From: Nitrospinia bacterium
Lineage (GTDB): Bacteria > Nitrospinota > Nitrospinia > Nitrospinales > JAJDAT01
DNA length: 64,000 bases
Reading direction: 5' to 3'
Assembly (NCBI GenBank): GCA_029261715.1
Contig: JAJDAT010000025.1
Location: forward strand, 1 to 64,000
Part shown: positions 1-64,000 of the stretch, piece by piece
Position numbering within the stretch: position 1 is the stretch's first letter
Layout: each line of letters starts with the position of its first letter
Notes under the pieces: model-generated
The model's input: only the letters and a program-made list of their open reading frames with translations
The model's database searches: none
What the model was told of the DNA's origin: nothing
Made by a program: the position numbers and the translations under genes

Positions 1-198
1 AACACAAACGAGCTTTTACCACACTTTTTCCACCGACTTCATAAACGCGAGGATTTATTCACAGCTCAACAGATTCAACTACAAATTTTGAATTTAATTT
101 TAAAACAAACTTGACTTCGTCTGTTTCATAGCAGGGTGACAATTATTTAATTCAGTGTGATCCTTATTCCTTTAAATAAACTCTAGGATAGAGGGAAA

Positions 199-513
199 AT
201 GAAAAAACAATTTGGTCTCTGGATATTTTGCTTTGCGTTTTTCCCGGTTTTGGTTTTTGCCGCTGATGTTGATCCTGAAATACAATCCCACTGCGATAAG
301 ACTGCTGAAAATGATTTGAATGCAAAAAAAACGTGTGTCGAAGAACAAGAAAAAGCAAAGCATTGGCTTGAAAGTCGTCGAATCTCAAATGAGATTCAAT
401 TAGATTGTAGAGTATTTTCGAAGGGTGATTGGCTGGTTAAAAAAGCGTGCGTTGAGAAAAGGGAAATGGAAATGGCTGATACGGTTTACGAAGGTTCCTT
501 CTCATCAAATTGA
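199..513 (+). CDS. small secreted four-cysteine protein
   Basis: A 104-residue protein of unknown function. It starts with a basic Met-Lys-Lys followed by a hydrophobic stretch ending in VFAA, a typical Sec signal peptide, so it should act in the periplasm. The mature part holds four Cys in two similar halves, each of the form Cys, about 14 residues, Lys-Lys, one residue, Cys-Val-Glu, which suggests an internal duplication and two disulfides. A GAGGG Shine-Dalgarno lies just before the ATG. It stands alone ahead of a repeat-rich gap. No family recognised; the ORF is supported by signal peptide, RBS and internal repeat. Confidence 0.6.
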   Translation: MKKQFGLWIFCFAFFPVLVFAADVDPEIQSHCDKTAENDLNAKKTCVEEQEKAKHWLESRRISNEIQLDCRVFSKGDWLVKKACVEKREMEMADTVYEGSFSSN

Positions 514-547
514 TGTAGAGAAAAATACTTCTTTGGAAGTATGAGAT

Positions 548-690
548 TTCTCGATCCTTCGAGTGCCTCAGGACAGGCTGAACTCGAAATGACATTTAAT
601 CGAGGCGACCCTTCGACAAGTACTTCGACAGGCTCAGTATAAACTTCGGGTGACAATATTGAGGCTCTGAATGACATGCAGCGGGGACTG
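548..690. repeat. degenerate CTTCGACAGGCTCAG palindromic repeats
   Basis: This non-coding stretch carries several degenerate copies of a short repeat built around CCTTCGACAGGCTCAG with GGGTGACAAT or GAATGACAT tails, in both orientations. Related copies recur between genes at about 1.35, 3.43, 4.71 and 10.3 kb. They resemble the REP-like intergenic repeats common in many environmental genomes. Function unknown; they may be residues of a non-autonomous element. Confidence 0.6.
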
Positions 691-728
691 ATATAGACGC
701 TGTTAATTGTTTTTTTATAGTTACCCTT

Positions 729-1313
729 ATGACTAAAAAACTAAACAATCTCTTAATTGAAATTAAGGATTGCAGGTTATGCGAAGATCATCTCCCTTTA
801 GGTCCGCGACCTGTTGTCCAAGCTAGCTCGAAAGCTAAAATTCTGGTGGCGGGGCAGGCTCCTGGTCGGAAAGTCCATGAATCGGGAGTTCCATTTGACG
901 ACGCTAGCGGTGAACGGTTGCGCGATTGGATGGGAATCGATAGAGAGATATTCTATGACGCTTCCAAAATTGCGATTGTGCCTATGGGGTTTTGTTTTCC
1001 GGGAACGGGTAAATCAGGCGATCTGCCGCCTCGCCCGGAATGCGCCGAGGCTTGGCGAGAAAAGCTGCTTTCGAATTTACCCCAAATAGAGTTAACGCTC
1101 GTAATTGGAAAATACGCTCAGGATTATCATCTAGGAACTCTTCAAAAAAAGAACTTAACCGAAACGGTAAGATCCTGGAAAGAATACTGGAAGATAAAAG
1201 TATTGCCGCTTCCACACCCCAGCCCACGCAATAATATCTGGCTTCGTAAAAATGATTGGTTCGAAGAAGACGTTCTACCTACCTTGAAGTCGAAAGTTCA
1301 AAAACTAATTTGA
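729..1313 (+). CDS. uracil-DNA glycosylase superfamily protein
   Basis: A 194-residue protein of the UDG superfamily, predicted to take part in base-excision repair of deaminated or damaged bases. Motif 1 appears as GQAPGRKVHESGVPFDD around residues 42-58, and the C-terminal motif as LPHPSPRNN around residue 160. Two Cys lie close together near the N-terminus (CRLC, residues 15-18), and two more occur in GFCFPG and PECAEA. This is compatible with a four-Cys iron-sulphur cluster as in family 4/5 enzymes. It is shorter and distinct from the second UDG-like gene at 43.2-43.9 kb. Family membership is clear; substrate and activity are inferred. Confidence 0.8.
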   Translation: MTKKLNNLLIEIKDCRLCEDHLPLGPRPVVQASSKAKILVAGQAPGRKVHESGVPFDDASGERLRDWMGIDREIFYDASKIAIVPMGFCFPGTGKSGDLPPRPECAEAWREKLLSNLPQIELTLVIGKYAQDYHLGTLQKKNLTETVRSWKEYWKIKVLPLPHPSPRNNIWLRKNDWFEEDVLPTLKSKVQKLI

Positions 1314-1339
1314 ATCGCAGGAATAAGTGATTCGTTTGT

Positions 1340-1720
1340 TGGAATTGAGGCGACCCTTCGACCTTGCTCTTAAGGAACTAAAATAAGGAAGTTGCACTTC
1401 CCTTCGACCAGTCCTTCGAGAGCCTCAGGATAAACTTCGGACAGGCTTAGGGCTCAGTATGACATTTATTAAATTTTTCTATTTTTAGTTCCTTGTTCAA
1501 TCAACACAGGCACTCGGTCTGGGGCTGACGCTCAGGGTGACAATATTAGAACTCTGGATGACACGCGGTGGTGGACTGGCGCAAACCAAACATACTTTTG
1601 TTTTACGATTACTTTTCTATACTAAAAGCAAAGAGGTGTAGCGCTTTTCTTCGACCTTGCTCAGAACAGGCTCCCACCTCAATTGACAGTTTTTAAAACG
1701 AAGTGATTCTTCGACAGGAT
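1340..1720. repeat. second block of degenerate palindromic repeats
   Basis: The roughly 600-bp gap between the UDG gene and the ATP-grasp gene contains no convincing ORF. It holds several fragments of the CCTTCGACAGGCTCAG family, with tails GGATAAACTTCGG, CAGTATGACATTTA and GGGTGACAATATT, in both orientations and interrupted by AT-rich sequence. The pattern suggests repeated insertion and decay. Confidence 0.55.
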
Positions 1721-1908
1721 TACTTTGATAATTGATGGGAATTTTTTTGGGTTTTCTTTATCTGTAGAATTAGTTCGGGTTTTATTGTCAGGAAACTATT
1801 TGAATTGGGAATAAAAAAAACTTAGCGGTTTTTTTTGCTACAATGGGGCCGAATTTGAAGAGATGGTTATTCTGATAATTTGAAAAATCGCTTTGGAAAT
1901 ATTATCGT

Positions 1909-3348
1909 ATGAAATTTTCCTACTACGAACCCGAAGAATTTTTTGACGAATACTTTGAGTCCAAAGGTCAGCCCTGGCCTTGGGCTGAGAAAGTTATCGA
2001 TAGACTCCATCAACTCTCAAAGAGCGAGTTGGTCAGTCGGCAAAAAGCGGCGGAAGCGGCTTTCATGCAAATGGGAATCACCTTCGGCGTTTACGGCGAC
2101 CAGAAGGGATTAGAAAAAGTTTTTCCTTTTGATATCATCCCCCGTATTGTAAACGCTAAAGATTGGGATCTAATCGATCGCGGAATCAAACAGCGTGTTT
2201 ACGCTTTAAACAAATTCATCAACGACATTTATAACGAACAAAAAATCATTAAGGACGGGATCATCCCCAGAGAAATGATTCTTTCTTCGATAGCTTATCG
2301 CAAAGAGTGCGTAGGTTTAAAACCTCCTAAAGGGATTTGGTGCCATATCAGCGGTATCGATTTAATCCGCGACCGCGACGGGCAATTCTACGTTCTTGAA
2401 GATAATTTGCGCTGTCCTTCGGGCGTTTCCTACGTATTGGGGAACCGCCGGGTATTAAAACAAACGCTTCCTGTTGTCTTTGAAGCTTTACCTATTCGGC
2501 CAGTCGAAGATTATTCGAGTCGGCTTGCCGCTACACTTCGACATCTTATTCCGGAAACCATCGACAAACCAAACATTGCAGTATTGACTCCAGGTATTCA
2601 CAATTCGGCTTATTTTGAGCATTCGTTTTTAGCGCAACAGATGGGTGAAGAGTTGGTAGAGGGGCAAGACTTAGTCGTGATGGATGATTTTGTTTATATG
2701 CGGACCACACACGGGTTTGAGCGCGTGGACGCAATTTATAGAAGAATCGACGACGACTTTTTAGATCCTACGGTTTTTCGTCCTGATTCCCTATTAGGCG
2801 TTCCGGGTATTATGAAATCGTATCGCGCCGGTAAGGTGGCCTTAGCCAACGCGCCTGGAGCGGGAATCGCCGACGACAAAGCGATTTACGCTTATGTTCC
2901 CGAGATCGTCAAATATTACACAGGCGAAGATATCCTGATACCAAACGTTCCGACGTTGATTTGCGATGATAAAAAAGACCGCGAACGCGTTATCGACAAC
3001 ATTAAAGATTACGTTGTGAAAACCACTCACGGTTCTGGAGGATATGGGATGTTGATCGGTCCCGCGTCTTCTACCAAAGAGCAGAAACAAATGATTGAGA
3101 ACATTAAGGCGAACCCTCGCGACTATATTGCGCAACCGGTTATCATGCTTTCGCGCGTTCCGGTGATAGAAAAAGACCGTTTTGAAGGACGGCACATTGA
3201 TTTGCGTCCCTTTGTATTGTATGGCGAAGATATTTACGTTCTACCCGGAGGATTGACGCGAGTGGCGCTTAAGAAAGGTTCTCTGGTCGTCAACTCGTCG
3301 CAAGGCGGAGGCAGTAAAGATACCTGGGTATTAAGTGGTGATGGGTAA
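1909..3348 (+). CDS. circularly permuted type 2 ATP-grasp protein (COG2308)
   Basis: A 479-residue protein of the circularly permuted ATP-grasp family (formerly DUF404/DUF407). Members are predicted to ligate a carboxylate to an amine using ATP, making a peptide or peptide-like tag. Recognisable segments are AAFMQMGITFGVYGD near the N-terminus, FYVLEDNLRCPSG, LTPGIHNSAYFEH, VDAIYRRIDDDFLDP, ANAPGAGIADDKA and VVKTTHGSGGYGML. The length is normal for the family. The next gene (+) encodes the alpha-E partner, and two transglutaminase genes follow, the full set usually found together. The start has only a weak GGAA upstream. Family assignment is firm; the product is unknown. Confidence 0.93.
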   Translation: MKFSYYEPEEFFDEYFESKGQPWPWAEKVIDRLHQLSKSELVSRQKAAEAAFMQMGITFGVYGDQKGLEKVFPFDIIPRIVNAKDWDLIDRGIKQRVYALNKFINDIYNEQKIIKDGIIPREMILSSIAYRKECVGLKPPKGIWCHISGIDLIRDRDGQFYVLEDNLRCPSGVSYVLGNRRVLKQTLPVVFEALPIRPVEDYSSRLAATLRHLIPETIDKPNIAVLTPGIHNSAYFEHSFLAQQMGEELVEGQDLVVMDDFVYMRTTHGFERVDAIYRRIDDDFLDPTVFRPDSLLGVPGIMKSYRAGKVALANAPGAGIADDKAIYAYVPEIVKYYTGEDILIPNVPTLICDDKKDRERVIDNIKDYVVKTTHGSGGYGMLIGPASSTKEQKQMIENIKANPRDYIAQPVIMLSRVPVIEKDRFEGRHIDLRPFVLYGEDIYVLPGGLTRVALKKGSLVVNSSQGGGSKDTWVLSGDG

Positions 3349-3691
3349 GGCTTTAAATTAATAAATTGTTGAACCGCAACACTCACAGAGTGATGTCGCT
3401 CAATAAAGGCTTTTACCGCAAAGACGCCCTTCGACAGGCTCAGCACAAGCTCCGAAGCGACGAAGGATCTAGGTATAAAAGAGAGGAATTAAATTTATTG
3501 AATCGATGCGAGATCCTTCGCAGAACCTAAAGGTTCTTCTCAGGAAGACACGCAAAGGAGGTTGAGTCATACAAACTCCTATGATTTTCTTAAACTGCTT
3601 GCTCTTATTTTTCTTTGCGCTCTCTGCGTCTTTGCTGTAAAAAAAGGTTTTTGTGATTTTAAAATATGAATACTGAATTAAAAATAAAACC
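3349..3691. repeat. repeat-bearing gap between ATP-grasp and alpha-E genes
   Basis: A 343-bp gap without a plausible gene. Around 3427-3560 it carries copies of the CCTTCGACAGGCTCAG family, including arms reading GAAGGATC and GATCCTTCG that could pair. These partner genes are usually tightly linked, so the repeats look like later insertions into an operon. Confidence 0.5.
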
Positions 3692-4681
3692 ATGTTAAGT
3701 CGAGTCGCAAATTCAATCTATTGGATGAGTCGTTATTTAGAAAGGGTGGAGAATACCGCTCGCTTAATTGACACTCAATTAAATATGATTTTGGATTTGC
3801 CTCCTATGCGCGACGATCGAAACGCATGGAGACCTCTAATCAGTATTACGGGAGACGATGAATATTTTAAAGAGCGTTATGGAGATGCCACTAGAGAAAA
3901 TGTGATGTACTTTCACACTTTCGATGCAGAATATCAAAACTCGATCAATTTCTGCCTCACCGCCGCAAGAGAAAACGCAAGGTCGGTCAGGGAAGTGATT
4001 CCTTCGGAAATGTGGGAACAGATAAACAGACTGTACATTACTTTAAGAGGGAAGGGCGCAAGCAAAAAGGCGGCTGAACAACCACACCAATTTTATACGG
4101 ATATTAAAATGGCGTGTCATTTGATATCGGGAATTGGATACTCCGCAATGTCTCATGGCGAAGCCTGGTACTTTTTACAACTGGGAAAATTTTTAGAACG
4201 CGCGGATAAAACGTCGCGCATTCTTGATGTTAAATATTTTGTCATCCTACCGCGATTAGATTATATCGGTTCTACTTTGGACAACGTGCAATGGACCGCG
4301 CTTTTGAAGTCCACCAGCTCTTTTGAAATGTACCGCAAAAGATTTAATCAAATCAGTCCCGAGAATATCGTTAGTTTTTTAGTATTCGATAAAGAGTTTC
4401 CGCGATCTATTTTGTATTGCGTGCAGCAAACGGAGAAAGCGATATTTAAAATAATGGGAACCCCTCCCGGCCCTTACAAAAGCGACTTGGATCAAGAAAT
4501 AGAAAAAATTGCTTCCAAGATCGCTCGTTCCAACGCCAATGAAATCATGATTGAAGGAATGCACAATTTTTTAGACGGTTTGCAATCTGATTTGAATGGC
4601 TTGGGGCAAAAAATTTCTGAAAATTTCTTTGAAGCAAAACCCGTCACCAATATCCACAGCTTTGGCGCGCAAGCGCAGTAG
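3692..4681 (+). CDS. alpha-E domain protein (COG2307, DUF403)
   Basis: A 329-residue, almost wholly helical protein of the alpha-E (DUF403) family. It opens with the hallmark MLSRVANSIYWMSRYLERVE and contains HGEAWYFLQLGKFLERADKT in the middle. Family members almost always sit beside the circularly permuted ATP-grasp gene and a transglutaminase. They are thought to assist in making or handling a peptide-like product. No enzymatic residues are established. Here it follows the ATP-grasp gene on the same strand after a 343-bp repeat-containing gap, so co-transcription is likely but not certain. Confidence 0.93.
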   Translation: MLSRVANSIYWMSRYLERVENTARLIDTQLNMILDLPPMRDDRNAWRPLISITGDDEYFKERYGDATRENVMYFHTFDAEYQNSINFCLTAARENARSVREVIPSEMWEQINRLYITLRGKGASKKAAEQPHQFYTDIKMACHLISGIGYSAMSHGEAWYFLQLGKFLERADKTSRILDVKYFVILPRLDYIGSTLDNVQWTALLKSTSSFEMYRKRFNQISPENIVSFLVFDKEFPRSILYCVQQTEKAIFKIMGTPPGPYKSDLDQEIEKIASKIARSNANEIMIEGMHNFLDGLQSDLNGLGQKISENFFEAKPVTNIHSFGAQAQ

Positions 4682-4699
4682 GAAGGATTGAACGACATT

Positions 4700-4750
4700 A
4701 ACCTAGATCCTTCGTCACCCTTTCAGGGCTCCTCTAGGATGACGTGGAGA
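4700..4750. repeat. single degenerate palindromic repeat copy
   Basis: Between the convergent alpha-E and transglutaminase genes lies one copy of the repeat family, reading CCTAGATCCTTCG near its left end and CTCTAGGATGACG at its right. These arms can pair as a hairpin, so it could also act as a bidirectional transcription stop, though there is no clear T-run. Confidence 0.4.
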
Positions 4751-4827
4751 TGGGCTATTGACTTGAAGTTTTATTTATTTTCTATAAACCTTTGACGAAG
4801 CTCCTCAACGAACCACCCGAAACTTAA

Positions 4828-7800
4828 TTAAACAGGATTACGTCTTAAGTCCAAGGTATATGGGAAGTCTTTATTGGTTTCCGTAATAGGAATAATGCGT
4901 TGCCCAGGCGAGTGCCCCATCGCTTGGAATCGAGAAGAAAGCCGGGACTCTGCTTCGCTTTCGTTAACGGGGATTTTTTCGTAATGCCTCCCGCCAGGAT
5001 GAGTTACGTAGTAAGTGCATCCGCCGATAGACCGCTCGTAACGCCGGTCGATAATATCAATGACTAACGGCGTGTGTATGGGCAGGGTAGAGTGCAGACA
5101 GGATGGCGGAGCCCAAGCTTTATAGCGGATTCCCGCTACATAAACGCCGTTTTGTCCGGTGGACCTTAAAGGCACTGGACGGCCGTTGCAGGTGACTAAG
5201 TAATGGGAATCGTTGAATCCTTCCACTTTGAGTTGTAATCGTTCGACGGAGGAATCTACCGACCGGCTCACCGATCCCTGATACATTTCTTCGCCAAGTA
5301 CGTGCCACGGTTCTAGCGCCATTCTTAATTCAAGATCGATTTGATTGATTCGGGTAGACCCATAATAAGGAAATCTAAAATCTCTGAATGGGAGAAACCA
5401 ATCTAATTCGAAGTCGTAACCCGAAATATTTAAAGCGCTCACAACATCGTTTAGATCTTCCCAAAGGTAGTGCGGCAACATAAATCGGTCGTGTAGTTCG
5501 GTTCCCCATCGAACCGGTTTTTGTCGGTAAGGCGTTGTCCAAAAAGAGGAAACGCAGGCTCTAACCAAAAGGGCTTGCAATAAATTCATTTGCGGATGCG
5601 GCGACATTTCGAATCCTCGGAGTTCGACTAATCCCAAGCGTCCTCTATTGCTGTCTGGGCTGTACAACTTATCGATACAAATTTCGGCGCGATGCGTGTT
5701 CCCTGTAATATCGACGAGAATATTTCTGAACAACCGATCCACTAACCAATAGGGCGATTCTCCAAATTCTGGCGTTTGTTGAAACGCAATTTCCAGTTCA
5801 TAAAGAGAATCCAAGCGCGCTTCATCGATTCGTGGAGATTGGCTTGTTGGGCCAATAAACATGGAAGAGAAAAGATAAGACAGCGACGGATGATTTTGCC
5901 AAAACGCAACGACACTGCGCAACATATCGGGCCGTTTCAGGAAAGGGCTGTCCGAGGGCGTTGGTCCGCCAATGGTTATATGATTGCCGCCTCCGGTGCC
6001 TACGCGACGTCCGTCTAATAAGAACTTATCGGTTGAAAGTTTTGAGAGGCGAGCCTCTTCATAAACAGTATTGATTATATTTTTTAACTCCTCCCACGAG
6101 CCGGAGGGTTGCACGTTCACTTCAATCACGCCAGGATCGGGAGTTACTTTGAAATTTGATATCCGCAAATCGTTTGGCGGCTCGTACCCTTCCAATACAA
6201 TGGGGATATCCAGGCTTTTCGCCGTTTTTTCAATAGCGGAGACCAGTTCTAAGAAATTCTCAATGAGGGTTGTTGGCGGTAAAAAAACATGTAGTAATCC
6301 ATCTCGACTTTCGACGCATAAAGTAGGACGAATTAAGCCAACCTCTTCGTCTTTGGGATGGGTGGCTTCAAGCTCTTTTTGTTTTTTTAAATCGGGCGTT
6401 TGCGATGAGTCTTTAAAAGTTGGTAGGTCGGGAAGTGGTTCAAAAGTGTTTCTCTCAGGGGGATTTTGTTCTTCGATTACCTTTTTTTGCGTCAGGCTAT
6501 TGAAAGGCAATCGCAATCCGATAGGGGAATCTCCCGGCGTTAAGATCAAACGCCCGTTTCTAAAATCCCATGAACAACTGATCCAGCGCTTAAATTTTAA
6601 CGAAAATAGTAAAGGCAGTACATAGCCTACTGGCTCGCTAAGATTCTTATCCAATAACTTTTGCAGTCTTTCCCGTTCCATTTTTTCATAAAGGTCTGCT
6701 TTTAAGATTTCTCCTTCTTGGGGTAACCGGTTTTCTTTCCAAAGGTGATAAACAGCGTCTTCATACGCGGGCATGGCGAAATTAGATGGAATGCCTAATT
6801 GTTTCATCAGCTCAAGGGTAAAAATTTGAGCGGTATCCGCATCGTGTTTGTAATCTTTTTCGATATCGGCAAGCAGAGAGGAGTTGCCCCAAATAGGCAC
6901 TCCGTCTTTTCTCCAGAAGGAATTTAAAGACCAGCGCGGCATGATTTCCCCTGGATACCATTTACCTTGGCCAAAGTGAAGAACTCCGCCGGGGGAGAAT
7001 TTATCCCTTAATTTCAACAGCAAATCGTTGCCCAGTTTCTTTTTATTAGGGCCCATTGCGGTGAAATGCCATTCTTCCCCCTCCAGATCTTCCAGGGAAA
7101 CGAAGGTAGGTTCGCCGCCCATCGTTAACTGAACCCCATTGTTCTTTAAATCTTGGTCTACTTTATGACCAATTTTGTCGATCTGGTTCCATACTCGTTT
7201 GGAGTATGGTTTGGTCAATTTTAAATCCTCTTTGATGCGGGTAAAATGCATCTTATGTTCAAACTCGGTTTCGCAAGGTCCCAACGCGCCTGTAATTGGA
7301 GCGGCGCTCGAAGGATTTGGAGTGCAGCAAAGGGGGATATGGCCTTCGCTGGCAAGGTTTCCGGATGTTGGGTCTAGTCCAACCCAGCCAGCGCCTGGTA
7401 AGTAGACCTCCGTCCAGGCGTGCAAATCGGTGAAATCGGTAAAATCAGCTTCCGATCCCGCAAGCGTATCAAGCGGTACTTGATCGGGTTTTAATTGAAT
7501 GAGGTAACCGGAGGTAAACCGGGTGGCTAAACCTAAATGGCGCAATATTTGGCATAAAAGCCAGGCCATATCTCTACAGGAACCACTTTTTAGCTTGAGC
7601 GTTTCTTCGCAAGTTTGAACGCCAGGTTCCATCCTGACAATATAAGAAAGCAGTTTATTTACTTTTTGGTTAATGCCGACTAAAAACGCGTTCGTCTCCA
7701 TTTTTTTGGAGTCGAGAGTTTTTAAAAACTCGACCAGGAGTTTGCCTTTATCCTTAATTTCCAAATAAGGGCTCAGTTCTTCGGCCAAAGATTCCTCATA

Positions 7801-8115
7801 TTTAAAAGGAAATTCTTGGGCATATTCTTCGTGAAAGAAATCAAAGGGGTTGAACGCTTGAATTTCCGCGACTAAGTCGACTTCTACTTGAAATTCTTTT
7901 ATTTTATCGGGTATTAAAATACGGGCTAAATAGTTCCCAAATGGATCTTGTTGCCAATGTAGAAAATGTTTTTCGACATTGATCTTGAGGGAATAGGAGT
8001 TTATATGGGTGCGCGCGTGTGGGGCTGGTCGCAATCGGACAATTTGCGGACCCAGTTGTACTAATCGGTCGTACTTATATTTCGTTAAATGATGCAGCGC
8101 AATTTGCGTTTTCAT
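4828..8115 (-). CDS. large transglutaminase-like protein with DUF2126 domain
   Basis: A 1095-residue cytoplasmic protein, the usual size for this family. Residues 1-90 form the transglutaminase N-terminal beta domain, opening with LHHLTKYKYDRLVQLGPQIVRLRP. The papain-like transglutaminase core follows with Cys180 (GSCRDMAW), His232 (DLHAWTEVYLP) and Asp248 (GLDPTSG), a complete catalytic triad. From about residue 310 to the end runs the DUF2126 region, with TMGGEPTFVS, GRRVGTGGGNHITIGG and LVELRGFEMSPHPQM. In this conserved neighbourhood it is predicted to cleave or form amide bonds on the product of the ATP-grasp/alpha-E pair. It is transcribed towards alpha-E and away from the second transglutaminase gene. 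Confidence 0.93.
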   Translation of the reverse strand: MKTQIALHHLTKYKYDRLVQLGPQIVRLRPAPHARTHINSYSLKINVEKHFLHWQQDPFGNYLARILIPDKIKEFQVEVDLVAEIQAFNPFDFFHEEYAQEFPFKYEESLAEELSPYLEIKDKGKLLVEFLKTLDSKKMETNAFLVGINQKVNKLLSYIVRMEPGVQTCEETLKLKSGSCRDMAWLLCQILRHLGLATRFTSGYLIQLKPDQVPLDTLAGSEADFTDFTDLHAWTEVYLPGAGWVGLDPTSGNLASEGHIPLCCTPNPSSAAPITGALGPCETEFEHKMHFTRIKEDLKLTKPYSKRVWNQIDKIGHKVDQDLKNNGVQLTMGGEPTFVSLEDLEGEEWHFTAMGPNKKKLGNDLLLKLRDKFSPGGVLHFGQGKWYPGEIMPRWSLNSFWRKDGVPIWGNSSLLADIEKDYKHDADTAQIFTLELMKQLGIPSNFAMPAYEDAVYHLWKENRLPQEGEILKADLYEKMERERLQKLLDKNLSEPVGYVLPLLFSLKFKRWISCSWDFRNGRLILTPGDSPIGLRLPFNSLTQKKVIEEQNPPERNTFEPLPDLPTFKDSSQTPDLKKQKELEATHPKDEEVGLIRPTLCVESRDGLLHVFLPPTTLIENFLELVSAIEKTAKSLDIPIVLEGYEPPNDLRISNFKVTPDPGVIEVNVQPSGSWEELKNIINTVYEEARLSKLSTDKFLLDGRRVGTGGGNHITIGGPTPSDSPFLKRPDMLRSVVAFWQNHPSLSYLFSSMFIGPTSQSPRIDEARLDSLYELEIAFQQTPEFGESPYWLVDRLFRNILVDITGNTHRAEICIDKLYSPDSNRGRLGLVELRGFEMSPHPQMNLLQALLVRACVSSFWTTPYRQKPVRWGTELHDRFMLPHYLWEDLNDVVSALNISGYDFELDWFLPFRDFRFPYYGSTRINQIDLELRMALEPWHVLGEEMYQGSVSRSVDSSVERLQLKVEGFNDSHYLVTCNGRPVPLRSTGQNGVYVAGIRYKAWAPPSCLHSTLPIHTPLVIDIIDRRYERSIGGCTYYVTHPGGRHYEKIPVNESEAESRLSSRFQAMGHSPGQRIIPITETNKDFPYTLDLRRNPV

Positions 8116-8460
8116 AGAGCAGAAGCTAAATTAAAAGTAACTAAATATTACGAACCCGATCATGCAGACGACATAGAATGCTAAAAAGGCCTTTATAATA
8201 GTCTTTATTCGGGGGGAGTTCATAGCGCTTGTTCTTTTCTAAGTTAAGTGTTGAATAAATTGACTTCAAAGTTGGTTATTCCAAAAGCTCTACATATAAA
8301 AGCTATTCAAAAAATAGGAATTCATCACCTACTAAATGAAGTGAAATAATTGGCAAAATAGGTTATCTTTGGGCACATAATACCTTAGATTTTGAAGTGA
8401 AAACAACAAGCTTATGATATTGAACCCAATTTGCGAGTTTTATTCCCTTAGGAGAAAACT
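8116..8460. other. divergent intergenic region
   Basis: A 345-bp AT-rich gap between two divergently transcribed transglutaminase genes, so it should contain promoters for both. No repeat, hairpin or small ORF stood out. An AGGAG Shine-Dalgarno close to the right edge serves the TTG start of the amidotransferase fusion. Confidence 0.5.
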
Positions 8461-10290
8461 TTGAGCGACATATTGGCGTTAAACTCAGATTCATTGAGTT
8501 CGCCATCCATTGATATTAAAACGTCGATAAATTCAGGAACCATCGATTCCCTGGGCTGGGGGTTGGGGTGGTACCCAAATAACGATAATTCGGCGGTAAT
8601 TATAAAAGACGCCGTGTCCCGAAACACTCAAGACATGGTGCAAGCGTTAACCGATTGGACCAGTTTCCGGTTCACCGTCCTATTGTGTAATTCCATTGGA
8701 GCGGCAAAACACCCGACCCAGCACGATACCCAACCATTCCGACGCAGTTTTTCAGGCAGCGATTGGCTTTTCATTCATGACGGTAAGTTCAATCGTAGCA
8801 ATCTAGCAGATATTCACGATCAAGCTACCGGATTCCTTGAACCATTGGGAAACACCGATTCCGAATTAGCCTTTTGTTTGATGTTGAGCCGAATTCACGC
8901 ATCCGGGTCCAAATCACTTAAAGACGCCAAAGGTCAAAACTTATTGGAATGGTTTGGCGAGCTTGATGGACATGGCAGCGCCGACATTATTTTTACCGAC
9001 GGAAAAACGCTGGTTTTTTATCATGGGAAAAACTCGACGAAACCGATGTTTTACAAACGGTTTTGTCCACCCAATCCAGAAGCGGCGCTTGAGTCCGCGT
9101 CGCTGTCTCTGAATCTCAGTGACCCAAGAGATATGTATCGAACATTTTTGATGGTTTCCACCGGTCCGTTTCAAGGCGAAGACTGGGAAGAGATGGAATT
9201 GGGGCAACTTATCATGGCACGCAGAGGCGCGGTAGTGTGGAATAGCCATCGCGCTAAACCGACCCCGTACCCGTTTTCAAGTTTTCAAAGCCAAAGTCAA
9301 AGCCAAACGATTCCAGAAGAGAAAAGTTCCTTTAGTTCATTACAAACAGCGCAAGCATTAACAAGCTCCGTTGCTGAAGATGTCGAACAGTTCGCTCATG
9401 GTATTCAAGGTAAGCCATTTGATTATAGATTATATGAAGTGACTCATTTGACGGAATACAAGTATTCCGAACCTGTGGAACATAGCGAGCACACGTTTCG
9501 ATTAAATCCTTGGGAAGATAGCGATCAATTGGTCGTTGATGGCGGCGTAGAAATATCCGTTCCAGGAGAGAAACTCCAGTTTGAGGATGTATTTGGTAAT
9601 CCGTCAGTGCATTATTCGATTAACCAACCTTACACAGAGCTAAAAATTAAAAGTACGCACCGGGTAAAAGTTATTTCATCCACGCCAGACGATTACACAT
9701 CCTCAATGCGTAGAACTTCAATACCCTTGATTTGGATGCCCTGGCAAAGGCAAATGATGCAATCTTATTTGATGCCGCCAGAACTTCCGGAAACCCAACT
9801 ACGAGAACTCAACGAGTTCGCCATGAGTTTTGTAGAAAGAAACGATTATCACTTGCTACAAACAATCATGGATATGAACACGAGGATCTATGAAGATTTT
9901 ACTTACAAGCAAGGATCGACAAATTTAGAAACAACGCCCTTTGATATTTTTACATCGCGATCCGGCGTGTGCCAGGACTTTGCGAATTTGTTGATATGTT
10001 TATGCCGACTGTTGAATATCCCGGCGCGATATAGGGTAGGGTATATTTACACAAACGCCAATTACGAGAATAAGATTCAATCCGAAGCCTCGCATGCCTG
10101 GACAGAAGTTTATTTACCTTTTGTTGGCTGGCGCGGGTTCGATCCCACCAACGGATGTTTAGTCAATCAAGACCATGTCCGAGTCGCGTGTGGCAGAAAC
10201 TATCGTGACGCCACCCCCACTTCCGGTACGATCTTAAAAGGCGGCGGCTTAGAAAGCCTTTTAGTCGATGTCAAAATGAGAGAAGTCTAA
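8461..10290 (+). CDS. class-II amidotransferase-like / transglutaminase fusion
   Basis: A 609-residue two-domain protein. Residues 1-270 resemble class-II (Ntn-type) glutamine amidotransferases of the YafJ type, with LGWGLGWYPN, a HPTQHDTQPF segment and the FIHDGKF glutamine-site motif. Residues 320-605 form a transglutaminase with its own N-terminal beta domain and a complete triad: Cys504 (SGVCQDFAN), His545 (SHAWTEVY) and Asp561 (FDPTNG). Family amidotransferases begin Met-Cys, the Cys being the nucleophile; here the TTG start is followed by AGC, Ser. An AGGAG Shine-Dalgarno a few bases upstream fixes this start. The amidotransferase half may be altered or inactive, while the transglutaminase half looks intact. 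Confidence 0.88.
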   Translation: MSDILALNSDSLSSPSIDIKTSINSGTIDSLGWGLGWYPNNDNSAVIIKDAVSRNTQDMVQALTDWTSFRFTVLLCNSIGAAKHPTQHDTQPFRRSFSGSDWLFIHDGKFNRSNLADIHDQATGFLEPLGNTDSELAFCLMLSRIHASGSKSLKDAKGQNLLEWFGELDGHGSADIIFTDGKTLVFYHGKNSTKPMFYKRFCPPNPEAALESASLSLNLSDPRDMYRTFLMVSTGPFQGEDWEEMELGQLIMARRGAVVWNSHRAKPTPYPFSSFQSQSQSQTIPEEKSSFSSLQTAQALTSSVAEDVEQFAHGIQGKPFDYRLYEVTHLTEYKYSEPVEHSEHTFRLNPWEDSDQLVVDGGVEISVPGEKLQFEDVFGNPSVHYSINQPYTELKIKSTHRVKVISSTPDDYTSSMRRTSIPLIWMPWQRQMMQSYLMPPELPETQLRELNEFAMSFVERNDYHLLQTIMDMNTRIYEDFTYKQGSTNLETTPFDIFTSRSGVCQDFANLLICLCRLLNIPARYRVGYIYTNANYENKIQSEASHAWTEVYLPFVGWRGFDPTNGCLVNQDHVRVACGRNYRDATPTSGTILKGGGLESLLVDVKMREV

Positions 10291-10366
10291 GTATCGCCAT
10301 CCCCAAAAATTATCACCCTGAATAAAATAAATGTCACGCTGAGGCTCTCGAAGCGCGACCACCACA

Positions 10367-10654
10367 CTAAAGTTGTTTCCCAGGGTCTTCCCGGCCCAAA
10401 ATCCTGACAATAACAATTTCGTTGGAATCAATGCGAAAATAAATCGAGTGTGCTCGGTAAATGCTACGTCTATATCCTTCGCGGATATGTTCAACGGCTG
10501 GCCAGCGTTGGGGATAGTTGGATAGATCTTCTAAATGGACGTACAAACCAGAAACATATTTATCAGCCTGCTCCAGTCCAAACGTTTCGAATCCGAAAAC
10601 AAATAAACGATCAATATCCGCATCTGCGGAAAGAGTCAGTCTATATTTTGCCAT
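10367..10654 (-). CDS. ParE-type toxin
   Basis: A 95-residue RelE/ParE-superfamily protein starting MAKYRLTLSADADID, with the typical AEHI-like helix, YRRSIYRAHSIYFRI beta segment and IVRILGRED tail. ParE-type toxins block gyrase, or in RelE relatives cleave mRNA. This start is chosen because its first 14 bases overlap the 3' end of the upstream antitoxin gene, the usual coupled arrangement. An 11-residue longer reading is possible. The GR-D C-terminal pattern matches ParE better than RelE. Active target not determined. Confidence 0.85.
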   Translation of the reverse strand: MAKYRLTLSADADIDRLFVFGFETFGLEQADKYVSGLYVHLEDLSNYPQRWPAVEHIREGYRRSIYRAHSIYFRIDSNEIVIVRILGREDPGKQL

Positions 10655-10898
10655 CAGCTCGCAAACGTTTTTTTGCCGCTTCAACAATTTGCCGTGGTGT
10701 TCGTTTACTCATACCGCTTTGCTCGCCTTCAATGATGGCGGCTCGGATCGCTTCGATACCTGACTCGCGTTCCTGCTTTTCTCGGATAGCAGCGCGAATG
10801 ATTTCGCTATCGTTGTTATAGTTTCCGGAGGCAATTTGTTCTTTGATCCAGTCGGATTGTTGATCCGTAACTGAAATGCTTTTTTTCACAGTTCCCAT
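10641..10898 (-). CDS. ParD-type antitoxin
   Basis: An 85-residue ParD-like antitoxin. The N-terminal ribbon-helix-helix segment reads KKSISVTDQQSDWIKEQI, followed by the GNYNNDSEIIRAAIRE helix typical of type II ParD. The basic C-terminal half should wrap the toxin. It precedes and overlaps the toxin gene by 14 bases, so the pair is translationally coupled and probably autoregulated by the DNA-binding N-terminus. Two toxin-antitoxin pairs lie in this window; this one is complete. Confidence 0.88.
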   Translation of the reverse strand: MGTVKKSISVTDQQSDWIKEQIASGNYNNDSEIIRAAIREKQERESGIEAIRAAIIEGEQSGMSKRTPRQIVEAAKKRLRADGKI

Positions 10899-10981
10899 GA
10901 TTTTTCCTTGTCAAATATTAGGAGAGCTGTTCCTACTGAGTAGTATAATTGTCTCCTTCTCTCTTGCCAAGATCTTTTTCT

Positions 10982-11230
10982 TTATTTCTTAACCAGCCCA
11001 ACGATGAAAAGGAGAGCCATCGCGCCAGCAGTAGCGGTGATTATGGAACCTATAAGACCACCCGCGCTGATTCCCAATATGCCAAACAAAAAACCACCCA
11101 AAAAAGCTCCAATCACGCCAACGACCATATTGCCAATCAATCCAAATCCCTGGCCTTTCATGAACTTTCCTGCAAGCCATCCCGCGACTAGACCAATCAG
11201 TAGAAACGAAATTAATCCTGTAGATTCCAT
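10982..11230 (-). CDS. GlsB/YeaQ/YmgE family membrane protein
   Basis: An 82-residue protein of the transglycosylase-associated (YeaQ/YmgE/GlsB) family. It has three hydrophobic, glycine-rich segments: ISFLLIGLVAGWLAGKFM, a central NMVVGVIGAFLGGF stretch and a C-terminal helix. The KGQGFGLIGN loop is the family hallmark. Proteins of this type are small inner-membrane proteins induced under stress; their biochemical role is unresolved. It is a single gene, with the toxin-antitoxin pair 3' on the same strand. Confidence 0.85.
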   Translation of the reverse strand: MESTGLISFLLIGLVAGWLAGKFMKGQGFGLIGNMVVGVIGAFLGGFLFGILGISAGGLIGSIITATAGAMALLFIVGLVKK

Positions 11231-11586
11231 GGCTAACTCCTAATTTGATAGTGAGTGTTTTGGTTTATATGTAAAAGCATCACGTTGACTAAATAATGAA
11301 TACTGGACGGGATACGTAAATGAAAGCGAAACGGGTCGCAATATCAAAGCTGTGATTGTTATCTAGTTGTATCAGTTTGAGGAAGAACTTACTACTTTTG
11401 ATTGAAATGAAATTTAAAACAAGTTTGGTAGGAGAGAGGCTTGGTAAATAATAATTACGTTGAGGTATGTCATCCAAAAGGGATTACTCTTGACGCAAGT
11501 TTCTTAAAGAGTGAAATCAAGTTTCTTTATTAGTGATAATTTATTTTTGGTAAGTGAAATAATTTTAGAATTATGAATGCTTCAAC
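11231..11586. other. divergent intergenic region, nothing recognised
   Basis: An AT-rich 356-bp gap between the GlsB-like and FliG-like genes. It should contain both promoters. No supported ORF, repeat family member or stable hairpin was found. Confidence 0.4.
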
Positions 11587-12498
11587 GTGTTAAAGTTAAA
11601 CTCCAATTTAAAATTCATGGCAAACACCGATAACATTTTTGGAACTTTAACCATGGCTGAAATCATAGATGATGATGGAATCTTGGACTCTGGTCTTCCC
11701 GAAGATGTAAAAAAGCATTGGGAGTTGGGTTACAAAGCGGGCTATGAGCATGGCTTTGAAGATGGTCAAAAGGATGTTGTGAAAAAATCCAACCCTTGGT
11801 TGGCTGAAGATTTAGGCGATAATGTAGACGTTTCAAACGTTGATCCAAAAACAATAGCAATTGCTATGCTCAATGAAGATCCACATTTGGCCTCCATTAT
11901 TTTAGCGTTTATCGAACCGTCATTTGCAGCTCTCGTTTTATTAGAACTTTCAGTAAATATTCGTCCTAATTTAATATCCCGGCTAGGAAAGATGGAGAAT
12001 ATGTCTGCGGTAGCTATTCAAAAGTTAAACTCATCTCTTCCTTTTAAATTACCAGTTCCAAATGAACCTAAAGTAGAAATCGATGGAATCGGTAAGGCGG
12101 CCAGTATTCTGAGTTTTTTGCAACGAGCTGACGAAGACAAGATCATGAAAAAGATCGTATTCTTCGATTCTAAAATAGCGAACGAGATAAGTTGTCGTCG
12201 ATTTTATTTTAGCAAAATAGAATATTTGAGCGACGAAGACATCCAAACTCTTTTACCGGAGATTGATCAAGAAGATCTTCTTATATCTCTAAAAAATGTG
12301 AGCGACAGTCTTAAAGAAAAAATATATGCGAATATGACGGACCGAAGTTCAGCATTGCTTAAAGAGGACTTAGAAGGGCTCGGTCCCATAGCGTTAAGCA
12401 GAGTTGAAGAAGCGCAAGATAGAATAGTAGCGATTGTGGCAAGGCTCGAAGAAGAAGGAAAGATTCTCATCAACGAAATAGAAGAAGACTATGTTTGA
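11587..12498 (+). CDS. orphan FliG-like protein
   Basis: A 303-residue protein whose last two thirds match the middle and C-terminal domains of the flagellar switch protein FliG. NEDPHLASIILAFIEP matches the NEHPQTIALIL region of the FliG middle domain. Later, ANEISCRRFYF and DIQTLLPEIDQEDLLISLKN match the torque-helix region, and LKEDLEGLGPIALSRVEEAQ and ARLEEEGKIL match the FliG end. The usual FliG N-terminal domain is absent. Instead residues 45-65 have a GYKAGYEHGFEDGQ glycine-spaced motif like the FliH/YscL N-terminus. No other flagellar structural gene is nearby; an MCP gene lies 1.5 kb on. The start is uncertain: GTG at 11587, or ATG at 11617 or 11653. Confidence 0.8.
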   Translation: MLKLNSNLKFMANTDNIFGTLTMAEIIDDDGILDSGLPEDVKKHWELGYKAGYEHGFEDGQKDVVKKSNPWLAEDLGDNVDVSNVDPKTIAIAMLNEDPHLASIILAFIEPSFAALVLLELSVNIRPNLISRLGKMENMSAVAIQKLNSSLPFKLPVPNEPKVEIDGIGKAASILSFLQRADEDKIMKKIVFFDSKIANEISCRRFYFSKIEYLSDEDIQTLLPEIDQEDLLISLKNVSDSLKEKIYANMTDRSSALLKEDLEGLGPIALSRVEEAQDRIVAIVARLEEEGKILINEIEEDYV

Positions 12499-12520
12499 TA
12501 ATCTGTCAACTTTCACTCCT

Positions 12521-12787
12521 TTATTCTTCGGGTTCTTGTTTCCAAACAACGTCCTTTGCTTTGTTTCTTACATGAGCGACTTCGTTTTCTCCATTATCGT
12601 TTAGGGTCATTGGTTCGGATGCATCAACGACCATTGCGGAAACTTTTTCCATATTGCCGCCCAACTGCAAAACGACCTGGTCTCCGTTTTCGAGAACCTC
12701 GCTTTTAAAAATGAATAAAAAATTATAGTAATGCGTAAAATATAACGGCGTGTCGCCGTATTTGTCATAAACCTCTTCTTCTTCCAT
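12521..12787 (-). CDS. small conserved-looking hypothetical protein
   Basis: An 88-residue acidic protein of unknown function, with a central beta-rich segment (FKSEVLENGDQVVLQLGG) and no signal peptide or membrane segment. A GAGGAA sequence about ten bases upstream of the ATG supports translation. It is convergent with the FliG-like gene. No family recognised; real gene likely but not certain. Confidence 0.5.
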   Translation of the reverse strand: MEEEEVYDKYGDTPLYFTHYYNFLFIFKSEVLENGDQVVLQLGGNMEKVSAMVVDASEPMTLNDNGENEVAHVRNKAKDVVWKQEPEE

Positions 12788-12985
12788 AAGCCCTGTTATT
12801 CCTCATTTTAATTCGTCTTTTTATCAATCATTATGTTTAAATTATTGGTTTCATTCAAGAGTTAAAAGTATTATTAGAGGGATCTTCCTTTGCCTTCTTC
12901 GCTCTCTTTGCGGTAGAAATAGGTTCTATTTCAGGTTTTAATATAATAAGAACTCCATTTCCCTAAATTCTAACAAGGATCTTCG

Positions 12986-13966
12986 ATGTTGAAATTTGAG
13001 CAGTTTATTGAAATGACGGATAAGTTGGAAGAGGCTAATATTTTAATTTCAGCTTTAGAGTTAAGAATGTTTACACACTTGGGAAAAAAATTTAGTTCCG
13101 CTTCTGATATTGCCAGAAAACTAAAAGCTCCGAAAGAAGGGGTTGAAGCCATACTCAACGCTTTGGTCGCTATTGGAGCGGCTAGGAAACAGAAAGGTCA
13201 GTTTGCAAATACCTCTGAAACTTATAAATATTTTTGCGAATCGAGCCCTCACTACAAAAAAGGAACGGTTTTCCTGCGAAAAGAAAATAGAAGCGAATGG
13301 GAAAATTTAATCAATGTTGTCAAAAATGGTCGAGATTTAGAAGAGTTTGAAGGCGGCGACGATCCTGAGTTTCGTGATCTTTTCACTTATGCCATGCATG
13401 AAAGAAGTTTAGCTTATGCAAAGCCTTTGGCGGAAGCTGTTGCGCGAAATCCCGTTGGGCATATCGCCGACTTAGGGGGCGGTCCTGGTTCTTATAGCGC
13501 GGAGATATTGCGAAAAGATAAAAAAGCGCGCGCTACATTAATTGATCGTCCTGCCGCCATCAAAGTCGCTAAAGAAATTTTGGGCAAGGGGGCTTTATCG
13601 AAACGCTTTTCTTTTATCGAAGGCGATTTTTTTGAGATTGACCTAGAAGAAAAATACGACTCCGTGCTGTTTTCAAATATCTTGCATATTTATAATGAAA
13701 GCGAAAATAAAGGATTGTTTAAGAAAATTCATAAAGCGTTAAACCCAGGCGGTCGTTTACTGATTGTGGATTTGTTTTTAAACGACGACCAAACTTCGCC
13801 TTACAACGCAGCGCTGTTTTCTTTAACGATGTTGATGTATACAAAGACGGGTAGGACTTATACTTTCAGCGAAACAGAGGCGATGCTTAAGAAAACGGGG
13901 TTTGGAAAATTTAAACGGTTTAAAATAGGGAAGGGATCAAGCTTGATAGAAGCTATTAAACCTTGA
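12986..13966 (+). CDS. SAM-dependent O-methyltransferase-type protein
   Basis: A 326-residue class I methyltransferase with the layout of plant and bacterial O-methyltransferases (family 2). The N-terminal winged-helix dimerisation domain covers residues 1-75 (ISALELRMFTHLG, IARKLKAPKEGVEAILNAL). The catalytic Rossmann fold has motif I HIADLGGGPGSYS near residue 160, an acidic TLIDRPAA binding the SAM ribose, EGDFFEIDL and the post-motif LNPGGRLLIVDLF. It resembles BchU/CrtF-type enzymes and uncharacterised relatives. The usual catalytic His of phenolic O-methyltransferases is not evident, so the substrate cannot be predicted. It is convergent with the MCP gene, 7 bases apart. Confidence 0.85.
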   Translation: MLKFEQFIEMTDKLEEANILISALELRMFTHLGKKFSSASDIARKLKAPKEGVEAILNALVAIGAARKQKGQFANTSETYKYFCESSPHYKKGTVFLRKENRSEWENLINVVKNGRDLEEFEGGDDPEFRDLFTYAMHERSLAYAKPLAEAVARNPVGHIADLGGGPGSYSAEILRKDKKARATLIDRPAAIKVAKEILGKGALSKRFSFIEGDFFEIDLEEKYDSVLFSNILHIYNESENKGLFKKIHKALNPGGRLLIVDLFLNDDQTSPYNAALFSLTMLMYTKTGRTYTFSETEAMLKKTGFGKFKRFKIGKGSSLIEAIKP

Positions 13967-13973
13967 GGTTTAA

Positions 13974-15590
13974 TTAGTCGGACTTATCTTCGATTTTAAA
14001 ACTACCAAGTAGCTTCTTTAATTCGGAATAAGAATCGGTCAATCCTGTTGTTACGCCAGCGGTTTGTTTTAATGAGTTGGAGGATTCGCGCAGTCCTTTT
14101 TCTACTTCTTTTAGCGAGTCTAAGGCTTGCCCGGTAGCCATTTGTTGTTGCTGTGTTGAGACGGAAATTTTGTTTGCAGCTTCAAAGTTTGTTTGTGCGC
14201 CTTCCACTAATTTGGAAAGCTCCTCTAATGTGTTGTTCGCCAGCTTGGCTCCTTCTTTAATGGTTGAAGCTCCAGAGCTAGAGGCGCTCACTAGCCTTTT
14301 GGTGGCTTTTTGTATTTCTTGAATTTTAGTTTGAATTTCACGGGTTGAAGTCGTAACGTTTTCGGCTAATCTTCTGATCTCTCCAGCGACCACTCCAAAG
14401 CGATCTCCATATTGTCCTGCGCTTGAGGCTTCTAATGCGGCGTTAAAAGCGATCATTTTTGTTTGATCGGCGATGTCGTCGATGATTTCCATGACGCGGG
14501 TAATTTCTTTTGACTTTTTTTCTAGCTGGAGAATTTCAGCGACGCTGTTTTCATTGTCAGCTTTGATTTCGTCCATTTTATCCTTCATTGTTTCGATAGC
14601 TTCTCTTCCTCTTTTGGACTCATTGAATGCGCTTTCAGAGGCTTTCACAACGGATTGTGAATTGCTAGAAATATGGGCGGAAGCTGAAGAAAGTTCTTCT
14701 AAGGTAGAGGTGATTTCCGCAATAGAGGCGGTTTGTTGGATCGAAATCGAAGATTGGTTTTGGATTTCCTTGATAATTTCTGTCGCGGATTTGTCTCCTT
14801 GAAACGTAAATTGCTTAACGGATGTTAATATTTGTCGCAAGCGGTCTGAAAAATTATTAAACCAATGAGCCAATTCGCCAATTTCATTTTTTGCGTCTAC
14901 TTTAACTTGGGAAACTAAGTCCAATGAACGCGTGATTTGTGTTAACTGTTTTGCGGCTTGGATAATTGGAGACGAAATGCGATTTCCTAAATAAAGAGCC
15001 ACAAAAACTGCGCCAGCCAAGACAAAAGCATAAATATAGGCTAGTTGTTTTAATACTTCCAACCACACATTTTCTAATTCGTTTGCTAAAAATACGGCTT
15101 TGAGAGTTCCCTTGTTGGTAAGTCTTAACTCTTTATTAAGGATTAGAAAACCCGTTGCGGAATCTAAGCTGTAGTCTTCTTTGTTCTTTCCACGTTGCAC
15201 AATTCGGACAATCAAGCGCTTCATCCATGTTTCATTGAAACCTTTTTTTATAAAGTGGTATTCGATTTGTTGGGAAGGGACTTTATCCGAAGATTCAGTG
15301 GCTGGCAGGTCTAAACTTAAGCCTTCTATTTGAACGAATAGAAGGTTTGGTGTTGATTCATATAAGGCTTGAGCTTGAAGATTTTTTAGACTCTCCAAAT
15401 TATTATTTTCAATATTTCTTTCGGCTAAGAGGACAATCGGTTGGAGAGCGATATGACTTTTTTCTAGGATATGTTTTTCGCGCATATCAACTTCGCGTAA
15501 ATACCAAACAAGCCCTGTCGCAAGCATGGAGATAAAAATTACCAAAAAAACGGATACAAAAATTGTTATTCGAATGCTTTTGGTTTCCAC
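13974..15590 (-). CDS. methyl-accepting chemotaxis protein
   Basis: A 538-residue transmembrane chemoreceptor. Residues 7-30 are the first membrane helix and about 31-180 a periplasmic sensor domain with no recognised ligand fold. A second helix follows near residues 185-202 (YIYAFVLAGAVFVALYLG), then HAMP (residues 205-260) and the coiled-coil signalling domain. The hairpin tip reads DDIADQTKMIAFNAALEASS, matching the CheA/CheW-binding consensus, followed by FGVVAGEIRRLAENV. It should transmit an external signal to CheA. There is no obvious pentapeptide CheR tether at the C-terminus. No che genes lie in the window. Confidence 0.93.
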   Translation of the reverse strand: METKSIRITIFVSVFLVIFISMLATGLVWYLREVDMREKHILEKSHIALQPIVLLAERNIENNNLESLKNLQAQALYESTPNLLFVQIEGLSLDLPATESSDKVPSQQIEYHFIKKGFNETWMKRLIVRIVQRGKNKEDYSLDSATGFLILNKELRLTNKGTLKAVFLANELENVWLEVLKQLAYIYAFVLAGAVFVALYLGNRISSPIIQAAKQLTQITRSLDLVSQVKVDAKNEIGELAHWFNNFSDRLRQILTSVKQFTFQGDKSATEIIKEIQNQSSISIQQTASIAEITSTLEELSSASAHISSNSQSVVKASESAFNESKRGREAIETMKDKMDEIKADNENSVAEILQLEKKSKEITRVMEIIDDIADQTKMIAFNAALEASSAGQYGDRFGVVAGEIRRLAENVTTSTREIQTKIQEIQKATKRLVSASSSGASTIKEGAKLANNTLEELSKLVEGAQTNFEAANKISVSTQQQQMATGQALDSLKEVEKGLRESSNSLKQTAGVTTGLTDSYSELKKLLGSFKIEDKSD

Positions 15591-15756
15591 TTAGCGCTCC
15601 ATGCAATATAAAAGCGTTCTTAACTTCTTAGATGTTTTATTATAGTTCGTATCTCTTGATTCTTAATGGGTATTGTAAATGAAAAACGCTCAAATACTGA
15701 AACTGTTTTCCACTTTTATTGAAGAAAATAAGTTCTCTCTTTTTCGGCAAAATGAA

Positions 15757-16482
15757 TTAAATTACGAGCCGGGTAACGCTTATTTTTCCTTCAAAACAAG
15801 TTGAAATATCGGAGCCTGGAGTTTTGGGTCTCAAATTGTAATTCCCTTTATTTACAAAAGTTGAATCTTCCATTTCTTCAAAGGCAACATGTGCAGGGTT
15901 GTTGTCTACAGGAGAGTTCACAATATCAAGATCAATTTCCTCCGTTTGAACATGAGGCAAATTAATATTCCAATAAACTTTAGGTTCTTTTGCTGCATCT
16001 AACACCGTTTTGATCACGTCCACGCTGCGTTCTGTAGCCAGATTCCAATCGATCTCTCTTCCTCTTATATGATGAGAAAGAGCTATTCCTGGAGTTCCCC
16101 AAATTGTAGATTCCCTTGCGGCGGCTAAGGTTCCCGATGTATAGATATCGACGCCAAGATTGCCTCCCGCATTTATCCCAGAAACTACATAATCAATGGG
16201 AATATCTTTAACTAAAGCGTTTAAACCTAATCGGACGCAATCGGCTGGTGTGCCATGCGCGGTCCATCGTTTGAGTTCTTTAGGATTGGTTGTTTTCAAT
16301 GCTTCCACTTTTATAGGAAGTTTGCCCGATACTTGGTGGCCGCAACCGGATAATCCTTTTGCTGGCGCCACAGTGTAAAGATTCCCGAATTTTTGCATTA
16401 AAAGAATAAGAGCTTTTAATCCAGGAGCGTCTATCCCGTCGTCATTTGTTAGCAGAAAGTTTTGAAATTTAGAGTCACTCAT
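15757..16482 (-). CDS. surE: 5'/3'-nucleotidase SurE
   Basis: A 241-residue SurE phosphatase, which removes phosphate from nucleoside monophosphates and may also act on short polyphosphate. The metal-binding start LLTNDDGIDAPG (residues 11-22) is complete, with NDD acidic ligands. VAPAKGLSGCGHQ and the SGINAGGNLGVDIYTSGT phosphate-binding loop are both present. Length is normal. It is cytosolic, single-domain, and ahead of it on the same strand is only a short AT-rich gap. SurE is often linked to pcm and rpoS; neither is seen here. Confidence 0.95.
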   Translation of the reverse strand: MSDSKFQNFLLTNDDGIDAPGLKALILLMQKFGNLYTVAPAKGLSGCGHQVSGKLPIKVEALKTTNPKELKRWTAHGTPADCVRLGLNALVKDIPIDYVVSGINAGGNLGVDIYTSGTLAAARESTIWGTPGIALSHHIRGREIDWNLATERSVDVIKTVLDAAKEPKVYWNINLPHVQTEEIDLDIVNSPVDNNPAHVAFEEMEDSTFVNKGNYNLRPKTPGSDISTCFEGKISVTRLVI

Positions 16483-16584
16483 ATCTTAAAAGGTAGATGA
16501 TATTTTATATAAATACAGGGTTAGCGATAAAAGATTTAGTTTATAGGAAATAGTAAAAAAGATCAGGATTTTTTGGTTTTTATC

Positions 16585-18807
16585 CTAGGAATCAATTTTA
16601 TTTAAAGACAACCCATATAGTCTTAAAAGATTAATTACGGTTTGGTCGGTTAGTCCTAGCCGAACTGTTTCTTCTAAGTGATGGATGGCCTTTTGTTTTT
16701 CTCCAATTTGAGTGTACAAAATGGAAAGATTTAAATACCCCTTGGCATAGTCTGGTTTTAACGCTATCGCCGTTTTGAACATTTTTTCTGAATCGGTTAA
16801 TTGGTTTTGTTTTGCATAAACCTGTCCTAATGCGTCGAAAGTTTCTGCCATTGGAGACTGGGATCTTGTCGCTACTTTAAGATGCTTTTCTGCATTTTCA
16901 AAATCTCCTAGGACATTAAAATTATCGCCAAGGTTGATTAGGGCGGTTTGATGATTTGGGTCAAAGTCCAAAACTTTTTGGAAGTTTTTGTTCGATTCTG
17001 CAAGATTATTACTTGATTGGTGTATTAGGCCCATTTGCAGATAGGGCGTTAAGGACGGTAATTTTTGACTTGAAGCTTTTACAAAATAATTGAGCGCTTG
17101 ATCGGGTTGATTTTCATGTTGATAGAGTTTCGCGTGTTTTAGTAAGTCCGCGTAATGATGTCTGAGTTCGATTTCTTTTTGGTTTTTTGCTGGAGTTAAT
17201 ACAGTTATCAAAAATATGAGAAGAATCGTTGTAGAGCCGATTACAGTTAAACAATATTTTGGATTAAAATTGGTTTTTTGTTTTTCCTTTAGCGTAGAGA
17301 TTCTCTGGAATAAAAAACAGATGAAAAATAAAACGCCTGCCTGAACAAGCGGAAAAACGGCCATAAAAAGAAAATCTTTAAAATTCCAAGTTTCTTCGTG
17401 GTTTAAAGTTAGGAGACGAAACCAGTTAGACGATCGTAACAATGTTTGAGTATGATCAAAAAGAAGCTTGGGAGTATAAATTATGGCTTTGAAGGCAAAT
17501 TCAGGATCGTTGTGATGAATAATTATTTTATATTGAACCATCATTGAATATTGAATTAGGAAGCAAATTCCTATGAAGCTATACGTCATAAACTCAATTG
17601 TTCTGGTTTTAGTATGCGATGCCCAATTTAGAATGCCGGCCAAGCCGATAGCCAATAGAGGAATAGAAGAAATAAAATGGCGCTCCCCATAGGAGTCGGA
17701 ACTTTCGGGATAAATCGATATTATAAAAACTAATGCTCCTAGATAGGCGACTATGCCTGGTCTTATAGAGTTAAATTGTTTGTCTGCATAAAGACCCATA
17801 ACAGAAAAAATAAAAATGGGAAAAGAAAATAAGATTCCCCATTGCAGGCTAAAAAAGACGTTAAATAAACTTTTAAAAATCTCTGGAGTGAATAGTGACG
17901 TTAAGCCAGCGCCGGCCATTTCAAAATGGCGCAATGGTAAGGGGACCCCATTGAGTTTCTGCCACATAAAAAGTTGAGGGGATAAAGCTAATAAAAAAAA
18001 CAAAACCATCCAAAAAGATCGATTTAGAAAAGCTTTTAAAAGTGGTTTGTTATCGTTATATGCAAAAGGTTTCTTTAAAAATATTTGATCGAAAAAATAA
18101 AGAGCAAAGAATGAAATATTGATTATTCTGACCATGCAAAATAATCCTAGTAACGCTCCTAGAAAAGCATGGTCTATTGGTCTTTCCGATTCTCTAACTT
18201 TTAACCATAAAGATATAAACATTACCGCCATGAAAAATTCGGTTGTGTGCGCCATCCTGTCTCGGATAAATGAAAAATAGATGAGCGGAGAACATAACCA
18301 AATTGAAACTGTTACCAATAAAGCGATTTGTTCGGTTGTGATGCGTCTGACAATTTTATTTAATTGAAGGAGAGCTATAAACAGATAAGCGTGAGAAGCT
18401 ATTGCCGTCGACATATAATATGGGATCGAATAACCGTCTGTTGATATTTCGAGACCAGAAGCATTTAAGATTAAAGCGATGATATGACCAACGAGAAAAA
18501 AAGGAAAAAATAAGACGCTTTGTCCGATTTGCCAATTGTTGAATACGTAACCCGTTGGCATAAAGGTTTCACGATGGGCATAATTTAGTTCGTTAACGAA
18601 ATCAAAATCGCCATCGATCAAACCTGACCTCAAATACGCGTAGTAACCGGTATCGTCGCCTGGGTCGATATTATTTAAAGAATAAAAGCCTGTGTGTATT
18701 GTAGGAGAAATCCAATCGTTAAAATTTCCCAAAGGGATTAATAGCAGGCAAAGTAAAAGAAATATCGTAGATAAAAACCAATATCTTTTGTTGAACTCAG
18801 AATCCAA
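16585..18807 (-). CDS. polytopic GT-C-like membrane protein with C-terminal TPRs
   Basis: A 740-residue integral membrane protein. Residues 10-520 contain about eleven hydrophobic helices, and the first extramembrane loop carries GDDTGYYAYLRSG. An acidic pair in this position is characteristic of lipid-phosphate-sugar-dependent (GT-C) glycosyltransferases. A final helix near residue 500 is followed by about 200 residues of tetratricopeptide repeats (for example HQTALINLGDNFNVLGDFEN and KPDYAKGYLNLSILYTQIG). The combination suggests glycan or lipid-linked sugar transfer with protein-binding repeats on one side of the membrane. No named family is assigned; the enzymatic role is inferred. Confidence 0.7.
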   Translation of the reverse strand: MDSEFNKRYWFLSTIFLLLCLLLIPLGNFNDWISPTIHTGFYSLNNIDPGDDTGYYAYLRSGLIDGDFDFVNELNYAHRETFMPTGYVFNNWQIGQSVLFFPFFLVGHIIALILNASGLEISTDGYSIPYYMSTAIASHAYLFIALLQLNKIVRRITTEQIALLVTVSIWLCSPLIYFSFIRDRMAHTTEFFMAVMFISLWLKVRESERPIDHAFLGALLGLFCMVRIINISFFALYFFDQIFLKKPFAYNDNKPLLKAFLNRSFWMVLFFLLALSPQLFMWQKLNGVPLPLRHFEMAGAGLTSLFTPEIFKSLFNVFFSLQWGILFSFPIFIFSVMGLYADKQFNSIRPGIVAYLGALVFIISIYPESSDSYGERHFISSIPLLAIGLAGILNWASHTKTRTIEFMTYSFIGICFLIQYSMMVQYKIIIHHNDPEFAFKAIIYTPKLLFDHTQTLLRSSNWFRLLTLNHEETWNFKDFLFMAVFPLVQAGVLFFICFLFQRISTLKEKQKTNFNPKYCLTVIGSTTILLIFLITVLTPAKNQKEIELRHHYADLLKHAKLYQHENQPDQALNYFVKASSQKLPSLTPYLQMGLIHQSSNNLAESNKNFQKVLDFDPNHQTALINLGDNFNVLGDFENAEKHLKVATRSQSPMAETFDALGQVYAKQNQLTDSEKMFKTAIALKPDYAKGYLNLSILYTQIGEKQKAIHHLEETVRLGLTDQTVINLLRLYGLSLNKIDS

Positions 18808-18988
18808 GGTTTTTGGTAATTTGTAGGTTTAAATGGAGAGATTTAAGGTCTAAAAACTATTGGGTTAATTGACGTTATAGTTTTTTGGGAATATTCTTTT
18901 TATTTTTTTATCCTATAACTAAAGAATATCATTTAGGATTTAATTAATAGACTTTAATCAAAAAATCAAAAATTAAACTTGATTTTAA

Positions 18989-19003
18989 GATAACGATTAT
19001 CAT
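18989..19003. promoter_or_regulatory. Fur/Zur-like palindrome before small metal-type gene
   Basis: The sequence GATAACGATTATCAT contains a perfect inverted repeat GATAA-CGA-TTATC and matches the core of the Fur consensus GATAATGATAATCATTATC. It lies 12 bases before the start codon of the small His/Cys protein, where a bound repressor would cover the transcription or translation start. The assignment to Fur rather than Zur or Mur is open. Confidence 0.5.
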
Positions 19004-19015
19004 AGCATTGAAAGC

Positions 19016-19429
19016 ATGAAAAAACAGGGTTTTATAGTTTTGGTTATTGCCTTTGCAATTGTACTGGTTTGCGGAAGTTCTAGCTTTGCCGCTGATCACA
19101 ATTCGCATGAAGGACATTTTCCTATGAAAGAAATGGGGAAGGGCCTTTCTTTGCATTGTGTTTTAAAAGGCCATGATCTTAGTAATCCTTGTCCACACCT
19201 TGTAGCTAAAGGCGATTTGGGTGAAAAATATTCTCTTTCTCTTCCTTGCGGAGGAAAAACTTCGAATCAAAATCCATTTTCGTTCAACCCTGAAAGTTCA
19301 TCATTCTTCGATTTATTAAACGCTCCAGATTATAAAGTCCATAACTTGAATTGGACTATCCCCTTATATATAGTTGGATACGCTCCCCTTGAGCTTAGTC
19401 CACTTGACCCTCCTCCAAAGCTTTCCTAA
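19016..19429 (+). CDS. small secreted His/Cys-rich protein
   Basis: A 137-residue exported protein. A Sec signal peptide (residues 1-27, ending SSSFAAD) precedes a mature part with HNSHEGHF, LHCVLKGHD and NPCPHLV. That gives three Cys and seven or so His in the first half, which looks like a metal-binding segment. The C-terminal third is Pro-rich and hydrophobic. It resembles in style the two small HNHD/Cys proteins at 37.0-38.1 kb near the ZnuD-like receptor. A Fur-like palindrome sits directly upstream, so metal-controlled expression is likely. Function beyond metal handling cannot be given. Confidence 0.7.
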   Translation: MKKQGFIVLVIAFAIVLVCGSSSFAADHNSHEGHFPMKEMGKGLSLHCVLKGHDLSNPCPHLVAKGDLGEKYSLSLPCGGKTSNQNPFSFNPESSSFFDLLNAPDYKVHNLNWTIPLYIVGYAPLELSPLDPPPKLS

Positions 19430-19732
19430 TAGTTTATTTTTGGAAGTATGAACGGTTGTATCTTCCGTTTGAGGCGACCATATTCCGCTTGATTTAAATT
19501 TTATATTTAATTTCACCGGGCAAATTTCTGAAAACGTCTTAATTAACGTTTCAAAATACTTTTTAAGATCCACGCGAGTGAACCAGGTTTTTTCCTCATA
19601 ATTATCATTTTTTTATTAATGGGGTTGATAGCTTTAGTTTGTCTGTTTGTGGGGCTGCGTTCTCTAATTTCTATCAAATGTTATTTAGGTTTTTTCAGAA
19701 GTTTGTTTGTACGTAAATTTCTATTTACCCAT

Positions 19733-19819
19733 TAGTTTGGCAAGTTTTGACAACTTTCTTTCCAAACTACCTCCTTAACAAGATTGGGTAAAAGAGGCCG
19801 AGTCCTTGTGGGCTCGGCT
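19733..19819 (+). ncRNA. candidate structured RNA, copy A
   Basis: An 87-base non-coding element able to form three helices. P1: 19733-19740 with 19762-19769, enclosing AAGTT-TTGAC-AACTT. P2: 19770-19773 (start of a CCTCC) with 19794-19797. P3: a ten-pair GC-rich hairpin from about 19796 to 19819 with a TTGT loop. Copy B, 157 bases on, keeps the loops and spacing but has different, still complementary, stem sequences. The strand is assumed from genes downstream. No known riboswitch consensus was recognised. Confidence 0.55.
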
Positions 19820-19889
19820 GAACGCATAGTGAATGTTTTATGGAAGTTTTTGTCGAATATATTAGAAAAACGATGTTCCTTTTGCCTTC

Positions 19890-19976
19890 GGTTTAATGAG
19901 TTCTGACAACTTTCTCATTAAACCTCCTCCATTACCACAAAAGGCAAGAGGAGACCGGGCCCTTGTGGGCCCGGTT
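19890..19976 (+). ncRNA. candidate structured RNA, copy B
   Basis: The second 87-base element. P1 has eleven pairs (19890-19900 with 19914-19924) around the conserved TTCTGACAACTTT. P2 pairs CTCCTC (19924-19929) with GAGGAG (19948-19953). P3 is ACCGGGCCC-TTGT-GGGCCCGGT (19954-19975). P3 is followed by TTATTT, so this copy could end transcription. Compared with copy A, nearly all stem bases differ but pairing is kept, while loop and CCTCC bases are conserved. Confidence 0.55.
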
Positions 19977-20000
19977 ATTTAAACTTGTTGAAGTAGACTT

Positions 20001-20174
20001 AAGAGAACTTACCGAAAATTTAGATTTGCCAAGAGCTAAGTCTTTGAATAAGGGCTTGGTGATAGCAAAACAGTAAAAACGCGATAACGAGTTAAAGAAT
20101 AAGTCAAACTCGAATATTAAAAATCCACGGATGTATTCTTTTAAAAGCATAATAAATGCTTTAGAGGCTCTCTT
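20001..20174. repeat. MITE-like element, copy 1
   Basis: A 174-base non-coding element. Its ends form imperfect inverted repeats (AAGAGAAC at the left, GGCTCTCTT at the right), and its interior shares TTTGCCAAGAG, TAAGGGCTT and GATAGCAAAACAGTAAAAA with the copy at 40.5 kb. It ends 5 bases before the ATG of the next gene and supplies the GAGG that could serve as its Shine-Dalgarno. No ORF, so it would be non-autonomous. Confidence 0.6.
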
Positions 20175-20179
20175 AAATC

Positions 20180-21439
20180 ATGATTAAAAATGTAGCGTTT
20201 GTTTTAACTTTTCTGATTGCAGAAGGATGCGCAAGCCTGGATCAAAATATTAAGTTCTCAGATTATTTTAGTTTCGAAAAAATTAATGTTGTTTGGGAAC
20301 AGAAACCTCGTTCAATCATGTTTGGGTCTGATGCTCAATTGAATTTGCATGTTCTTGAAGACATGAATCTTTTATATCTGTCTGAGTATGACAAAGGGAC
20401 TCCAAAAGTTTATTTAGCTCAATCAATCGATGCCGGCAAAACATTTTCTAATTTAAAAACAATTAGTTCAAACGACGGTAAATTAAGCTTAGATGATGGG
20501 AGTAGTCCACAATTAGGAGTAGGGGATGGAGGCGAAATATTTGCGACTTGGGAAGAAGACCGCGATATAAAATTTGTTCGATCATTTGGTTTAAGAAAAA
20601 AGTTTTCGCCGATAGTTCGCGTCAACGACGACTTAGGCGACGCTGTTCAATCCTTTCATAGGATGAAGGTGGCGCAAGATGGAACTATTTTCATTTCTTG
20701 GGTGGATGGAAGATATCATGAACAAGAAGAGCTTGATTCTGAGTCTATCTATTTGACTCGGTCTTTAGATAACGGCAAAACCTTTGAAAAGAATATTCGG
20801 ATCAGCGGTAATGTTTGTCATTGTTGTCGCCCAGCGATTGCTTTTGGTAAAACCGATCAAATTTTCCTTTCTTGGCGTCATGAATTTCCGGGAAATATTA
20901 GAAAAGTTGTTGTCGCTTCATCTAATAATAATGGCCTAACGTGGTCCAAACCCATTCCTGTTTCGAAACAAGGATGGAAAATTAATGGGTGCATCAATTC
21001 GGGCCCGGCTATGGCGTATATAAATGGCAAGCTTTATATTGCTTGGTTTACTGGGGCAGAATCAAAATCCGCTTTAAAGTTTTCCTGGTCTGGAGATGAT
21101 GGAGAGTCGTTTAATACACTAGGGAAGATCCAAAAGAGCGTTTCTGAACCAAATTACCCTCACATAGAAAATATAAATGGCGAGCCTTGGGTTATTTTTC
21201 AAGGAACAAACGCTAAAGATAGAAGCGCTTCCGTTCAAGCATGGATCGTTAAAATCACTTCTGAAAATAAATTGAGTCTGCCGCAAGCTATTTCAAACGA
21301 TGAATTAGATGTAGCGTATCCGCATTTGTATAGAGGGGATAACGAAAGTGTTTTTGCTTTGTGGACTACTTTAACGAGTCAAGGCCCTAAAATTATGATG
21401 GCTAAAGGGAAATTAATCTCTCAAGCGCGTGGTTATTAG
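20180..21439 (+). CDS. Asp-box (sialidase-like) beta-propeller lipoprotein 1
   Basis: A 419-residue secreted protein. The N-terminus MIKNVAFVLTFLIAEGCAS ends in a lipobox-like Cys, so it is probably a lipoprotein. The mature part contains repeated Asp-box motifs (SIDAGKTFS, SLDNGKTFE, SNNNGLTWS, SGDDGESFN) that mark a six-bladed propeller of the sialidase/BNR superfamily. A conserved HCCRPAIAFG segment with adjacent Cys is unusual and shared with the next gene. Catalytic sialidase residues (Arg triad, Tyr/Glu) are not established. The next gene, on the same strand, is a clear paralog (about half of residues identical by eye). Its 5' leader is formed by the MITE-like element. Confidence 0.78.
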   Translation: MIKNVAFVLTFLIAEGCASLDQNIKFSDYFSFEKINVVWEQKPRSIMFGSDAQLNLHVLEDMNLLYLSEYDKGTPKVYLAQSIDAGKTFSNLKTISSNDGKLSLDDGSSPQLGVGDGGEIFATWEEDRDIKFVRSFGLRKKFSPIVRVNDDLGDAVQSFHRMKVAQDGTIFISWVDGRYHEQEELDSESIYLTRSLDNGKTFEKNIRISGNVCHCCRPAIAFGKTDQIFLSWRHEFPGNIRKVVVASSNNNGLTWSKPIPVSKQGWKINGCINSGPAMAYINGKLYIAWFTGAESKSALKFSWSGDDGESFNTLGKIQKSVSEPNYPHIENINGEPWVIFQGTNAKDRSASVQAWIVKITSENKLSLPQAISNDELDVAYPHLYRGDNESVFALWTTLTSQGPKIMMAKGKLISQARGY

Positions 21440-21473
21440 ATTCTTAAGGTATTTTAAATTGAGGTTTTTATAC

Positions 21474-22724
21474 ATGATTAAAAATTTATTAATTTCTTTT
21501 GTTTTTTTGAGCGTAACAGCATGTTCAAACATCGCTCAAAATACTTTAGTTGAACAAAATAATATATCGGATACAGTCGAAGTTGTTTGGGAACCAAAAC
21601 CGCGTTCGGTCGCTTCGGGATCGGGAGGTCAATTATGGGTGCGCGCTTCGGAGAGTATGAACCTTTTATATGCAGCTCATGGCGATAAGGGAAACTCAAA
21701 CGTTTATTTAGCAAAGTCTAAGGATGTTGGCGACACGTTTGGCCATGCGGTGAAAGCAAGTTCAAATAGCGGCAAAGTCAGAGCTCATGGAGAAAATGGT
21801 CCTCAATTACGTATGGGAAATGGAATCGAAATTTTTGCCGCATGGATAGAAAACAGAGATGTTCAGTTTGCTCGCTCGGTCAACTTTGGTCGAAGCTTTT
21901 TACCGTCTATGCGTGTTAACGACGATAAAGGTAAAGCCTCGCAATCATTCCATACGATGGAAGTAAGTCCAAATGGGTCAGTTTTTGTCACGTGGTTAGA
22001 TGGAAGAGAAAAAGGAAAAGGTACTCCCGGAACATCCTCAATTTATTTAGCGAGTTCGCAGGATAAAGGTAAAACATTTGGAGAAAATATTAAGGTTGCA
22101 GGAGATATTTGTCCGTGTTGTCGTCCTGCAATTGCTTTTGGAAGTTCGGGGCAAGTATTCGTTTCATGGCGTCATGTCTATCCAGGGAATGTTAGGAAAA
22201 TTGTTGTTGCCTCTTCTCTCGATAATGGTTCGACTTGGTCTAAACCCGTTCCCGTTGAAGAAAAAGGTTGGACTATTAATGGATGCGCACATTCAGGTCC
22301 GACAATGAAGTATGTAGACGGAAAATTGATTTTGGTCTGGTATACAGGAGCCGAAGGAAAGGCTTCCCTTAAAATGGCCTGGTCAACTAACGAGGGAAAA
22401 TCTTTTAGCTCTTTGGGCGAGGTTCAACAGAAAGTATTAGATCCCAATCATCCACATTTGGCGGTCATAATGGGAAAACCGTGGGTAATATTCCAGGGAA
22501 GAGATTCTAACAAAAAAGCCGGTTGGGCTCCCGCTCAAGCGTGGACAGTTAAGCTATCAAAAGAAGGAAAAGCGAGCGCTCCGCAAGCGATCCCCACAGA
22601 TGAAACGGGTGTTGTTTACCCGTATTTATTTAAGGGGAATGGGGGCCGTGTTTACGCTCTTTGGACCGCTTTAACTGATAATGGTCCTAAAGTCATGATG
22701 TCGCGAGGAAGGTTGAAGTCATAA
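21474..22724 (+). CDS. Asp-box (sialidase-like) beta-propeller lipoprotein 2
   Basis: Paralog of the preceding gene, 416 residues from the ATG at 21474. That start is preferred over an upstream GTG reading because it gives a proper lipoprotein signal (MIKNLLISFVFLSVTACS) and has TTGAGG upstream. Asp-boxes appear as SKDVGDTFG, SQDKGKTFG, SLDNGSTWS and STNEGKSFS. ICPCCRPAIAFG replaces the HCCRPAIAFG of the paralog. It begins 35 bases after the paralog stops, so the two form an operon. The location is outer-membrane or periplasmic; ligand unknown, though the vicinal Cys invite metal or thiol chemistry. A relic of a third paralog lies at 28.4 kb. Confidence 0.8.
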   Translation: MIKNLLISFVFLSVTACSNIAQNTLVEQNNISDTVEVVWEPKPRSVASGSGGQLWVRASESMNLLYAAHGDKGNSNVYLAKSKDVGDTFGHAVKASSNSGKVRAHGENGPQLRMGNGIEIFAAWIENRDVQFARSVNFGRSFLPSMRVNDDKGKASQSFHTMEVSPNGSVFVTWLDGREKGKGTPGTSSIYLASSQDKGKTFGENIKVAGDICPCCRPAIAFGSSGQVFVSWRHVYPGNVRKIVVASSLDNGSTWSKPVPVEEKGWTINGCAHSGPTMKYVDGKLILVWYTGAEGKASLKMAWSTNEGKSFSSLGEVQQKVLDPNHPHLAVIMGKPWVIFQGRDSNKKAGWAPAQAWTVKLSKEGKASAPQAIPTDETGVVYPYLFKGNGGRVYALWTALTDNGPKVMMSRGRLKS

Positions 22725-22738
22725 AGCTCCAACCATTT

Positions 22739-23917
22739 TCAATCAACTAATTCATCGAGGTCTTTTTGCCATAACATTGGAGTATAAATCAAAATAAAAA
22801 GCAAAAAACAAAGCGTCCAAAGTGTAGCGGAACTTATAACCCAATTAATGCTGTTGCCAGGTGCAATCATTATGAAAAATACTCTTATAAAAGCGGCAAG
22901 CTGCATTAGGAGAAAGCTTAGTTTAGTTAGGTTTGTTGCGATTTTGTCGCGTCCAGTATGGCCCAGTATCACTCGGCACATCATTCCGAGCGTCATAGAA
23001 CCAATTGCTCCCGCTGTAAAGGCATGCAGTGCAATAGAGAATGGAAGAAAGCCAAGCGCTGAGACACCTAGCAAAAATAGCCCTAGAATGACCCAGCTAT
23101 ATCCTATATGAAGAATCGAGACCATAGGATCATTTAATATTCTGAGTGTATGATAACGCCGCAGACGTAGTATGTGAATGATAGCGGAAAAAAAGGCTGC
23201 TCCGGCAAGAATAGCTCCTTCCAGTTTTATAAATATCAGTGTCAGAATAATCAAAGCAATTGATAGGATTGCCAGAATATCTAATTTACTTTGTGTTGTT
23301 TCTTTAGCTTCTTCTCCTCTTTCTTGTAAAGCATCCACGGTAAAGGCTGGAATGACACGCCCGCCAATCAGAGAAATCATAGCGATGATAACCATTACAG
23401 CGACATAAAGCGATGTGCGGTCTTTGGTAACAAGGAAAACCATATCGCATGCAAATAAAATACTTAGTAATACCAGAAATACAAAATTACGTTTTTCCCA
23501 TGTTTTAATAAGCGGAATAGATATACTAACTGCTAGTGACAGAATAAACGCGCCTTCAAGAACTAAAACGGTAACCTCAGATAAACCCAGATCAAAATTC
23601 ATAACCACTCGCCCAGCTAACCAAAGAAGGCACAATCCTAGTAAATACAATCCGCGCACCGGAACGCTATCCGTCCAGTTCGCCACAGCTGTAAGCAAAA
23701 AACCTGCAATAATTGCCATAGTGAAACCATAGATCATTTCATGCGCATGCCATGATATAGGATCTATCATGAATAATGGAGGCGCGACATAACCTGAGTA
23801 AAATCCGCCCCATATAATCAAACTAATAATGCTAAAGGATGGGCCTAAAAGAAAGAAGGGGCGAAATCCGTATCCCAAAAAAGGATGAGCAAAAATAACT
23901 CTATAAGATAGAGACAT
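22739..23917 (-). CDS. nnrS: NnrS family heme-copper membrane protein, copy 1
   Basis: A 392-residue polytopic protein of the NnrS family, haem- and copper-containing inner-membrane proteins that protect against nitric oxide stress. About twelve hydrophobic helices are visible. His residues expected in the core occur in DPISWHAHEMIYGF (residues 52-65), ALHAFTAGAIG and RVILGHTGR, all family hallmarks. A second copy at 31.5-32.7 kb on the other strand is about 80-85% identical. The two promoter regions share a palindrome, ACAAA-N6-TTTGT, 30 bases or so before the start. It is the last gene of a minus-strand series carrying globins. Confidence 0.93.
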   Translation of the reverse strand: MSLSYRVIFAHPFLGYGFRPFFLLGPSFSIISLIIWGGFYSGYVAPPLFMIDPISWHAHEMIYGFTMAIIAGFLLTAVANWTDSVPVRGLYLLGLCLLWLAGRVVMNFDLGLSEVTVLVLEGAFILSLAVSISIPLIKTWEKRNFVFLVLLSILFACDMVFLVTKDRTSLYVAVMVIIAMISLIGGRVIPAFTVDALQERGEEAKETTQSKLDILAILSIALIILTLIFIKLEGAILAGAAFFSAIIHILRLRRYHTLRILNDPMVSILHIGYSWVILGLFLLGVSALGFLPFSIALHAFTAGAIGSMTLGMMCRVILGHTGRDKIATNLTKLSFLLMQLAAFIRVFFIMIAPGNSINWVISSATLWTLCFLLFILIYTPMLWQKDLDELVD

Positions 23918-23945
23918 ATTTATTTCCTAAAAGTATAGATTGTCT

Positions 23946-23961
23946 ACAAATTAGACTTTGT
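23946..23961. promoter_or_regulatory. putative NO-responsive operator, nnrS copy 1
   Basis: ACAAATTAGACTTTGT is an inverted repeat (ACAAA-N6-TTTGT) about 30 bases before the NnrS start codon. The same palindrome with identical surrounding sequence precedes NnrS copy 2. Conservation of this block within otherwise diverged leaders supports a protein-binding site; the Rrf2 protein at 27.9 kb is a candidate. Confidence 0.45.
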
Positions 23962-24045
23962 CCATAGAAAAACTATCACTACTTATTTTTCCAAGGGAAA
24001 CACCATCCTTAGTATCAATATAAAATTGGAACTATTATCTGCCTT

Positions 24046-24558
24046 TTAAAATTTATTATTTTGCTCTAACTTTAATAATTTTTTTTTAATAGGTAATCCT
24101 CCCCCATATCCTACAAGCTCCCCATTACTTCCGATTATTCGATGGCAAGGAATAATTATATTTATGGCATTTGCTCCATTTGCATTTGCCACTGCACGAA
24201 CAGCATTTGCATTATTAATATTTTTTGCTAACTGTAAATAAGTTGAGGTAGTTGCATAAGATACTTCCATCAAACTCTTCCAGACACTTTTTTGAAAGTT
24301 AGTTCCTACCATTAACAAGGGAATGTTAAACTTTCTTCTATCTTCATTAAGATATTCTTCAAGTTGCTCTCTAGTTTTCTCTAAAACCTTATCACTACAT
24401 ATTATGAAATCGGCGTTTAGGCTTTTTCTAATCCTATTATCAACGGTCCTCCTCATTTTTCTATATCTAAAATCGAGTAAGCAAAGTTTTTCATCAAAAG
24501 ACCCTAGTACCATTTCACCAATTTTAGTTTTTTGATATTGAATATTTATTTGATTCAT
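24046..24558 (-). CDS. ogt: methylated-DNA--protein cysteine methyltransferase
   Basis: A 170-residue O6-alkylguanine-DNA alkyltransferase that accepts alkyl groups onto its own Cys, restoring guanine in DNA. The active-site block is intact, with IIIPCHRIIGSNGELVGYGGG near residues 135-155. The preceding helix-turn-helix contains VRAVANANGANAINI, the DNA-binding arginine-finger region. There is no AraC/Ada N-terminal domain, so it is the Ogt/MGMT form. In a nitric-oxide gene group, repair of N-nitroso-derived alkylation is a sensible role. It lies upstream of NnrS copy 1 on the same strand. Confidence 0.92.
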   Translation of the reverse strand: MNQINIQYQKTKIGEMVLGSFDEKLCLLDFRYRKMRRTVDNRIRKSLNADFIICSDKVLEKTREQLEEYLNEDRRKFNIPLLMVGTNFQKSVWKSLMEVSYATTSTYLQLAKNINNANAVRAVANANGANAINIIIPCHRIIGSNGELVGYGGGLPIKKKLLKLEQNNKF

Positions 24559-24607
24559 TTTTAACGCTTTTTACCAGAAACTATCTGTTCACCAATGAAG
24601 TAAAATT

Positions 24608-25528
24608 TTATTTTTTTGATTGATAAATTTTCCCCACCATCAGCCAATAAGATATACCCAGACAAAGTACTAAAACACCATACAAGACCACATCTGTCGT
24701 CTTTGATGGCGAAAGAGAAAATATAAGAATTTTTCGAATGAGAGCCGCGATTGCAAGAGTTATAAATGCCTCTATCGCAAATTTACCACCTCGGAGTTGA
24801 TTCATTTCTTCATGAATAAGTTCTATTGCCGCCCAAAGAATTAAAAGGCTACCAAGAACTGTTAAAATTCCTTTTTCAAAAGCTATCTGTTTTGTAAAAA
24901 GTAAAAACACGTCAAATCCGAATAAACAAATAGCAAAAACGGCGACTAAAACAAGAGCTCCAGCTAATAGATAATTAAAGTAGGAACTAGCCTTTTTGAG
25001 AAAACCCAATAGTTTTTTTTCAATACTTGATAGAGAAAGGTATCGACCTATTTCCTCTTGGCGATAAGAACTAGTTAAAACATCTAAGTTTATATCAAGT
25101 ATTATTTCAATAGCCTTTAGTCTTACCTCTAAATTATCGGTTTTTATGCAATTCTTTCGTATGCGTTCCAGAGTAAAAACACGCACATAGTTAAAAGCGG
25201 CATTTACATAGTGCGTTGGGAGTCCTAATTGAACATGAATTTCACCTATTTTATAAAGTTTTAAAAAGTAATTTATGTCGTACTTACCGCTAAATAAGTT
25301 CAGGTACCATTTTCGAATCTCCCCTTGATGTCGCCCAAGAATCTCTTCATTTTTCAGGAAATTTGCAGTTTTTCCAAAGCCCCAAATAAATTTATAGAAC
25401 CCATCTAAGAAGTCTTCCATTATGGATTCAATCAAAGGGCGCATCTCTAACAATAATTTTTCATCATCTTTTGTCAGATGATAGTGCTCTTTTAAACTAG
25501 AAAAATCATTTTGTATTGAGTGATCCAT
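24608..25528 (-). CDS. protoglobin-domain protein fused to PsiE-like membrane domain
   Basis: About 306 residues from ATG at 25528; an upstream TTG would add seven. Residues 10-170 fit the protoglobin/globin-coupled-sensor fold, with FLDGFYKFIWGF, a HQGEIRKWYLNLFSG segment and the probable haem-ligand His in YKIGEIHVQLGLP. Residues 185-300 contain four hydrophobic helices and the PsiE-like signature AAIELIHEEMNQLRGGKFAIEA. The layout suggests a membrane-anchored haem sensor of O2 or NO. It has no GGDEF, kinase or MCP output domain, unlike most globin-coupled sensors. Neighbours are two more globin-fold genes and NnrS. Confidence 0.85.
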   Translation of the reverse strand: MDHSIQNDFSSLKEHYHLTKDDEKLLLEMRPLIESIMEDFLDGFYKFIWGFGKTANFLKNEEILGRHQGEIRKWYLNLFSGKYDINYFLKLYKIGEIHVQLGLPTHYVNAAFNYVRVFTLERIRKNCIKTDNLEVRLKAIEIILDINLDVLTSSYRQEEIGRYLSLSSIEKKLLGFLKKASSYFNYLLAGALVLVAVFAICLFGFDVFLLFTKQIAFEKGILTVLGSLLILWAAIELIHEEMNQLRGGKFAIEAFITLAIAALIRKILIFSLSPSKTTDVVLYGVLVLCLGISYWLMVGKIYQSKK

Positions 25529-25619
25529 AATTCTTTTAAAGCCCTTCAAACATATAAAGTTTATAAGAAATATTTTTTAGGATCTTCCTTAAACTAAAGT
25601 AAAATTTTATCTTTAAAAA

Positions 25620-26004
25620 TCAGAATTCTGTTTTTTTGTGCATATCCATATAGTATCTTTCGATATCTTTTACGGAAATTATTCCTACGACCTTGTTATC
25701 CTTAGTAACGGGGAGATGCCGAACGCTATGCTTTTCCATTAATGAACAAGCCTCAGGAATAGTTTGATCCTTATCAATAGAATATTTAATAAGTGATTGA
25801 AATGAAGAAACCTTTAAAACCTTAGGGTCGCATTCTTGTTGAAGGGCCAATAGCATCCAATCTGTTTTGGTTATAATTCCGGTATATTTTAACCAACAAA
25901 GCGCTAATTTTTCGATTCTCCATTTCATCAACAGCCTCAAAAACAAATCTATCTGGGTTAATGGAATGAAGGTCAGTACTCATATATTTGCTAATCTTAC
26001 TCAT
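25620..26004 (-). pseudogene. CBS-domain pair protein, frameshifted
   Basis: Two overlapping frames together encode a CBS-pair protein. The first frame (from 26004) gives MSKISKYMSTDLHSINPD and ENRKISALLVK. The second, one base shifted, gives YTGIITKTDWMLLALQ, then a complete second CBS motif with EKHSVRHLPVTKDNKVVGII. Removing a single A from the AAAA run at about 25885-25890 joins them as LLVK-YTGIITKTDW. CBS pairs bind adenosyl nucleotides. It may be a recent pseudogene, a slippage-controlled gene or a sequencing error. It sits in the minus-strand globin group. Confidence 0.75.
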
Positions 26005-26086
26005 CTAATAGTTCCTTTTTAGAAAATCCAATTTAGATAATAGGAAATATCATTCTTGATTTAATCTAGAAGCGAAAAAAAATGAA

Positions 26087-26482
26087 TTAATATTTATCGG
26101 TAATAACTTTTATCCCGTCTTGTAATCGTTCTTTCCATATTAATTTTAATTTTTCATTCCATTCTTTGTCATGCTTGACCGCCGCTTCACAAAAACTATC
26201 AAACCACAACTCATAAAACCTTGGCTCAATATCAAACTGTGATTTGCTGTGAGAAACTCCAACTCTTTCTATAGCTTCATACGCCTTGGCATCTCCCTTT
26301 CCTAATCGGATCATCATGGCAATTGAAGCTTTGATATGAGATTTTTGTTTCTTAAAATCAGTGTTTTTAAATTTTTCTGCAATCTCAGGAGATTTACTTA
26401 AAAAAATCTCATAGAATGTTTCAAAAAAATCTCCTGATTCACAGCAGCGATCATAACTAGCTTTTACTATTTCATACGACAT
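26087..26482 (-). CDS. single-domain globin
   Basis: A 131-residue haem protein of the classical globin superfamily (single-domain, three-over-three type). Visible are FFETFYEIFLSKSPEI and NTDFKKQKSHIKASI, which match the B-E helices, and a proximal-side segment GVSHSKSQFDIEPRFYELW whose His is the likely haem ligand. A distal Gln or His cannot be fixed without alignment. There is no reductase domain. Likely roles are NO or O2 binding in the cytosol, consistent with adjacent truncated haemoglobin, protoglobin and NnrS genes. Confidence 0.85.
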   Translation of the reverse strand: MSYEIVKASYDRCCESGDFFETFYEIFLSKSPEIAEKFKNTDFKKQKSHIKASIAMMIRLGKGDAKAYEAIERVGVSHSKSQFDIEPRFYELWFDSFCEAAVKHDKEWNEKLKLIWKERLQDGIKVITDKY

Positions 26483-26543
26483 CAGTTTCCCCTTTTAACT
26501 AGGCCATTATTAAGTTCACTTTCCTAAAAAATTCCATAAACAC

Positions 26544-26774
26544 TTAAAATACTTGATTAATAACACTGTCGTCGGCATCTCCATCACGTATAGTGATTTC
26601 GTCCTTACCTTCTTTACGCGCATTTTCTAGATACTTTTTGAGTTCAGGAATTTCGCTTTGTCCCTGAAAATGTTTAAACCTTCCTTCTCCTTCTGCCTGC
26701 ATCCTCAATCCAAAACGCTTTCCCGCTTTTAGGCGAGTTGATAGCTCTTCGAACAATTGATCGAAATAATCCAT
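26544..26774 (-). CDS. small hypothetical protein in globin group
   Basis: A 76-residue soluble, charged protein without signal peptide, beginning MDYFDQLFEELSTRL. AGTAAATGG context and an AAAGGAGTT a few bases upstream of the ATG give a good Shine-Dalgarno. The C-terminal half carries DEITIRDGDADDSVI. No family recognised. Position within a same-strand series of haem-protein genes suggests an accessory role, but that is only context. Confidence 0.6.
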   Translation of the reverse strand: MDYFDQLFEELSTRLKAGKRFGLRMQAEGEGRFKHFQGQSEIPELKKYLENARKEGKDEITIRDGDADDSVINQVF

Positions 26775-26837
26775 TTACTAAACTCCTTTTGCAGAAACCT
26801 TTAACTGTTTAAGTTCAAAAACTTTAACTTTCCTTTA

Positions 26838-27077
26838 TCAACTAGTTTTTGGGGAGAATATTATTTCCCTTTTCTTTCTCATTAGATTTACGTTTTTTAT
26901 ATAATCTTCGGAGGTTATTAATCTATTTTTGACGAGACATTCTTTTAAAACCTCTACTTCTATAATTAGAGATACAACAAGTTCTCGAAAATCAACATTT
27001 ACTTGTTTTTGTTCATTTGTCTGATCTAGTTCGTTGATTTGAGTTTCACTATCTTTGTTAATTTCATTTTTATTCAT
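26838..27077 (-). CDS. small hypothetical protein in globin group
   Basis: About 79 residues from ATG at 27077, chosen because GGGAGG lies 6-8 bases upstream; the longer TTG reading would translate the Shine-Dalgarno itself. The N-terminal 30 residues are Asn/Gln/Glu-rich and probably disordered, followed by a helical stretch DFRELVVSLIIEVEVLKECL. Not recognised. It lies between the truncated haemoglobin and globin genes on the same strand. Confidence 0.6.
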   Translation of the reverse strand: MNKNEINKDSETQINELDQTNEQKQVNVDFRELVVSLIIEVEVLKECLVKNRLITSEDYIKNVNLMRKKREIIFSPKTS

Positions 27078-27184
27078 ATCGATTCCTCCCAAATTTAGAT
27101 TGAAGAATATTAAAAACTGAACTAGTTAAATTTAATAAAATTCTTTAGCTAACAAGTTCAACGTAGACAACTTTTTTATCTTTT

Positions 27185-27580
27185 TTAAAAATTCTTTATT
27201 CCCATTTGTAATTGAAAAGTCTTAGAGGCCATCTTTACAAACTCCTTTGCTTTTTCTGTGTTGGTGCCCGAGAAATTAATATCGATTGACTCTATAAATA
27301 GTTTTACCCAACGTTCAAAATGTTCTTTTCCGATATTCAATGGCAAATGTTTCTTCAGCGGATTTCCATCATAATCTCCTTTACCGAAAAGACGTTTTTC
27401 CCAAAATCCATACATTGTTGGGAAATGTGTTTCCCAATTGGTTATTTCCTTCTCAAAAACCGGGCCAAGAAGTTCGTCTTGCCGCGCTTTGTCATAAAAT
27501 GAATCCACCATCAAACGAATATCTTTTGTAGAATGGATATCTCCTAGGTTTTTGCCATGTAATTCATTTTGATTATCCAT
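27185..27580 (-). CDS. group III truncated haemoglobin
   Basis: A 131-residue two-over-two truncated haemoglobin, best fitting group III. Segments are DIRLMVDSFYDKARQD (helix B), LLGPVFEKEITNWETHFPTM, YGFWEKRLFGKGDYDGNPL, and HLPLNIGKEHFERWVKLF with the proximal His on the F helix. Such proteins bind O2 and NO in the cytosol and often accompany nitrosative-stress genes. It is the first gene of the minus-strand group, divergent from the Rrf2 regulator gene, which is the usual position for a target of the neighbouring repressor. Confidence 0.9.
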   Translation of the reverse strand: MDNQNELHGKNLGDIHSTKDIRLMVDSFYDKARQDELLGPVFEKEITNWETHFPTMYGFWEKRLFGKGDYDGNPLKKHLPLNIGKEHFERWVKLFIESIDINFSGTNTEKAKEFVKMASKTFQLQMGIKNF

Positions 27581-27890
27581 GATCGTTTCTTACTCTCTCT
27601 TTTTATAAAATAATAACATATAAAGATATATGTATATAGTGTTATTGTTAATATAAAGTTTAAAACCTCACATGTCAAGTTTTGGGTTAAAAAATAAAAA
27701 ATTAAATTATTTTGAATGTCTCGGAAAAATGTAATAAAAAGGGCTTTTTATGGTCTAAAATCGTCGAAAGAAAAAATGATATTTGATGTTGATCCTGTAA
27801 AAAACTAACCACAGAAGTATCTTTTTATCGAGAAAAAATGTGAGATAATAAGGATAAGATGAAGATTTAAATATAAGAGGATAAAAATAT
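27581..27890. promoter_or_regulatory. divergent promoter region, truncated haemoglobin / Rrf2
   Basis: A 310-bp AT-rich divergent gap. Around 27618-27640 lies AAAGATATATGTATATAG, an AT-rich imperfect palindrome in the position of an operator for the truncated haemoglobin gene. TGAGATAATAAGG before the Rrf2 gene could be a -10 region. No ORF or repeat. The operator call is tentative. Confidence 0.35.
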
Positions 27891-28319
27891 ATGTTATCTC
27901 AAACTGCAGAATATGCCTTGAGAGCTGCCGTTTGTTTAGCTCAAAACCCAGAGGAATCATTAACTACATCAGAAATGTCACAATTAATAAAAGTTCCGGA
28001 ACCTTATCTTTCTAAGGTTTTGCATGATTTGGCAAGAGGTGGAATTGTTTCTTCAAAAAGAGGGCCTCACGGAGGATATGCTTTAAGTCGTCCTATTAAT
28101 CAATTATCTATTATGACGATTATCAGGGTTGTAGACCCTGTTCATCTTCAGCAAATAGAAAGTTGTCCTCTAAAACTAAATTCACATAAAACCCATCTTT
28201 GTGCATTACATAGAAAGATTAATAATGGAATCAGCCAAATGGAAGAGGTGTATAGAAACGCCACTATCCATACAATCCTTGAGGAACGGGCAAAAACCAT
28301 TCCCTTGCGAGAATCCTAA
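27891..28319 (+). CDS. Rrf2 family transcriptional regulator (NsrR-like)
   Basis: A 142-residue Rrf2-family winged-helix regulator. The start MLSQTAEYALRAAVCLAQ and the wing RGGIVSSKRGPHGGYALSR are characteristic. The cluster region has two Cys (ESCPLKLNSHKTHLC) plus another at residue 18. NsrR and IscR use three Cys in this loop, so an iron-sulphur cluster is possible but the ligand set is not the standard three. Context (globins, NnrS, Ogt) argues for an NO sensor acting as local repressor. A GAGGA Shine-Dalgarno precedes the ATG. Confidence 0.88.
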   Translation: MLSQTAEYALRAAVCLAQNPEESLTTSEMSQLIKVPEPYLSKVLHDLARGGIVSSKRGPHGGYALSRPINQLSIMTIIRVVDPVHLQQIESCPLKLNSHKTHLCALHRKINNGISQMEEVYRNATIHTILEERAKTIPLRES

Positions 28320-28379
28320 TTAGTTGATTAGAGAACAAATTTGTATTTGTGAGATTAAGTTATAGTTCCCGGGAATGAT

Positions 28380-28487
28380 TTCCCTTATTTGTTTAAAGGA
28401 AACGGAGGTCGCGTTTACGCTCTTTGGACCGCTTTAATTGACAATGGTCCAAAAGTCATGATGTCGCGGGGGCGGTTGCAGTCATAA
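28380..28487 (+). pseudogene. 3' relic of a third Asp-box lipoprotein gene
   Basis: An open stretch of 36 codons including the stop, about 85% identical in DNA to the last 108 bases of the lipoprotein-2 gene (22617-22724). Both encode LFKGNGGRVYALWTAL and NGPKVMMSRGRL before TAA. Most of the 16 or so base differences fall at third codon positions, so it diverged as a coding gene and is not a recent copy. Everything 5' is missing, replaced by the end of the NO region. Confidence 0.75.
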
Positions 28488-28506
28488 AACGTCAAGCGTT
28501 TTTAAT

Positions 28507-28788
28507 TTACTTTGATGTCCGCGCGTTTTTTTTTGCGATGTGGGGAAGTGCAAATTTTTCTCCCCACTTCTTCAGCGCCATTAGGACAGGTCGAAGTTGT
28601 TTCCCATCTTTAGATAAACTATATTCTACTTTTGGCGGCACTTCTTTATAGACTTTACGATCTACCAAGCCATCTTCTTCAAGTTCACGTAACTGCTTAG
28701 TTAGCATCCGTTGCGTGACACCGCCCATTTGACGTTTTAATTCGCTAAATCGCAAAGTCCCGTCGATCATTAAATGATAGAGCGCCAT
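28507..28788 (-). pseudogene. HxlR-type regulator lacking its N-terminus
   Basis: The reading frame encodes 93 residues of an HxlR winged-helix regulator, starting inside the first helix: [12 protein letters not shown], then [36 protein letters not shown] and [12 protein letters not shown]. HxlR proteins normally have about 20 more residues before GKW, including a conserved Cys. Here the frame upstream of GKW runs to a stop within ten codons, and homology ends at about 28800. A GGAAAGG just before ATG at 28788 might allow a short product. More likely it is a truncated remnant. Confidence 0.7.
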
Positions 28789-28801
28789 GCCTTTCCACTT
28801 C

Positions 28802-29206
28802 CCTTGCGGAAAAAGGTCCCAAAATCATTGTCGCTTGCCTTCTTAACGATTATCATGAAGACTGAGTGCCTGGATGGCTGCTTATCGATGTTCCATGAAT
28901 AAATACCAAGTATTTTATTTAGGGGCTAATATGCCGGTGAAAGAATTGGGAGCGTTTTGCACTTTAACGCGTCCTAATTTGGTTCTTTTATCGGGTACCG
29001 GCGATTTAACCGAAAAGGAAGCTAAATCCCTTGCGGAAGATTACGCCAAATTGGTATTGCCGTTTTGCCCTGTATGGGCGGGAGGTCCCGCAATGGCGTC
29101 TATGGGAAAGTATTGCTTAGAAAATGGAATTGATATTTTAGAATCATTACATGTTCTGGAAGATCGTTTAAAACGTCTTTCACATTTTTTAAATAAAAAC
29201 CTATAA
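28802..29206 (+). pseudogene. CarH/LitR-type B12-binding regulator remnant
   Basis: This encodes only the C-terminal cobalamin-binding half of a MerR-type photoreceptor regulator. Frame 1 from about 28802 gives [17 protein letters not shown] and then stops (TGA at 28862). One base shifted, the protein continues as LSAWMAAYRCSMNKYQVFYL, GANMPVKELG, RPNLVLLSGTGDLTEKEAKS and a C-terminal helix. Restoring one base in the GAAGACTG run gives HEGLSAWMAAYR, matching family sequence. Both the DNA-binding N-terminus and the frame are lost, so it cannot be a normal regulator. A B12-domain-only product from ATG 28874 cannot be excluded. Confidence 0.75.
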
Positions 29207-29223
29207 AAAGATCAATCAGAATC

Positions 29224-30204
29224 ATGCTCTCTTCAAACCAAGAAAATATGGCTAATAAAATTAAGATTGGGGTTAGCAGTTGCCTGATAGGCGAAAAAGT
29301 TCGCTGGAATGGAGATCACAAGCAAGATCGATATGTAAAAGATATCTTGAGTCAGTTTTTAGAATATGTACCGGTTTGCCCAGAAGTTGAGGTGGGGATG
29401 GGAACTCCTAGAGAGACTGTTGCTCTATATGGAACCCTTGAAAATCCAAAAATGCTGAGCAAAAAAACTCAGACTGATTGGACGCAAAAGATGAATAAAT
29501 ATACCAAAGGTTGCATCAAGGATTTATCTAAAGACGATCTATGCGGCTATATTTTTAAAAGTAAATCTCCTTCCTGCGGTTTGGCTAGAATTCCTGTTTA
29601 CGATGAATTGGATAAGAGCAGGGCAAGACACGGTGTCGGCATGTTTGCCGATGCTTTTAGTAAGGCAAACCCGTTAGTTCCAACTGAAGACGAAGGAAGA
29701 CTAAACGACACTAGAATTCGCGAAAATTTTATCGTACGAGTGTTCAGTTTTTTTCGATTAAAAACGGAATTGCTTAATAAAAAAGCAAGACCGGGAACTC
29801 TTGTTCAATTTCACACCGAACATAAATTTCTTCTTCTTTCCCATAGCAGGAAGCATTATCAGGTTCTAGGTAAAATTGTGGCAGAAGTAAAAAACATTCC
29901 ATGGAACAGAGTGCTTTCCTCCTATATATCCACTTTTATGGAAGCTTTGACCCTAAAGTCCACTCCGAAAAAAAATACCGACGTACTACTTCATATGATG
30001 GGATTTCTGAAGAAGATTCTGACAAAAGAAGAAAAGAAAGACATATTAGATGCCATCGAAGATTATCGAAACGAATTAATTCCTCTCATCGTCCCAGTGA
30101 CATTAGTGCGCCATCAAGTAAAAAAACACAACATTGAATACTTGCTGAACCAAGTCTATCTTAATCCTCACCCCAAAGAGCTGATGCTCAGAAATCACGT
30201 TTGA
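29224..30204 (+). CDS. DUF523-DUF1722 fusion (TudS/YbgA-type)
   Basis: A 326-residue two-domain protein. Residues 10-165 form DUF523, related to the thiouracil desulfidase TudS, with the cluster Cys in GVSSCLIGEKVRWNG, VPVCPEVEVGMGTPRE and SKSPSCGL. Residues 190-310 form DUF1722 (YbgA), with LVQFHTEHKFLLLSHS and the terminal LNQVYLNPHPKELMLRNHV. The predicted role is iron-sulphur-dependent desulphuration of damaged bases or nucleosides. It follows the CarH-like remnant on the same strand; YbgA-type genes commonly accompany photolyase and light-responsive regulators, but no photolyase gene remains. An alternative start is ATG 29248. Confidence 0.9.
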   Translation: MLSSNQENMANKIKIGVSSCLIGEKVRWNGDHKQDRYVKDILSQFLEYVPVCPEVEVGMGTPRETVALYGTLENPKMLSKKTQTDWTQKMNKYTKGCIKDLSKDDLCGYIFKSKSPSCGLARIPVYDELDKSRARHGVGMFADAFSKANPLVPTEDEGRLNDTRIRENFIVRVFSFFRLKTELLNKKARPGTLVQFHTEHKFLLLSHSRKHYQVLGKIVAEVKNIPWNRVLSSYISTFMEALTLKSTPKKNTDVLLHMMGFLKKILTKEEKKDILDAIEDYRNELIPLIVPVTLVRHQVKKHNIEYLLNQVYLNPHPKELMLRNHV

Positions 30205-30355
30205 GGTTTTTAATACTATCGAAGCGTTTACTATTTAAGTAGAGATACGATAGAAGTGGAGAAAGTTATTTAATAAATAAAAAAGCGTTGTTAAGAAAAG
30301 AAAACTTAACCTCTGATTCGTTTAAAATTTATAAAAATCAATACGAAGGCTTTTC

Positions 30356-31246
30356 ATGAAGATTTTGATAACCGGCGCTACGGGGTATATTGGAAACCAG
30401 CTTATTCAGCGGTTGAGCCTGCTGCCTTTTCAAATACGATGTCTAGCGAGAAATCCGGATCGTATGAGGGAAATTAAAAATACTTCAATAGAAGTTAGGC
30501 AGGGAGATTTGCTTTCAAGTAATAGCCTTCGAGAAATTATGAAAGGAATTGATGTCGCTTTTTATTTGGTTCATAGCATGGATTCCAAAAATGATTTTGA
30601 AACTTTGGAAGTTGATGCGGCAAAAAATTTTATTAAAGCCGCGGTAGAAAATAAGGTTAAAAGAATAATTTATTTAGGCGCGCTGGGATCGGAAGAAGAA
30701 GGCGACCTGTCTCCTCATCTTCAGAGTAGAAAACAAGTCGGAAACATATTAAGAGACTCTGGAATCCAAGTTATTGAGTTCCAAGCCTCCATCATTTTAG
30801 GGGCTGGAAGCTTGTCTTACGAAATGATTAAGGCGCTTTGTGAAAAATTGCCAGTAATGATAATGCCCAAATGGGTTTCGGTTAAGGCGCAGCCAATAGG
30901 CATAAGGGATGTATTAGATTATTTAACTCAAGCAATAGATTTAAAAGTAGAAGGAAATGAAATATACGAAATTGGCGGTCCAAATGTGGTTTCATATAAG
31001 GAGCTCATTCAAGAATATTCGCTGCAACGGGGATTAAAAAGATTCTTAATACCAGTCCCAGTTTTAACTCCATGGTTATCGAGCTTGTGGCTGGCTCTGG
31101 TAACGCCCGTTTATGCAAGAGTAGGTGAAAAACTAATTCTCAGCATCAAAAATCCAACCTTGGTTAAAAATAATAGGGCTCTTAAGGTTTTTCCTGACAT
31201 TAATCCAATGAAAGTTTCTGAAGCGATTTCCCTTGCATTGAGCTAG
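30356..31246 (+). CDS. atypical SDR NAD(P)-binding protein
   Basis: A 296-residue Rossmann-fold protein of the NmrA/atypical SDR group. The dinucleotide motif ILITGATGYIGNQL is at residues 3-16. Next come RQGDLL, FYLVHSM (a signature of the family often fused to DUF2867), IIYLGALGS and a C-terminal NEIYEIGGPNVVSYKEL. Classical SDR Tyr-x3-Lys is not evident. Such genes are regular members of LitR/CarH light-response clusters with DUF523-DUF1722, so this gene and its neighbour look like a remaining part of one. Substrate unknown. Confidence 0.85.
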   Translation: MKILITGATGYIGNQLIQRLSLLPFQIRCLARNPDRMREIKNTSIEVRQGDLLSSNSLREIMKGIDVAFYLVHSMDSKNDFETLEVDAAKNFIKAAVENKVKRIIYLGALGSEEEGDLSPHLQSRKQVGNILRDSGIQVIEFQASIILGAGSLSYEMIKALCEKLPVMIMPKWVSVKAQPIGIRDVLDYLTQAIDLKVEGNEIYEIGGPNVVSYKELIQEYSLQRGLKRFLIPVPVLTPWLSSLWLALVTPVYARVGEKLILSIKNPTLVKNNRALKVFPDINPMKVSEAISLALS

Positions 31247-31334
31247 AAACAATTAAGTCCTTTATAATAAGAAAATAAATTTTTTAAAGTTTGAATCTAC
31301 CAACGTTATTCTTCTGACTATTTTTTTAATGAGA

Positions 31335-31402
31335 CCTTGATAAAACCTTGATAGAAATTTCCTCCTGTGACGGAATCAATGAGCGTCTTCTAAATGATTG
31401 AA
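31335..31402. repeat. direct repeat left of nnrS copy 2
   Basis: A 68-base sequence beginning CCTTGATAAAACCTTGAT and ending CTTCTAAATGATTGAA. A near-identical copy lies at 32739-32815 on the other side of NnrS copy 2, in the same orientation. It includes AAATTTCCTCCTGTGAC. Confidence 0.75.
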
Positions 31403-31469
31403 TTAGAGAGTCAAATGATTGAGGATGGTGTTTGTCTTGGAAAGATCAGCAATTGTTGATTTTTTATGG

Positions 31470-31485
31470 ACAAAATCTAATTTGT
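31470..31485. promoter_or_regulatory. putative NO-responsive operator, nnrS copy 2
   Basis: ACAAAATCTAATTTGT is the counterpart of the palindrome upstream of NnrS copy 1. The common block extends to TATGGACAAA and TTTGTAG on either side. It lies about 29 bases before the ATG. An Rrf2 or Crp/Fnr-type regulator could bind; no site has been demonstrated. Confidence 0.45.
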
Positions 31486-31513
31486 AGTAAATCGATATTT
31501 GCAGGAGATTAAT

Positions 31514-32692
31514 ATGTCTCTATCTTATAGAGTTATCTTTGCTCATCCTTTTTGGGGATACGGGTTTCGCCCATTCTTCCTTTTAGGCGCATTATTTAGC
31601 ATTATTAGCTTGCTGATATGGGGTGGCTTTTATGCTGGGTATGTCGCGCCTCCATTGTTCATGATGGATCCTATATCTTGGCATGCGCATGAAATGATCT
31701 ATGGTTTCACTATGGCAATTATTGCAGGTTTTTTGCTTACGGCTGTTGCTAACTGGACCGATAGTACTCCGGTGCGTGGATTGCACTTAATAGGGTTGTG
31801 CCTACTTTGGTTAGCTGGGCGTGTGGTTATGAATTTTGATCTGGGTTTTCCAGAGATTGCCGTTTTAGTTTTTGAAGGTGCGTTTATTCTGACGCTAGCA
31901 GTTAGCCTATCTATTCCGCTTATTAAAACATGGGAAAAACGCAATTTTGTATTTCTAGTATTACTATGTATTTTATTTTCATGTGACATGGTTTTCCTTA
32001 TTACCAAAGAGCGTACATCACTTTATGTTGCTGTTATGATTATTATGGCTATGATCTCTTTGATTGGCGGGCGGGTCATTCCAGCCTTTACCGTGGATGC
32101 TCTACAAGAAAGAGGAGAAGAAGCCAACGAGACACCGCAAAATAAATTAGACGTTTTAGCGATCCTATCACTGGCGCTGATTATTCTGGTTCTAGTATTT
32201 GTAAAACAGGAAGGAGCTCTTCTTGCCGGGACAGCCTTTTTATCTGCTATGATTCATACACTTCGTCTGCGGCGTTATCATACATTCAGAATATTGGATG
32301 ATCCTATGATCTGGATTCTTCATATCGGCTATAGCTGGCTAATTCTAGGGCTGTTTTTGGTAGGTTTCTCAGCGCTGGGCTTTCTTCCATTCTCCATTGC
32401 GCTACATGCCTTTACAGCGGGAGCAATCGGCTCTATGACGCTTGGAATGATGTGTCGTGTGACACTAGGGCACACTGGACGCAATCGAATCGCATCAAAG
32501 CTAACAAGGCTAAGTTTTCTTTTGATGCAGTGTGCCGCTTTTATGCGTGTATTTGGTCTAATGATTGCGCCGGACTATAGCATTGAGTGGATTATAGGTT
32601 CCGCTACACTTTGGATAATTTGTTTTTCGCTTTTTATTTTGATTTATGCTCCGATGTTATGGAAGAAAGACCTTGATAAATTGGTCGCTTAG
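31514..32692 (+). CDS. nnrS: NnrS family heme-copper membrane protein, copy 2
   Basis: A 392-residue protein, close paralog of NnrS copy 1, with the same helices and His-bearing motifs (DPISWHAHEMIYGF, ALHAFTAGAIG, RVTLGHTGR). The ATG at 31514 is the right start: AGGAG lies 7 bases upstream and the protein then begins MSLSYRVIFAHPF like copy 1. Its predicted role is protection against NO in the inner membrane. Differences from copy 1 are spread evenly and conservative, so both are probably functional. It is flanked by two direct repeats, suggesting the gene moved as a unit. Confidence 0.93.
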   Translation: MSLSYRVIFAHPFWGYGFRPFFLLGALFSIISLLIWGGFYAGYVAPPLFMMDPISWHAHEMIYGFTMAIIAGFLLTAVANWTDSTPVRGLHLIGLCLLWLAGRVVMNFDLGFPEIAVLVFEGAFILTLAVSLSIPLIKTWEKRNFVFLVLLCILFSCDMVFLITKERTSLYVAVMIIMAMISLIGGRVIPAFTVDALQERGEEANETPQNKLDVLAILSLALIILVLVFVKQEGALLAGTAFLSAMIHTLRLRRYHTFRILDDPMIWILHIGYSWLILGLFLVGFSALGFLPFSIALHAFTAGAIGSMTLGMMCRVTLGHTGRNRIASKLTRLSFLLMQCAAFMRVFGLMIAPDYSIEWIIGSATLWIICFSLFILIYAPMLWKKDLDKLVA

Positions 32693-33104
32693 CAAGTCTA
32701 TTTATTAATGGTTAATTAGTAGCTTCCTACACAGATGGCCTTGATAAAACCTTGATGGAAATTTCCTCCTGTGACAGAATCAATGGAGCTAATAGACATC
32801 TTCTAAATGATTGAAAAATAAACAGACTCAGGAAACTGCTTCAACATCTAGCGGTTATGTAAAACGCTAAAATAAGTTTCGTAATAAGTAGGTGTAAGGA
32901 CAGTCAATATAGAAAAAAATAATTGGTTGCGGTAAGCCAATTTCAGTCAAAATGGTGTCGCTTAAATAAGATCATTCCCAGCCATCATAATTTTAATCGC
33001 TCAATTAAATTATTGAATAAATATATCTAGTCGTCTAACAAGCGCTAAATTAAACCTTCATGTATGGAAAAGTTGAAGGTTTTAAAGGAGATCGCCAAAT
33101 ATTT
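32693..33104. other. intergenic region before hupE-like gene
   Basis: A 412-bp AT-rich gap. It holds the right-hand direct repeat (32739-32815), and AGCGCTAA at 33041-33048, which also forms the core of the palindrome before the ZnuD-like receptor. AAAGGAGATCGCC at 33083-33095 could serve as a distant Shine-Dalgarno. No gene seen. Confidence 0.4.
32739..32815. repeat. direct repeat right of nnrS copy 2
   Basis: The second copy of the repeat at 31335-31402, 77 bases long because of a short insertion (GAGCTAATAGACA region), otherwise nearly identical. Both share CCTTGATAAAACCTTGAT and CTTCTAAATGATTGAA. The pair brackets NnrS copy 2. Confidence 0.75.
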
Positions 33105-33926
33105 ATGAAAAAGATTATTCTATTACGGATTATAGTGGCGTTATCTCTTTTCCTAATTGTCCCGTACGTACTTGCCCATGGTATGTCAGAAGCGGAAAAG
33201 CAAACCATTCTGCAGGGAGGAAATCTTCAGTTTTTAGAAATTGGGGCAACCCACATGCTTACCGGCTACGACCATCTTTTATTTGTCTTTGGGATAGTCT
33301 TTTTTTTAACTACTTTCATGGACGTGGTCAAGTACATAACCGCCTTTACGATAGGGCATAGCATAACTCTTATCACTGCAACTTTAATGGGGATTACCGT
33401 TAATTACTTTTTGATTGATGCCGTAATTGCCTTGAGCGTTTGCTATATTGGTTATGAAAACATTGGAGGGTTCCGCAAATTCTTTGAAAAGTCGCCCGAT
33501 TTAAGTTGGGCCGTATTTATATTTGGCCTGATTCACGGATTAGGCTTATCTACAAGGCTTCAACAACTACCTTTAGGAGATGAAGGAATTGTATTGCGAA
33601 TTCTTTCGTTTAATTTAGGAATTGAGTTAGGCCAAATAGCCGCCTTATGTTTAATGGTGGGCTTGCTTTATAAATGGCGCCATACCAAGTCTTTTTTGCA
33701 AATAAGCGCCGTTTCAAATAATGGGCTTATTTATGCGGGAGCTTTTTTATTTTTAATGCAGATGCATGGATATTCACATGACGTAAATCCTGATGAATTT
33801 GGATTTCCAGAAGACAGTCATTCTCATGCTCATGAAAAGATGGATTCTCAAATTCCTTTTCCGGGAAGTGAATATGGAATACTCCCTCAAAATGATTCTC
33901 CTAAATTATCTCCTCGTGATCCTTGA
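33105..33926 (+). CDS. HupE/UreJ family membrane protein with His-rich tail
   Basis: A 273-residue inner-membrane protein of the HupE/UreJ (type 2) family, linked to uptake or export of nickel, cobalt or other divalent metals. ATG 33105 is chosen because a signal-like MKKIILLRIIVALSLF follows; a start 15 codons upstream lacks an RBS. Family motifs are TGYDHLLFVFGIV, FTIGHSITL and FGLIHGLGLS, with His and Asp in helices. The C-terminus adds GYSHDVNPDEF and SHSHAHEKMD, a probable metal-binding tail. The next genes downstream (CDF, ZnuD-like) also handle metals. Confidence 0.88.
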   Translation: MKKIILLRIIVALSLFLIVPYVLAHGMSEAEKQTILQGGNLQFLEIGATHMLTGYDHLLFVFGIVFFLTTFMDVVKYITAFTIGHSITLITATLMGITVNYFLIDAVIALSVCYIGYENIGGFRKFFEKSPDLSWAVFIFGLIHGLGLSTRLQQLPLGDEGIVLRILSFNLGIELGQIAALCLMVGLLYKWRHTKSFLQISAVSNNGLIYAGAFLFLMQMHGYSHDVNPDEFGFPEDSHSHAHEKMDSQIPFPGSEYGILPQNDSPKLSPRDP

Positions 33927-34110
33927 TTTGCCTTGGACTTAACTCATAAATGCGACTTAATTAGGGAATGACAATAAGCAACCTAAAAATTTACTATTTG
34001 TTCAATTGATATTATCACCAGATAAAAAATCCTATCAAAGTATTCCTCCTTTAGTTAATCCTCAAAAACCTTTATCAAATATCAAAGTTTATTGGCTGTG
34101 TTATTACGTT

Positions 34111-34743
34111 TTAACTAATACAGTTTAGTTTCAATTCTTTTAATTTTGTGGATGCCTCTTGAATAACGTCCAGAGACGTTTTAAAAATCAAACCACAAAT
34201 GAGCATACCAATAATTAAATCTGGCAAAAACGAATGGGTAAAAGCGACTCCCCATGCGGCGCCTAGGAGCCCAATGTTTGCCAAAACATCGTTACGAGTG
34301 CATAGCCACGTCGATCGCATGTTTATATCGTCGCTTTTAAACCGGTAAATCAATAAGGCGCAAAATAAATTAGCCACCAAAGCAAGCCCCCCGACGATAC
34401 CCATAATAAACGCCTCGGGTAATCCGGGGTAAAAGAATCTATAAATCACAGAGCCGAGAACAAATAATGAAAAGGCGCTCATAACCACGCCTTTCATCAT
34501 TGAAACCCAAGTCTTGCATTTTTCGCTTCGTTGAATAACCAATAGAGAACTCCCTAATATGATAGCGTCGCCTAACATATCCAAGGAATCGGCAAAAAGG
34601 GCTCTAGATTCGGACAACCAACCATAAAGCGCTTCCGTGAAAAACATACCAATATTAATGATAAACACTAGTCCAAGAACCAATTGATGTCTTTTGGCTA
34701 ATTGACTTAAACCTTTTTCGCAAGCCGAAGCACAATTGCTCAT
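34111..34743 (-). CDS. short cation diffusion facilitator-like transporter
   Basis: A 210-residue membrane protein of the CDF superfamily with about six helices. The TM2 metal-site segment is SRALFADSLDMLGDAI (Asp-x3-Asp) and the TM5 segment is WLCTRNDVLANIG, typical of a subgroup lacking the classic His-x3-Asp. The cytoplasmic C-terminal domain of full-length CDF proteins is missing. That is normal for this short subgroup, often found with metal-efflux or TonB genes. It starts with a Cys-rich MSNCASACEKG. Likely substrate Zn, Co or Ni; it lies downstream of the ZnuD-like receptor gene on the same strand. Confidence 0.85.
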   Translation of the reverse strand: MSNCASACEKGLSQLAKRHQLVLGLVFIINIGMFFTEALYGWLSESRALFADSLDMLGDAIILGSSLLVIQRSEKCKTWVSMMKGVVMSAFSLFVLGSVIYRFFYPGLPEAFIMGIVGGLALVANLFCALLIYRFKSDDINMRSTWLCTRNDVLANIGLLGAAWGVAFTHSFLPDLIIGMLICGLIFKTSLDVIQEASTKLKELKLNCIS

Positions 34744-34828
34744 TTAAGCTTCCTCTTCAATGTTAGAGTTTTTTTAAATTAATCTCTATGCTTGTTCTCC
34801 GTAAAATTAAAGCGAAAATTTCATTGAA

Positions 34829-36871
34829 TCAGTAGTTAACTCGAATACCAACTTCGGCTCCTATTCCAGGTTCTGGAGAAAAGTTTCTTAAAAAAGAGGT
34901 TGAGTTCCGGATGTCATCATCCAGTAAGTTATTGCCTTTCGCGTAAGCCAACACGTCCGTTCCACGAATATTATCTATGTGGTAATGCGTGGAAACATTG
35001 AGCAAAAGGTAACTAGGAGTATCGGCTTCGTTATCACCTGAAGAGTTCTGCTCTTCGGCGCGGGTTAAACGAAGATTGGAGTTCCAATTACCAAGAGCAT
35101 GGTCTAGTTGGAATCCCCAACGTAATGGCGGAATTTGGGGAATGTCTCCCGCATTATCCAAAGTTGCTCGGGTGTAGTCGCTAAAGAGAGTTAAATCCAC
35201 CAAGTGCTTGCTTTCGATAATAGGGAAAATAAAGCTGGCTTCATAACCATAAAATTTGGCGTTGGTTTGACGATTCAAAAGCTCTGGATTGCCTTCCACT
35301 TCATTTCCGGATCGTTGTACAAAAATGTAATCGTCCACCCAGTTATGAAATAAATCCACCTGAGCGCTGACCCAACTGGAATTGAACTTGTAACCAAAAT
35401 CAAGATTGTAGGAAGTTTCCAATCCTAGGTTAGGGTTGCCGCGTTCAAAAGCGCGAGTGGCTTCATGAAAACCGGTAAAAAACAGTTCTTGTACCTGCGG
35501 AGCTCTTTGCGAACGAGTCATAGCAAAGTTAACCGAGTTATTGTCGTTAATTTTCCATAGATCCGAACCGGAAACACTGATAGGAGTGTAACTGGAGTCT
35601 GGGTCCAAGGTGTTTCGTGAGTTCACGGTCGCATGTTCTATGCGAAAACCGAATTCAGCTTTGGTCGGTCCCACTGGGAACGATTCCTGAGCAAATACTG
35701 CATAGCTAGCGCTATGAGTGATTGGAACGATGAATTCGTTTTCTTCGAGTTCTAAAGCGGAAAAGTTTCCAGAAATTAATTGAAAACCTATAATACCTTC
35801 GAAAATGCCAATAGGTTTGTGAGGGGCTTCTAACCTAGCTTCCAACGTGTCGTTGCGGAACAAAGCTTCCTTTGCTTCAACGTGTTCGTAATCGGTAAAA
35901 CTCAATTTGGTTCGATACGCTTCGAAGAAACCGTCGGAGTTTCTGAATTCGCTCTTAAAGTCTATTTTGCTTTGCTCAAGTTCGATACGAGCTAATTCTC
36001 CGCCGGCTGTGCCCTCAGGTGGAACACCATATTCATTTTCAAGATAGTTTGCAGAAACCCCAAAAAATCCGAAATCGCCTATGTAAGAAAGACCACCCGT
36101 AGTACTTTTAGCGTCTGCCGAACTGTTATTAACAAAACCGTTGCTGTTTTGAGTCACGGCTAAATCGGGTTCGCTCACCCGGCCTCTGCCTTCGTCTATT
36201 GCGTCGCCGTCAATTCGGACATTATTATTTTCCCGATAAAATCCGTCAAAATGATAAGCCAAGTTTCCGTGACCGCCTTCAATTTTTAGAATAGAGGAGT
36301 ATTCGTCGGAAACAGAGTTGTACTTTTGCTCAAACGATCCTTCAGCCAGTTTGTCGGGCATTTCTTCTGGAATCCGGCCATCGATAACGTTAACAACGCC
36401 GCCAATCGCGCCACTACCGTATAGTAGAGTAGCGGGCCCACGCAGGATTTCCACTCTCTCCGCAATCAATGGGATCGAGCTTGAAGCGTGGTCGGGACTT
36501 GCCTGGGAAGCGTCGTTGGCTCCCAGTCCATTACTCAAAACCCGAACCCGCGGACCGCTTTGCCCACGGATAACAGGAAGTCCAACACCAGGACCAAAAG
36601 ACTGACCATGGACTCCCAGCTCATTCTTTAGAGTTTCGCCAATGGTACCGCCAGCTTTTAAGCGCAACTCCTCGTCGTGAAGGATATTGACCGGTTTGGC
36701 GGAACTGGAAATTTTATCATTCATTGGCGTTGTTACTACGATTTGATCCATATGGACAACAAAACGCTTTTTAGGACTTTCGGGTTCTTTTTTATTATCT
36801 TCGGCAAAAGCCGGAAAGGTTTGTAAACCTAGAGAAAATATTAACGCAAATAATAACGTATATCGATACAT
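34829..36871 (-). CDS. TonB-dependent receptor, ZnuD-like
   Basis: A 680-residue outer-membrane receptor. The signal peptide (residues 1-23, ending FPAFAE) precedes a TonB-box-like segment and the plug domain: DQIVVTT, VHGQSFGPGVGLPVIRGQSG, SPDHASSSIPLIAERVEIL and RGPATLLYGSGAIGGVVNV. These match the ZnuD zinc-receptor family strongly. The remaining 480 residues are beta-barrel strands ending in an aromatic C-terminal VNY. It should import zinc or a zinc complex using TonB energy. A perfect 14-base palindrome lies upstream, and a CDF gene follows. The metal assignment is by family, not shown. Confidence 0.93.
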   Translation of the reverse strand: MYRYTLLFALIFSLGLQTFPAFAEDNKKEPESPKKRFVVHMDQIVVTTPMNDKISSSAKPVNILHDEELRLKAGGTIGETLKNELGVHGQSFGPGVGLPVIRGQSGPRVRVLSNGLGANDASQASPDHASSSIPLIAERVEILRGPATLLYGSGAIGGVVNVIDGRIPEEMPDKLAEGSFEQKYNSVSDEYSSILKIEGGHGNLAYHFDGFYRENNNVRIDGDAIDEGRGRVSEPDLAVTQNSNGFVNNSSADAKSTTGGLSYIGDFGFFGVSANYLENEYGVPPEGTAGGELARIELEQSKIDFKSEFRNSDGFFEAYRTKLSFTDYEHVEAKEALFRNDTLEARLEAPHKPIGIFEGIIGFQLISGNFSALELEENEFIVPITHSASYAVFAQESFPVGPTKAEFGFRIEHATVNSRNTLDPDSSYTPISVSGSDLWKINDNNSVNFAMTRSQRAPQVQELFFTGFHEATRAFERGNPNLGLETSYNLDFGYKFNSSWVSAQVDLFHNWVDDYIFVQRSGNEVEGNPELLNRQTNAKFYGYEASFIFPIIESKHLVDLTLFSDYTRATLDNAGDIPQIPPLRWGFQLDHALGNWNSNLRLTRAEEQNSSGDNEADTPSYLLLNVSTHYHIDNIRGTDVLAYAKGNNLLDDDIRNSTSFLRNFSPEPGIGAEVGIRVNY

Positions 36872-36933
36872 AACGGACTCCGTTGACAGTTTCCCGGCGT
36901 AGGTAAATACACGTTAGCGCATAACAAAAAGCA

Positions 36934-36947
36934 AATTAGCGCTAATT
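36934..36947. promoter_or_regulatory. perfect palindrome before ZnuD-like gene
   Basis: AATTAGCGCTAATT is a 14-base perfect palindrome about 65 bases upstream of the receptor start. A related imperfect one, GTTAGCGCATAAC, lies at 36912-36924, closer to the gene. Position and symmetry fit a metal-dependent repressor operator such as Zur. AGCGCTAA also occurs before the HupE-like gene (33041) and before the aldehyde dehydrogenase gene (40449). Confidence 0.45.
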
Positions 36948-36992
36948 CATACAGATGTCGGGAAAATTAATGAATTTAAAGGAAAAACTAAG

Positions 36993-37301
36993 TCAACAGG
37001 TAACAGGAGGAGACCGACTGGAAGCCGTTAACGGAGCGGCGGCAATTGAAAGAGTAGCGGTTGTCGCAATCCATTGGGTTCCTTGTGTAGAGAGAGAAAT
37101 CTCTGGAGTGTCGGTTTTCAAGCCAACGTTTGAGTGAACCAAGTGACAAGAAATACAATCCGGATCTAGATGTGAAGGATCTAAATCGTGATTATGCAAA
37201 GGGCTACCGAACAAGGCTATTAAGCTAAAACAAACCGCTAAAGCCAAGACAGTCCAGTTAGAACGCTCTTTATTTAATTTATTAATACTTAAAAAAGTCA
37301 C
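36993..37301 (-). CDS. small DUF2946-like His/Cys protein
   Basis: A 102-residue protein with one hydrophobic N-terminal segment (NWTVLALAVCFSLIALFG), probably a signal anchor. It is followed by SPLHNHDLDPSHLDPDCISCHL, an HNHD motif and a C-x2-C-H that could bind Zn or Cu in the periplasm. The rest is low-complexity Ala/Thr/Ser ending in PPVTC. It resembles DUF2946-type proteins that sit next to metal-related TonB receptors. It is directly upstream of the ZnuD-like gene on the same strand, so likely the same operon. A similar protein is encoded at 37765-38076. Confidence 0.7.
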   Translation of the reverse strand: MTFLSINKLNKERSNWTVLALAVCFSLIALFGSPLHNHDLDPSHLDPDCISCHLVHSNVGLKTDTPEISLSTQGTQWIATTATLSIAAAPLTASSRSPPVTC

Positions 37302-37764
37302 TCAATCATCCAAAAAATTTATTTAACTAATTAGATTAGATACCACAAACGCGTAAAGGATTCAATATTTGTACTTCGGTTCTGTTAACTTTTTATATTT
37401 AAAATCATAGACGCTCCATAAATTACGAAACAAATCCCACCTTGTTAATTAAAAAATTTTCCAAGGTGATTGGACGAGGAACCAGGTTAAAGTTTAAACG
37501 ATATAATCAATCATCCATTCTTTAACCTGGCTCCTTTTGGCGGCTGGAGGAGCTTGCGCCAAATTTTCTCTCATGAAACGTCTAAAGTTCTTTCAATAAA
37601 CACAATTAAGCGTTTTTTTTACGAACAATTTGCAAATATATAATTGCGCTTAAGAAAAAAACTTTAAAGAAACTTTTAAACTCGTCAAAAATAAGCTAAC
37701 AAAACCTATTTTGCTTTCGTAAGAACAAAACGGTTTTGTTGCATTTATAGTTATTGCGAGCGGT
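37302..37764. other. non-coding region with tandem hairpins
   Basis: This 463-bp gap between two related small genes has no credible ORF. Its notable content is the pair of hairpins at 37477-37563, listed separately. The left part is plain AT-rich sequence and the right part contains short A and T runs. Confidence 0.4.
37477..37563 (-). ncRNA. tandem hairpins, candidate leader or small RNA
   Basis: Two adjacent hairpins. The first pairs 37477-37492 with 37520-37535 (16 positions, one mismatch, core CCAGGTTAAAG). The second pairs TTTGGCG (37536-37542) with CGCCAAA (37557-37563), with inner GCT/AGC pairs around GGAGG (CCTCC on the minus strand). They lie upstream of the 36993-37301 gene on its strand. 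They could be a regulatory leader; which strand is transcribed is not known. Confidence 0.4.
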
Positions 37765-38076
37765 TTAAATGGATGAAGGGGGACTGAGTCCAGAAAAAGT
37801 AAAGGGAAAATTGGGAACGATGACCAAAGTCAACCGGCAACTGTAGTAACGCTCGAATGGAATAGAGAAAAGATCTTGAGAAGAATCGCCTATATCTGTA
37901 TTAATTTGAGTCCATTGACAAGGAGAACAATCTTCGTGAGGATCGTCTAGATCGAACTCATGATTATGGAGAGTGGGCGCAAACCCGGTCATGAAGGTAA
38001 AAATAAAAATCAGTAAAAACGTATAAAAACGTTTTTCGTCATGATTTTTAATTTTTGAAATGTTAATTGAAGACAT
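37765..38076 (-). CDS. small DUF2946-like His/Cys protein
   Basis: A 103-residue protein, paralog-like to the one at 36993-37301. A hydrophobic helix FYTFLLIFIFTFMTGFA is followed by PTLHNHEFDLDDPHEDCSPCQW, the same HNH-Asp and C-x2-C layout. The C-terminal third is hydrophobic and ends in a PPSSI sequence, mirroring the SPPVTC end of its relative. Likely periplasmic metal binding, exact role unknown. TTGCAATTGCAA, a perfect 12-base palindrome, overlaps and precedes its start codon and might be an operator. Confidence 0.7.
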   Translation of the reverse strand: MSSINISKIKNHDEKRFYTFLLIFIFTFMTGFAPTLHNHEFDLDDPHEDCSPCQWTQINTDIGDSSQDLFSIPFERYYSCRLTLVIVPNFPFTFSGLSPPSSI

Positions 38077-38197
38077 TGCAATTGCAAGCGTTTTAAATAC
38101 TTAATAAAAATCGAAAAGCTACAGCATCTTAAATTTTATACAAATGGATTGCAATTTTTTAAACGGAAACTTATATCAAAAGTTTGATTTTACCGGG

Positions 38198-38479
38198 TTA
38201 TTTCGCGTTATATTTGGCGCAAACTCCGAAAAACTCTAACGAATGAGTGATATCGGAATATCCTTTATCTCGAATCATTTGTTCAATCTCTGAGATAAAG
38301 CAATACTTCATTTCAGCTACGCTTCTACTAATGCGGCAAATAATATGATGGTCTTTATCTTTGTATTCATATCGGGGTACTTCATCGCCCAAATAACGTC
38401 TTTCCACCAGATTGGAATTCTCGAATTGAACGATGCACCGGTAAACGGTGGCTGAAACTAGCGGGCCAATTGAAGTCAT
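38198..38479 (-). CDS. N-terminally truncated Fur-family-like protein
   Basis: A 93-residue protein matching the recognition-helix end and dimerisation domain of Fur/Zur proteins: SATVYRCIVQFENSNLVER, then YEYKDKDHHIICRISR and HSLEFFGVCAKY. The first 45-50 residues with the other winged-helix elements are absent. Both structural Cys-x2-Cys sites have lost their second Cys (CRIS and CAKY). A GAGG five bases before the ATG means it can be translated. It may be a decayed Zur or a dimer-forming antagonist. It follows the gene at 38496 by 16 bases on the same strand, and metal genes lie downstream. Confidence 0.7.
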   Translation of the reverse strand: MTSIGPLVSATVYRCIVQFENSNLVERRYLGDEVPRYEYKDKDHHIICRISRSVAEMKYCFISEIEQMIRDKGYSDITHSLEFFGVCAKYNAK

Positions 38480-38495
38480 AAAACCTCAATTTTTT

Positions 38496-38993
38496 TCAAT
38501 CAACGTGGACGGAAAAAAACTTTGAAGTTTCTATCTCGTTGGCATCTTCAATTATAATTTCAAACTCATGATCGCCTTTTGGGAATTTGACTTTTTGAGC
38601 GTCGATATGATTGCCATTAATGTGGGGGCGGACTCTATCTGTAATGTCGATTCCAAATAACTTTTGGTAAACGATCTTTAACGAATCCATATTGATTGGT
38701 TCGCCGAAGGGATGCTTTTCAAATCGAACTAAAATATCGATTAGATCTTTGTACATGGCGTTTTCTTCGGGTTTTTCTATTTTAATTATAGGGCCGATAT
38801 CTTCCGTGTTGGAAACGTCTTCATAAGGATCGAATGGTTGTTTATCATCGGTCTTTACTTCTTTGGTTTCCTTTATAGGGAGCGCGGCTTCCTTTTCAGT
38901 TATCCATTGGATGGGAGCGGATGTGTCTGCGCAAATTGGAGCTGACCACAAAACAAGCGTCGCAATTAAAAATACTATTGGTATCCGTTTCAT
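38496..38993 (-). CDS. secreted hypothetical protein
   Basis: A 165-residue exported protein with signal peptide MKRIPIVFLIATLVLWSAPICAD. It then has a Lys/Glu/Asp-rich linker (residues 30-70) and a beta-rich C-terminal domain with PIIKIEKPEENAMY, RVRPHINGNHIDAQKV and FPKGDHEFEIIIED, the pattern of an immunoglobulin-like fold. No family is named. It is upstream of the truncated Fur-like gene and downstream of the aldehyde dehydrogenase gene, all on the same strand. Confidence 0.65.
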   Translation of the reverse strand: MKRIPIVFLIATLVLWSAPICADTSAPIQWITEKEAALPIKETKEVKTDDKQPFDPYEDVSNTEDIGPIIKIEKPEENAMYKDLIDILVRFEKHPFGEPINMDSLKIVYQKLFGIDITDRVRPHINGNHIDAQKVKFPKGDHEFEIIIEDANEIETSKFFSVHVD

Positions 38994-39020
38994 AATTTCG
39001 AATCTTCCTAATAAATTTTA

Positions 39021-40415
39021 TTACAGCGCTGATGATCTAAAAACGACCATTTTTTCTTCGGTCATTTCTTCCATTGTGTAAACCATTCCTCCAACTCCGA
39101 GTCCAGAGGCTTTGTGTCCTGCAAAAGGCATCCAGTCAACGCGAAATGCGGTATGGTCGTTGACCATGACGGCGGCGGCGTTAAGTCTACTTACCGTATC
39201 CCACGCGGTGTCTATATTTTTTGTGAAGACTGCGGCTTGGAATGAGAATGGAACATTGTTAGCTCGGTCGATCGCTTCTTGTCTATCTTTATAGGTATAT
39301 ACAAGGACGACCGGCCCAAATATTTCGCTACACGATACTTTTACAGAATCGGGAGGATTTAATATGACCGTTGGGGCGTAACAAGTTTCTCCGATTTTTT
39401 TACCGCCGGTTAAAATTTTACCGCCAGCTTTTTCCGCTTCTTGAACCCATTCATGAACTCGTTCAACTTCCGCTTTATCGATTAGCGGTCCAACTTCGGT
39501 TTTGTCGTCCAATGGATCGCCTACCTGCATTTTTTCGGCAAGTTTGACAAGTCCGTCAGTTAGTTGAGTAGCGACATCTTCATGAGCGTAAATTCTTTGA
39601 ACGGATACGCATACTTGACCTGCGTGATAGAAACCTCCCTTTGCCAGTAAAGGAAGCGCGTCTTCGACATCTGCGTCTTTATCAAAGATTACAGGAGCGG
39701 CTCCGCCGTGTTCTAGTCCACAACGCGTGCCTGGAGCTACTTTTGATCTTAATCCCCAACCAACTTTGCCTGAACCGATAAACGAAAAGAATGAGGTTTT
39801 TGGATCAGTCACGAGTTTTTCGGCGACCTTGCCTGTGCAAATTGAAGTTTGGCACCACTCTTTAGGTAATCCCGCTTCGTGAAGAACGTTCACTAAATTA
39901 ACGCAGGAATTAGGTGTTGAGCGCGCTGGTTTGACAATAACGGGACAACCAACTGCGACTGCTGGAACAACTTGATGAACAATGAGATTAAAAGGATGAT
40001 TAAAAGCGCTGACAGCGACAACGACGCCGATTGGCTCGCGAAAGGTAAAGGCTTTTCTATTAAGAGAGGAGGTGGTCAATCCCATTGGGATTTCGCGTCC
40101 TATCAAATGATTGACCGATCTTGCCGCTTCGCGAATTCCTTGCACTGCGCGCGCAAGCTCTATTCGCGAATCCATCAATGGTTTTCCGCCTTCGTTTGCG
40201 GATTGCTTGGCATAATCTTCCATCCGCTCTTCAACAATATCCGCTGCCTTCTCTAAAATTTCGATCCTTCTAGGAAGTGGGATTAAGTTATCGGGTTTGG
40301 ATGCAAGATTGTAAGCGACTTCCAGTTTTTTTAATGCCGACTCTTCGTCGTCCATATCGAGTTCAGAAATAAGACTCCCATCATATGGTGAATAGACTTT
40401 TAGTTTTTCCGGCAT
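39021..40415 (-). CDS. NAD(P)-dependent aldehyde dehydrogenase
   Basis: A 464-residue member of the aldehyde dehydrogenase superfamily, slightly short (usual 480-500). It has the cofactor loop VVAVSAFNHPFNL, FSFIGSGKVGW, the general-base Glu in CGLEHGGAAPVI (LEHGG where most have LELGG) and the catalytic Cys in AGQVCVSVQR. CSEIFGPVVLVYTY and VNDHTAFRVDWMPFAGHKASG complete the C-terminal signature. It looks closest to lactaldehyde/glyceraldehyde-type enzymes. It oxidises an aldehyde to acid in the cytosol; substrate unresolved. Gene stands alone, with AGCGCTAA in its leader. Confidence 0.93.
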   Translation of the reverse strand: MPEKLKVYSPYDGSLISELDMDDEESALKKLEVAYNLASKPDNLIPLPRRIEILEKAADIVEERMEDYAKQSANEGGKPLMDSRIELARAVQGIREAARSVNHLIGREIPMGLTTSSLNRKAFTFREPIGVVVAVSAFNHPFNLIVHQVVPAVAVGCPVIVKPARSTPNSCVNLVNVLHEAGLPKEWCQTSICTGKVAEKLVTDPKTSFFSFIGSGKVGWGLRSKVAPGTRCGLEHGGAAPVIFDKDADVEDALPLLAKGGFYHAGQVCVSVQRIYAHEDVATQLTDGLVKLAEKMQVGDPLDDKTEVGPLIDKAEVERVHEWVQEAEKAGGKILTGGKKIGETCYAPTVILNPPDSVKVSCSEIFGPVVLVYTYKDRQEAIDRANNVPFSFQAAVFTKNIDTAWDTVSRLNAAAVMVNDHTAFRVDWMPFAGHKASGLGVGGMVYTMEEMTEEKMVVFRSSAL

Positions 40416-40532
40416 TTCTTTGCCTCCAAAAAATTACGGTTGAATTAAAGCGCTAAGCTTTTTTAGTTTATTTTTAAAGCGAGTTGGGTTTCAATTTTAT
40501 TGTCATACCATTGCGGGTCAAGTCAAAAATTT

Positions 40533-40665
40533 AAGAGAACCTCTAAAAATTCCAATTTGCCAAGAGTGAAGTCCTTATTCTAAGGGCTTCGCGATAGCAA
40601 AACAGTAAAAATATGAATTGTAAGAAATTTCCATAGATTATTATAATCGAATAGTGGGGTTTTGT
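40533..40665. repeat. MITE-like element, copy 2
   Basis: This copy starts AAGAGAACCTCTAAAAA and contains TTTGCCAAGAGTGAAGTCC, TAAGGGCTT and GATAGCAAAACAGTAAAAA, closely matching copy 1. AAGTCCTT and AAGGGCTT form an internal hairpin. Its right end is not identifiable, so the coordinates there are approximate and it may be truncated. Confidence 0.6.
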
Positions 40666-40683
40666 AACAAGAAATGGGTGTAT

Positions 40684-41235
40684 TCAATATTGGAAAAATT
40701 TTGTTATTTCATTTGTCGTATCTTGGACATTCTGAACGAATCGCGCCGACGAGTTTTCAAATTCCTTCCAACAGCTAACCGGGTCTAAAATAATAAGCGG
40801 TTTTTTATAGTCTAAGCATAATTGAATTTCCGCTCGCGTTCCCGAAGTTCCTGGTAAAGCGACAATAAGATTGGCGGTTAAAACGATAATGTGATTTCTA
40901 CTACCTGTTTCCAAACCCTGGTTTCCGGACAATGGTAAATGTGTTTTTATTGGAATTTCTATGTAGGGATTAGGATAGTCGAGAGGATTAGAATAAGTTT
41001 TGCGTTTTTCGGTAGTGTCGCAAAAATTGTCTGATGGAGCTATCCCAATGGATAAACCCTTTCTTTCTGAAACTTCCGTAAAGGCTCTTGCTACGGAGGT
41101 CATTGTTCCAGCGCCGCCTCCATTTATTAAATGGAACCCGTTCTCGGCAATCCATTGCCCTAAAGGGGAACTTAATTCCGAGTAAGTTTTTTCACCAGAT
41201 CCAATAACTCCAATTATTGACAGATTTGTATTCAT
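40684..41235 (-). CDS. SLOG/LOG-type nucleotide-binding protein (TIGR00725-like)
   Basis: A 183-residue Rossmann-like protein of the SLOG superfamily. It begins IIGVIGSGEKTYSE, has the phosphate loop HLINGGGAGTMTSVAR near residue 40 and the second motif LIVALPGTSGTRAEIQLCL near residue 130. Related proteins include cytokinin-releasing LOG enzymes and molybdenum-cofactor-carrier proteins; the PGG-x-GT-x2-E of LOG is here PGTSGTRAE. Nucleotide-related binding is likely, enzymatic role open. It is the last of a minus-strand four-gene set, 10 bases after the DUF58 gene. Confidence 0.78.
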   Translation of the reverse strand: MNTNLSIIGVIGSGEKTYSELSSPLGQWIAENGFHLINGGGAGTMTSVARAFTEVSERKGLSIGIAPSDNFCDTTEKRKTYSNPLDYPNPYIEIPIKTHLPLSGNQGLETGSRNHIIVLTANLIVALPGTSGTRAEIQLCLDYKKPLIILDPVSCWKEFENSSARFVQNVQDTTNEITKFFQY

Positions 41236-41245
41236 TTTAGTTATT

Positions 41246-42238
41246 TTAATTAAGTTTGGGCTGAGGTTTACTGGAGTCTAATCCTACTGTGGCTAAATAA
41301 TTCATTAGCTCCGAAAGGTGGTTTTGAGAGTTGTCGTATAAGCTTTCGAAGTCTTCAGAATGTAGTTGAACCTGATCTCCTCTTTGAATTAGATAAAAAA
41401 TTAAGGAAGCGGTTTCTGAAACTCGTTGTTCTAACTCTAAAGGATTTATTTTCTCGCCTGTTCGACTATCTTTGATATTTAAAAAAATTGAAATTTTTTT
41501 AGAACCTTCAGCGGTAAATTCTTTGGTGCGAAGCTCTCCAGTTTTTGCTGTTGTTTTCCAATGGATAGAGTTTAGAGAATCTCCAGGTTTAAATTCTCTT
41601 ATTGTTCCAATTTCTGAGCCGGCAGATCGAATTAATTTCCCCTCTCCGTCTCCCGATGGAAATGTCTTCGGTAGATCTATTTTTTGTAAGGCAGGATAAA
41701 TTAAAGTTTCCAATTGAATGGGTAGGGTTTTAGTTTTAATAAAAAACCCGAAAGGAAAGCTGGTAGACAATTTACAGGAATTAAGCGTTAACCAGCCTCT
41801 TTGGGAAGCGATAAATCGAACTGTTTTTTCTGAAACCGATCCTGCAATGATTTGGAAAAAATTTGCTGAATTTTCTAGTCGAGCTTCGGTGAATGAGTTA
41901 GACGGAAAATCAACGGTGAGTGAGTATGAAGGAATCTTTTTTTTATTATTTTTTAATATAAAAGTTATTGCGCATGGTTCCTCAGCATATATCCCTTCTT
42001 TGAACCGAACCGCCAGCGTTATTTTTTTGAGGGCTAACTCAGAGAGCACTCCAGAAACTGCGACTAAGCTACAACACATGGCGAGAACAAGATAGAGCAA
42101 GTTATTGCCAGTGTTGATGGCCGCTAAACCAACCCCAAAAATTAAAAATATGAATCCACCGCCTTCTCTAGTGAGTTGTAGCGTTCGATTGCGTAAAGAA
42201 ACTGTTAAGACACGTGGGGAATCCTGCGATGACGACAC
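41246..42238 (-). CDS. DUF58 domain membrane protein
   Basis: A 330-residue protein with an N-terminal TREGGGFIFLIFGVGLAAINTGNNLLYLVLAMC hairpin (two helices, residues 23-60; shown in part) and a DUF58 signature GDSLNSIHWKTTAKTGELRT near residue 220. DUF58 proteins have a von Willebrand A-like fold and nearly always pair with MoxR ATPases. They probably act as chaperone partners in cell-envelope assembly. It lies 7 bases after the MoxR gene on the same strand. Confidence 0.9.
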   Translation of the reverse strand: MSSSQDSPRVLTVSLRNRTLQLTREGGGFIFLIFGVGLAAINTGNNLLYLVLAMCCSLVAVSGVLSELALKKITLAVRFKEGIYAEEPCAITFILKNNKKKIPSYSLTVDFPSNSFTEARLENSANFFQIIAGSVSEKTVRFIASQRGWLTLNSCKLSTSFPFGFFIKTKTLPIQLETLIYPALQKIDLPKTFPSGDGEGKLIRSAGSEIGTIREFKPGDSLNSIHWKTTAKTGELRTKEFTAEGSKKISIFLNIKDSRTGEKINPLELEQRVSETASLIFYLIQRGDQVQLHSEDFESLYDNSQNHLSELMNYLATVGLDSSKPQPKLN

Positions 42239-42245
42239 GGCGAGT

Positions 42246-43190
42246 TTAAATTGGGATTAATTGGTTTTCGATAATTTCACTGATTAGGGGAGCTGTATCA
42301 GAAACTTTCCGAGCGTGGGAACCATTTCGAGTTTGCGGAATAATTCTATGACATAAAACTGGAACAGCGAGTTGTTTCACATCATCTGGGATGCAATAGT
42401 CTCTCCCATTTAAAAACGCTCGCGCTCGCGCCGCCTGTTGTAAAATGAGACCACCTCTAGGGCTAACCCCCAAAGCTATACTATTTGAGTGTCTGGTTGC
42501 CGTGATGATTTGGATGACATAATCTATAAGAACGGATTCGAAAACAACCTCATCGACCTGGGCTTGCATTTTTAAAAGAGTTGTTCTATCGATTACGGGC
42601 TGAAGATTTTTGGGATTTCTTTGTCCAGGTTTTGCCCTTAAAATTTTTCGTTCGTCCTCTTCCGCAGGATAGCCCATGGAAATATACATCATAAAACGGT
42701 CCAATTGAGATTCCGGTAAGGGAAAGGCTCCATGACTTTCAATTGGGTTTTGAGTAGCAATGACTATAAAGGGACTTTCTAATTCATGGGTTTCATTATC
42801 AATGGTCGCTTGGTTTTCGTTCATCGCTTCTAAAAGAGCGCTCTGAGTTCTAGGAGAAGAACGATTAATTTCATCCGCTAAGACTAAATTTGAAAAAATT
42901 GGTCCCTTGTTGAAGTGAAAGCGTTTTTCATTAGAGTCATAAATAGAAACGCCTACAATATCTGAAGGTAAGATGTCGTTGGTGAATTGAATCCGTTTGA
43001 AGGAAAGATCCAAAGATTGAGCAAGGGCACAAGCTAGAGAAGTTTTTCCGACTCCAGGAACGTCCTCGATAAGAATATGACCGCGAGCTAGAATAGAAAT
43101 GAGCGCGAGGTCAATGACGTCTGATTTTCCTATAATGACGGAATTGATATTTTGCTTTAGGTTTTCTAGATCCTGGTTTTTGGACGTCAT
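42246..43190 (-). CDS. MoxR family AAA+ ATPase
   Basis: A 314-residue AAA+ protein. Walker A is DVPGVGKTSLA (about residues 38-48), Walker B VLADEINRSSPRTQSALLE, sensor 1 VIATQNPIESHGAFPLPE and arginine finger region SQLDRFMMYIS. MoxR proteins act as ATP-driven chaperones that mature or insert protein complexes, with DUF58/VWA partners as here. The ATG overlaps the stop of the upstream UDG gene by four bases (ATGA), indicating translational coupling. The set UDG4-MoxR-DUF58-LOG is transcribed leftwards. Confidence 0.95.
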   Translation of the reverse strand: MTSKNQDLENLKQNINSVIIGKSDVIDLALISILARGHILIEDVPGVGKTSLACALAQSLDLSFKRIQFTNDILPSDIVGVSIYDSNEKRFHFNKGPIFSNLVLADEINRSSPRTQSALLEAMNENQATIDNETHELESPFIVIATQNPIESHGAFPLPESQLDRFMMYISMGYPAEEDERKILRAKPGQRNPKNLQPVIDRTTLLKMQAQVDEVVFESVLIDYVIQIITATRHSNSIALGVSPRGGLILQQAARARAFLNGRDYCIPDDVKQLAVPVLCHRIIPQTRNGSHARKVSDTAPLISEIIENQLIPI

Positions 43191-43900
43191 CTACCCAATG
43201 CCTTTAAAACTTTTTTCATATCTTCAAAAACCGCTTTCCTGTTTTCTATTGTATAAGCTCTTAAAAGATAAGCCGGATGTAATGTAAGCATTAAAGGTAT
43301 TCCTTCAAATTCATGCCATTGGCCTCGTTCCTTGGTAATCGGGACAGTTCTTTGCAAAAGAGTAGAGGCGGCTGGTTTCCCTAAAGCGACAATCACTTTA
43401 GGTTTAATAGCTTGTAATTGCTTAATTAGAAATGGTTTGCAAGCTTCAATTTCGTCGGACTGTGGGTCGCGGTTGCCTGGAGGTCTGCATTTAACTATAT
43501 TACAAATGTAGGTGTCGTCTGCGCGGCTAATCTCCATTCCTTTTTCAATAATTTCAGTGAGCTTTTTCCCTGCTCTCCCAACAAAAGGAAGACCTTGTTC
43601 ATCCTCATCAGCTCCTGGACCTTCTCCTACAAATACTAAGTCTGCATTTGGATTTCCAGAACCAAATACTATGTTTTTACGGCCTTCGCAAAGTTTGCAT
43701 CGTTGGCAGTCACCTAATTCAGCTTTTACTTGATCCAGCATTGTATTTGGTTGTTTTGAGTTATGGGTGGGGGATGATCGATCCAAATCTAAATTTTGAT
43801 TGGGATCTAATGGAACTTCATTGATTCCATAATCTTTTAAAAACTGCAAATGGTTCTTTAGTTCTCTTAGTTTAGCGCTTTTGGAAACAGGTGTATCCAT
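43187..43900 (-). CDS. family 4 uracil-DNA glycosylase
   Basis: About 237 residues from ATG 43900; a TTG 12 codons upstream is possible. The C-terminal 180 residues are a family 4 UDG, with Fe-S Cys in DCQRCKLCEGRKN and ICNIVKCRPPGNRDP and later EACKPFL. The uracil-binding motif is VFVGEGPGADEDEQGLPFVG and the second motif LTLHPAYLLR. It removes uracil from DNA. The 60-residue N-terminal extension is low complexity with several Asn/Asp. It shares an ATGA overlap with the MoxR gene. Confidence 0.92.
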   Translation of the reverse strand: MDTPVSKSAKLRELKNHLQFLKDYGINEVPLDPNQNLDLDRSSPTHNSKQPNTMLDQVKAELGDCQRCKLCEGRKNIVFGSGNPNADLVFVGEGPGADEDEQGLPFVGRAGKKLTEIIEKGMEISRADDTYICNIVKCRPPGNRDPQSDEIEACKPFLIKQLQAIKPKVIVALGKPAASTLLQRTVPITKERGQWHEFEGIPLMLTLHPAYLLRAYTIENRKAVFEDMKKVLKALGR

Positions 43901-44080
43901 AGCGTTTAGACTAGCAAAAGAAGCGCTTTTTAACAACGACTTAGGAAAAAAATCTTAACTCTATGAAAGACAACAGTTTTAACGTTATAATTTCGGATAG
44001 TAATTTTTCTTATTGAGACCAATTTTACTTTTAGATTATAATTTTCGGTTATCGCAGGGATATGACCAAGGAGGATTAAA

Positions 44081-44395
44081 GTGTCTGGATTAAAAAGTGC
44101 ATGGGAGATAAGTCTCGAAAAATCAGATAAATTAAACCCAGAATTAAAAAATAGGAAGAAACTCACAAAAGAGCAAAAAGCCGAGATTGCTGAAATACGA
44201 ACGGAGACCAAAGCGGAAATTGCAGATAAAGACGTTTCTTTAGATTATAAGATTAAAAAACTTATAGACCGAGTCCCTCCAGAAAGATTGGAAGGCGAGA
44301 AAGAAATTTTGAAAAAAGAGTTTAATGACATTAAGGAAAAGTTAGAAGAAGAGATGGAAAAGAAAATTGAGGCAATCTACCAGCAAAATCAATAG
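44081..44395 (+). CDS. charged coiled-coil hypothetical protein
   Basis: A 104-residue soluble, very charged protein (Lys/Glu-rich) predicted as long helix or coiled coil, for example KLTKEQKAEIAEIRTETKAE and KEKLEEEMEKKIEAI. The GTG start is fixed by AAGGAGG 6-8 bases upstream, one of the best Shine-Dalgarno sequences in the window. No family recognised; proteins with this look occur upstream of tRNA-synthetase genes in some lineages but no function is known. argS follows on the same strand after a hairpin. Confidence 0.75.
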   Translation: MSGLKSAWEISLEKSDKLNPELKNRKKLTKEQKAEIAEIRTETKAEIADKDVSLDYKIKKLIDRVPPERLEGEKEILKKEFNDIKEKLEEEMEKKIEAIYQQNQ

Positions 44396-44429
44396 ATTTG
44401 GTATTTTTCTCCCCTTATCCTGTCTTAAA

Positions 44430-44454
44430 GCGGCTCCTTAAAATAGGGAGTCGC
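44430..44454 (+). terminator. GC-rich hairpin between coiled-coil gene and argS
   Basis: GCGGCTCC (44430-44437) can pair with GGGAGTCGC (44446-44454) around TTAAAATA. It lacks a T-run, so it could be a weak terminator, attenuator or RNA-processing signal in the argS leader. Confidence 0.35.
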
Positions 44455-44516
44455 CTTCGCTGAAAACCAAATGACCTGCCCGTCTTAATTTTGTTTTAAT
44501 GTAGATTGGAGTTTGA

Positions 44517-46175
44517 ATGAAAAATACTGTAAGGGAACTTATTTCCGACGCGTTAAACCGAGCCAAAGAAAATGGAGATTTAACGCTTGATAGCACTCCC
44601 AATATCGTGATTGAAGAGCCAAAAGACAAAAAGTTTGGCGACTATTCCACTAATGTCGCTATGTTAATGGCAAAATCGGAAAAGAAGAACCCGAGAGCCA
44701 TTGCCGAATCTATTTGCAATTACTTTAGTGAAGAATTACGAGTTGAATCAGCTGAATGCGCTGGACCTGGGTTTATCAATTTAAAAATGTCAGATTCTTT
44801 TTTCGCGGAGCGGTTAAAACAAGCAAGAGATAAAGGCGAGGATTTTGGTCGTTTAGAGATGGGGCAAGGGCGAAAAATAAACCTAGAATACGTAAGCGCA
44901 AACCCAACGGGACCTCTTCACGTTGGCCATGGTAGAGGCGCCGCTGTAGGTGACACTCTTGGTAATATCCTTCAGTTTGCCGGTTTTGACGTCTGTAAGG
45001 AATATTATATTAACGATGTTGGAAACCAAATCAATATTCTTGGTAACTCAACTTGGGTTCGATATTTAGAGATATGTGGAAAGCCAATTGAATTTCCAGA
45101 CAATCATTATAAGGGAGATTACATCAAGGATATTGCTCAAGAAGTTTTTGACGAGCATGGCGATAGTTTTTTGAGTAAACCGGAAGATGAGTCAAAAGCC
45201 TATTTTAAAAAATACGCTAACGATTGGGTTTTAAATGGAATTAAAGACGATTTAAAACATTTTAGGGTAGGGCATGATGTTTGGTTTAGCGAAAAATCTC
45301 TACATGATGAAGGTAAGGTCGAAGCGAGTCTTAAATGGCTTCGTGAAAAGGGACATATTTACGATAAAGACGGCGCAGTCTGGTTAAAGTCTTCCGCTTT
45401 TGAAGATGATAAAGATAGAGTGATTATAAAGCAGGACGGTAGTCAAACCTATTTCTGTTCGGATATTGCTTACCATAAAGATAAAATTGATCGTGGTTTT
45501 TATAAAATAATAGATATTTGGGGAGCGGATCATCACGGTTATGTTCCGCGCATGCAGGCTGTGCTTGAAGCGATGGAGTTTAGTAAAGATGTGTTCAAGG
45601 TTGCTTTGGTTCAGTTTGTCACTTTAAAAAGAGGCGGTGAAAAAGCCCAAATGTCTACACGTTCTGGAGAGTTTATTACGTTGTCTGAAGTCGTGGACGA
45701 AGTGGGCGTGGACGCCGCGCGATTTTTCTTTTTAATGAGAAGCGCAGATAGTCATTTAGATTTTGATTTAGAATTGGCAAAGCAAAAGTCCAATGATAAT
45801 CCTGTTTTTTATGTTCAATATGCCCATGCCAGGATTTGCAGCGTTTTCCAAACTGCTGTTGATAGTGATGTGAAAACTTCTACCATAAACGAAGCGGATT
45901 TAAGTTTGTTTGGCGAGGATGAAATTGAACTGGCGAAAAAAGTATTGGCCTTTCCTGAAGTGGTCGAGAAAGCTGCCGAAACTCTAGAAGGACATCGTAT
46001 AACTTATTATCTACAAGAGTTATCGGCTAATTTTCATAGCTATTATAGAAAAAATCGAGTTGTTACCGAGGATATGCCATTAACTTTGGCAAGATTGGCG
46101 TTACTTGATTGCGTTAGAAATGTTTTAAAGATGGGGCTGGGGCTTATGGGGATTTCGGCGCCTGAAAAAATGTGA
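44517..46175 (+). CDS. argS: arginyl-tRNA synthetase
   Basis: A 552-residue class I synthetase that charges tRNA-Arg. The N-terminal Add-1 domain (residues 1-100) includes KKFGDYSTNVAMLMAK. The HIGH-type motif is PTGPLHVGHGRGAAVGD (about residues 135-151), the KMSKS loop KAQMSTRSGEFI (about 380), and the C-terminal anticodon-binding DALR domain contains YAHARICSVF and HSYYRKNRVV. Length is normal. A GGAG six bases before the ATG sets the start. A MITE-like element begins 3 bases after the stop. Confidence 0.97.
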   Translation: MKNTVRELISDALNRAKENGDLTLDSTPNIVIEEPKDKKFGDYSTNVAMLMAKSEKKNPRAIAESICNYFSEELRVESAECAGPGFINLKMSDSFFAERLKQARDKGEDFGRLEMGQGRKINLEYVSANPTGPLHVGHGRGAAVGDTLGNILQFAGFDVCKEYYINDVGNQINILGNSTWVRYLEICGKPIEFPDNHYKGDYIKDIAQEVFDEHGDSFLSKPEDESKAYFKKYANDWVLNGIKDDLKHFRVGHDVWFSEKSLHDEGKVEASLKWLREKGHIYDKDGAVWLKSSAFEDDKDRVIIKQDGSQTYFCSDIAYHKDKIDRGFYKIIDIWGADHHGYVPRMQAVLEAMEFSKDVFKVALVQFVTLKRGGEKAQMSTRSGEFITLSEVVDEVGVDAARFFFLMRSADSHLDFDLELAKQKSNDNPVFYVQYAHARICSVFQTAVDSDVKTSTINEADLSLFGEDEIELAKKVLAFPEVVEKAAETLEGHRITYYLQELSANFHSYYRKNRVVTEDMPLTLARLALLDCVRNVLKMGLGLMGISAPEKM

Positions 46176-46177
46176 CG

Positions 46178-46280
46178 ATAGGGAACCTCTAAAAACTGCT
46201 TTTGGCTACGAGTGATCCCTATGAAATAAGGGCTTGCGAGTGCCGCAAGTAAGAATATTGAATTATTAGAGATACCCGAT
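46178..46280. repeat. MITE-like element, copy 3
   Basis: A 103-base element with the best-preserved termini: left ATAGGGAACCTCTAAAA, right TTATTAGAGATACCCGAT, complementary at about 14 of 18 positions. The interior keeps CGAGTGA, ATAAGGGCTT and GAATATTGAATT in common with copy 2 but is shorter. It fills most of the gap between argS and the SPOR gene. Confidence 0.6.
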
Positions 46281-46312
46281 AAATATTCATACTATTTAAG
46301 GATTCTTATTGA

Positions 46313-47080
46313 GTGGTTTTTCATGTCAGGTATTTATCGGTTATATTAGGCCTGCTTTTATCGGCTTCCATGGCTCACTTAGCAGGGTTTGATCTTTCTA
46401 TTTTAGATAAATTATTGCCTTCCAATAATGAGTTATCAGAAGAAACTTCATTTAAAAAAATAAAAGTAGCTCCTAAAAAAACTCAGAGAAATAAGAGTGA
46501 AAATACTGAAGCCCCTTATACTTTTTTTGAGGTTTTAACAGACGAAGACAACGATAATTTTGTCGATATGGAAGGCGCTATTGCAGCAGCGCCTGAGAGA
46601 GCTAAGCCTACACAAGGGAAACGAGACAGTACGCCTCGACAAATCACAAAACCCATTAAAGGCGACAAGGTTGATATAGCTGTTAAGAAAGTTGAAAAGT
46701 CGGTTGAGAAAACGTCAACCTCTAAAATTTCAATTCCCACAACAACTAAAGCTTCGGCTCCTAAAACTTCAACTACAAAAGTTTCAATACCCAAAACTTC
46801 AACTGTAAGAACTCCTCCCCAAAATAAAATACCAGTAAATAATGGAAAGTATGTTGTTCAAGCAGGTTCCTTTAAAAGTATGGATTCTGCAAATAGGTTA
46901 GTGGCTAAATTAAAGAGTAAAGGGTATTCGGCTTATTGGAAGGAAACAGAAGTTGAAGGTAGGAAATGGTTCCGAGTTTATTTAGGTTCTTTTTCGAATC
47001 ATGACGATGCGTTAGCGCTGGTCCAAAAGGCTCGTGCAGAAGAAAAGCTAGATCCTATGATCGCTTTTCAAAAAAACTAA
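46313..47080 (+). CDS. SPOR-domain cell-envelope protein
   Basis: A 255-residue protein with GTG start, an N-terminal membrane segment YLSVILGLLLSASMAHLAGF, a long Lys/Thr/Ser-rich linker (residues 40-170) and a C-terminal SPOR domain. The SPOR domain shows KYVVQAGSFKSMDSANRL, KLKSKGYSAYWKETEVEG and WFRVYLGSFSNHDDALAL. SPOR domains bind denuded glycan strands at the division septum. Features are like FtsN/DedD-type proteins. The gene ends 10 bases from the convergent TPR gene. Confidence 0.9.
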   Translation: MVFHVRYLSVILGLLLSASMAHLAGFDLSILDKLLPSNNELSEETSFKKIKVAPKKTQRNKSENTEAPYTFFEVLTDEDNDNFVDMEGAIAAAPERAKPTQGKRDSTPRQITKPIKGDKVDIAVKKVEKSVEKTSTSKISIPTTTKASAPKTSTTKVSIPKTSTVRTPPQNKIPVNNGKYVVQAGSFKSMDSANRLVAKLKSKGYSAYWKETEVEGRKWFRVYLGSFSNHDDALALVQKARAEEKLDPMIAFQKN

Positions 47081-47090
47081 TAAAAACTTT

Positions 47091-48467
47091 TTAATGTTGT
47101 CGGAAAGTTTTTGGATCAAACGTTTGTAGTACTTCTACAGGATCGTCGACTCTTTTCCCGCCGTAGAATTTTTCTTCGCTGTCATACCATGTGTTAAAAC
47201 GATATCCTTCAAGATCGTTGTGATACAAACTTCGTTTTTCATCCTTGGAATCAAATTCAAAGTCAAGATTTGCGACTCCATTTGCCGTTATCGTTACAGT
47301 GCCTTTTCTTTCGGCAATATAAGGGTGCCAAGCCGAGACTTCATACGTTCCAGGTGGGATTCCATCAATTGTGAATTCTCCATTGGCGTCGCTAACCACA
47401 TAGTATGGGTTATCTACTAACCTGACGGTGGTTTGTAAAAATGGGTGTAGATTACATTTCACCATAAATTCTTTAGTTTCGGGACGAACAAAAATCGAGC
47501 GAACTTGGCTACTTTGTGGCGGCAGGGGCTTATTGGTTTTTTGTTTTACTTTCCTTCTTTTTCCTTTTTGTCTTATTTCATAAGTAGCGATTTCATGTTG
47601 AATCGGGTCCAGGTTTTCTAGAAGAAAGTCGACCCCGTTCCGGCTTGCGACGATGTAATCTTCTGCATGGCAGAGTTTTGCTTTAAAAGAATACATATCA
47701 GTTGAAAATGGTTTACCGCGATCAATGCCTTTGATGCTAATTACAGTGTCTTGTAAACCGCCAGTTTCAGAAACTCTAAAGTCCCACAAAAATCTGTGTC
47801 CCCTACCATCCGACATGCGTGAACAAAATTTTATGTTAGGAGCATGAATTAGGTGGAAAGCTCTAGGCGATGGAGGGGGACCTTTTATCGTTACTCTACC
47901 TTTTAGAGTTCCGCCATTATCTATGGTGATAACTTTATAGGGACTAGGAACTATATCGAAAAGCTTTTTTGCCAACTTTTCATTTCTTGGCATAAGCTTT
48001 TGAACTTGGGCTGAAGCCTCTTGATAACGGCCTTGTAATTTATAAATTACTCCTAAGTCGTAGTCGGCCATTACCATTCGCGAATCTAATTTAAGAGCCG
48101 CTTTAAATTCTTTTTCCGCTTCTTCAATTAAGTTTAACCTGGCGAATGAAAGGCCTCTATTGTATCGGAAAAATGAATGGTCATAGCCTAAGTACATTGC
48201 TTTTTCATAAGCTAGTAGAGCGTCTTTATGTAGCTGAAGTCGACTTAGGGCTACTCCTTTACTAGCGTGAGCAAAACCATTCTCTGGATCAGCCTCGACA
48301 GCCTTTTCAAATTCTTTTAAGGCTAATTCCCACTTTTTTTCTTGAACGAAAAGGTTGCCAGATTTGATGAAACTATCAGCCGGGCTGATTTTTTCTCCAA
48401 ATGCTGAAGAGGAAAATAATAGGAAAGTAATACAATAAATTTGGAAAAATATTTTAAAGTTGCGCAT
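47091..48467 (-). CDS. TPR and cupredoxin/carboxypeptidase-regulatory-like periplasmic protein
   Basis: A 458-residue exported protein (signal MRNFKIFFQIYCITFLLF, cut near AFGE). Residues 28-165 contain about four TPRs (WELALKEFEKAVEADPENG, KDALLAYEKAMYLGYDHS, AEKEFKAALKLDSRMV). Residues 185-370 resemble methylamine-utilisation/plastocyanin-like regions, with conserved Cys and His in IKFCSRMSDGRGHR, KAKLCHAEDY and VKCNLHPFLQTTV; residues 370-430 are a carboxypeptidase-regulatory-like beta-sandwich (GEFTIDGIPPGTYEVSAWHP). Probably a periplasmic copper or electron-transfer-associated protein. Function inferred from domains. Confidence 0.75.
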   Translation of the reverse strand: MRNFKIFFQIYCITFLLFSSSAFGEKISPADSFIKSGNLFVQEKKWELALKEFEKAVEADPENGFAHASKGVALSRLQLHKDALLAYEKAMYLGYDHSFFRYNRGLSFARLNLIEEAEKEFKAALKLDSRMVMADYDLGVIYKLQGRYQEASAQVQKLMPRNEKLAKKLFDIVPSPYKVITIDNGGTLKGRVTIKGPPPSPRAFHLIHAPNIKFCSRMSDGRGHRFLWDFRVSETGGLQDTVISIKGIDRGKPFSTDMYSFKAKLCHAEDYIVASRNGVDFLLENLDPIQHEIATYEIRQKGKRRKVKQKTNKPLPPQSSQVRSIFVRPETKEFMVKCNLHPFLQTTVRLVDNPYYVVSDANGEFTIDGIPPGTYEVSAWHPYIAERKGTVTITANGVANLDFEFDSKDEKRSLYHNDLEGYRFNTWYDSEEKFYGGKRVDDPVEVLQTFDPKTFRQH

Positions 48468-48773
48468 TTTTTTTTAAAGAAAATTGAAAGCCCAGTAGGG
48501 TATCAGCACAGTATTATGCTGTCAAGGAATGGGCAAAATAGTAAAATTCTTGGAGTTTTTTAAGTCCAAAATTCAGACGTACTCTTAGTAACACTACTTT
48601 GATCTATTAATGCTTATTTTATTCCATGGAAAAGCCTATTAATAGACCTCTTTGGAGTTTACAATTAGTATCGTTTCTATTAATGACTTTTCATCATTGT
48701 GTTCGATTATTGTTTGGATTAAAAGGTGTTTTTTTCGCTCTATTGCGAGGACGATTAAATATCTGACATGACG
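48468..48773. other. divergent intergenic region
   Basis: A roughly 300-bp gap between divergent genes, before the repeat at 48774. It includes TTGCGAGGACG and several T-rich stretches. No supported ORF or stable hairpin. Promoters for both flanking genes should be here. Confidence 0.35.
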
Positions 48774-48860
48774 CAATCAAAATACATCGATTTAAAGCTT
48801 TGTTTTTGTATGATGTGTCAAGACTGACGTTACCTATTTAAGTGCCGGGTTAGTAATCTG
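48774..48860. repeat. 87-bp dispersed repeat, copy 1
   Basis: A sequence of about 87 bases shared with 57278-57362 at about 75% identity. Common blocks are ATTTAAAGC, TTGTTT, TGTATGATGTGT, AGACTGA and GGGTTA-TAATC. It lies before the M50-like gene. No coding potential in a shared frame was found. Confidence 0.65.
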
Positions 48861-48892
48861 TTTCCTATAGATTTATTATCAGAGAAAGTTGA

Positions 48893-49546
48893 ATGGATAA
48901 AAATAAAAAAGATATTTTATATTTGGTTGTGATTTTAGTTGCCGTATTTTTTCTTTGGAATACGACCATTCTTTATCCTCTCCAAATTTTAGTTGTTTTC
49001 TTTCACGAGTCTTCACATGCGATTATGGCGCTCCTTACCGGTGGAGAAGTGGTGGAAATGCAAATAGACTATATGCAAGGAGGACATGTTTTATCCCGTG
49101 GCGGTTCTCGTTTTTTGACCTTAAGCGCAGGTTATTTAGGATCTTTAGGGTGGGGGGCTGTCATTTATTTTTTAGCGGTTAAAACGGATAGCGATAAATT
49201 TATTTCTTGCGCGTTGGGAACGATTATTATTTTAATTTCTTTACTCTTTATAAGAAATACTTTTGGGTTGGTATTTGGAGTGGCTGGCGCAGCGTTTTTA
49301 ATCTTTATGGGGCTAAAGCTTTCTTTAGAGTTCAACGATTTTGTTTTACGAGTTATTGGATTGACCAGCATGCTTTATGCGCCATTAGATATTTTTAGCG
49401 ATACCATTCAAAGATCCTATTTAAGGTCCGACGCGCGAATGCTTGCCGAAGAATTTGGAGGCGCTACCATGATCTGGGGAGGGATTTGGATTGTTGTGAG
49501 CGCTGTTTTAATTAATTATTGTTTGAGGCATAGCCACAAATCTTAG
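48893..49546 (+). CDS. M50-like membrane metalloprotease
   Basis: A 217-residue membrane protein of the peptidase M50B-like group. The zinc site VFFHESSHAIMALLTGGEV (His-Glu-x2-His, residues 36-54) lies in a membrane helix. About six hydrophobic segments follow, with GGHVLSRGGSRFLTLSAGYLGS and an acidic YAPLDIFSDTI late in the protein providing the probable third ligand Asp. Site-2-type proteases cut transmembrane regulators, but this small subgroup is uncharacterised. ATG is preceded by GAGAAAG. Stands alone on the strand ahead of pgi. Confidence 0.8.
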   Translation: MDKNKKDILYLVVILVAVFFLWNTTILYPLQILVVFFHESSHAIMALLTGGEVVEMQIDYMQGGHVLSRGGSRFLTLSAGYLGSLGWGAVIYFLAVKTDSDKFISCALGTIIILISLLFIRNTFGLVFGVAGAAFLIFMGLKLSLEFNDFVLRVIGLTSMLYAPLDIFSDTIQRSYLRSDARMLAEEFGGATMIWGGIWIVVSAVLINYCLRHSHKS

Positions 49547-49774
49547 GAGTTAGAAGGTTTGCTTTAGAATTGAGAGAGTGAAATGCGTAACTCTTTGATT
49601 TAAAGGGTTTTCTGTTTTCGATGTTGTTTTTTCCTACCATAATCTAATTTTTAGCTCAAAATTTCATCGTTTTCCGTATGGATTTGCATAGCGATTGACC
49701 TTCAAAAAAGCTAATATTAGGCTTGAAATTGTTTTAGTTATTTCCCTTATTTGATAGATCTCTCTTTCGCCCTC

Positions 49775-51088
49775 ATGTCTGATCTCAGCTTAGATTACCA
49801 AAATACATTAATTACTTTGTCCCAGCTGCAAATTACTGAACTCCAGCCTGAAGTCGATAAATTACACCAAGAGTTGGAAGCTAAAAAAGGGAAGGGGTGT
49901 GACTATTTGGGGTGGCTCCATTTACCCTCATTATATGATGAGAAACTCCTACAAGAAATTCTTGAAGTAGCGCAACAGATTCGAAACGAAGCTGAGGCAA
50001 TGGTATGTATTGGAATTGGAGGTTCTTATCTAGGCTCAAAAGCGGCGATTGATTTTTTATCGAGTTCGTTTACAAATGGAACGGGAAAAGGAACGCAAGT
50101 TTATTTTGCAGGTCATAATATAAGTTCGGATTATATTTCAAACTTAATTGACGAAATTGAAGGTAAAAGCTTTTATATAAATGTAATTTCAAAATCTGGG
50201 ACGACAACTGAGCCGGCTTTGGCATTTAGATTGTTAAAGGATGTTTTGGTTAAAAAATATGGTGAAGAGCAGGCGAATAAAAGGATCATTGTAACTACGG
50301 ATAAAGAAAAGGGCGCTTTAAAATCGATGGCCAATGAAAAGGGGTTTCGTGTTTTTGAAATTCCTGATGATGTTGGTGGTAGGTTTTCGGTTTTAACTCC
50401 AGTGGGTTTGTTGCCTATGGCGGTTGCTGATATAGACATCAGGCAATTACTTGAAGGTGCGGCAGAAATGGAATCCATTTTGTCAAAAAGTTCGCAACTG
50501 GAAAACAATGACGCTTATTTGTACGCTGTTATTCGAAATCTTTTATATAGAAAAGGAAAGACTATAGAGGTTTTAGCTTCATTTCACCCTTCCTTTAAAT
50601 TTGTTCTTGAGTGGTGGAAACAGTTGTCTGGCGAAAGCGAAGGGAAAGAATCGAAGGGTATATTCCCCGCTTCGGTTGAGTTTACGACGGATCTGCATTC
50701 TATGGGGCAGTGGGTTCAAGAAGGCAATAGAATCTTATTTGAGACATTTTTAATTTTAGAATCTTCTAAATGCCAAGTTACTATTCCGCTTTGGGAAAAT
50801 GATGGGGATGGTTTGAATTATTTGTCGGGAAAAACTCTCGATTATGTAAATGAAAAAGCTTTTCGAGGCACTGCCGCGGCTCATTTAGAAGGCGGAGTTC
50901 CTAATATGACCATTGCGATAAAGGAGCGAACTCCGAGGGCTTTAGGTCAGTTATTTTATTTTTTTGAAAGAGCGATCGCTATGTCCGGATATTTGTTGAG
51001 AGTTAATCCTTTCGATCAGCCGGGCGTTGAGATGTATAAAAAAAATATGTTTATGCTTTTAAATAAACCGGGATACGAGAGAGGATAG
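49775..51088 (+). CDS. pgi: glucose-6-phosphate isomerase
   Basis: About 437 residues from ATG 49775 (an upstream TTG would add eight). It interconverts glucose 6-phosphate and fructose 6-phosphate. Signature segments are CIGIGGSYLGSKAAIDFL, NVISKSGTTTEPALAFR, FSVLTPVGLLPMAVA and the C-terminal GALGQLFYFFERA-type motif PRALGQLFYFFERA with MSGYLLRVNPFDQPGVEMYK. Length matches the shorter bacterial and archaeal-type PGI form (about 440). The transaldolase gene follows 4 bases after the stop, so they form an operon in sugar-phosphate metabolism. Confidence 0.95.
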   Translation: MSDLSLDYQNTLITLSQLQITELQPEVDKLHQELEAKKGKGCDYLGWLHLPSLYDEKLLQEILEVAQQIRNEAEAMVCIGIGGSYLGSKAAIDFLSSSFTNGTGKGTQVYFAGHNISSDYISNLIDEIEGKSFYINVISKSGTTTEPALAFRLLKDVLVKKYGEEQANKRIIVTTDKEKGALKSMANEKGFRVFEIPDDVGGRFSVLTPVGLLPMAVADIDIRQLLEGAAEMESILSKSSQLENNDAYLYAVIRNLLYRKGKTIEVLASFHPSFKFVLEWWKQLSGESEGKESKGIFPASVEFTTDLHSMGQWVQEGNRILFETFLILESSKCQVTIPLWENDGDGLNYLSGKTLDYVNEKAFRGTAAAHLEGGVPNMTIAIKERTPRALGQLFYFFERAIAMSGYLLRVNPFDQPGVEMYKKNMFMLLNKPGYERG

Positions 51089-51092
51089 ACTC

Positions 51093-52334
51093 ATGGGGAT
51101 TGTTAGCGCAAAACTAGAGGAAGCCGTTCAAGAGTTAGCTTCGGAAGCTATTGGAGAGGCTGAATTGCCTTCTTATGAATCCGAATCTTTGCTCAAACAG
51201 TTGAATGCGCTAGATACGGAAACTTGGATAGATACTGGCGATTTGGAGCTTGCGCGATCGGTTTGGAAGCAAGAGCTTTCTTCGTTAACGACTAATAACA
51301 CGTTAGCGAATCAAGTTGTTCAAACTGGAGTATTAGATGAAACCATTAAATCTACGGTGAGTCGATTGAAAGAAGTCGCTCCTGATTTGGAAGAAGCCGA
51401 TAGAATTTTAGAAATTGGTTTTGTTATTAATTGTAAAATTGCTCTTCGTCTCGTTAAAGGATTTCGTAAAAAAGTTAGCGTTGAGTTACACCCTGCGATG
51501 TCTAGAGATATAGATAAAACAGTTGAGTTTGCTAGGAGATACCAAAAAGTTTGCCCCGAATATTTTATAATTAAGATTCCCTTAACTCCTGAAGGATATT
51601 TGTCGGTTCGTAAATTGCGAAAAGGTGGAATGCCAATTAACTTTACGTTAGGGTTTTCCGCTAGGCAGAATTATTTAGCCGCAAGACTTTCGAATCCTGA
51701 TTTTGTGAATGTGTTTTTAGGAAGATTAAACCAGGTGATTGTGGATAATTCATTTGGAACAGGGAAAGGTGTTGGAGAAAAAGTTACTTTGGCGACCCAG
51801 GCCGCAATTTCCGATTTAAAGAAACAGCGCTCCGAAGTAGTTACAAGATTGATTGCCGCTAGTATTCGAAATGGCGACCAGGTTGCAGCTTTGGCAGGAG
51901 TTGACGTTCATACGATTCCTCCTAAAGCGCTTACTGATTTTTTAAATTCAGAACGAAAGCCTGAAGATCTTGCAAAAGGGAATCATGAAGATTGGATTCC
52001 AGAAGCAGATTCGTCGATTATGGATCGATTAAAAGAATTATGGGAAGTTTCGGAAACTTTTAAAAAGTTTGCGGATGATCTGGTTTCGTTAGATTCCGTT
52101 GATTCGATGAATGGAGAAGATTTAGTTAACTTTTGCGAAAAATCTGGAATAGATTTGTTTGGAAGGTTTTCGGAAGAAAACATGAAATCTATTTATGAAA
52201 CTGGAAAAATCCCAAAAATAAAAGATTGGCCGAACTCTATCGCTTTGGATGATTTAATGACACAATCGGCATTACAATCTTTCGCGAAAGATCAAAACGC
52301 TTTGGACGATCGCATTCGGTCTTTTTTAGGCTAA
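51093..52334 (+). CDS. transaldolase family protein
   Basis: A 413-residue TIM-barrel protein of the transaldolase family. IDTGDLELARSVW, TNNTLANQVV, SVELHPAMSRD, EYFIIKIPLTPEGYLSVRKLRKGG (Schiff-base Lys in IIKIP; quoted in two parts: EYFIIKIPLT and PEGYLSVRK) and INFTLGFSARQNYLAA can be recognised. It should move a dihydroxyacetone unit between sugar phosphates in the non-oxidative pentose phosphate pathway. It is longer than classical transaldolase and has an extra C-terminal 100-residue region. The GAGG before the ATG and 4-base gap to pgi show co-expression. Confidence 0.85.
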   Translation: MGIVSAKLEEAVQELASEAIGEAELPSYESESLLKQLNALDTETWIDTGDLELARSVWKQELSSLTTNNTLANQVVQTGVLDETIKSTVSRLKEVAPDLEEADRILEIGFVINCKIALRLVKGFRKKVSVELHPAMSRDIDKTVEFARRYQKVCPEYFIIKIPLTPEGYLSVRKLRKGGMPINFTLGFSARQNYLAARLSNPDFVNVFLGRLNQVIVDNSFGTGKGVGEKVTLATQAAISDLKKQRSEVVTRLIAASIRNGDQVAALAGVDVHTIPPKALTDFLNSERKPEDLAKGNHEDWIPEADSSIMDRLKELWEVSETFKKFADDLVSLDSVDSMNGEDLVNFCEKSGIDLFGRFSEENMKSIYETGKIPKIKDWPNSIALDDLMTQSALQSFAKDQNALDDRIRSFLG

Positions 52335-52479
52335 ACCAAGAGTCGCTTTTTGAAAAATATAGTTTTTGATTTTTCACAAAGCAATTTATATAAACCCGTT
52401 TTTAAGAAATGAAATAAATCCTTCCGGATTCTGACTCTCTTAAAAAGAAAAACCATAACATTAATTTTCGAGAACAATT

Positions 52480-53688
52480 ATGACAATGAAGGTAGATAAA
52501 GTTGTATTAGCTTATTCTGGAGGGTTAGACACTTCCGTTATTATTACTTGGCTTATAGAACATTATGGTTGTGAAGTGATTGCTTATTCAGCTGATATCG
52601 GTCAGGGTGAAGAGTTAGATCCTGTAAGAGAGAAAGCTTTAAAGACCGGAGCGAGTAAGGTTTATATTCAAGATTTAAAAGAAGAGTTTATAAAAGATTA
52701 TGTGTTTCCTATGCTTCGCGGTAATGCTTTTTATGAAGCAAATTATTTGTTGGGAACCTCTATTGCCAGACCGCTTATAGCTAAAGAGCAAATAAGAATT
52801 GCCGAAATGGAAGGGGCTGATGGCGTTTCGCATGGTTGCACGGGAAAGGGTAACGACCAAGTTAGATTTGAACTCGCATATTTAACTTTAAACCCTAAGA
52901 TAAAAATTTTATCCCCTTGGCGAGAGTGGGAATTGACTTCTCGTCCTGCGTTAATTGATTACGCGACTAAACATGGTATTCCCGTTCCTGTTAGCAAAGA
53001 CAAGCCATACAGCATGGATAGAAATATGTTCCATATTAGCTATGAAGGCGGAGTATTAGAAGATCCCTGGGTACAACCTCCGGAAGACATGTTTTTGTTA
53101 AGCTCTTCTCCTGAAAATGCTCCAGATAGCTCTGAAGACATTCAAATAGATTACGAAGAAGGAAACCCAGTAGCCGTTGATGGAAAACGCATGGGACCGG
53201 TTGATTTATTAGTTCATCTAAATAAATTAGCAGGCAAACATGGGGTGGGGCGTATTGATATTGTTGAAAGCCGATTTGTGGGAATGAAGTCCAGAGGGGT
53301 TTATGAAACTCCCGGTGGAACTATATTGCATGCGGCGCATCGAGCTTTGGAAACTATAACTTTAGATAGAGAAATTATGTTTCAACGTGATTCCATGATT
53401 CCCGCTTACGCAAGAATGATTTATAACGGTTTTTGGTTTAGCCCGGAGCGGGTATTGCATCAAAAGTTAATAGACGAAGCGCAAAAAACTGTAACGGGAA
53501 CGGTTCGGTTAAAACTGTATAAAGGAAACTGTACTGTTTTGGGTAGAAAGGCCGATAATAGTTTATATGACGAAGAAATTGCGTCTTTTGATATGGACGA
53601 CAGCTACGACCAAAATGATGCTGAAGGGTTTATTAAATTAAACGCTTTAAGGTTGAGGCTTTATACTCAGGCGTTTAAAAATAAATGA
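52480..53688 (+). CDS. argG: argininosuccinate synthase
   Basis: A 402-residue enzyme that joins citrulline and aspartate with ATP in arginine synthesis. The N-type ATP pyrophosphatase loop [13 protein letters not shown] is at residues 9-21. [23 protein letters not shown] and [12 protein letters not shown] are the substrate-binding signatures. Length and motif order are normal, so it should be fully functional. Unlinked to other arg genes here except argS at a distance; flanked by the transaldolase and an NtrC-type regulator. Confidence 0.97.
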
Positions 53689-53737
53689 TAAGATGTTTAT
53701 TTCTGATTCGACAAAGATTTAGGAGTATTAAATTTTT

Positions 53738-55138
53738 ATGAGCTCTATATTGGTTGTCGATAACGAAGAAAGCATATGCGATTTTCTCTCTATTTTGCTT
53801 GAAAAAGAAGGGTATGAAGTCGTAACGGCAAATAATGGGCAAGTTGCTACGAAATATATTAGAGAAAACGATTTCGATTTGGTGCTTACCGATATTAGGA
53901 TGCCAAATTCAAGCGGAATTAAAGTGTTAGAGACCGTTAAAGAGACCTCTCTTGGAACTCCTGTTATCATGATGACCGCATTCGCTTCGGCGGAAACTGC
54001 CGTAGAAGCGATGAAAAAAGGCGCCTACGACTATATCTCTAAGCCGTTCCAGATTGAAGATTTGAAGTTAGTTATTAAGAACGCGATAGAGAAGAAAAAT
54101 TTACATGACGAAAATGTTTATTTAAAATCCGCTTTAAATAGTAAATATCAGTTTTCCAATATTATTGGGAAAAGCCCGGCCATGGATAAGGTTTACCGGT
54201 TAATTGAAAAAGTTTCCAGAAGCTCGGCGACGGTTATGGTTAATGGGGAAAGCGGAACGGGTAAAGAATTGGTAGCAAAAGCCATCCATTTTAACGGCCC
54301 TAGGTCTAAAAACCCCTTTATTGCCGTTAATTGTGGAGCTATGCCTGAGAATTTATTGGAGAGCGAACTGTTTGGTTATGAAAGAGGGGCATTTACTGGC
54401 GCCGATTCAACCAAAGTTGGTTTGCTAGAGGTTGCGGATAAAGGTTCGTTTTTTCTTGATGAGATAGGGGATACTCCGCCATCGATACAAGTAAAGTTGT
54501 TAAGAGTTTTACAGGAAAAAGAATTTACCCGCGTGGGAGGATCGCGACCTATTAAAATTGACGTTCGTTTTATTACTGCGACGAATATAGATTTATCAAA
54601 GGCTGTTGAAGATCATAAATTCAGACAAGATTTGTATTACCGGTTAAACGTTATTCCCATTCATATACCTCCATTGCGGGATCGAAAAGAGGATATACCC
54701 GCTCTAGCGGAGCATTTTATCGAGAAGTTTAATAAAGAAAATGAAGGGTTTAATAAAATAAACGGAATAGACCCTGCGGTTATGAAAGTTTTCGACGATT
54801 ATTTTTGGCCTGGAAATGTTCGGGAATTAGAAAATGTTTTAGAGAGGGCCTGTGTTTTTGAAAAAGATGAAACTTTGCAAGTGGAAAACTTACCGGAAGA
54901 ATTAATACGTAACGATTACACCGAAGTAAAAAATATATCGCTAGTCAATAAAGAAGGAACTGTTGACCTCGAAAAAACTTTAGATCAAATTGAAAAAAAT
55001 ATGATTCTAGACGCCTTAAAGAAAACAGGCGGAATCATGACTAAAGCCGCAAAACTTTTAAACTTAAGCTTTCGTTCTATGCGTTATCGAATGCAAAAGT
55101 ATAAAATTACGGTTAAAACGGATATCGAAGAAGAGTAG
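53738..55138 (+). CDS. NtrC-type sigma-54 response regulator
   Basis: A 466-residue enhancer-binding protein. Residues 1-118 are a receiver domain with acidic pocket DNEES, phosphorylatable Asp in VLTDIRMPNSSG and Lys in YISKPFQ. Residues 140-370 are the AAA+ domain: Walker A GESGTGKELVAKAI, the sigma-54-contacting GAFTGADST loop and Walker B GSFFLDEIGD. The C-terminus (about 410-460) is a Fis-type helix-turn-helix with GGIMTKAAKLLNLSFRSMRY. It activates sigma-54 promoters once phosphorylated. No sensor kinase gene is adjacent. AGGAG lies 12 bases before the ATG. Confidence 0.95.
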   Translation: MSSILVVDNEESICDFLSILLEKEGYEVVTANNGQVATKYIRENDFDLVLTDIRMPNSSGIKVLETVKETSLGTPVIMMTAFASAETAVEAMKKGAYDYISKPFQIEDLKLVIKNAIEKKNLHDENVYLKSALNSKYQFSNIIGKSPAMDKVYRLIEKVSRSSATVMVNGESGTGKELVAKAIHFNGPRSKNPFIAVNCGAMPENLLESELFGYERGAFTGADSTKVGLLEVADKGSFFLDEIGDTPPSIQVKLLRVLQEKEFTRVGGSRPIKIDVRFITATNIDLSKAVEDHKFRQDLYYRLNVIPIHIPPLRDRKEDIPALAEHFIEKFNKENEGFNKINGIDPAVMKVFDDYFWPGNVRELENVLERACVFEKDETLQVENLPEELIRNDYTEVKNISLVNKEGTVDLEKTLDQIEKNMILDALKKTGGIMTKAAKLLNLSFRSMRYRMQKYKITVKTDIEEE

Positions 55139-55150
55139 GGTATCGTTAAT

Positions 55151-57247
55151 TTGCTTCCATTTGTTTCCAAATATCGCTTACATATGCTTTTAAATTCCGT
55201 TTCAAAAATCGGTACTACTTTAGGTTGCATTTTAATTGTAACTATTTTTTTGCTGGAAAACTCGTTTGGACAAAATATTGAAACGCCAGTTTCTGATGGG
55301 CAATCAATTCCCGCTCAATTTGTTGATAGTCCCGCCCCTCCTGTTGAAATAATCTCTATAGAAAAAGCCAGCTTCAGCCGAGCAGAATATTTGTACCGCG
55401 CTGGCAGGTTTGCGGAGGCTAAGATTGTTTATGAAAAGTTTATCGAAGAAAACCCAAAAGATAAAAATATTGATCGCGCTGTTTTTAGATTAGGGCAAAT
55501 TGATTTTAACGATAAGTTTTACGTGACATCGTTAAAATATTTTAATTACTTATTAGAAAACTTCCCAGGGACTCCAGTTCTTCATAAAGCTCTTGTACTG
55601 ATGGGAGCTTGTAATTTCTATTTGGATAAACTGGAAGACGCGGAAAGAGTTTTTGAAAGCGAATTAAAGTTAAATCCCGACGATAAAGAGAGAGTAAAGA
55701 TATTATTTTTTCTTGGAAAGATTCACGAGAAAAAGTTTGATTATGACCGTGCAATTAAGCGATTGAGTCAAGTTTATAAAAATGGTTTGGATAGTGAATT
55801 AAAAGAACAAACATTACAAACGACAAAAAAGATAATTGATGAGAGGCTTTCTAAAGAAAAGCTTTTTTCTTTAGTGCAGAAGTATCGTGAAAGTTTTCCA
55901 GCAGATTTAGCGCTTTGGAAATTGATAACCATTTTTAGGTTAGAAAAGGATATTGAAAGTTATATAGGGGCATTGACCCAATTCGTAGAAACTTTTCCAA
56001 AGCACAACCTTCAGCCAGAAGCTATGAGGATGTTGGCGTTAGCAAGAAACAACAACAATATGAAGGCGGTAAGAATCGGCGCTATTTTGCCTCTTACTGG
56101 AAAGCGGGCAATTACTGGACAACAAGTTTTACAGGGCATCCAACTTGCTTTTAATAACTTATCCTCAGAGGAAAAAGCAAGAATTGAACTTATCGTAAAA
56201 GATTCTGGGTCAGGGGCGATAGACCGTGGTTTGGAAGAGCTCGCGGCAGACCCGAACGTTCTTGGGGTGTTAGGTCCAGTATTGAGCGGTAACGTAAAAA
56301 AAGCAGTTCCTCTTTTAGAGAAATATGATTTACCTGCTTTAACTCCAACAGCTTCTTCCTCGGGCTTAACCGACCTAAGCCCTTATATTTTTAGAAATGC
56401 TATGACCCGCCCCATTCAAAGTAGGTTTTTGGCGGAATATGCTGTTAATACTCTAGGGCTTCGTCGGTTTGTAGTTTTTTATCCAGATGCCAACTTTGGT
56501 CAAGAGTTTAAAGATGCATTTTTGGAAGAAGTCGAAGCTCTGGGCGCGGAAGTAGTCGCGGCGGTTTCTTATAAACGTAGTCAAAATGATTTTAAGCCGC
56601 AAATATTAGAAATTGGAGGTATATCCGATAGTCAGCTAAAAAAACTAACTCTTAAAAAATTAGCTGAATCTGAAAATAAAGCCAAAAGTAAAGGAAGTGT
56701 TCCATTTTCCAAACCTATTATTGAACAAGGTTTGTTTAATGAAGATAAAATTGAGGGTTTAAAAGTATCCCTTGAGCTAAGTTATGACGCAATATTCATT
56801 CCTGGATTTTACGATAAAGTGAGTTTAATTATTCCTCAAATGGTTTTTTATAATATCGATCAAGTAACATTTTTGGGGACTAACGGCTGGAACCATGCCG
56901 ATTTAATTAAAGTTGCAGGTAGGTATATAAAAGGAAAAGGAATTTTTAGCGACGGTTTTTTTAAAGAATCTAAAAAAGAAGAAGTTCAGCAGTTTGTTTC
57001 TAGGTTTAAGACTACGTTTGGCGACGAACCCAATATTCTCTCGGCTCAGGCTTACGATAGCGCCCAGATTTTTTTAAGCATTGCGCAGACAAATGTGAAA
57101 AATCGTTTAGAGTTTTTTAAAAGGTTGAAGACTATTGAGGAATTTTTGGGGGCTTCAGGTACTACGACTCTGACTGAAAATGGAGATGCGGAGAAAAAGC
57201 TATTTGCTCTTAAAATTAAAGGGAAGAAGATTGTTGAAAAAGAATAA
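55151..57247 (+). CDS. TPR plus type I periplasmic-binding protein (LpoA-like)
   Basis: A 698-residue exported protein (TTG start after AGGG; ATG 55184 possible). The signal-like segment IGTTLGCILIVTIFLL is followed by about five TPRs (residues 70-290, with EYLYRAGRFAEAKIVYEKF and LEDAERVFESELKLNPDD). Residues 300-690 form a type I periplasmic-binding fold (RIGAILPLTGKRAITGQQVL, GVLGPVLSGNVKKAVPLLEK, RRFVVFYPDANFGQEF, FLGTNGW). This order matches LpoA-type activators of class A penicillin-binding proteins, and the gene faces a PBP1A gene. ABC-type ligand binding is the alternative. Confidence 0.82.
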   Translation: MLPFVSKYRLHMLLNSVSKIGTTLGCILIVTIFLLENSFGQNIETPVSDGQSIPAQFVDSPAPPVEIISIEKASFSRAEYLYRAGRFAEAKIVYEKFIEENPKDKNIDRAVFRLGQIDFNDKFYVTSLKYFNYLLENFPGTPVLHKALVLMGACNFYLDKLEDAERVFESELKLNPDDKERVKILFFLGKIHEKKFDYDRAIKRLSQVYKNGLDSELKEQTLQTTKKIIDERLSKEKLFSLVQKYRESFPADLALWKLITIFRLEKDIESYIGALTQFVETFPKHNLQPEAMRMLALARNNNNMKAVRIGAILPLTGKRAITGQQVLQGIQLAFNNLSSEEKARIELIVKDSGSGAIDRGLEELAADPNVLGVLGPVLSGNVKKAVPLLEKYDLPALTPTASSSGLTDLSPYIFRNAMTRPIQSRFLAEYAVNTLGLRRFVVFYPDANFGQEFKDAFLEEVEALGAEVVAAVSYKRSQNDFKPQILEIGGISDSQLKKLTLKKLAESENKAKSKGSVPFSKPIIEQGLFNEDKIEGLKVSLELSYDAIFIPGFYDKVSLIIPQMVFYNIDQVTFLGTNGWNHADLIKVAGRYIKGKGIFSDGFFKESKKEEVQQFVSRFKTTFGDEPNILSAQAYDSAQIFLSIAQTNVKNRLEFFKRLKTIEEFLGASGTTTLTENGDAEKKLFALKIKGKKIVEKE

Positions 57248-57277
57248 GAAGAAGGTAACTGAATAATTGATATTAAG

Positions 57278-57362
57278 CGATCAAAACATATCTATTTAAA
57301 GCCTTGTTTCTGTATGATGTGTTTAGACTGATGTCATCTATTGAGTCTTGGGTTAATAATCA
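57278..57362. repeat. 87-bp dispersed repeat, copy 2
   Basis: The second copy of the repeat at 48774-48860, same orientation, in the gap between convergent LpoA-like and PBP1A genes. Shared blocks include TATTTAAAGCC, TGTATGATGTGT, AGACTGATGT and GGGTTAATAATC. It ends a few bases before the PBP1A stop codon. Confidence 0.65.
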
Positions 57363-57368
57363 GTAGAA

Positions 57369-59849
57369 TTAGTACCCTTCTTGTTTAGGAGAGCTTGCCG
57401 ACCCAAAAGTTCTCTCTGGAAGATTATCCCTCATAAAAACTTCAAAGCTTCCTTTTTTATCCCCAAAGTTTACTTGTTTCCCGGTTTTTTTATCGATTTT
57501 TAAAAATAAGACGTCGTCCGGCATTGGAAAATTTTTTATTGGCGCGTCTTGTAGAGCAGACTGCATATATTGCAGCCAGATGGGAATTGCCGCTCGTGAT
57601 CCTGTTTCGTTATAACCAAGCGGTTCGTCTTTATCTTTACCTACCCAAACTCCTGTTGCTAACTCTGGTGTGTATCCGATAAACCAAGCGTCAATAAAAT
57701 CGTTGGTTGTTCCTGTTTTACCGGCTACAGGGCGGTTTAAAACTTTGACTTTTTTTCCGGTGCCATGCTGGACCACGCTTTCCATTAAACTTGTCGTGAT
57801 GTAGGCGACTCCTGGCGCAATAACTTGTTGGGGAAAAACCTCAGGTTTGTATAAGATTTTATCGTCTCGGTCTTTTATGTAACGAATTCCGGTGGGTTCA
57901 ATTTTGGAGCCCATGTTTGCGAAAATAGCGTAAGCGGCAGTTATATCGAATAAAGTCATTCCAGAAGAACCTAAAGCGATAGAAAGGTTTTCTTCTAAAA
58001 GACTATTGATCCCTAATTTTTTGGCAAATTCAATTCCTCTTTGGACGCCGATCTTTTGAAGAAGTTTTATTGTAACCACATTTCTTGAATGGGTTAGCGC
58101 TGTTCTTATAGAAGTTGGTCCATAGAATTTCTTTTCAAAGTTTACGGGTTTCCACTTGTCAAATGTGTACTCTGTTTCTTTAAAAATAACTGGAGAGTCA
58201 ACGATAATGCTTGCAGGGGTAAAACCATTTTCAATACCAGCGGCAAAAACAATGGGCTTAAAGGCAGAACCTGGTTGTCGCACAGCTTGCAAGGCTCGAT
58301 TAAACTCGCTTCTAGAAAAGTCGTATCCGCCTACCATGGCCTTAATGTGACCTGTCGCAGGGGATATACTGATTAAGCCAGACTCTACTTCGGGTTCTTG
58401 TTCTAATGATAGAGTGAAAATTCCATCGGGTCGCATTCCAAGTACTTTTAACAGCACTACATCGCCAGGGGAAAGAGCTTGGTCAACGCGTGAAATTTTT
58501 TGATAACGTCCATCTAGTTTTACATTGGGAGGTCGAGCCCATTGCATATCGGACAACTCGATAATACCTTCCCCGGCTCCTATTTGGATTAAAGCTTCAT
58601 CTTTACTTACTTCCGTGACGATGCCTTTAAATAAATCGTCTTCATTTGGGATTTTACCTTTATCAAATTCATTTAAAGCTCTGGTTTTTTGAATGATCAG
58701 AGATTTTGGTAACGTTGGGTCGATGCTTTCTAGAGGACCTCTATAGCCATACCTTTTGTCCGCAGAGCGCAAGTTTTCTTTGATCGCTCTTTGAGCCGCT
58801 AACTGGTATTCCAAGTTTACTGTAGTGAAAACTTTTAAACCGGCTCGATATAACTTAGAACTGCCATACTTATCCTGTATCCAACGGCGGATATATTCTG
58901 TGAAATAAGGCGTCTTATTTAAATCGCCTTTCATTTTGTTAAGAATTACTGGCGTGTCTAAAGCTTTTTTCTCTTCTTCAGGAGTAATAAACCCTAAAGT
59001 TCCCATTCGACGTATGGCATGATTCCGCCTTTTTTTGGCTTTTTTCATGTTTCGATACGGAGAATAATTATTGGGAGCTTTGGGTAAAGCCGCTATCATC
59101 GCGCATTCTTCAATAGTTAATTCTTCAACATGTTTTCCGAAATAATTACGAGATGCCGCTTCGACCCCGTAGGTTCCATGGCCATAGTAAATTTGATTAA
59201 GGTAAGTCCCCAGTATTTCGTCTTTTGTAAAGAATTGTTCCAACCTTACAGATAAGATGGCCTCTCGAATTTTTCTTTCCAGTTTCTTTTGCGGCGTTAA
59301 GAAGAGAGTTTTAGATAATTGTTGAGTAATTGTGCTTCCCCCTTCGACGACCCTTCCAGCTTTAAAGTTGGTGATCATTGCGCGGGAAATCGCTTTTAGG
59401 TCTATTCCAAAGTGAGAATAGAAATTTGAATCTTCAACGGCCATTGTAGCTTGCTTCAAAAGTAGAGGGATTTTTTCAATTGGCACCATGATTCTTTTTT
59501 CTACATAGAACTGAGCGATAAGTTCGTCCGCATCTGAGTAAACTTGTGTGATGGTGCTTGGGTGGTAGTCTTTTAACGTTTTAACGTCGGGGAGACCTTC
59601 CGAGTACTTCGTATATATAAAATAGGCGCCTCCAAACCCGGCTAAAATGCCAAAACTTGATAGAATCAGTAAGAACAAAAATAGAGTTTTAAAAAAAGAC
59701 GATTTTTTTTTCTTTCGTTTTTTCTTTCGCTTCTTTTTTTCTGGAGGAACGGTTTTTTTAGGATCGTCCTCTTTTTTAGAAGTCTTTCTTTTTCTAGGAA
59801 GAGGGGTCTTCTTTTCAGAAGGATCTTTTTGTGGGATTTTTTTGACCAT
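57369..59849 (-). CDS. mrcA: class A penicillin-binding protein (PBP1A)
   Basis: An 826-residue bifunctional peptidoglycan synthase. The cytoplasmic N-terminus is extremely basic (residues 1-50). One membrane helix (about 52-75) is followed by the GT51 glycosyltransferase with VEDSNFYSHFGID, GGSTITQQLSKTLFL and NQIYYGHGTYGVEAAS. An OB-like insert follows, then the transpeptidase with SxxK in RQPGSAFKPIVFA, SxN in THSRNVVT and KTG in VAGKTGTTNDFIDAWFIGY. It polymerises and cross-links peptidoglycan. All catalytic motifs are intact. It is convergent with the LpoA-like gene. Confidence 0.96.
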   Translation of the reverse strand: MVKKIPQKDPSEKKTPLPRKRKTSKKEDDPKKTVPPEKKKRKKKRKKKKSSFFKTLFLFLLILSSFGILAGFGGAYFIYTKYSEGLPDVKTLKDYHPSTITQVYSDADELIAQFYVEKRIMVPIEKIPLLLKQATMAVEDSNFYSHFGIDLKAISRAMITNFKAGRVVEGGSTITQQLSKTLFLTPQKKLERKIREAILSVRLEQFFTKDEILGTYLNQIYYGHGTYGVEAASRNYFGKHVEELTIEECAMIAALPKAPNNYSPYRNMKKAKKRRNHAIRRMGTLGFITPEEEKKALDTPVILNKMKGDLNKTPYFTEYIRRWIQDKYGSSKLYRAGLKVFTTVNLEYQLAAQRAIKENLRSADKRYGYRGPLESIDPTLPKSLIIQKTRALNEFDKGKIPNEDDLFKGIVTEVSKDEALIQIGAGEGIIELSDMQWARPPNVKLDGRYQKISRVDQALSPGDVVLLKVLGMRPDGIFTLSLEQEPEVESGLISISPATGHIKAMVGGYDFSRSEFNRALQAVRQPGSAFKPIVFAAGIENGFTPASIIVDSPVIFKETEYTFDKWKPVNFEKKFYGPTSIRTALTHSRNVVTIKLLQKIGVQRGIEFAKKLGINSLLEENLSIALGSSGMTLFDITAAYAIFANMGSKIEPTGIRYIKDRDDKILYKPEVFPQQVIAPGVAYITTSLMESVVQHGTGKKVKVLNRPVAGKTGTTNDFIDAWFIGYTPELATGVWVGKDKDEPLGYNETGSRAAIPIWLQYMQSALQDAPIKNFPMPDDVLFLKIDKKTGKQVNFGDKKGSFEVFMRDNLPERTFGSASSPKQEGY

Positions 59850-59937
59850 TATGAAGCAGTATTTATGAGTGAATCAGTTAGGCTATCAAACTAACTAAAA
59901 AGTGGGAACGATGAGAGAATTAAAATGAAGGAGTTAC

Positions 59938-60351
59938 TTATAAACGATTTTCTTCTAAATCGATGAGATCAACCCAAGTATCAATATCGGTTCTAGAAGG
60001 GGCGACTTTATCCCTTAATTCAACAAACTTCCTGTGTTTTTCTTCCGTATCGGGTTTTTTTTGCAGGATCTCAAGATTAAGCGCTTCTTTTTCTTTAATA
60101 TTGCGAGATAAGCAGGAGTTTTCGATCCAAGTAAAAAAATCGGTTTCTTCTTTATTATAGGCTTCTTGAGCAAAAGTTTCGAAGTCTATCTCTAAAAATT
60201 TTAAAATCATTTCATCTAATGGGCAAGGAAAAATATATTCTCCCAACTTTTGAGCCTGATAAGCTTTAGATTTATCAATCATCCGAGGAATATGGACCAA
60301 TCCCAGGGCTTTCTTTTTTGGGCTTCTAGGAAAAGTTTTGGTTAAATCCAT
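59938..60351 (-). CDS. DUF5069 domain protein
   Basis: A 137-residue soluble protein of the DUF5069 family, recognisable by MDLTKTFPRSPKKKALGLVH, IPRMIDKSKAYQ and GEYIFPCPLDEMILKFL. Its function is unknown; family members are small and stand alone. Here it starts 22 bases after the LRR gene on the same strand, so the two may be co-transcribed. Confidence 0.85.
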   Translation of the reverse strand: MDLTKTFPRSPKKKALGLVHIPRMIDKSKAYQAQKLGEYIFPCPLDEMILKFLEIDFETFAQEAYNKEETDFFTWIENSCLSRNIKEKEALNLEILQKKPDTEEKHRKFVELRDKVAPSRTDIDTWVDLIDLEENRL

Positions 60352-60373
60352 GAGATATTCTAAGGAACGAAAA

Positions 60374-60841
60374 TTAATCTACACGCAATCTTCTAAGATC
60401 TTCAAAGTTTTTGGATCTTTTGATGGCTTTAGCCCCTTCTTCGCCAATATGATTACGAAACAAATCCAGAGTGGTCAATTTACTCAAATTAGTGGACTCG
60501 GCGATGTATTTAGCGCCTTCTTCGCCAATATCGTTAAACTTTATGATGAGTTGATCAAGCTTTGGATAGGCCGTTGACTCTGCTAAAGCCTTGGCGCCTA
60601 GCGCCGTTATCTTATTCGACTTCATATTTAAAACTCTTAGGTCAGCCAGGTAAGGACAGTTGGCAATAGCCTGAACTCCTTCATCGCCAATCTCATTATC
60701 ACCCAAAATTAGGTTTCTTACTTTTGAAAGGATTTCGAATTGGGCTAATTCTATAGCTCCTTCGTTGCCCAACTTTTCTTTTTCAAGATCTAGCGTGTCT
60801 TCGCCGCCTAATCGTTTTTCTACAAGTTCTTTTAAATCCAT
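60374..60841 (-). CDS. leucine-rich repeat (ribonuclease-inhibitor type) protein
   Basis: A 155-residue protein made of about four leucine-rich repeats of 26-28 residues, each with N-x-IG-x-EG-A/V and L-x-x-L patterns (NLILGDNEIGDEGVQAIA, LNMKSNKITALGAKALA, LIIKFNDIGEEGAKYIA). No signal peptide, so it is cytoplasmic. Repeats of this type mediate protein binding. It lies upstream of DUF5069 and a small remnant of a similar repeat sequence is seen at 61380-61440. Confidence 0.8.
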   Translation of the reverse strand: MDLKELVEKRLGGEDTLDLEKEKLGNEGAIELAQFEILSKVRNLILGDNEIGDEGVQAIANCPYLADLRVLNMKSNKITALGAKALAESTAYPKLDQLIIKFNDIGEEGAKYIAESTNLSKLTTLDLFRNHIGEEGAKAIKRSKNFEDLRRLRVD

Positions 60842-60965
60842 TTACTAAACCTCATACGAATATAAAAATTTTTAACGTTGATAGTGTATTGGATTTTAAT
60901 GGCGTGATCAAGCCAGGGATAGAGATTAACGTTTAGCGGGTGGACGGAATATTATATGGCGCTTT

Positions 60966-61376
60966 TTAATGAGTGGTCTTTTTTTTATAGTAATATTTAA
61001 AATAAATACTGCCTATTATTCCTCCAATTGTCGAAATAATGGCAAATAAAATCACTGGCAACTCGTTTGAATAAAAGCCAAATCTAATGATTCTAGTAGT
61101 GCCGAAGCTTATCATGCATAACAGATAAAGAGTAATAGCCAGATTGGAAGTTAAATATTGATAATAAGTCTTTAATTTATTTAAAGTTAAAAACAATCCT
61201 GTTGCTATATAGGAAGCGTACTTTAAAAAAAGTAAAAAATTATAAATGAAGGGTTTATCCGTATAGTATATGTAGAGGTGCTTGTAAATACCATGTAAAC
61301 CAACGAAAACTACGAAGGGTCCTAATGATTTGATCAAAAGAATAAGGATTGAGGGTATTTGACTGTTATCCTTCAA
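60966..61376 (-). CDS. hypothetical four-helix membrane protein
   Basis: A 136-residue hydrophobic protein with about four transmembrane segments (LILLIKSLGPFVVFVGLHG, LLFLKYASYIATGLFLTL, ITLYLLCMISFG, VILFAIISTIGGIIGSIY) and a basic C-terminus. A TTG start with GGGGG upstream is presumed. No family recognised; composition and strand match its neighbours. The ORF could be genuine or a decayed remnant. Confidence 0.5.
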   Translation of the reverse strand: MKDNSQIPSILILLIKSLGPFVVFVGLHGIYKHLYIYYTDKPFIYNFLLFLKYASYIATGLFLTLNKLKTYYQYLTSNLAITLYLLCMISFGTTRIIRFGFYSNELPVILFAIISTIGGIIGSIYFKYYYKKKTTH

Positions 61377-61457
61377 TAGCTAAAACCCCCTACATGATGA
61401 ATTACTTTAGCGAGAATTTCGAATTGAGATGTTTCTTTGAGGTCTAGTTTTTTATCC

Positions 61458-62120
61458 TTATTTTGCACAACGGAAGCCAAAACCGCTTCCTCGAACTTCT
61501 GGTTTTGATTTGTTGCGGTAAGCCGAACCCATAACGCTTGGTCCGTTGTACCAGGAGCTACCGCGTAGAACTTTTTTATTAGCTTCATCGTGGTTGCTCG
61601 AAGTCCATTCCCAAACATTTCCGGTCATGTCATACAAATCAAAATTGTTTGGTTCTTTTTGGCCAATGCGTTGAGTTTTGCGATTTGAATTCTCTACAAA
61701 CCACGCGTAGTCGCCGTCTGGTATGTTGCCCCAGTAAAAGTTAGTTTCAGTTCCCGCTTTGGCGGCTTTTTCCCATTCCCATTCTGTGGGCAATCGTTTC
61801 CCCACTGCTTTGCAATAATCCGTGGCTTCAAACCAGGTTACTTTTTCAACCGGTTGGAATGGGTCCGGAAAATGAGACGGGTTGTGATCCATAACTTTTT
61901 TATATGCGGATTGGGTAGTCTCAAACCGGTCGATACAAAAAGCGTCGATAAACATTTCTTTTGGCTTGTCCGCTCGTCCCGCTTTAAAGTTACCGGCAGG
62001 GATATTTACCATATTTTTGGGACATTCCTTCGACGTTTCTTTCATCGCGTTTTGCGCAAAGACAGAAGAAGAACAAAAGATCAAAATAAGACTGATAACG
62101 ATTGGGACACTTAATTTCAT
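61458..62120 (-). CDS. secreted SUMF1/formylglycine-enzyme-like protein
   Basis: A 220-residue exported protein. Its signal peptide (residues 1-22, VFAQ) precedes a formylglycine-generating-enzyme-sulfatase domain: MVNIPAGNFKAG, CIDRFETTQSAY, PVEKVTWFEATDYCKAVGKRLPTEWEWE (in part), DMTGNVWEWTSS, VLRGSSWYNGP and FGFRCAK. The C-terminal Cys pair used by true formylglycine enzymes for catalysis is absent (SAYRNKSKPEVRG). So it is a structural or binding member of the superfamily, probably periplasmic, not a sulfatase-activating enzyme. Confidence 0.85.
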   Translation of the reverse strand: MKLSVPIVISLILIFCSSSVFAQNAMKETSKECPKNMVNIPAGNFKAGRADKPKEMFIDAFCIDRFETTQSAYKKVMDHNPSHFPDPFQPVEKVTWFEATDYCKAVGKRLPTEWEWEKAAKAGTETNFYWGNIPDGDYAWFVENSNRKTQRIGQKEPNNFDLYDMTGNVWEWTSSNHDEANKKVLRGSSWYNGPSVMGSAYRNKSKPEVRGSGFGFRCAK

Positions 62121-62328
62121 AAGTCGAGTTCTCTTTGATTGACGTCTTACTATTGTACTACCTCAAATGGATATTTCAATAAGATGAGGAGAGAGATAAT
62201 TATTTTCTATTGCCAGAGCTTTCTAATGGGCGACCTTAAGACAGATTTATATGATAACTATTAATTTAAGATTGGCGATGTCAAACACAATCCCCACCGC
62301 ATGTCATCCTTATGAAAGTTACGACTTC
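62121..62328. other. short gap before IS element, nothing recognised
   Basis: About 200 bases of AT-rich sequence with part of a repeat-like CATGTCATCCTTATGAA. No gene or strong hairpin. Confidence 0.35.
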
Positions 62329-62376
62329 GGTTGACAAGTTTGTTAAATTAGAACTTTTAGACTGGGGGAGTTAACT

Positions 62377-63279
62377 ATGACTCAAGCGGAAAGGGATATT
62401 AAACGAAAACTTAGAGTTCTCAAATACGCTAAAGAAGTCGGCAATATTTCAAAAGCTTGCCGTTATTTTGGCGTTTCTCGTGAAGGGTTTTATAAGTGGA
62501 AGCGAGCCTATGAGGAGTTTGGCGAACCGGGATTAGTAAACCGTAAACCTGGTGTTACTTCAGAAAATCATCCTTTTAGGACCTCTCCTGAAATTGAAGA
62601 AAAAATTGTATATCTAAGAAAAAACTACCATCTTGGGCAAACTCGAATTTCTTGGTATTTGTTGCGGTATCACGGAATCAAAATATCTCCAGTGGGGGTG
62701 TATCATGTTCTTAAACGCTATGGATTAAACCTTCTTCCTAGAAATCAGAGGAAACGTTCTTTAAAAACGATTCGTTATGAAAAACAGGTTCCTGGTCATC
62801 ACATCCAAGTGGATGTTAAGTTTCTTATATTTCCTCAATCCGATGGCACAAAAGTCAGACGGTTTCAATACACAGCAATAGACGATGCTACACGTATTCG
62901 AGCCTTAAAAATTTATCCAAAACACACTCAACAAAACGCTATTGATTTTATCGATTACGTCATTGAAAAATTTCCTTTCCGCATTCAAACAATTCGCACG
63001 GATAATGGGCATGAATTTCAAGCGAAATTCCATTGGCATGTCGAGGATTTGGGAATGCGACATGTTTATATTAAACCGGGAACTCCCAGACTCAATGGCA
63101 AAGTAGAACGATCGCATAGAACAGATAAGGAAGAGTTCTACCAGTTGCTGACTTACACTGGAGACGTCGATTTAAGGAAAAAACTAACTATCTGGGAAAA
63201 CTTTTATAATTTCGAACGTCCTCATGGAGCTTTTCAGGGAAAAACACCTTACGAAATTCTTAAAGAAAAATTAAAATAG
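62377..63279 (+). CDS. IS481-family DDE transposase
   Basis: A 300-residue transposase of the IS481 family. The N-terminal helix-turn-helix (residues 12-60) includes NISKACRYFGVSREGFYKWK. The rve-type catalytic core has the first Asp in HIQVDVKFL, the second in TIRTDNGHEFQ, and the Glu in NGKVERSHRTDKEEF, giving D-D-(35)-E order. The end NFERPHGAFQGKTPYEIL is the family C-terminus. A GGGGGAG seven bases before the ATG supports the start. The coding region is intact, so the element may be active. Confidence 0.95.
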   Translation: MTQAERDIKRKLRVLKYAKEVGNISKACRYFGVSREGFYKWKRAYEEFGEPGLVNRKPGVTSENHPFRTSPEIEEKIVYLRKNYHLGQTRISWYLLRYHGIKISPVGVYHVLKRYGLNLLPRNQRKRSLKTIRYEKQVPGHHIQVDVKFLIFPQSDGTKVRRFQYTAIDDATRIRALKIYPKHTQQNAIDFIDYVIEKFPFRIQTIRTDNGHEFQAKFHWHVEDLGMRHVYIKPGTPRLNGKVERSHRTDKEEFYQLLTYTGDVDLRKKLTIWENFYNFERPHGAFQGKTPYEILKEKLK

Positions 63280-63286
63280 CTGCAGA

Positions 63287-63341
63287 GTCTGTGAACCCTG
63301 TGTGTAAACTGCGAAGCAGTTTACACACAGGGTTCACAGAC
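63287..63341. terminator. perfect 55-nt palindrome, transposase-end hairpin
   Basis: 63287-63311 is exactly complementary to 63317-63341, and the loop CGAAG closes as a further C-G pair around GAA, so a 26-pair stem with a three-base loop. It starts 8 bases after the transposase stop. It is followed by CAAAATAAAAAA rather than Ts, so termination in the + direction is not typical; in the - direction TTTTTTATTTTG precedes. It may block read-through or be part of the IS. Confidence 0.75.
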
Positions 63342-63361
63342 AAAATAAAAAACTGTCAACC

Positions 63362-63547
63362 TATGTTTGTTTCATCACAATCCTGATGAACCTCGTAGAG
63401 GTGAGGAAGGATCTCGCCTCGATTTAATAAATGAAACTCCTTTTTTCTTCTGTGTCTTTCTGTGGCCAAAAACAAGGTGTAAAATATATTGCATTTTTCG
63501 TTTACATTGCCATAATGTAGAGACAGTTTAGAAACGGAGACTTTATT
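63362..63547. other. gap between IS element and second toxin-antitoxin pair
   Basis: About 185 bases. It includes a remnant of the dispersed repeat family (ATCCTGATGAACCTCGTAGAGG with AAGGATCTCGCCTCG) and the promoter region for the next antitoxin gene, with TTACATTGCCATAATG as a possible -10 context. Confidence 0.4.
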
Positions 63548-63802
63548 ATGGCTTCAGAAAATATAAATGTCCGGGTAACGGGTGAGTTAAGAAATCATCT
63601 TGAACAACAAATAAATAAAAATGGTTTTTACGAAAACGCGAGCGAATATGTCCGGTCGCTTATTCGCAATGATTTAAAAAGTAGCGAAGAAAGTTGGGAG
63701 TGGTTACGTAAAGAGCTAGAGCCTTCCCTAAGAGCGGACGAAAGTGAGTTTATAGAAGTTTCCGCCCGCGATGTTATTGCCAGAAATAAGAAAAGGAAAT
63801 GA
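63548..63802 (+). CDS. ParD-like antitoxin
   Basis: An 84-residue CopG/ParD-type ribbon-helix-helix antitoxin. The N-terminal strand and helices read NINVRVTGELRNHLEQQI and NASEYVRSLIRNDL; the charged C-terminus would bind the toxin. GGAG lies nine bases before the ATG. Its stop overlaps the start of a ParE-like gene by four bases (ATGA). The sequence differs from the antitoxin at 10.6 kb, so the two loci are independent. Confidence 0.88.
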   Translation: MASENINVRVTGELRNHLEQQINKNGFYENASEYVRSLIRNDLKSSEESWEWLRKELEPSLRADESEFIEVSARDVIARNKKRK

Positions 63803-64000
63803 AATACCGCTTTTTCAAAACAGCGGATGCCGCGCAAGATGAGATATGGGATTATACATGTGATAAGTGGGGAGAAGATCAGGCAAAGAAGTACATAAAT
63901 GGACTTCATAAGCATATTGCCGAACTCGCCGATAAAAAAAAGCCGTGGAAACCGTTGCCTCAAAAATTAGTTGTTCCCTCCGATCTAGAAACTAAAGTTT
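63799..64000 (+). CDS. ParE-like toxin (cut by window end)
   Basis: The first 67 codons of a RelE/ParE-type toxin: MKYRFFKTADAAQDEIWDY, then TCDKWGEDQAKKYINGLHKH. The start ATG overlaps the antitoxin stop by four bases. The helix-rich N-terminal half of ParE is visible; the catalytic/target-binding C-terminal strands lie beyond the window. Coupled translation with the antitoxin is expected. Confidence 0.85.
   Translation, partial: MKYRFFKTADAAQDEIWDYTCDKWGEDQAKKYINGLHKHIAELADKKKPWKPLPQKLVVPSDLETKV

Follow-up and report, generated by a model that had tools for sequence, protein, structure and literature searches.

A tandem pair of structured elements as candidate sibling RNAs with a predicted antisense contact at a DUF4399 gene start

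The window, meaning the whole 64,000-nt stretch of DNA analysed, carries a gene for a secreted 137-aa protein (19016-19429) and two BNR lipoprotein genes (from 20180 and from 21474). Between them lie two similar elements of about 100 nt in tandem, element A at 19720-19819 and element B at 19877-19976; both flanking genes are on the + strand, as are A and B in the orientation proposed here. A MITE-like repeat follows B at approximately 19998-20177, directly before the lipoprotein ATG; it is characterised by the terminal inverted repeat TTTAAGAGAaCCTCTAAA, an internal hairpin and at least 12 partial copies in the genome. A related MITE piece was seen elsewhere in the window, at 40531-40611. The 137-aa protein contains His and Cys residues, has no Pfam match and possibly represents an undescribed family; homologues occur in 42 of 77 genomes across the phylum, and its own genome holds several copies. 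ARAGORN revealed no tRNA or tmRNA in the window.

In the earlier note on this DNA, two 87-nt segments sharing the blocks TGACAACTTTCT, CCTCC and CCTTGTGGG at equal spacing were described, along with P1 and P3 stems and a TTGT loop, and all of these features were recovered where they had been placed. The resemblance of A to B exceeds chance (blastn within the window, 72% over 76 nt, E 7.6e-5); outside the elements, the likeness of the sequences between and around them is not significant. The extent of 87 nt had to be corrected: the segments exist, but the elements begin further 5', at positions 19720 (A) and 19877 (B), with an outer helix, P0, that had been overlooked. With the folding start set 5 nt 5' of the core alignment for each copy, the MFE and centroid folds of A and B were identical in architecture.

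In the computed structure, both copies consist of the first strand of P0, a 1-nt spacer, the P1 hairpin with a 13-nt loop, an unpaired strand of 15 (A) or 16 nt (B) that opens with (U)CCUCC, the second strand of P0, and the P3 hairpin, which stacks directly on P0 in the MFE folds of both. P0 encloses P1 with 11 pairs in A and 12 in B, four of which are changed on both sides. Element A (MFE -37.6 kcal/mol) comprises a P0 5' strand of UCU, a bulged A and UUUACCCA (19720-19731), the P1 5' arm (19733-19744), the mostly unpaired P1 loop UUUUGACAACUUU (19745-19757), the P1 3' arm (19758-19769), the single strand CCUCCUUAACAAGAU (19770-19784) with the anti-SD motif CCUCCU, the P0 3' strand UGGGUAAAAGA (19785-19795) and a P3 hairpin of 10 pairs with a UUGU loop (19796-19819). 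In element B (MFE -50.9 kcal/mol), the P0 5' strand UCCUUUUGCCUU (19877-19888) forms 12 contiguous pairs with the 3' strand AAGGCAAGAGGA (19941-19952), enclosing the P1 5' arm (19890-19900), the unpaired P1 loop UUCUGACAACUUU (19901-19913), the P1 3' arm (19914-19924) and the anti-SD single strand UCCUCCAUUACCACAA (19925-19940); a P3 hairpin, again of 10 pairs with a UUGU loop (19953-19976), is followed by ATTTAAA. Constant between the copies are the P1 loop UUYUGACAACUUU, CCUCC and the P3 loop CCUUGUGGG.

Exposure of CCUCC was found to depend on the ends chosen for folding. When B was folded with shorter ends, CCUCC mispaired with GAGGAG; at full ends it is free, because the G residues of GAGGAG are used in the 12-bp P0. 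With the ends corrected, CCUCC is exposed in the MFE folds of both copies, with an unpaired probability of about 0.64-1.0 for the first eight bases of the strand in A and of about 1 for the strand in B. A pseudoknot between CCUCC and GAGG was considered and rejected, as the correct ends place GAGG(A) in P0.

RNAalifold analysis of A and B with the corrected ends revealed 31 pairs, none of which is broken, with 10 changed on both sides and two on one side. When the pairing partners were re-dealt, two-sided changes averaged 5.1 and none of 500 shuffles reached the observed 10; sliding the partner strand by 1-3 columns reduced them to 0-2. In a separate permutation test, which used a version with 28 pairs, the result was 2 of 20000, and a P0-like helix was regained by column shuffles in 6 of 5000 cases. 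The claim that the stems vary while pairing is kept is thus borne out, except that P1 of B, which had been called wholly different, has six of its 10 aligned pairs identical to those of A and the remaining four compensatory.

Fold energies and G.U pairs prefer the + strand for both elements. The z-scores were -5.43 for A and -8.19 for B on the + strand and -4.31 and -6.17, respectively, on the - strand. In addition, the one-sided changes (U-A to U.G and C-G to U.G) and a G.U pair common to both copies are possible on the + strand only. A protein-coding reading of the + strand (DNFLxKxPP) was rejected, as beyond CCTCC the two copies continue in different frames and a stop is met in A.

For homology searches, two covariance models were built from the A/B pair, R1 comprising P1 and P3 only and R2 the full fold. 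A search of the 5.33-Mb genome returned A and B only, both of which match by construction (R2, 115.6 and 116.5 bits, respectively). In the 76 other genomes of the phylum, no homologue was accepted; the sole extra match (G008:C5), a hairpin at a gene end, lacks the P1 motif and was discarded as a chance match. When about 85,000 species genomes were scanned for the pattern, three matches turned up, all lacking the fold and likewise rejected; pattern scans of viral collections gave none, and blastn against plasmids and phages gave chance pieces only. The homologues with compensatory changes that had been looked for across the phylum and these collections were thus not found, and consequently the covariation is that between the two paralogues A and B alone. 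The source genome is the sole member of its family among the genomes searched, so such a distribution is expected of a lineage-specific RNA family. Screening of A and B with the Rfam covariance models gave no match at the gathering score, which agrees with the earlier failure to recognise a riboswitch consensus and provides no membership in alpha-r14, AbcR or any other family; sub-threshold matches to TD-2, ylbH and rli42 were at chance level, far under the gathering scores.

A possible target emerged when the intergenic region (750 nt) was used as blastn query against the whole genome. Besides copies of the MITE, it matched at C1:8526-8552 with a 27-nt stretch of B (E 0.0018), which lies there in antisense to the start of a gene for a 136-aa DUF4399 protein (Pfam E 3.6e-23), His-rich and putatively periplasmic. 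The mRNA of this gene reads AGGAGGAUGUUUC AUG AGA AAG UUG UCA at its translation start, and the stretch 19904-19930 of B is complementary in 25 of 27 nt to its SD, AUG and codons 2-5 (G000:C1:8526-8552, gene on the - strand). The P1 loops of both copies are complementary to codons 2-5, and the P1 3' arm of B is also complementary to the surroundings of the target AUG. In A, a 12-nt block and CCUCCU, both present in B as well, are kept at a 10-nt spacing identical to that of the target blocks. The exact 12-mer TGACAACTTTCT occurs at four places in 5.33 Mb, namely within A and B, over the DUF4399 start in antisense orientation, and at C15:187446, the last of which is intergenic, lacks the remaining fold and was discarded.

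The DUF4399 start is the best target candidate obtained. With B, it scored 22.0 and ranked first among 1036 starts sampled from 1.26 Mb (best background 12.5), a rank that is no independent test, because the gene had been chosen by a genome search with B; the fairer figure is that of the background fit, built on start regions only, which yields an extreme-value E of about 2e-5 for an assumed number of about 4800 genes. With A, the score was 13.0 (rank 2), which falls short of significance by itself (E about 2). Structure-aware cofolding ranked the gene second for A, second for B and first jointly. The exposed seed shared by both copies is complementary to this start, with a match that is strong for B and weak for A alone. 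The other four DUF4399 paralogues of the genome showed no match to A or B, and the matching sequence was absent from those orthologue starts that are readable in relatives.

Concerning expression, a scan for sigma-70-like promoters of A and B gave nothing above chance, and P3 of A is not followed by a U-tract. Among GC-rich gene-end hairpins in sampled stretches of the same genome (L143-L162) and the window, 6 of 13 have at most two T in the next eight bases, and terminators in this genome may be non-classical. Hfq (PF17209) was not found in the genome, which is about 97% complete, although control genomes were positive; A and B would therefore work Hfq-free or with another chaperone.

We infer that A and B are transcribed as separate RNAs of about 100 nt, that they act by repression and that the match to the DUF4399 start is a regulatory contact. 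In the computed fold, P0 closes the structure around the P1 hairpin and the single-stranded CCUCC strand; P3, stacked on P0, may form the 3' end or lend stability. The P1 loop presents UGACAACUUU(CU) as a first predicted seed and the following single strand CCUCC(U) as a second, and in the proposed mechanism both would pair with the initiation region AGGAGG-N10-AGAAAGUUGUCA. Loop against codons 2-5 and strand against the Shine-Dalgarno sequence would together keep the ribosome from binding; among the targets found, the DUF4399 gene, located elsewhere in the genome, is the best. It is with moderate confidence that we regard A and B as tandem paralogous trans-acting sibling sRNAs, encoded on the + strand, that block ribosome binding at the predicted target. 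The proposal of trans-acting siblings with an exposed CCUCC, already put forward in the earlier note, gains strength from the + strand bias, the exposure of the motif in both copies and the antisense match to a gene start.

A bolder version of this model is offered tentatively. A and B may constitute a new, lineage-confined family of Hfq-independent bivalent antisense RNAs, in which a closed fold keeps the seed loop at a fixed distance from the anti-SD strand so that the two grip both ends of a translation start at once; the family would be dedicated to one DUF4399 gene, from whose start it may have arisen as an antisense copy.

Sibling sRNAs are taken to require at least two similar genes per genome, and here there are two copies with one consensus fold. 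Tandem sibling sRNAs acting at the RBS are known from Neisseria as NmsRA/NmsRB (PMC5362039) and NgncR_162/163 (PMC9973317). As proposed for A and B, these are paired sRNAs of similar structure that share an intergenic region, with 70-78% mutual identity and the anti-SD in a loop and the neighbouring single strand. They differ in having three successive stem-loops and in being Hfq-bound, whereas A and B have a hairpin inside P0 and a stacked P3, no Hfq was detected in their genome, and they match no Rfam family. In arrangement and proposed mode, A and B resemble NmsRA/B and NgncR_162/163, while being unrelated to NmsRA/B. The alpha-r14/NfeR1 group, CCUCCUCCC sRNAs of Alphaproteobacteria that block translation starts (PMC10746234), shares with A and B an invariant, unpaired anti-SD beside strongly differing stems; however, these RNAs have three hairpins each, with CCUCCUCCC in every one, in contrast to the single CCUCC strand and separate 10-12-nt seed loop of A and B. 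The siblings AbcR1/AbcR2 (named in PMC10746234; reviewed in PMC4211561) are also paralogous sRNAs with common seeds, but screening with Rfam gave no match to A and B in sequence or structure. We file A and B under the functional class of sibling anti-SD sRNAs, as new at the family level. If confirmed, they would provide a case of sibling sRNAs from a bacterium without detected Hfq, in a phylum with few sequenced species, and would have a specific target and a bipartite seed (anti-codon-2-5 loop and anti-SD strand) kept by two diverged paralogues. Two paralogues alone can expose a structured RNA where relatives are unsequenced.

Four other explanations of the locus were weighed against the sibling sRNA model. 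The pair could be a tandem cis-regulatory element, a riboswitch-like aptamer plus P3, either within the 5' UTR of the lipoprotein gene downstream or at the 3' end of the 137-aa gene's mRNA. Riboswitches are known to occur in tandem copies, A and B share the strand of both flanking genes, and their fold is compact and closed with conserved loops. However, nothing like A or B lies upstream of the homologous BNR genes of relatives, so that the gene association is not conserved, and about 200 nt including the MITE part B from the lipoprotein ATG. Cis-control of the downstream lipoprotein genes, the alternative previously suggested, is therefore unlikely. The conserved bases, moreover, lie in an apical loop and a single strand, not in a junction, and an Rfam match is lacking. 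Overall, a cis-regulatory element of either kind appears doubtful to us.

The functional strand could also be the - strand, where each copy has a Shine-Dalgarno sequence (GGAGG) that would serve the start of a tiny ORF (leader peptide or small toxin), the + RNA possibly being an antisense antitoxin. The ORFs concerned are MRKLSELIKPKAKGTSFF in B, starting with ATG, and MERKLSKLAKLMGK in A, starting from TTG; the two have lengths of 14 and 18 codons. B indeed has a good SD and ATG on this strand, the RKLS codons are conserved, and the likeness to the DUF4399 gene start would be automatic. Yet A has no ATG at the position of that in B, the wobble positions are conserved as well, and the short products would be polar and cationic rather than hydrophobic. 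The next - strand gene is met only at 18807, and the - strand folds are less stable, with the wobble pairs lost. A - strand translation start is hence disfavoured against the sRNA model and considered quite improbable.

A decayed or non-functional duplication, or hairpins acting at the DNA level (mobile-element ends, protein sites) with no expressed RNA, would be in line with the occurrence in one genome only and with the adjoining MITE. The homologues of the 137-aa and BNR lipoprotein genes are separated by a TonB-dependent receptor gene in at least one relative (L051), and the coordinates in other relatives leave space for such a gene at the same place; the RNA pair and the MITE (window 19430-20179) thus stand where L051 has the receptor gene. 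A search for a remnant of this gene at the A/B locus gave no match, however, the flanks are unlike and there are no further copies. The 10 compensatory changes on both sides, with every pair intact, call for selection on pairing, and we consider a non-functional duplication or DNA-level hairpins quite improbable.

Least probable, we judge, is that A and B are trans-acting sRNAs whose match to DUF4399 is incidental, their real targets being other mRNAs bound through a generic anti-SD CCUCC, for although known sibling sRNAs have many targets, GGAGG is abundant at translation starts and the target score of A is not significant, the 25 of 27 matches of B lie far beyond the background of 1036 starts.

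Two further observations were made elsewhere in the window. Two very similar NnrS genes are present in opposite orientation (22739-23917 on the - strand, 31499-32692 on the + strand), and at 28371-28484 a stray fragment matches the C-terminal part of the BNR lipoprotein gene with 87% identity over 38 aa. Together, the NnrS pair and the fragment suggest a past duplication or rearrangement.
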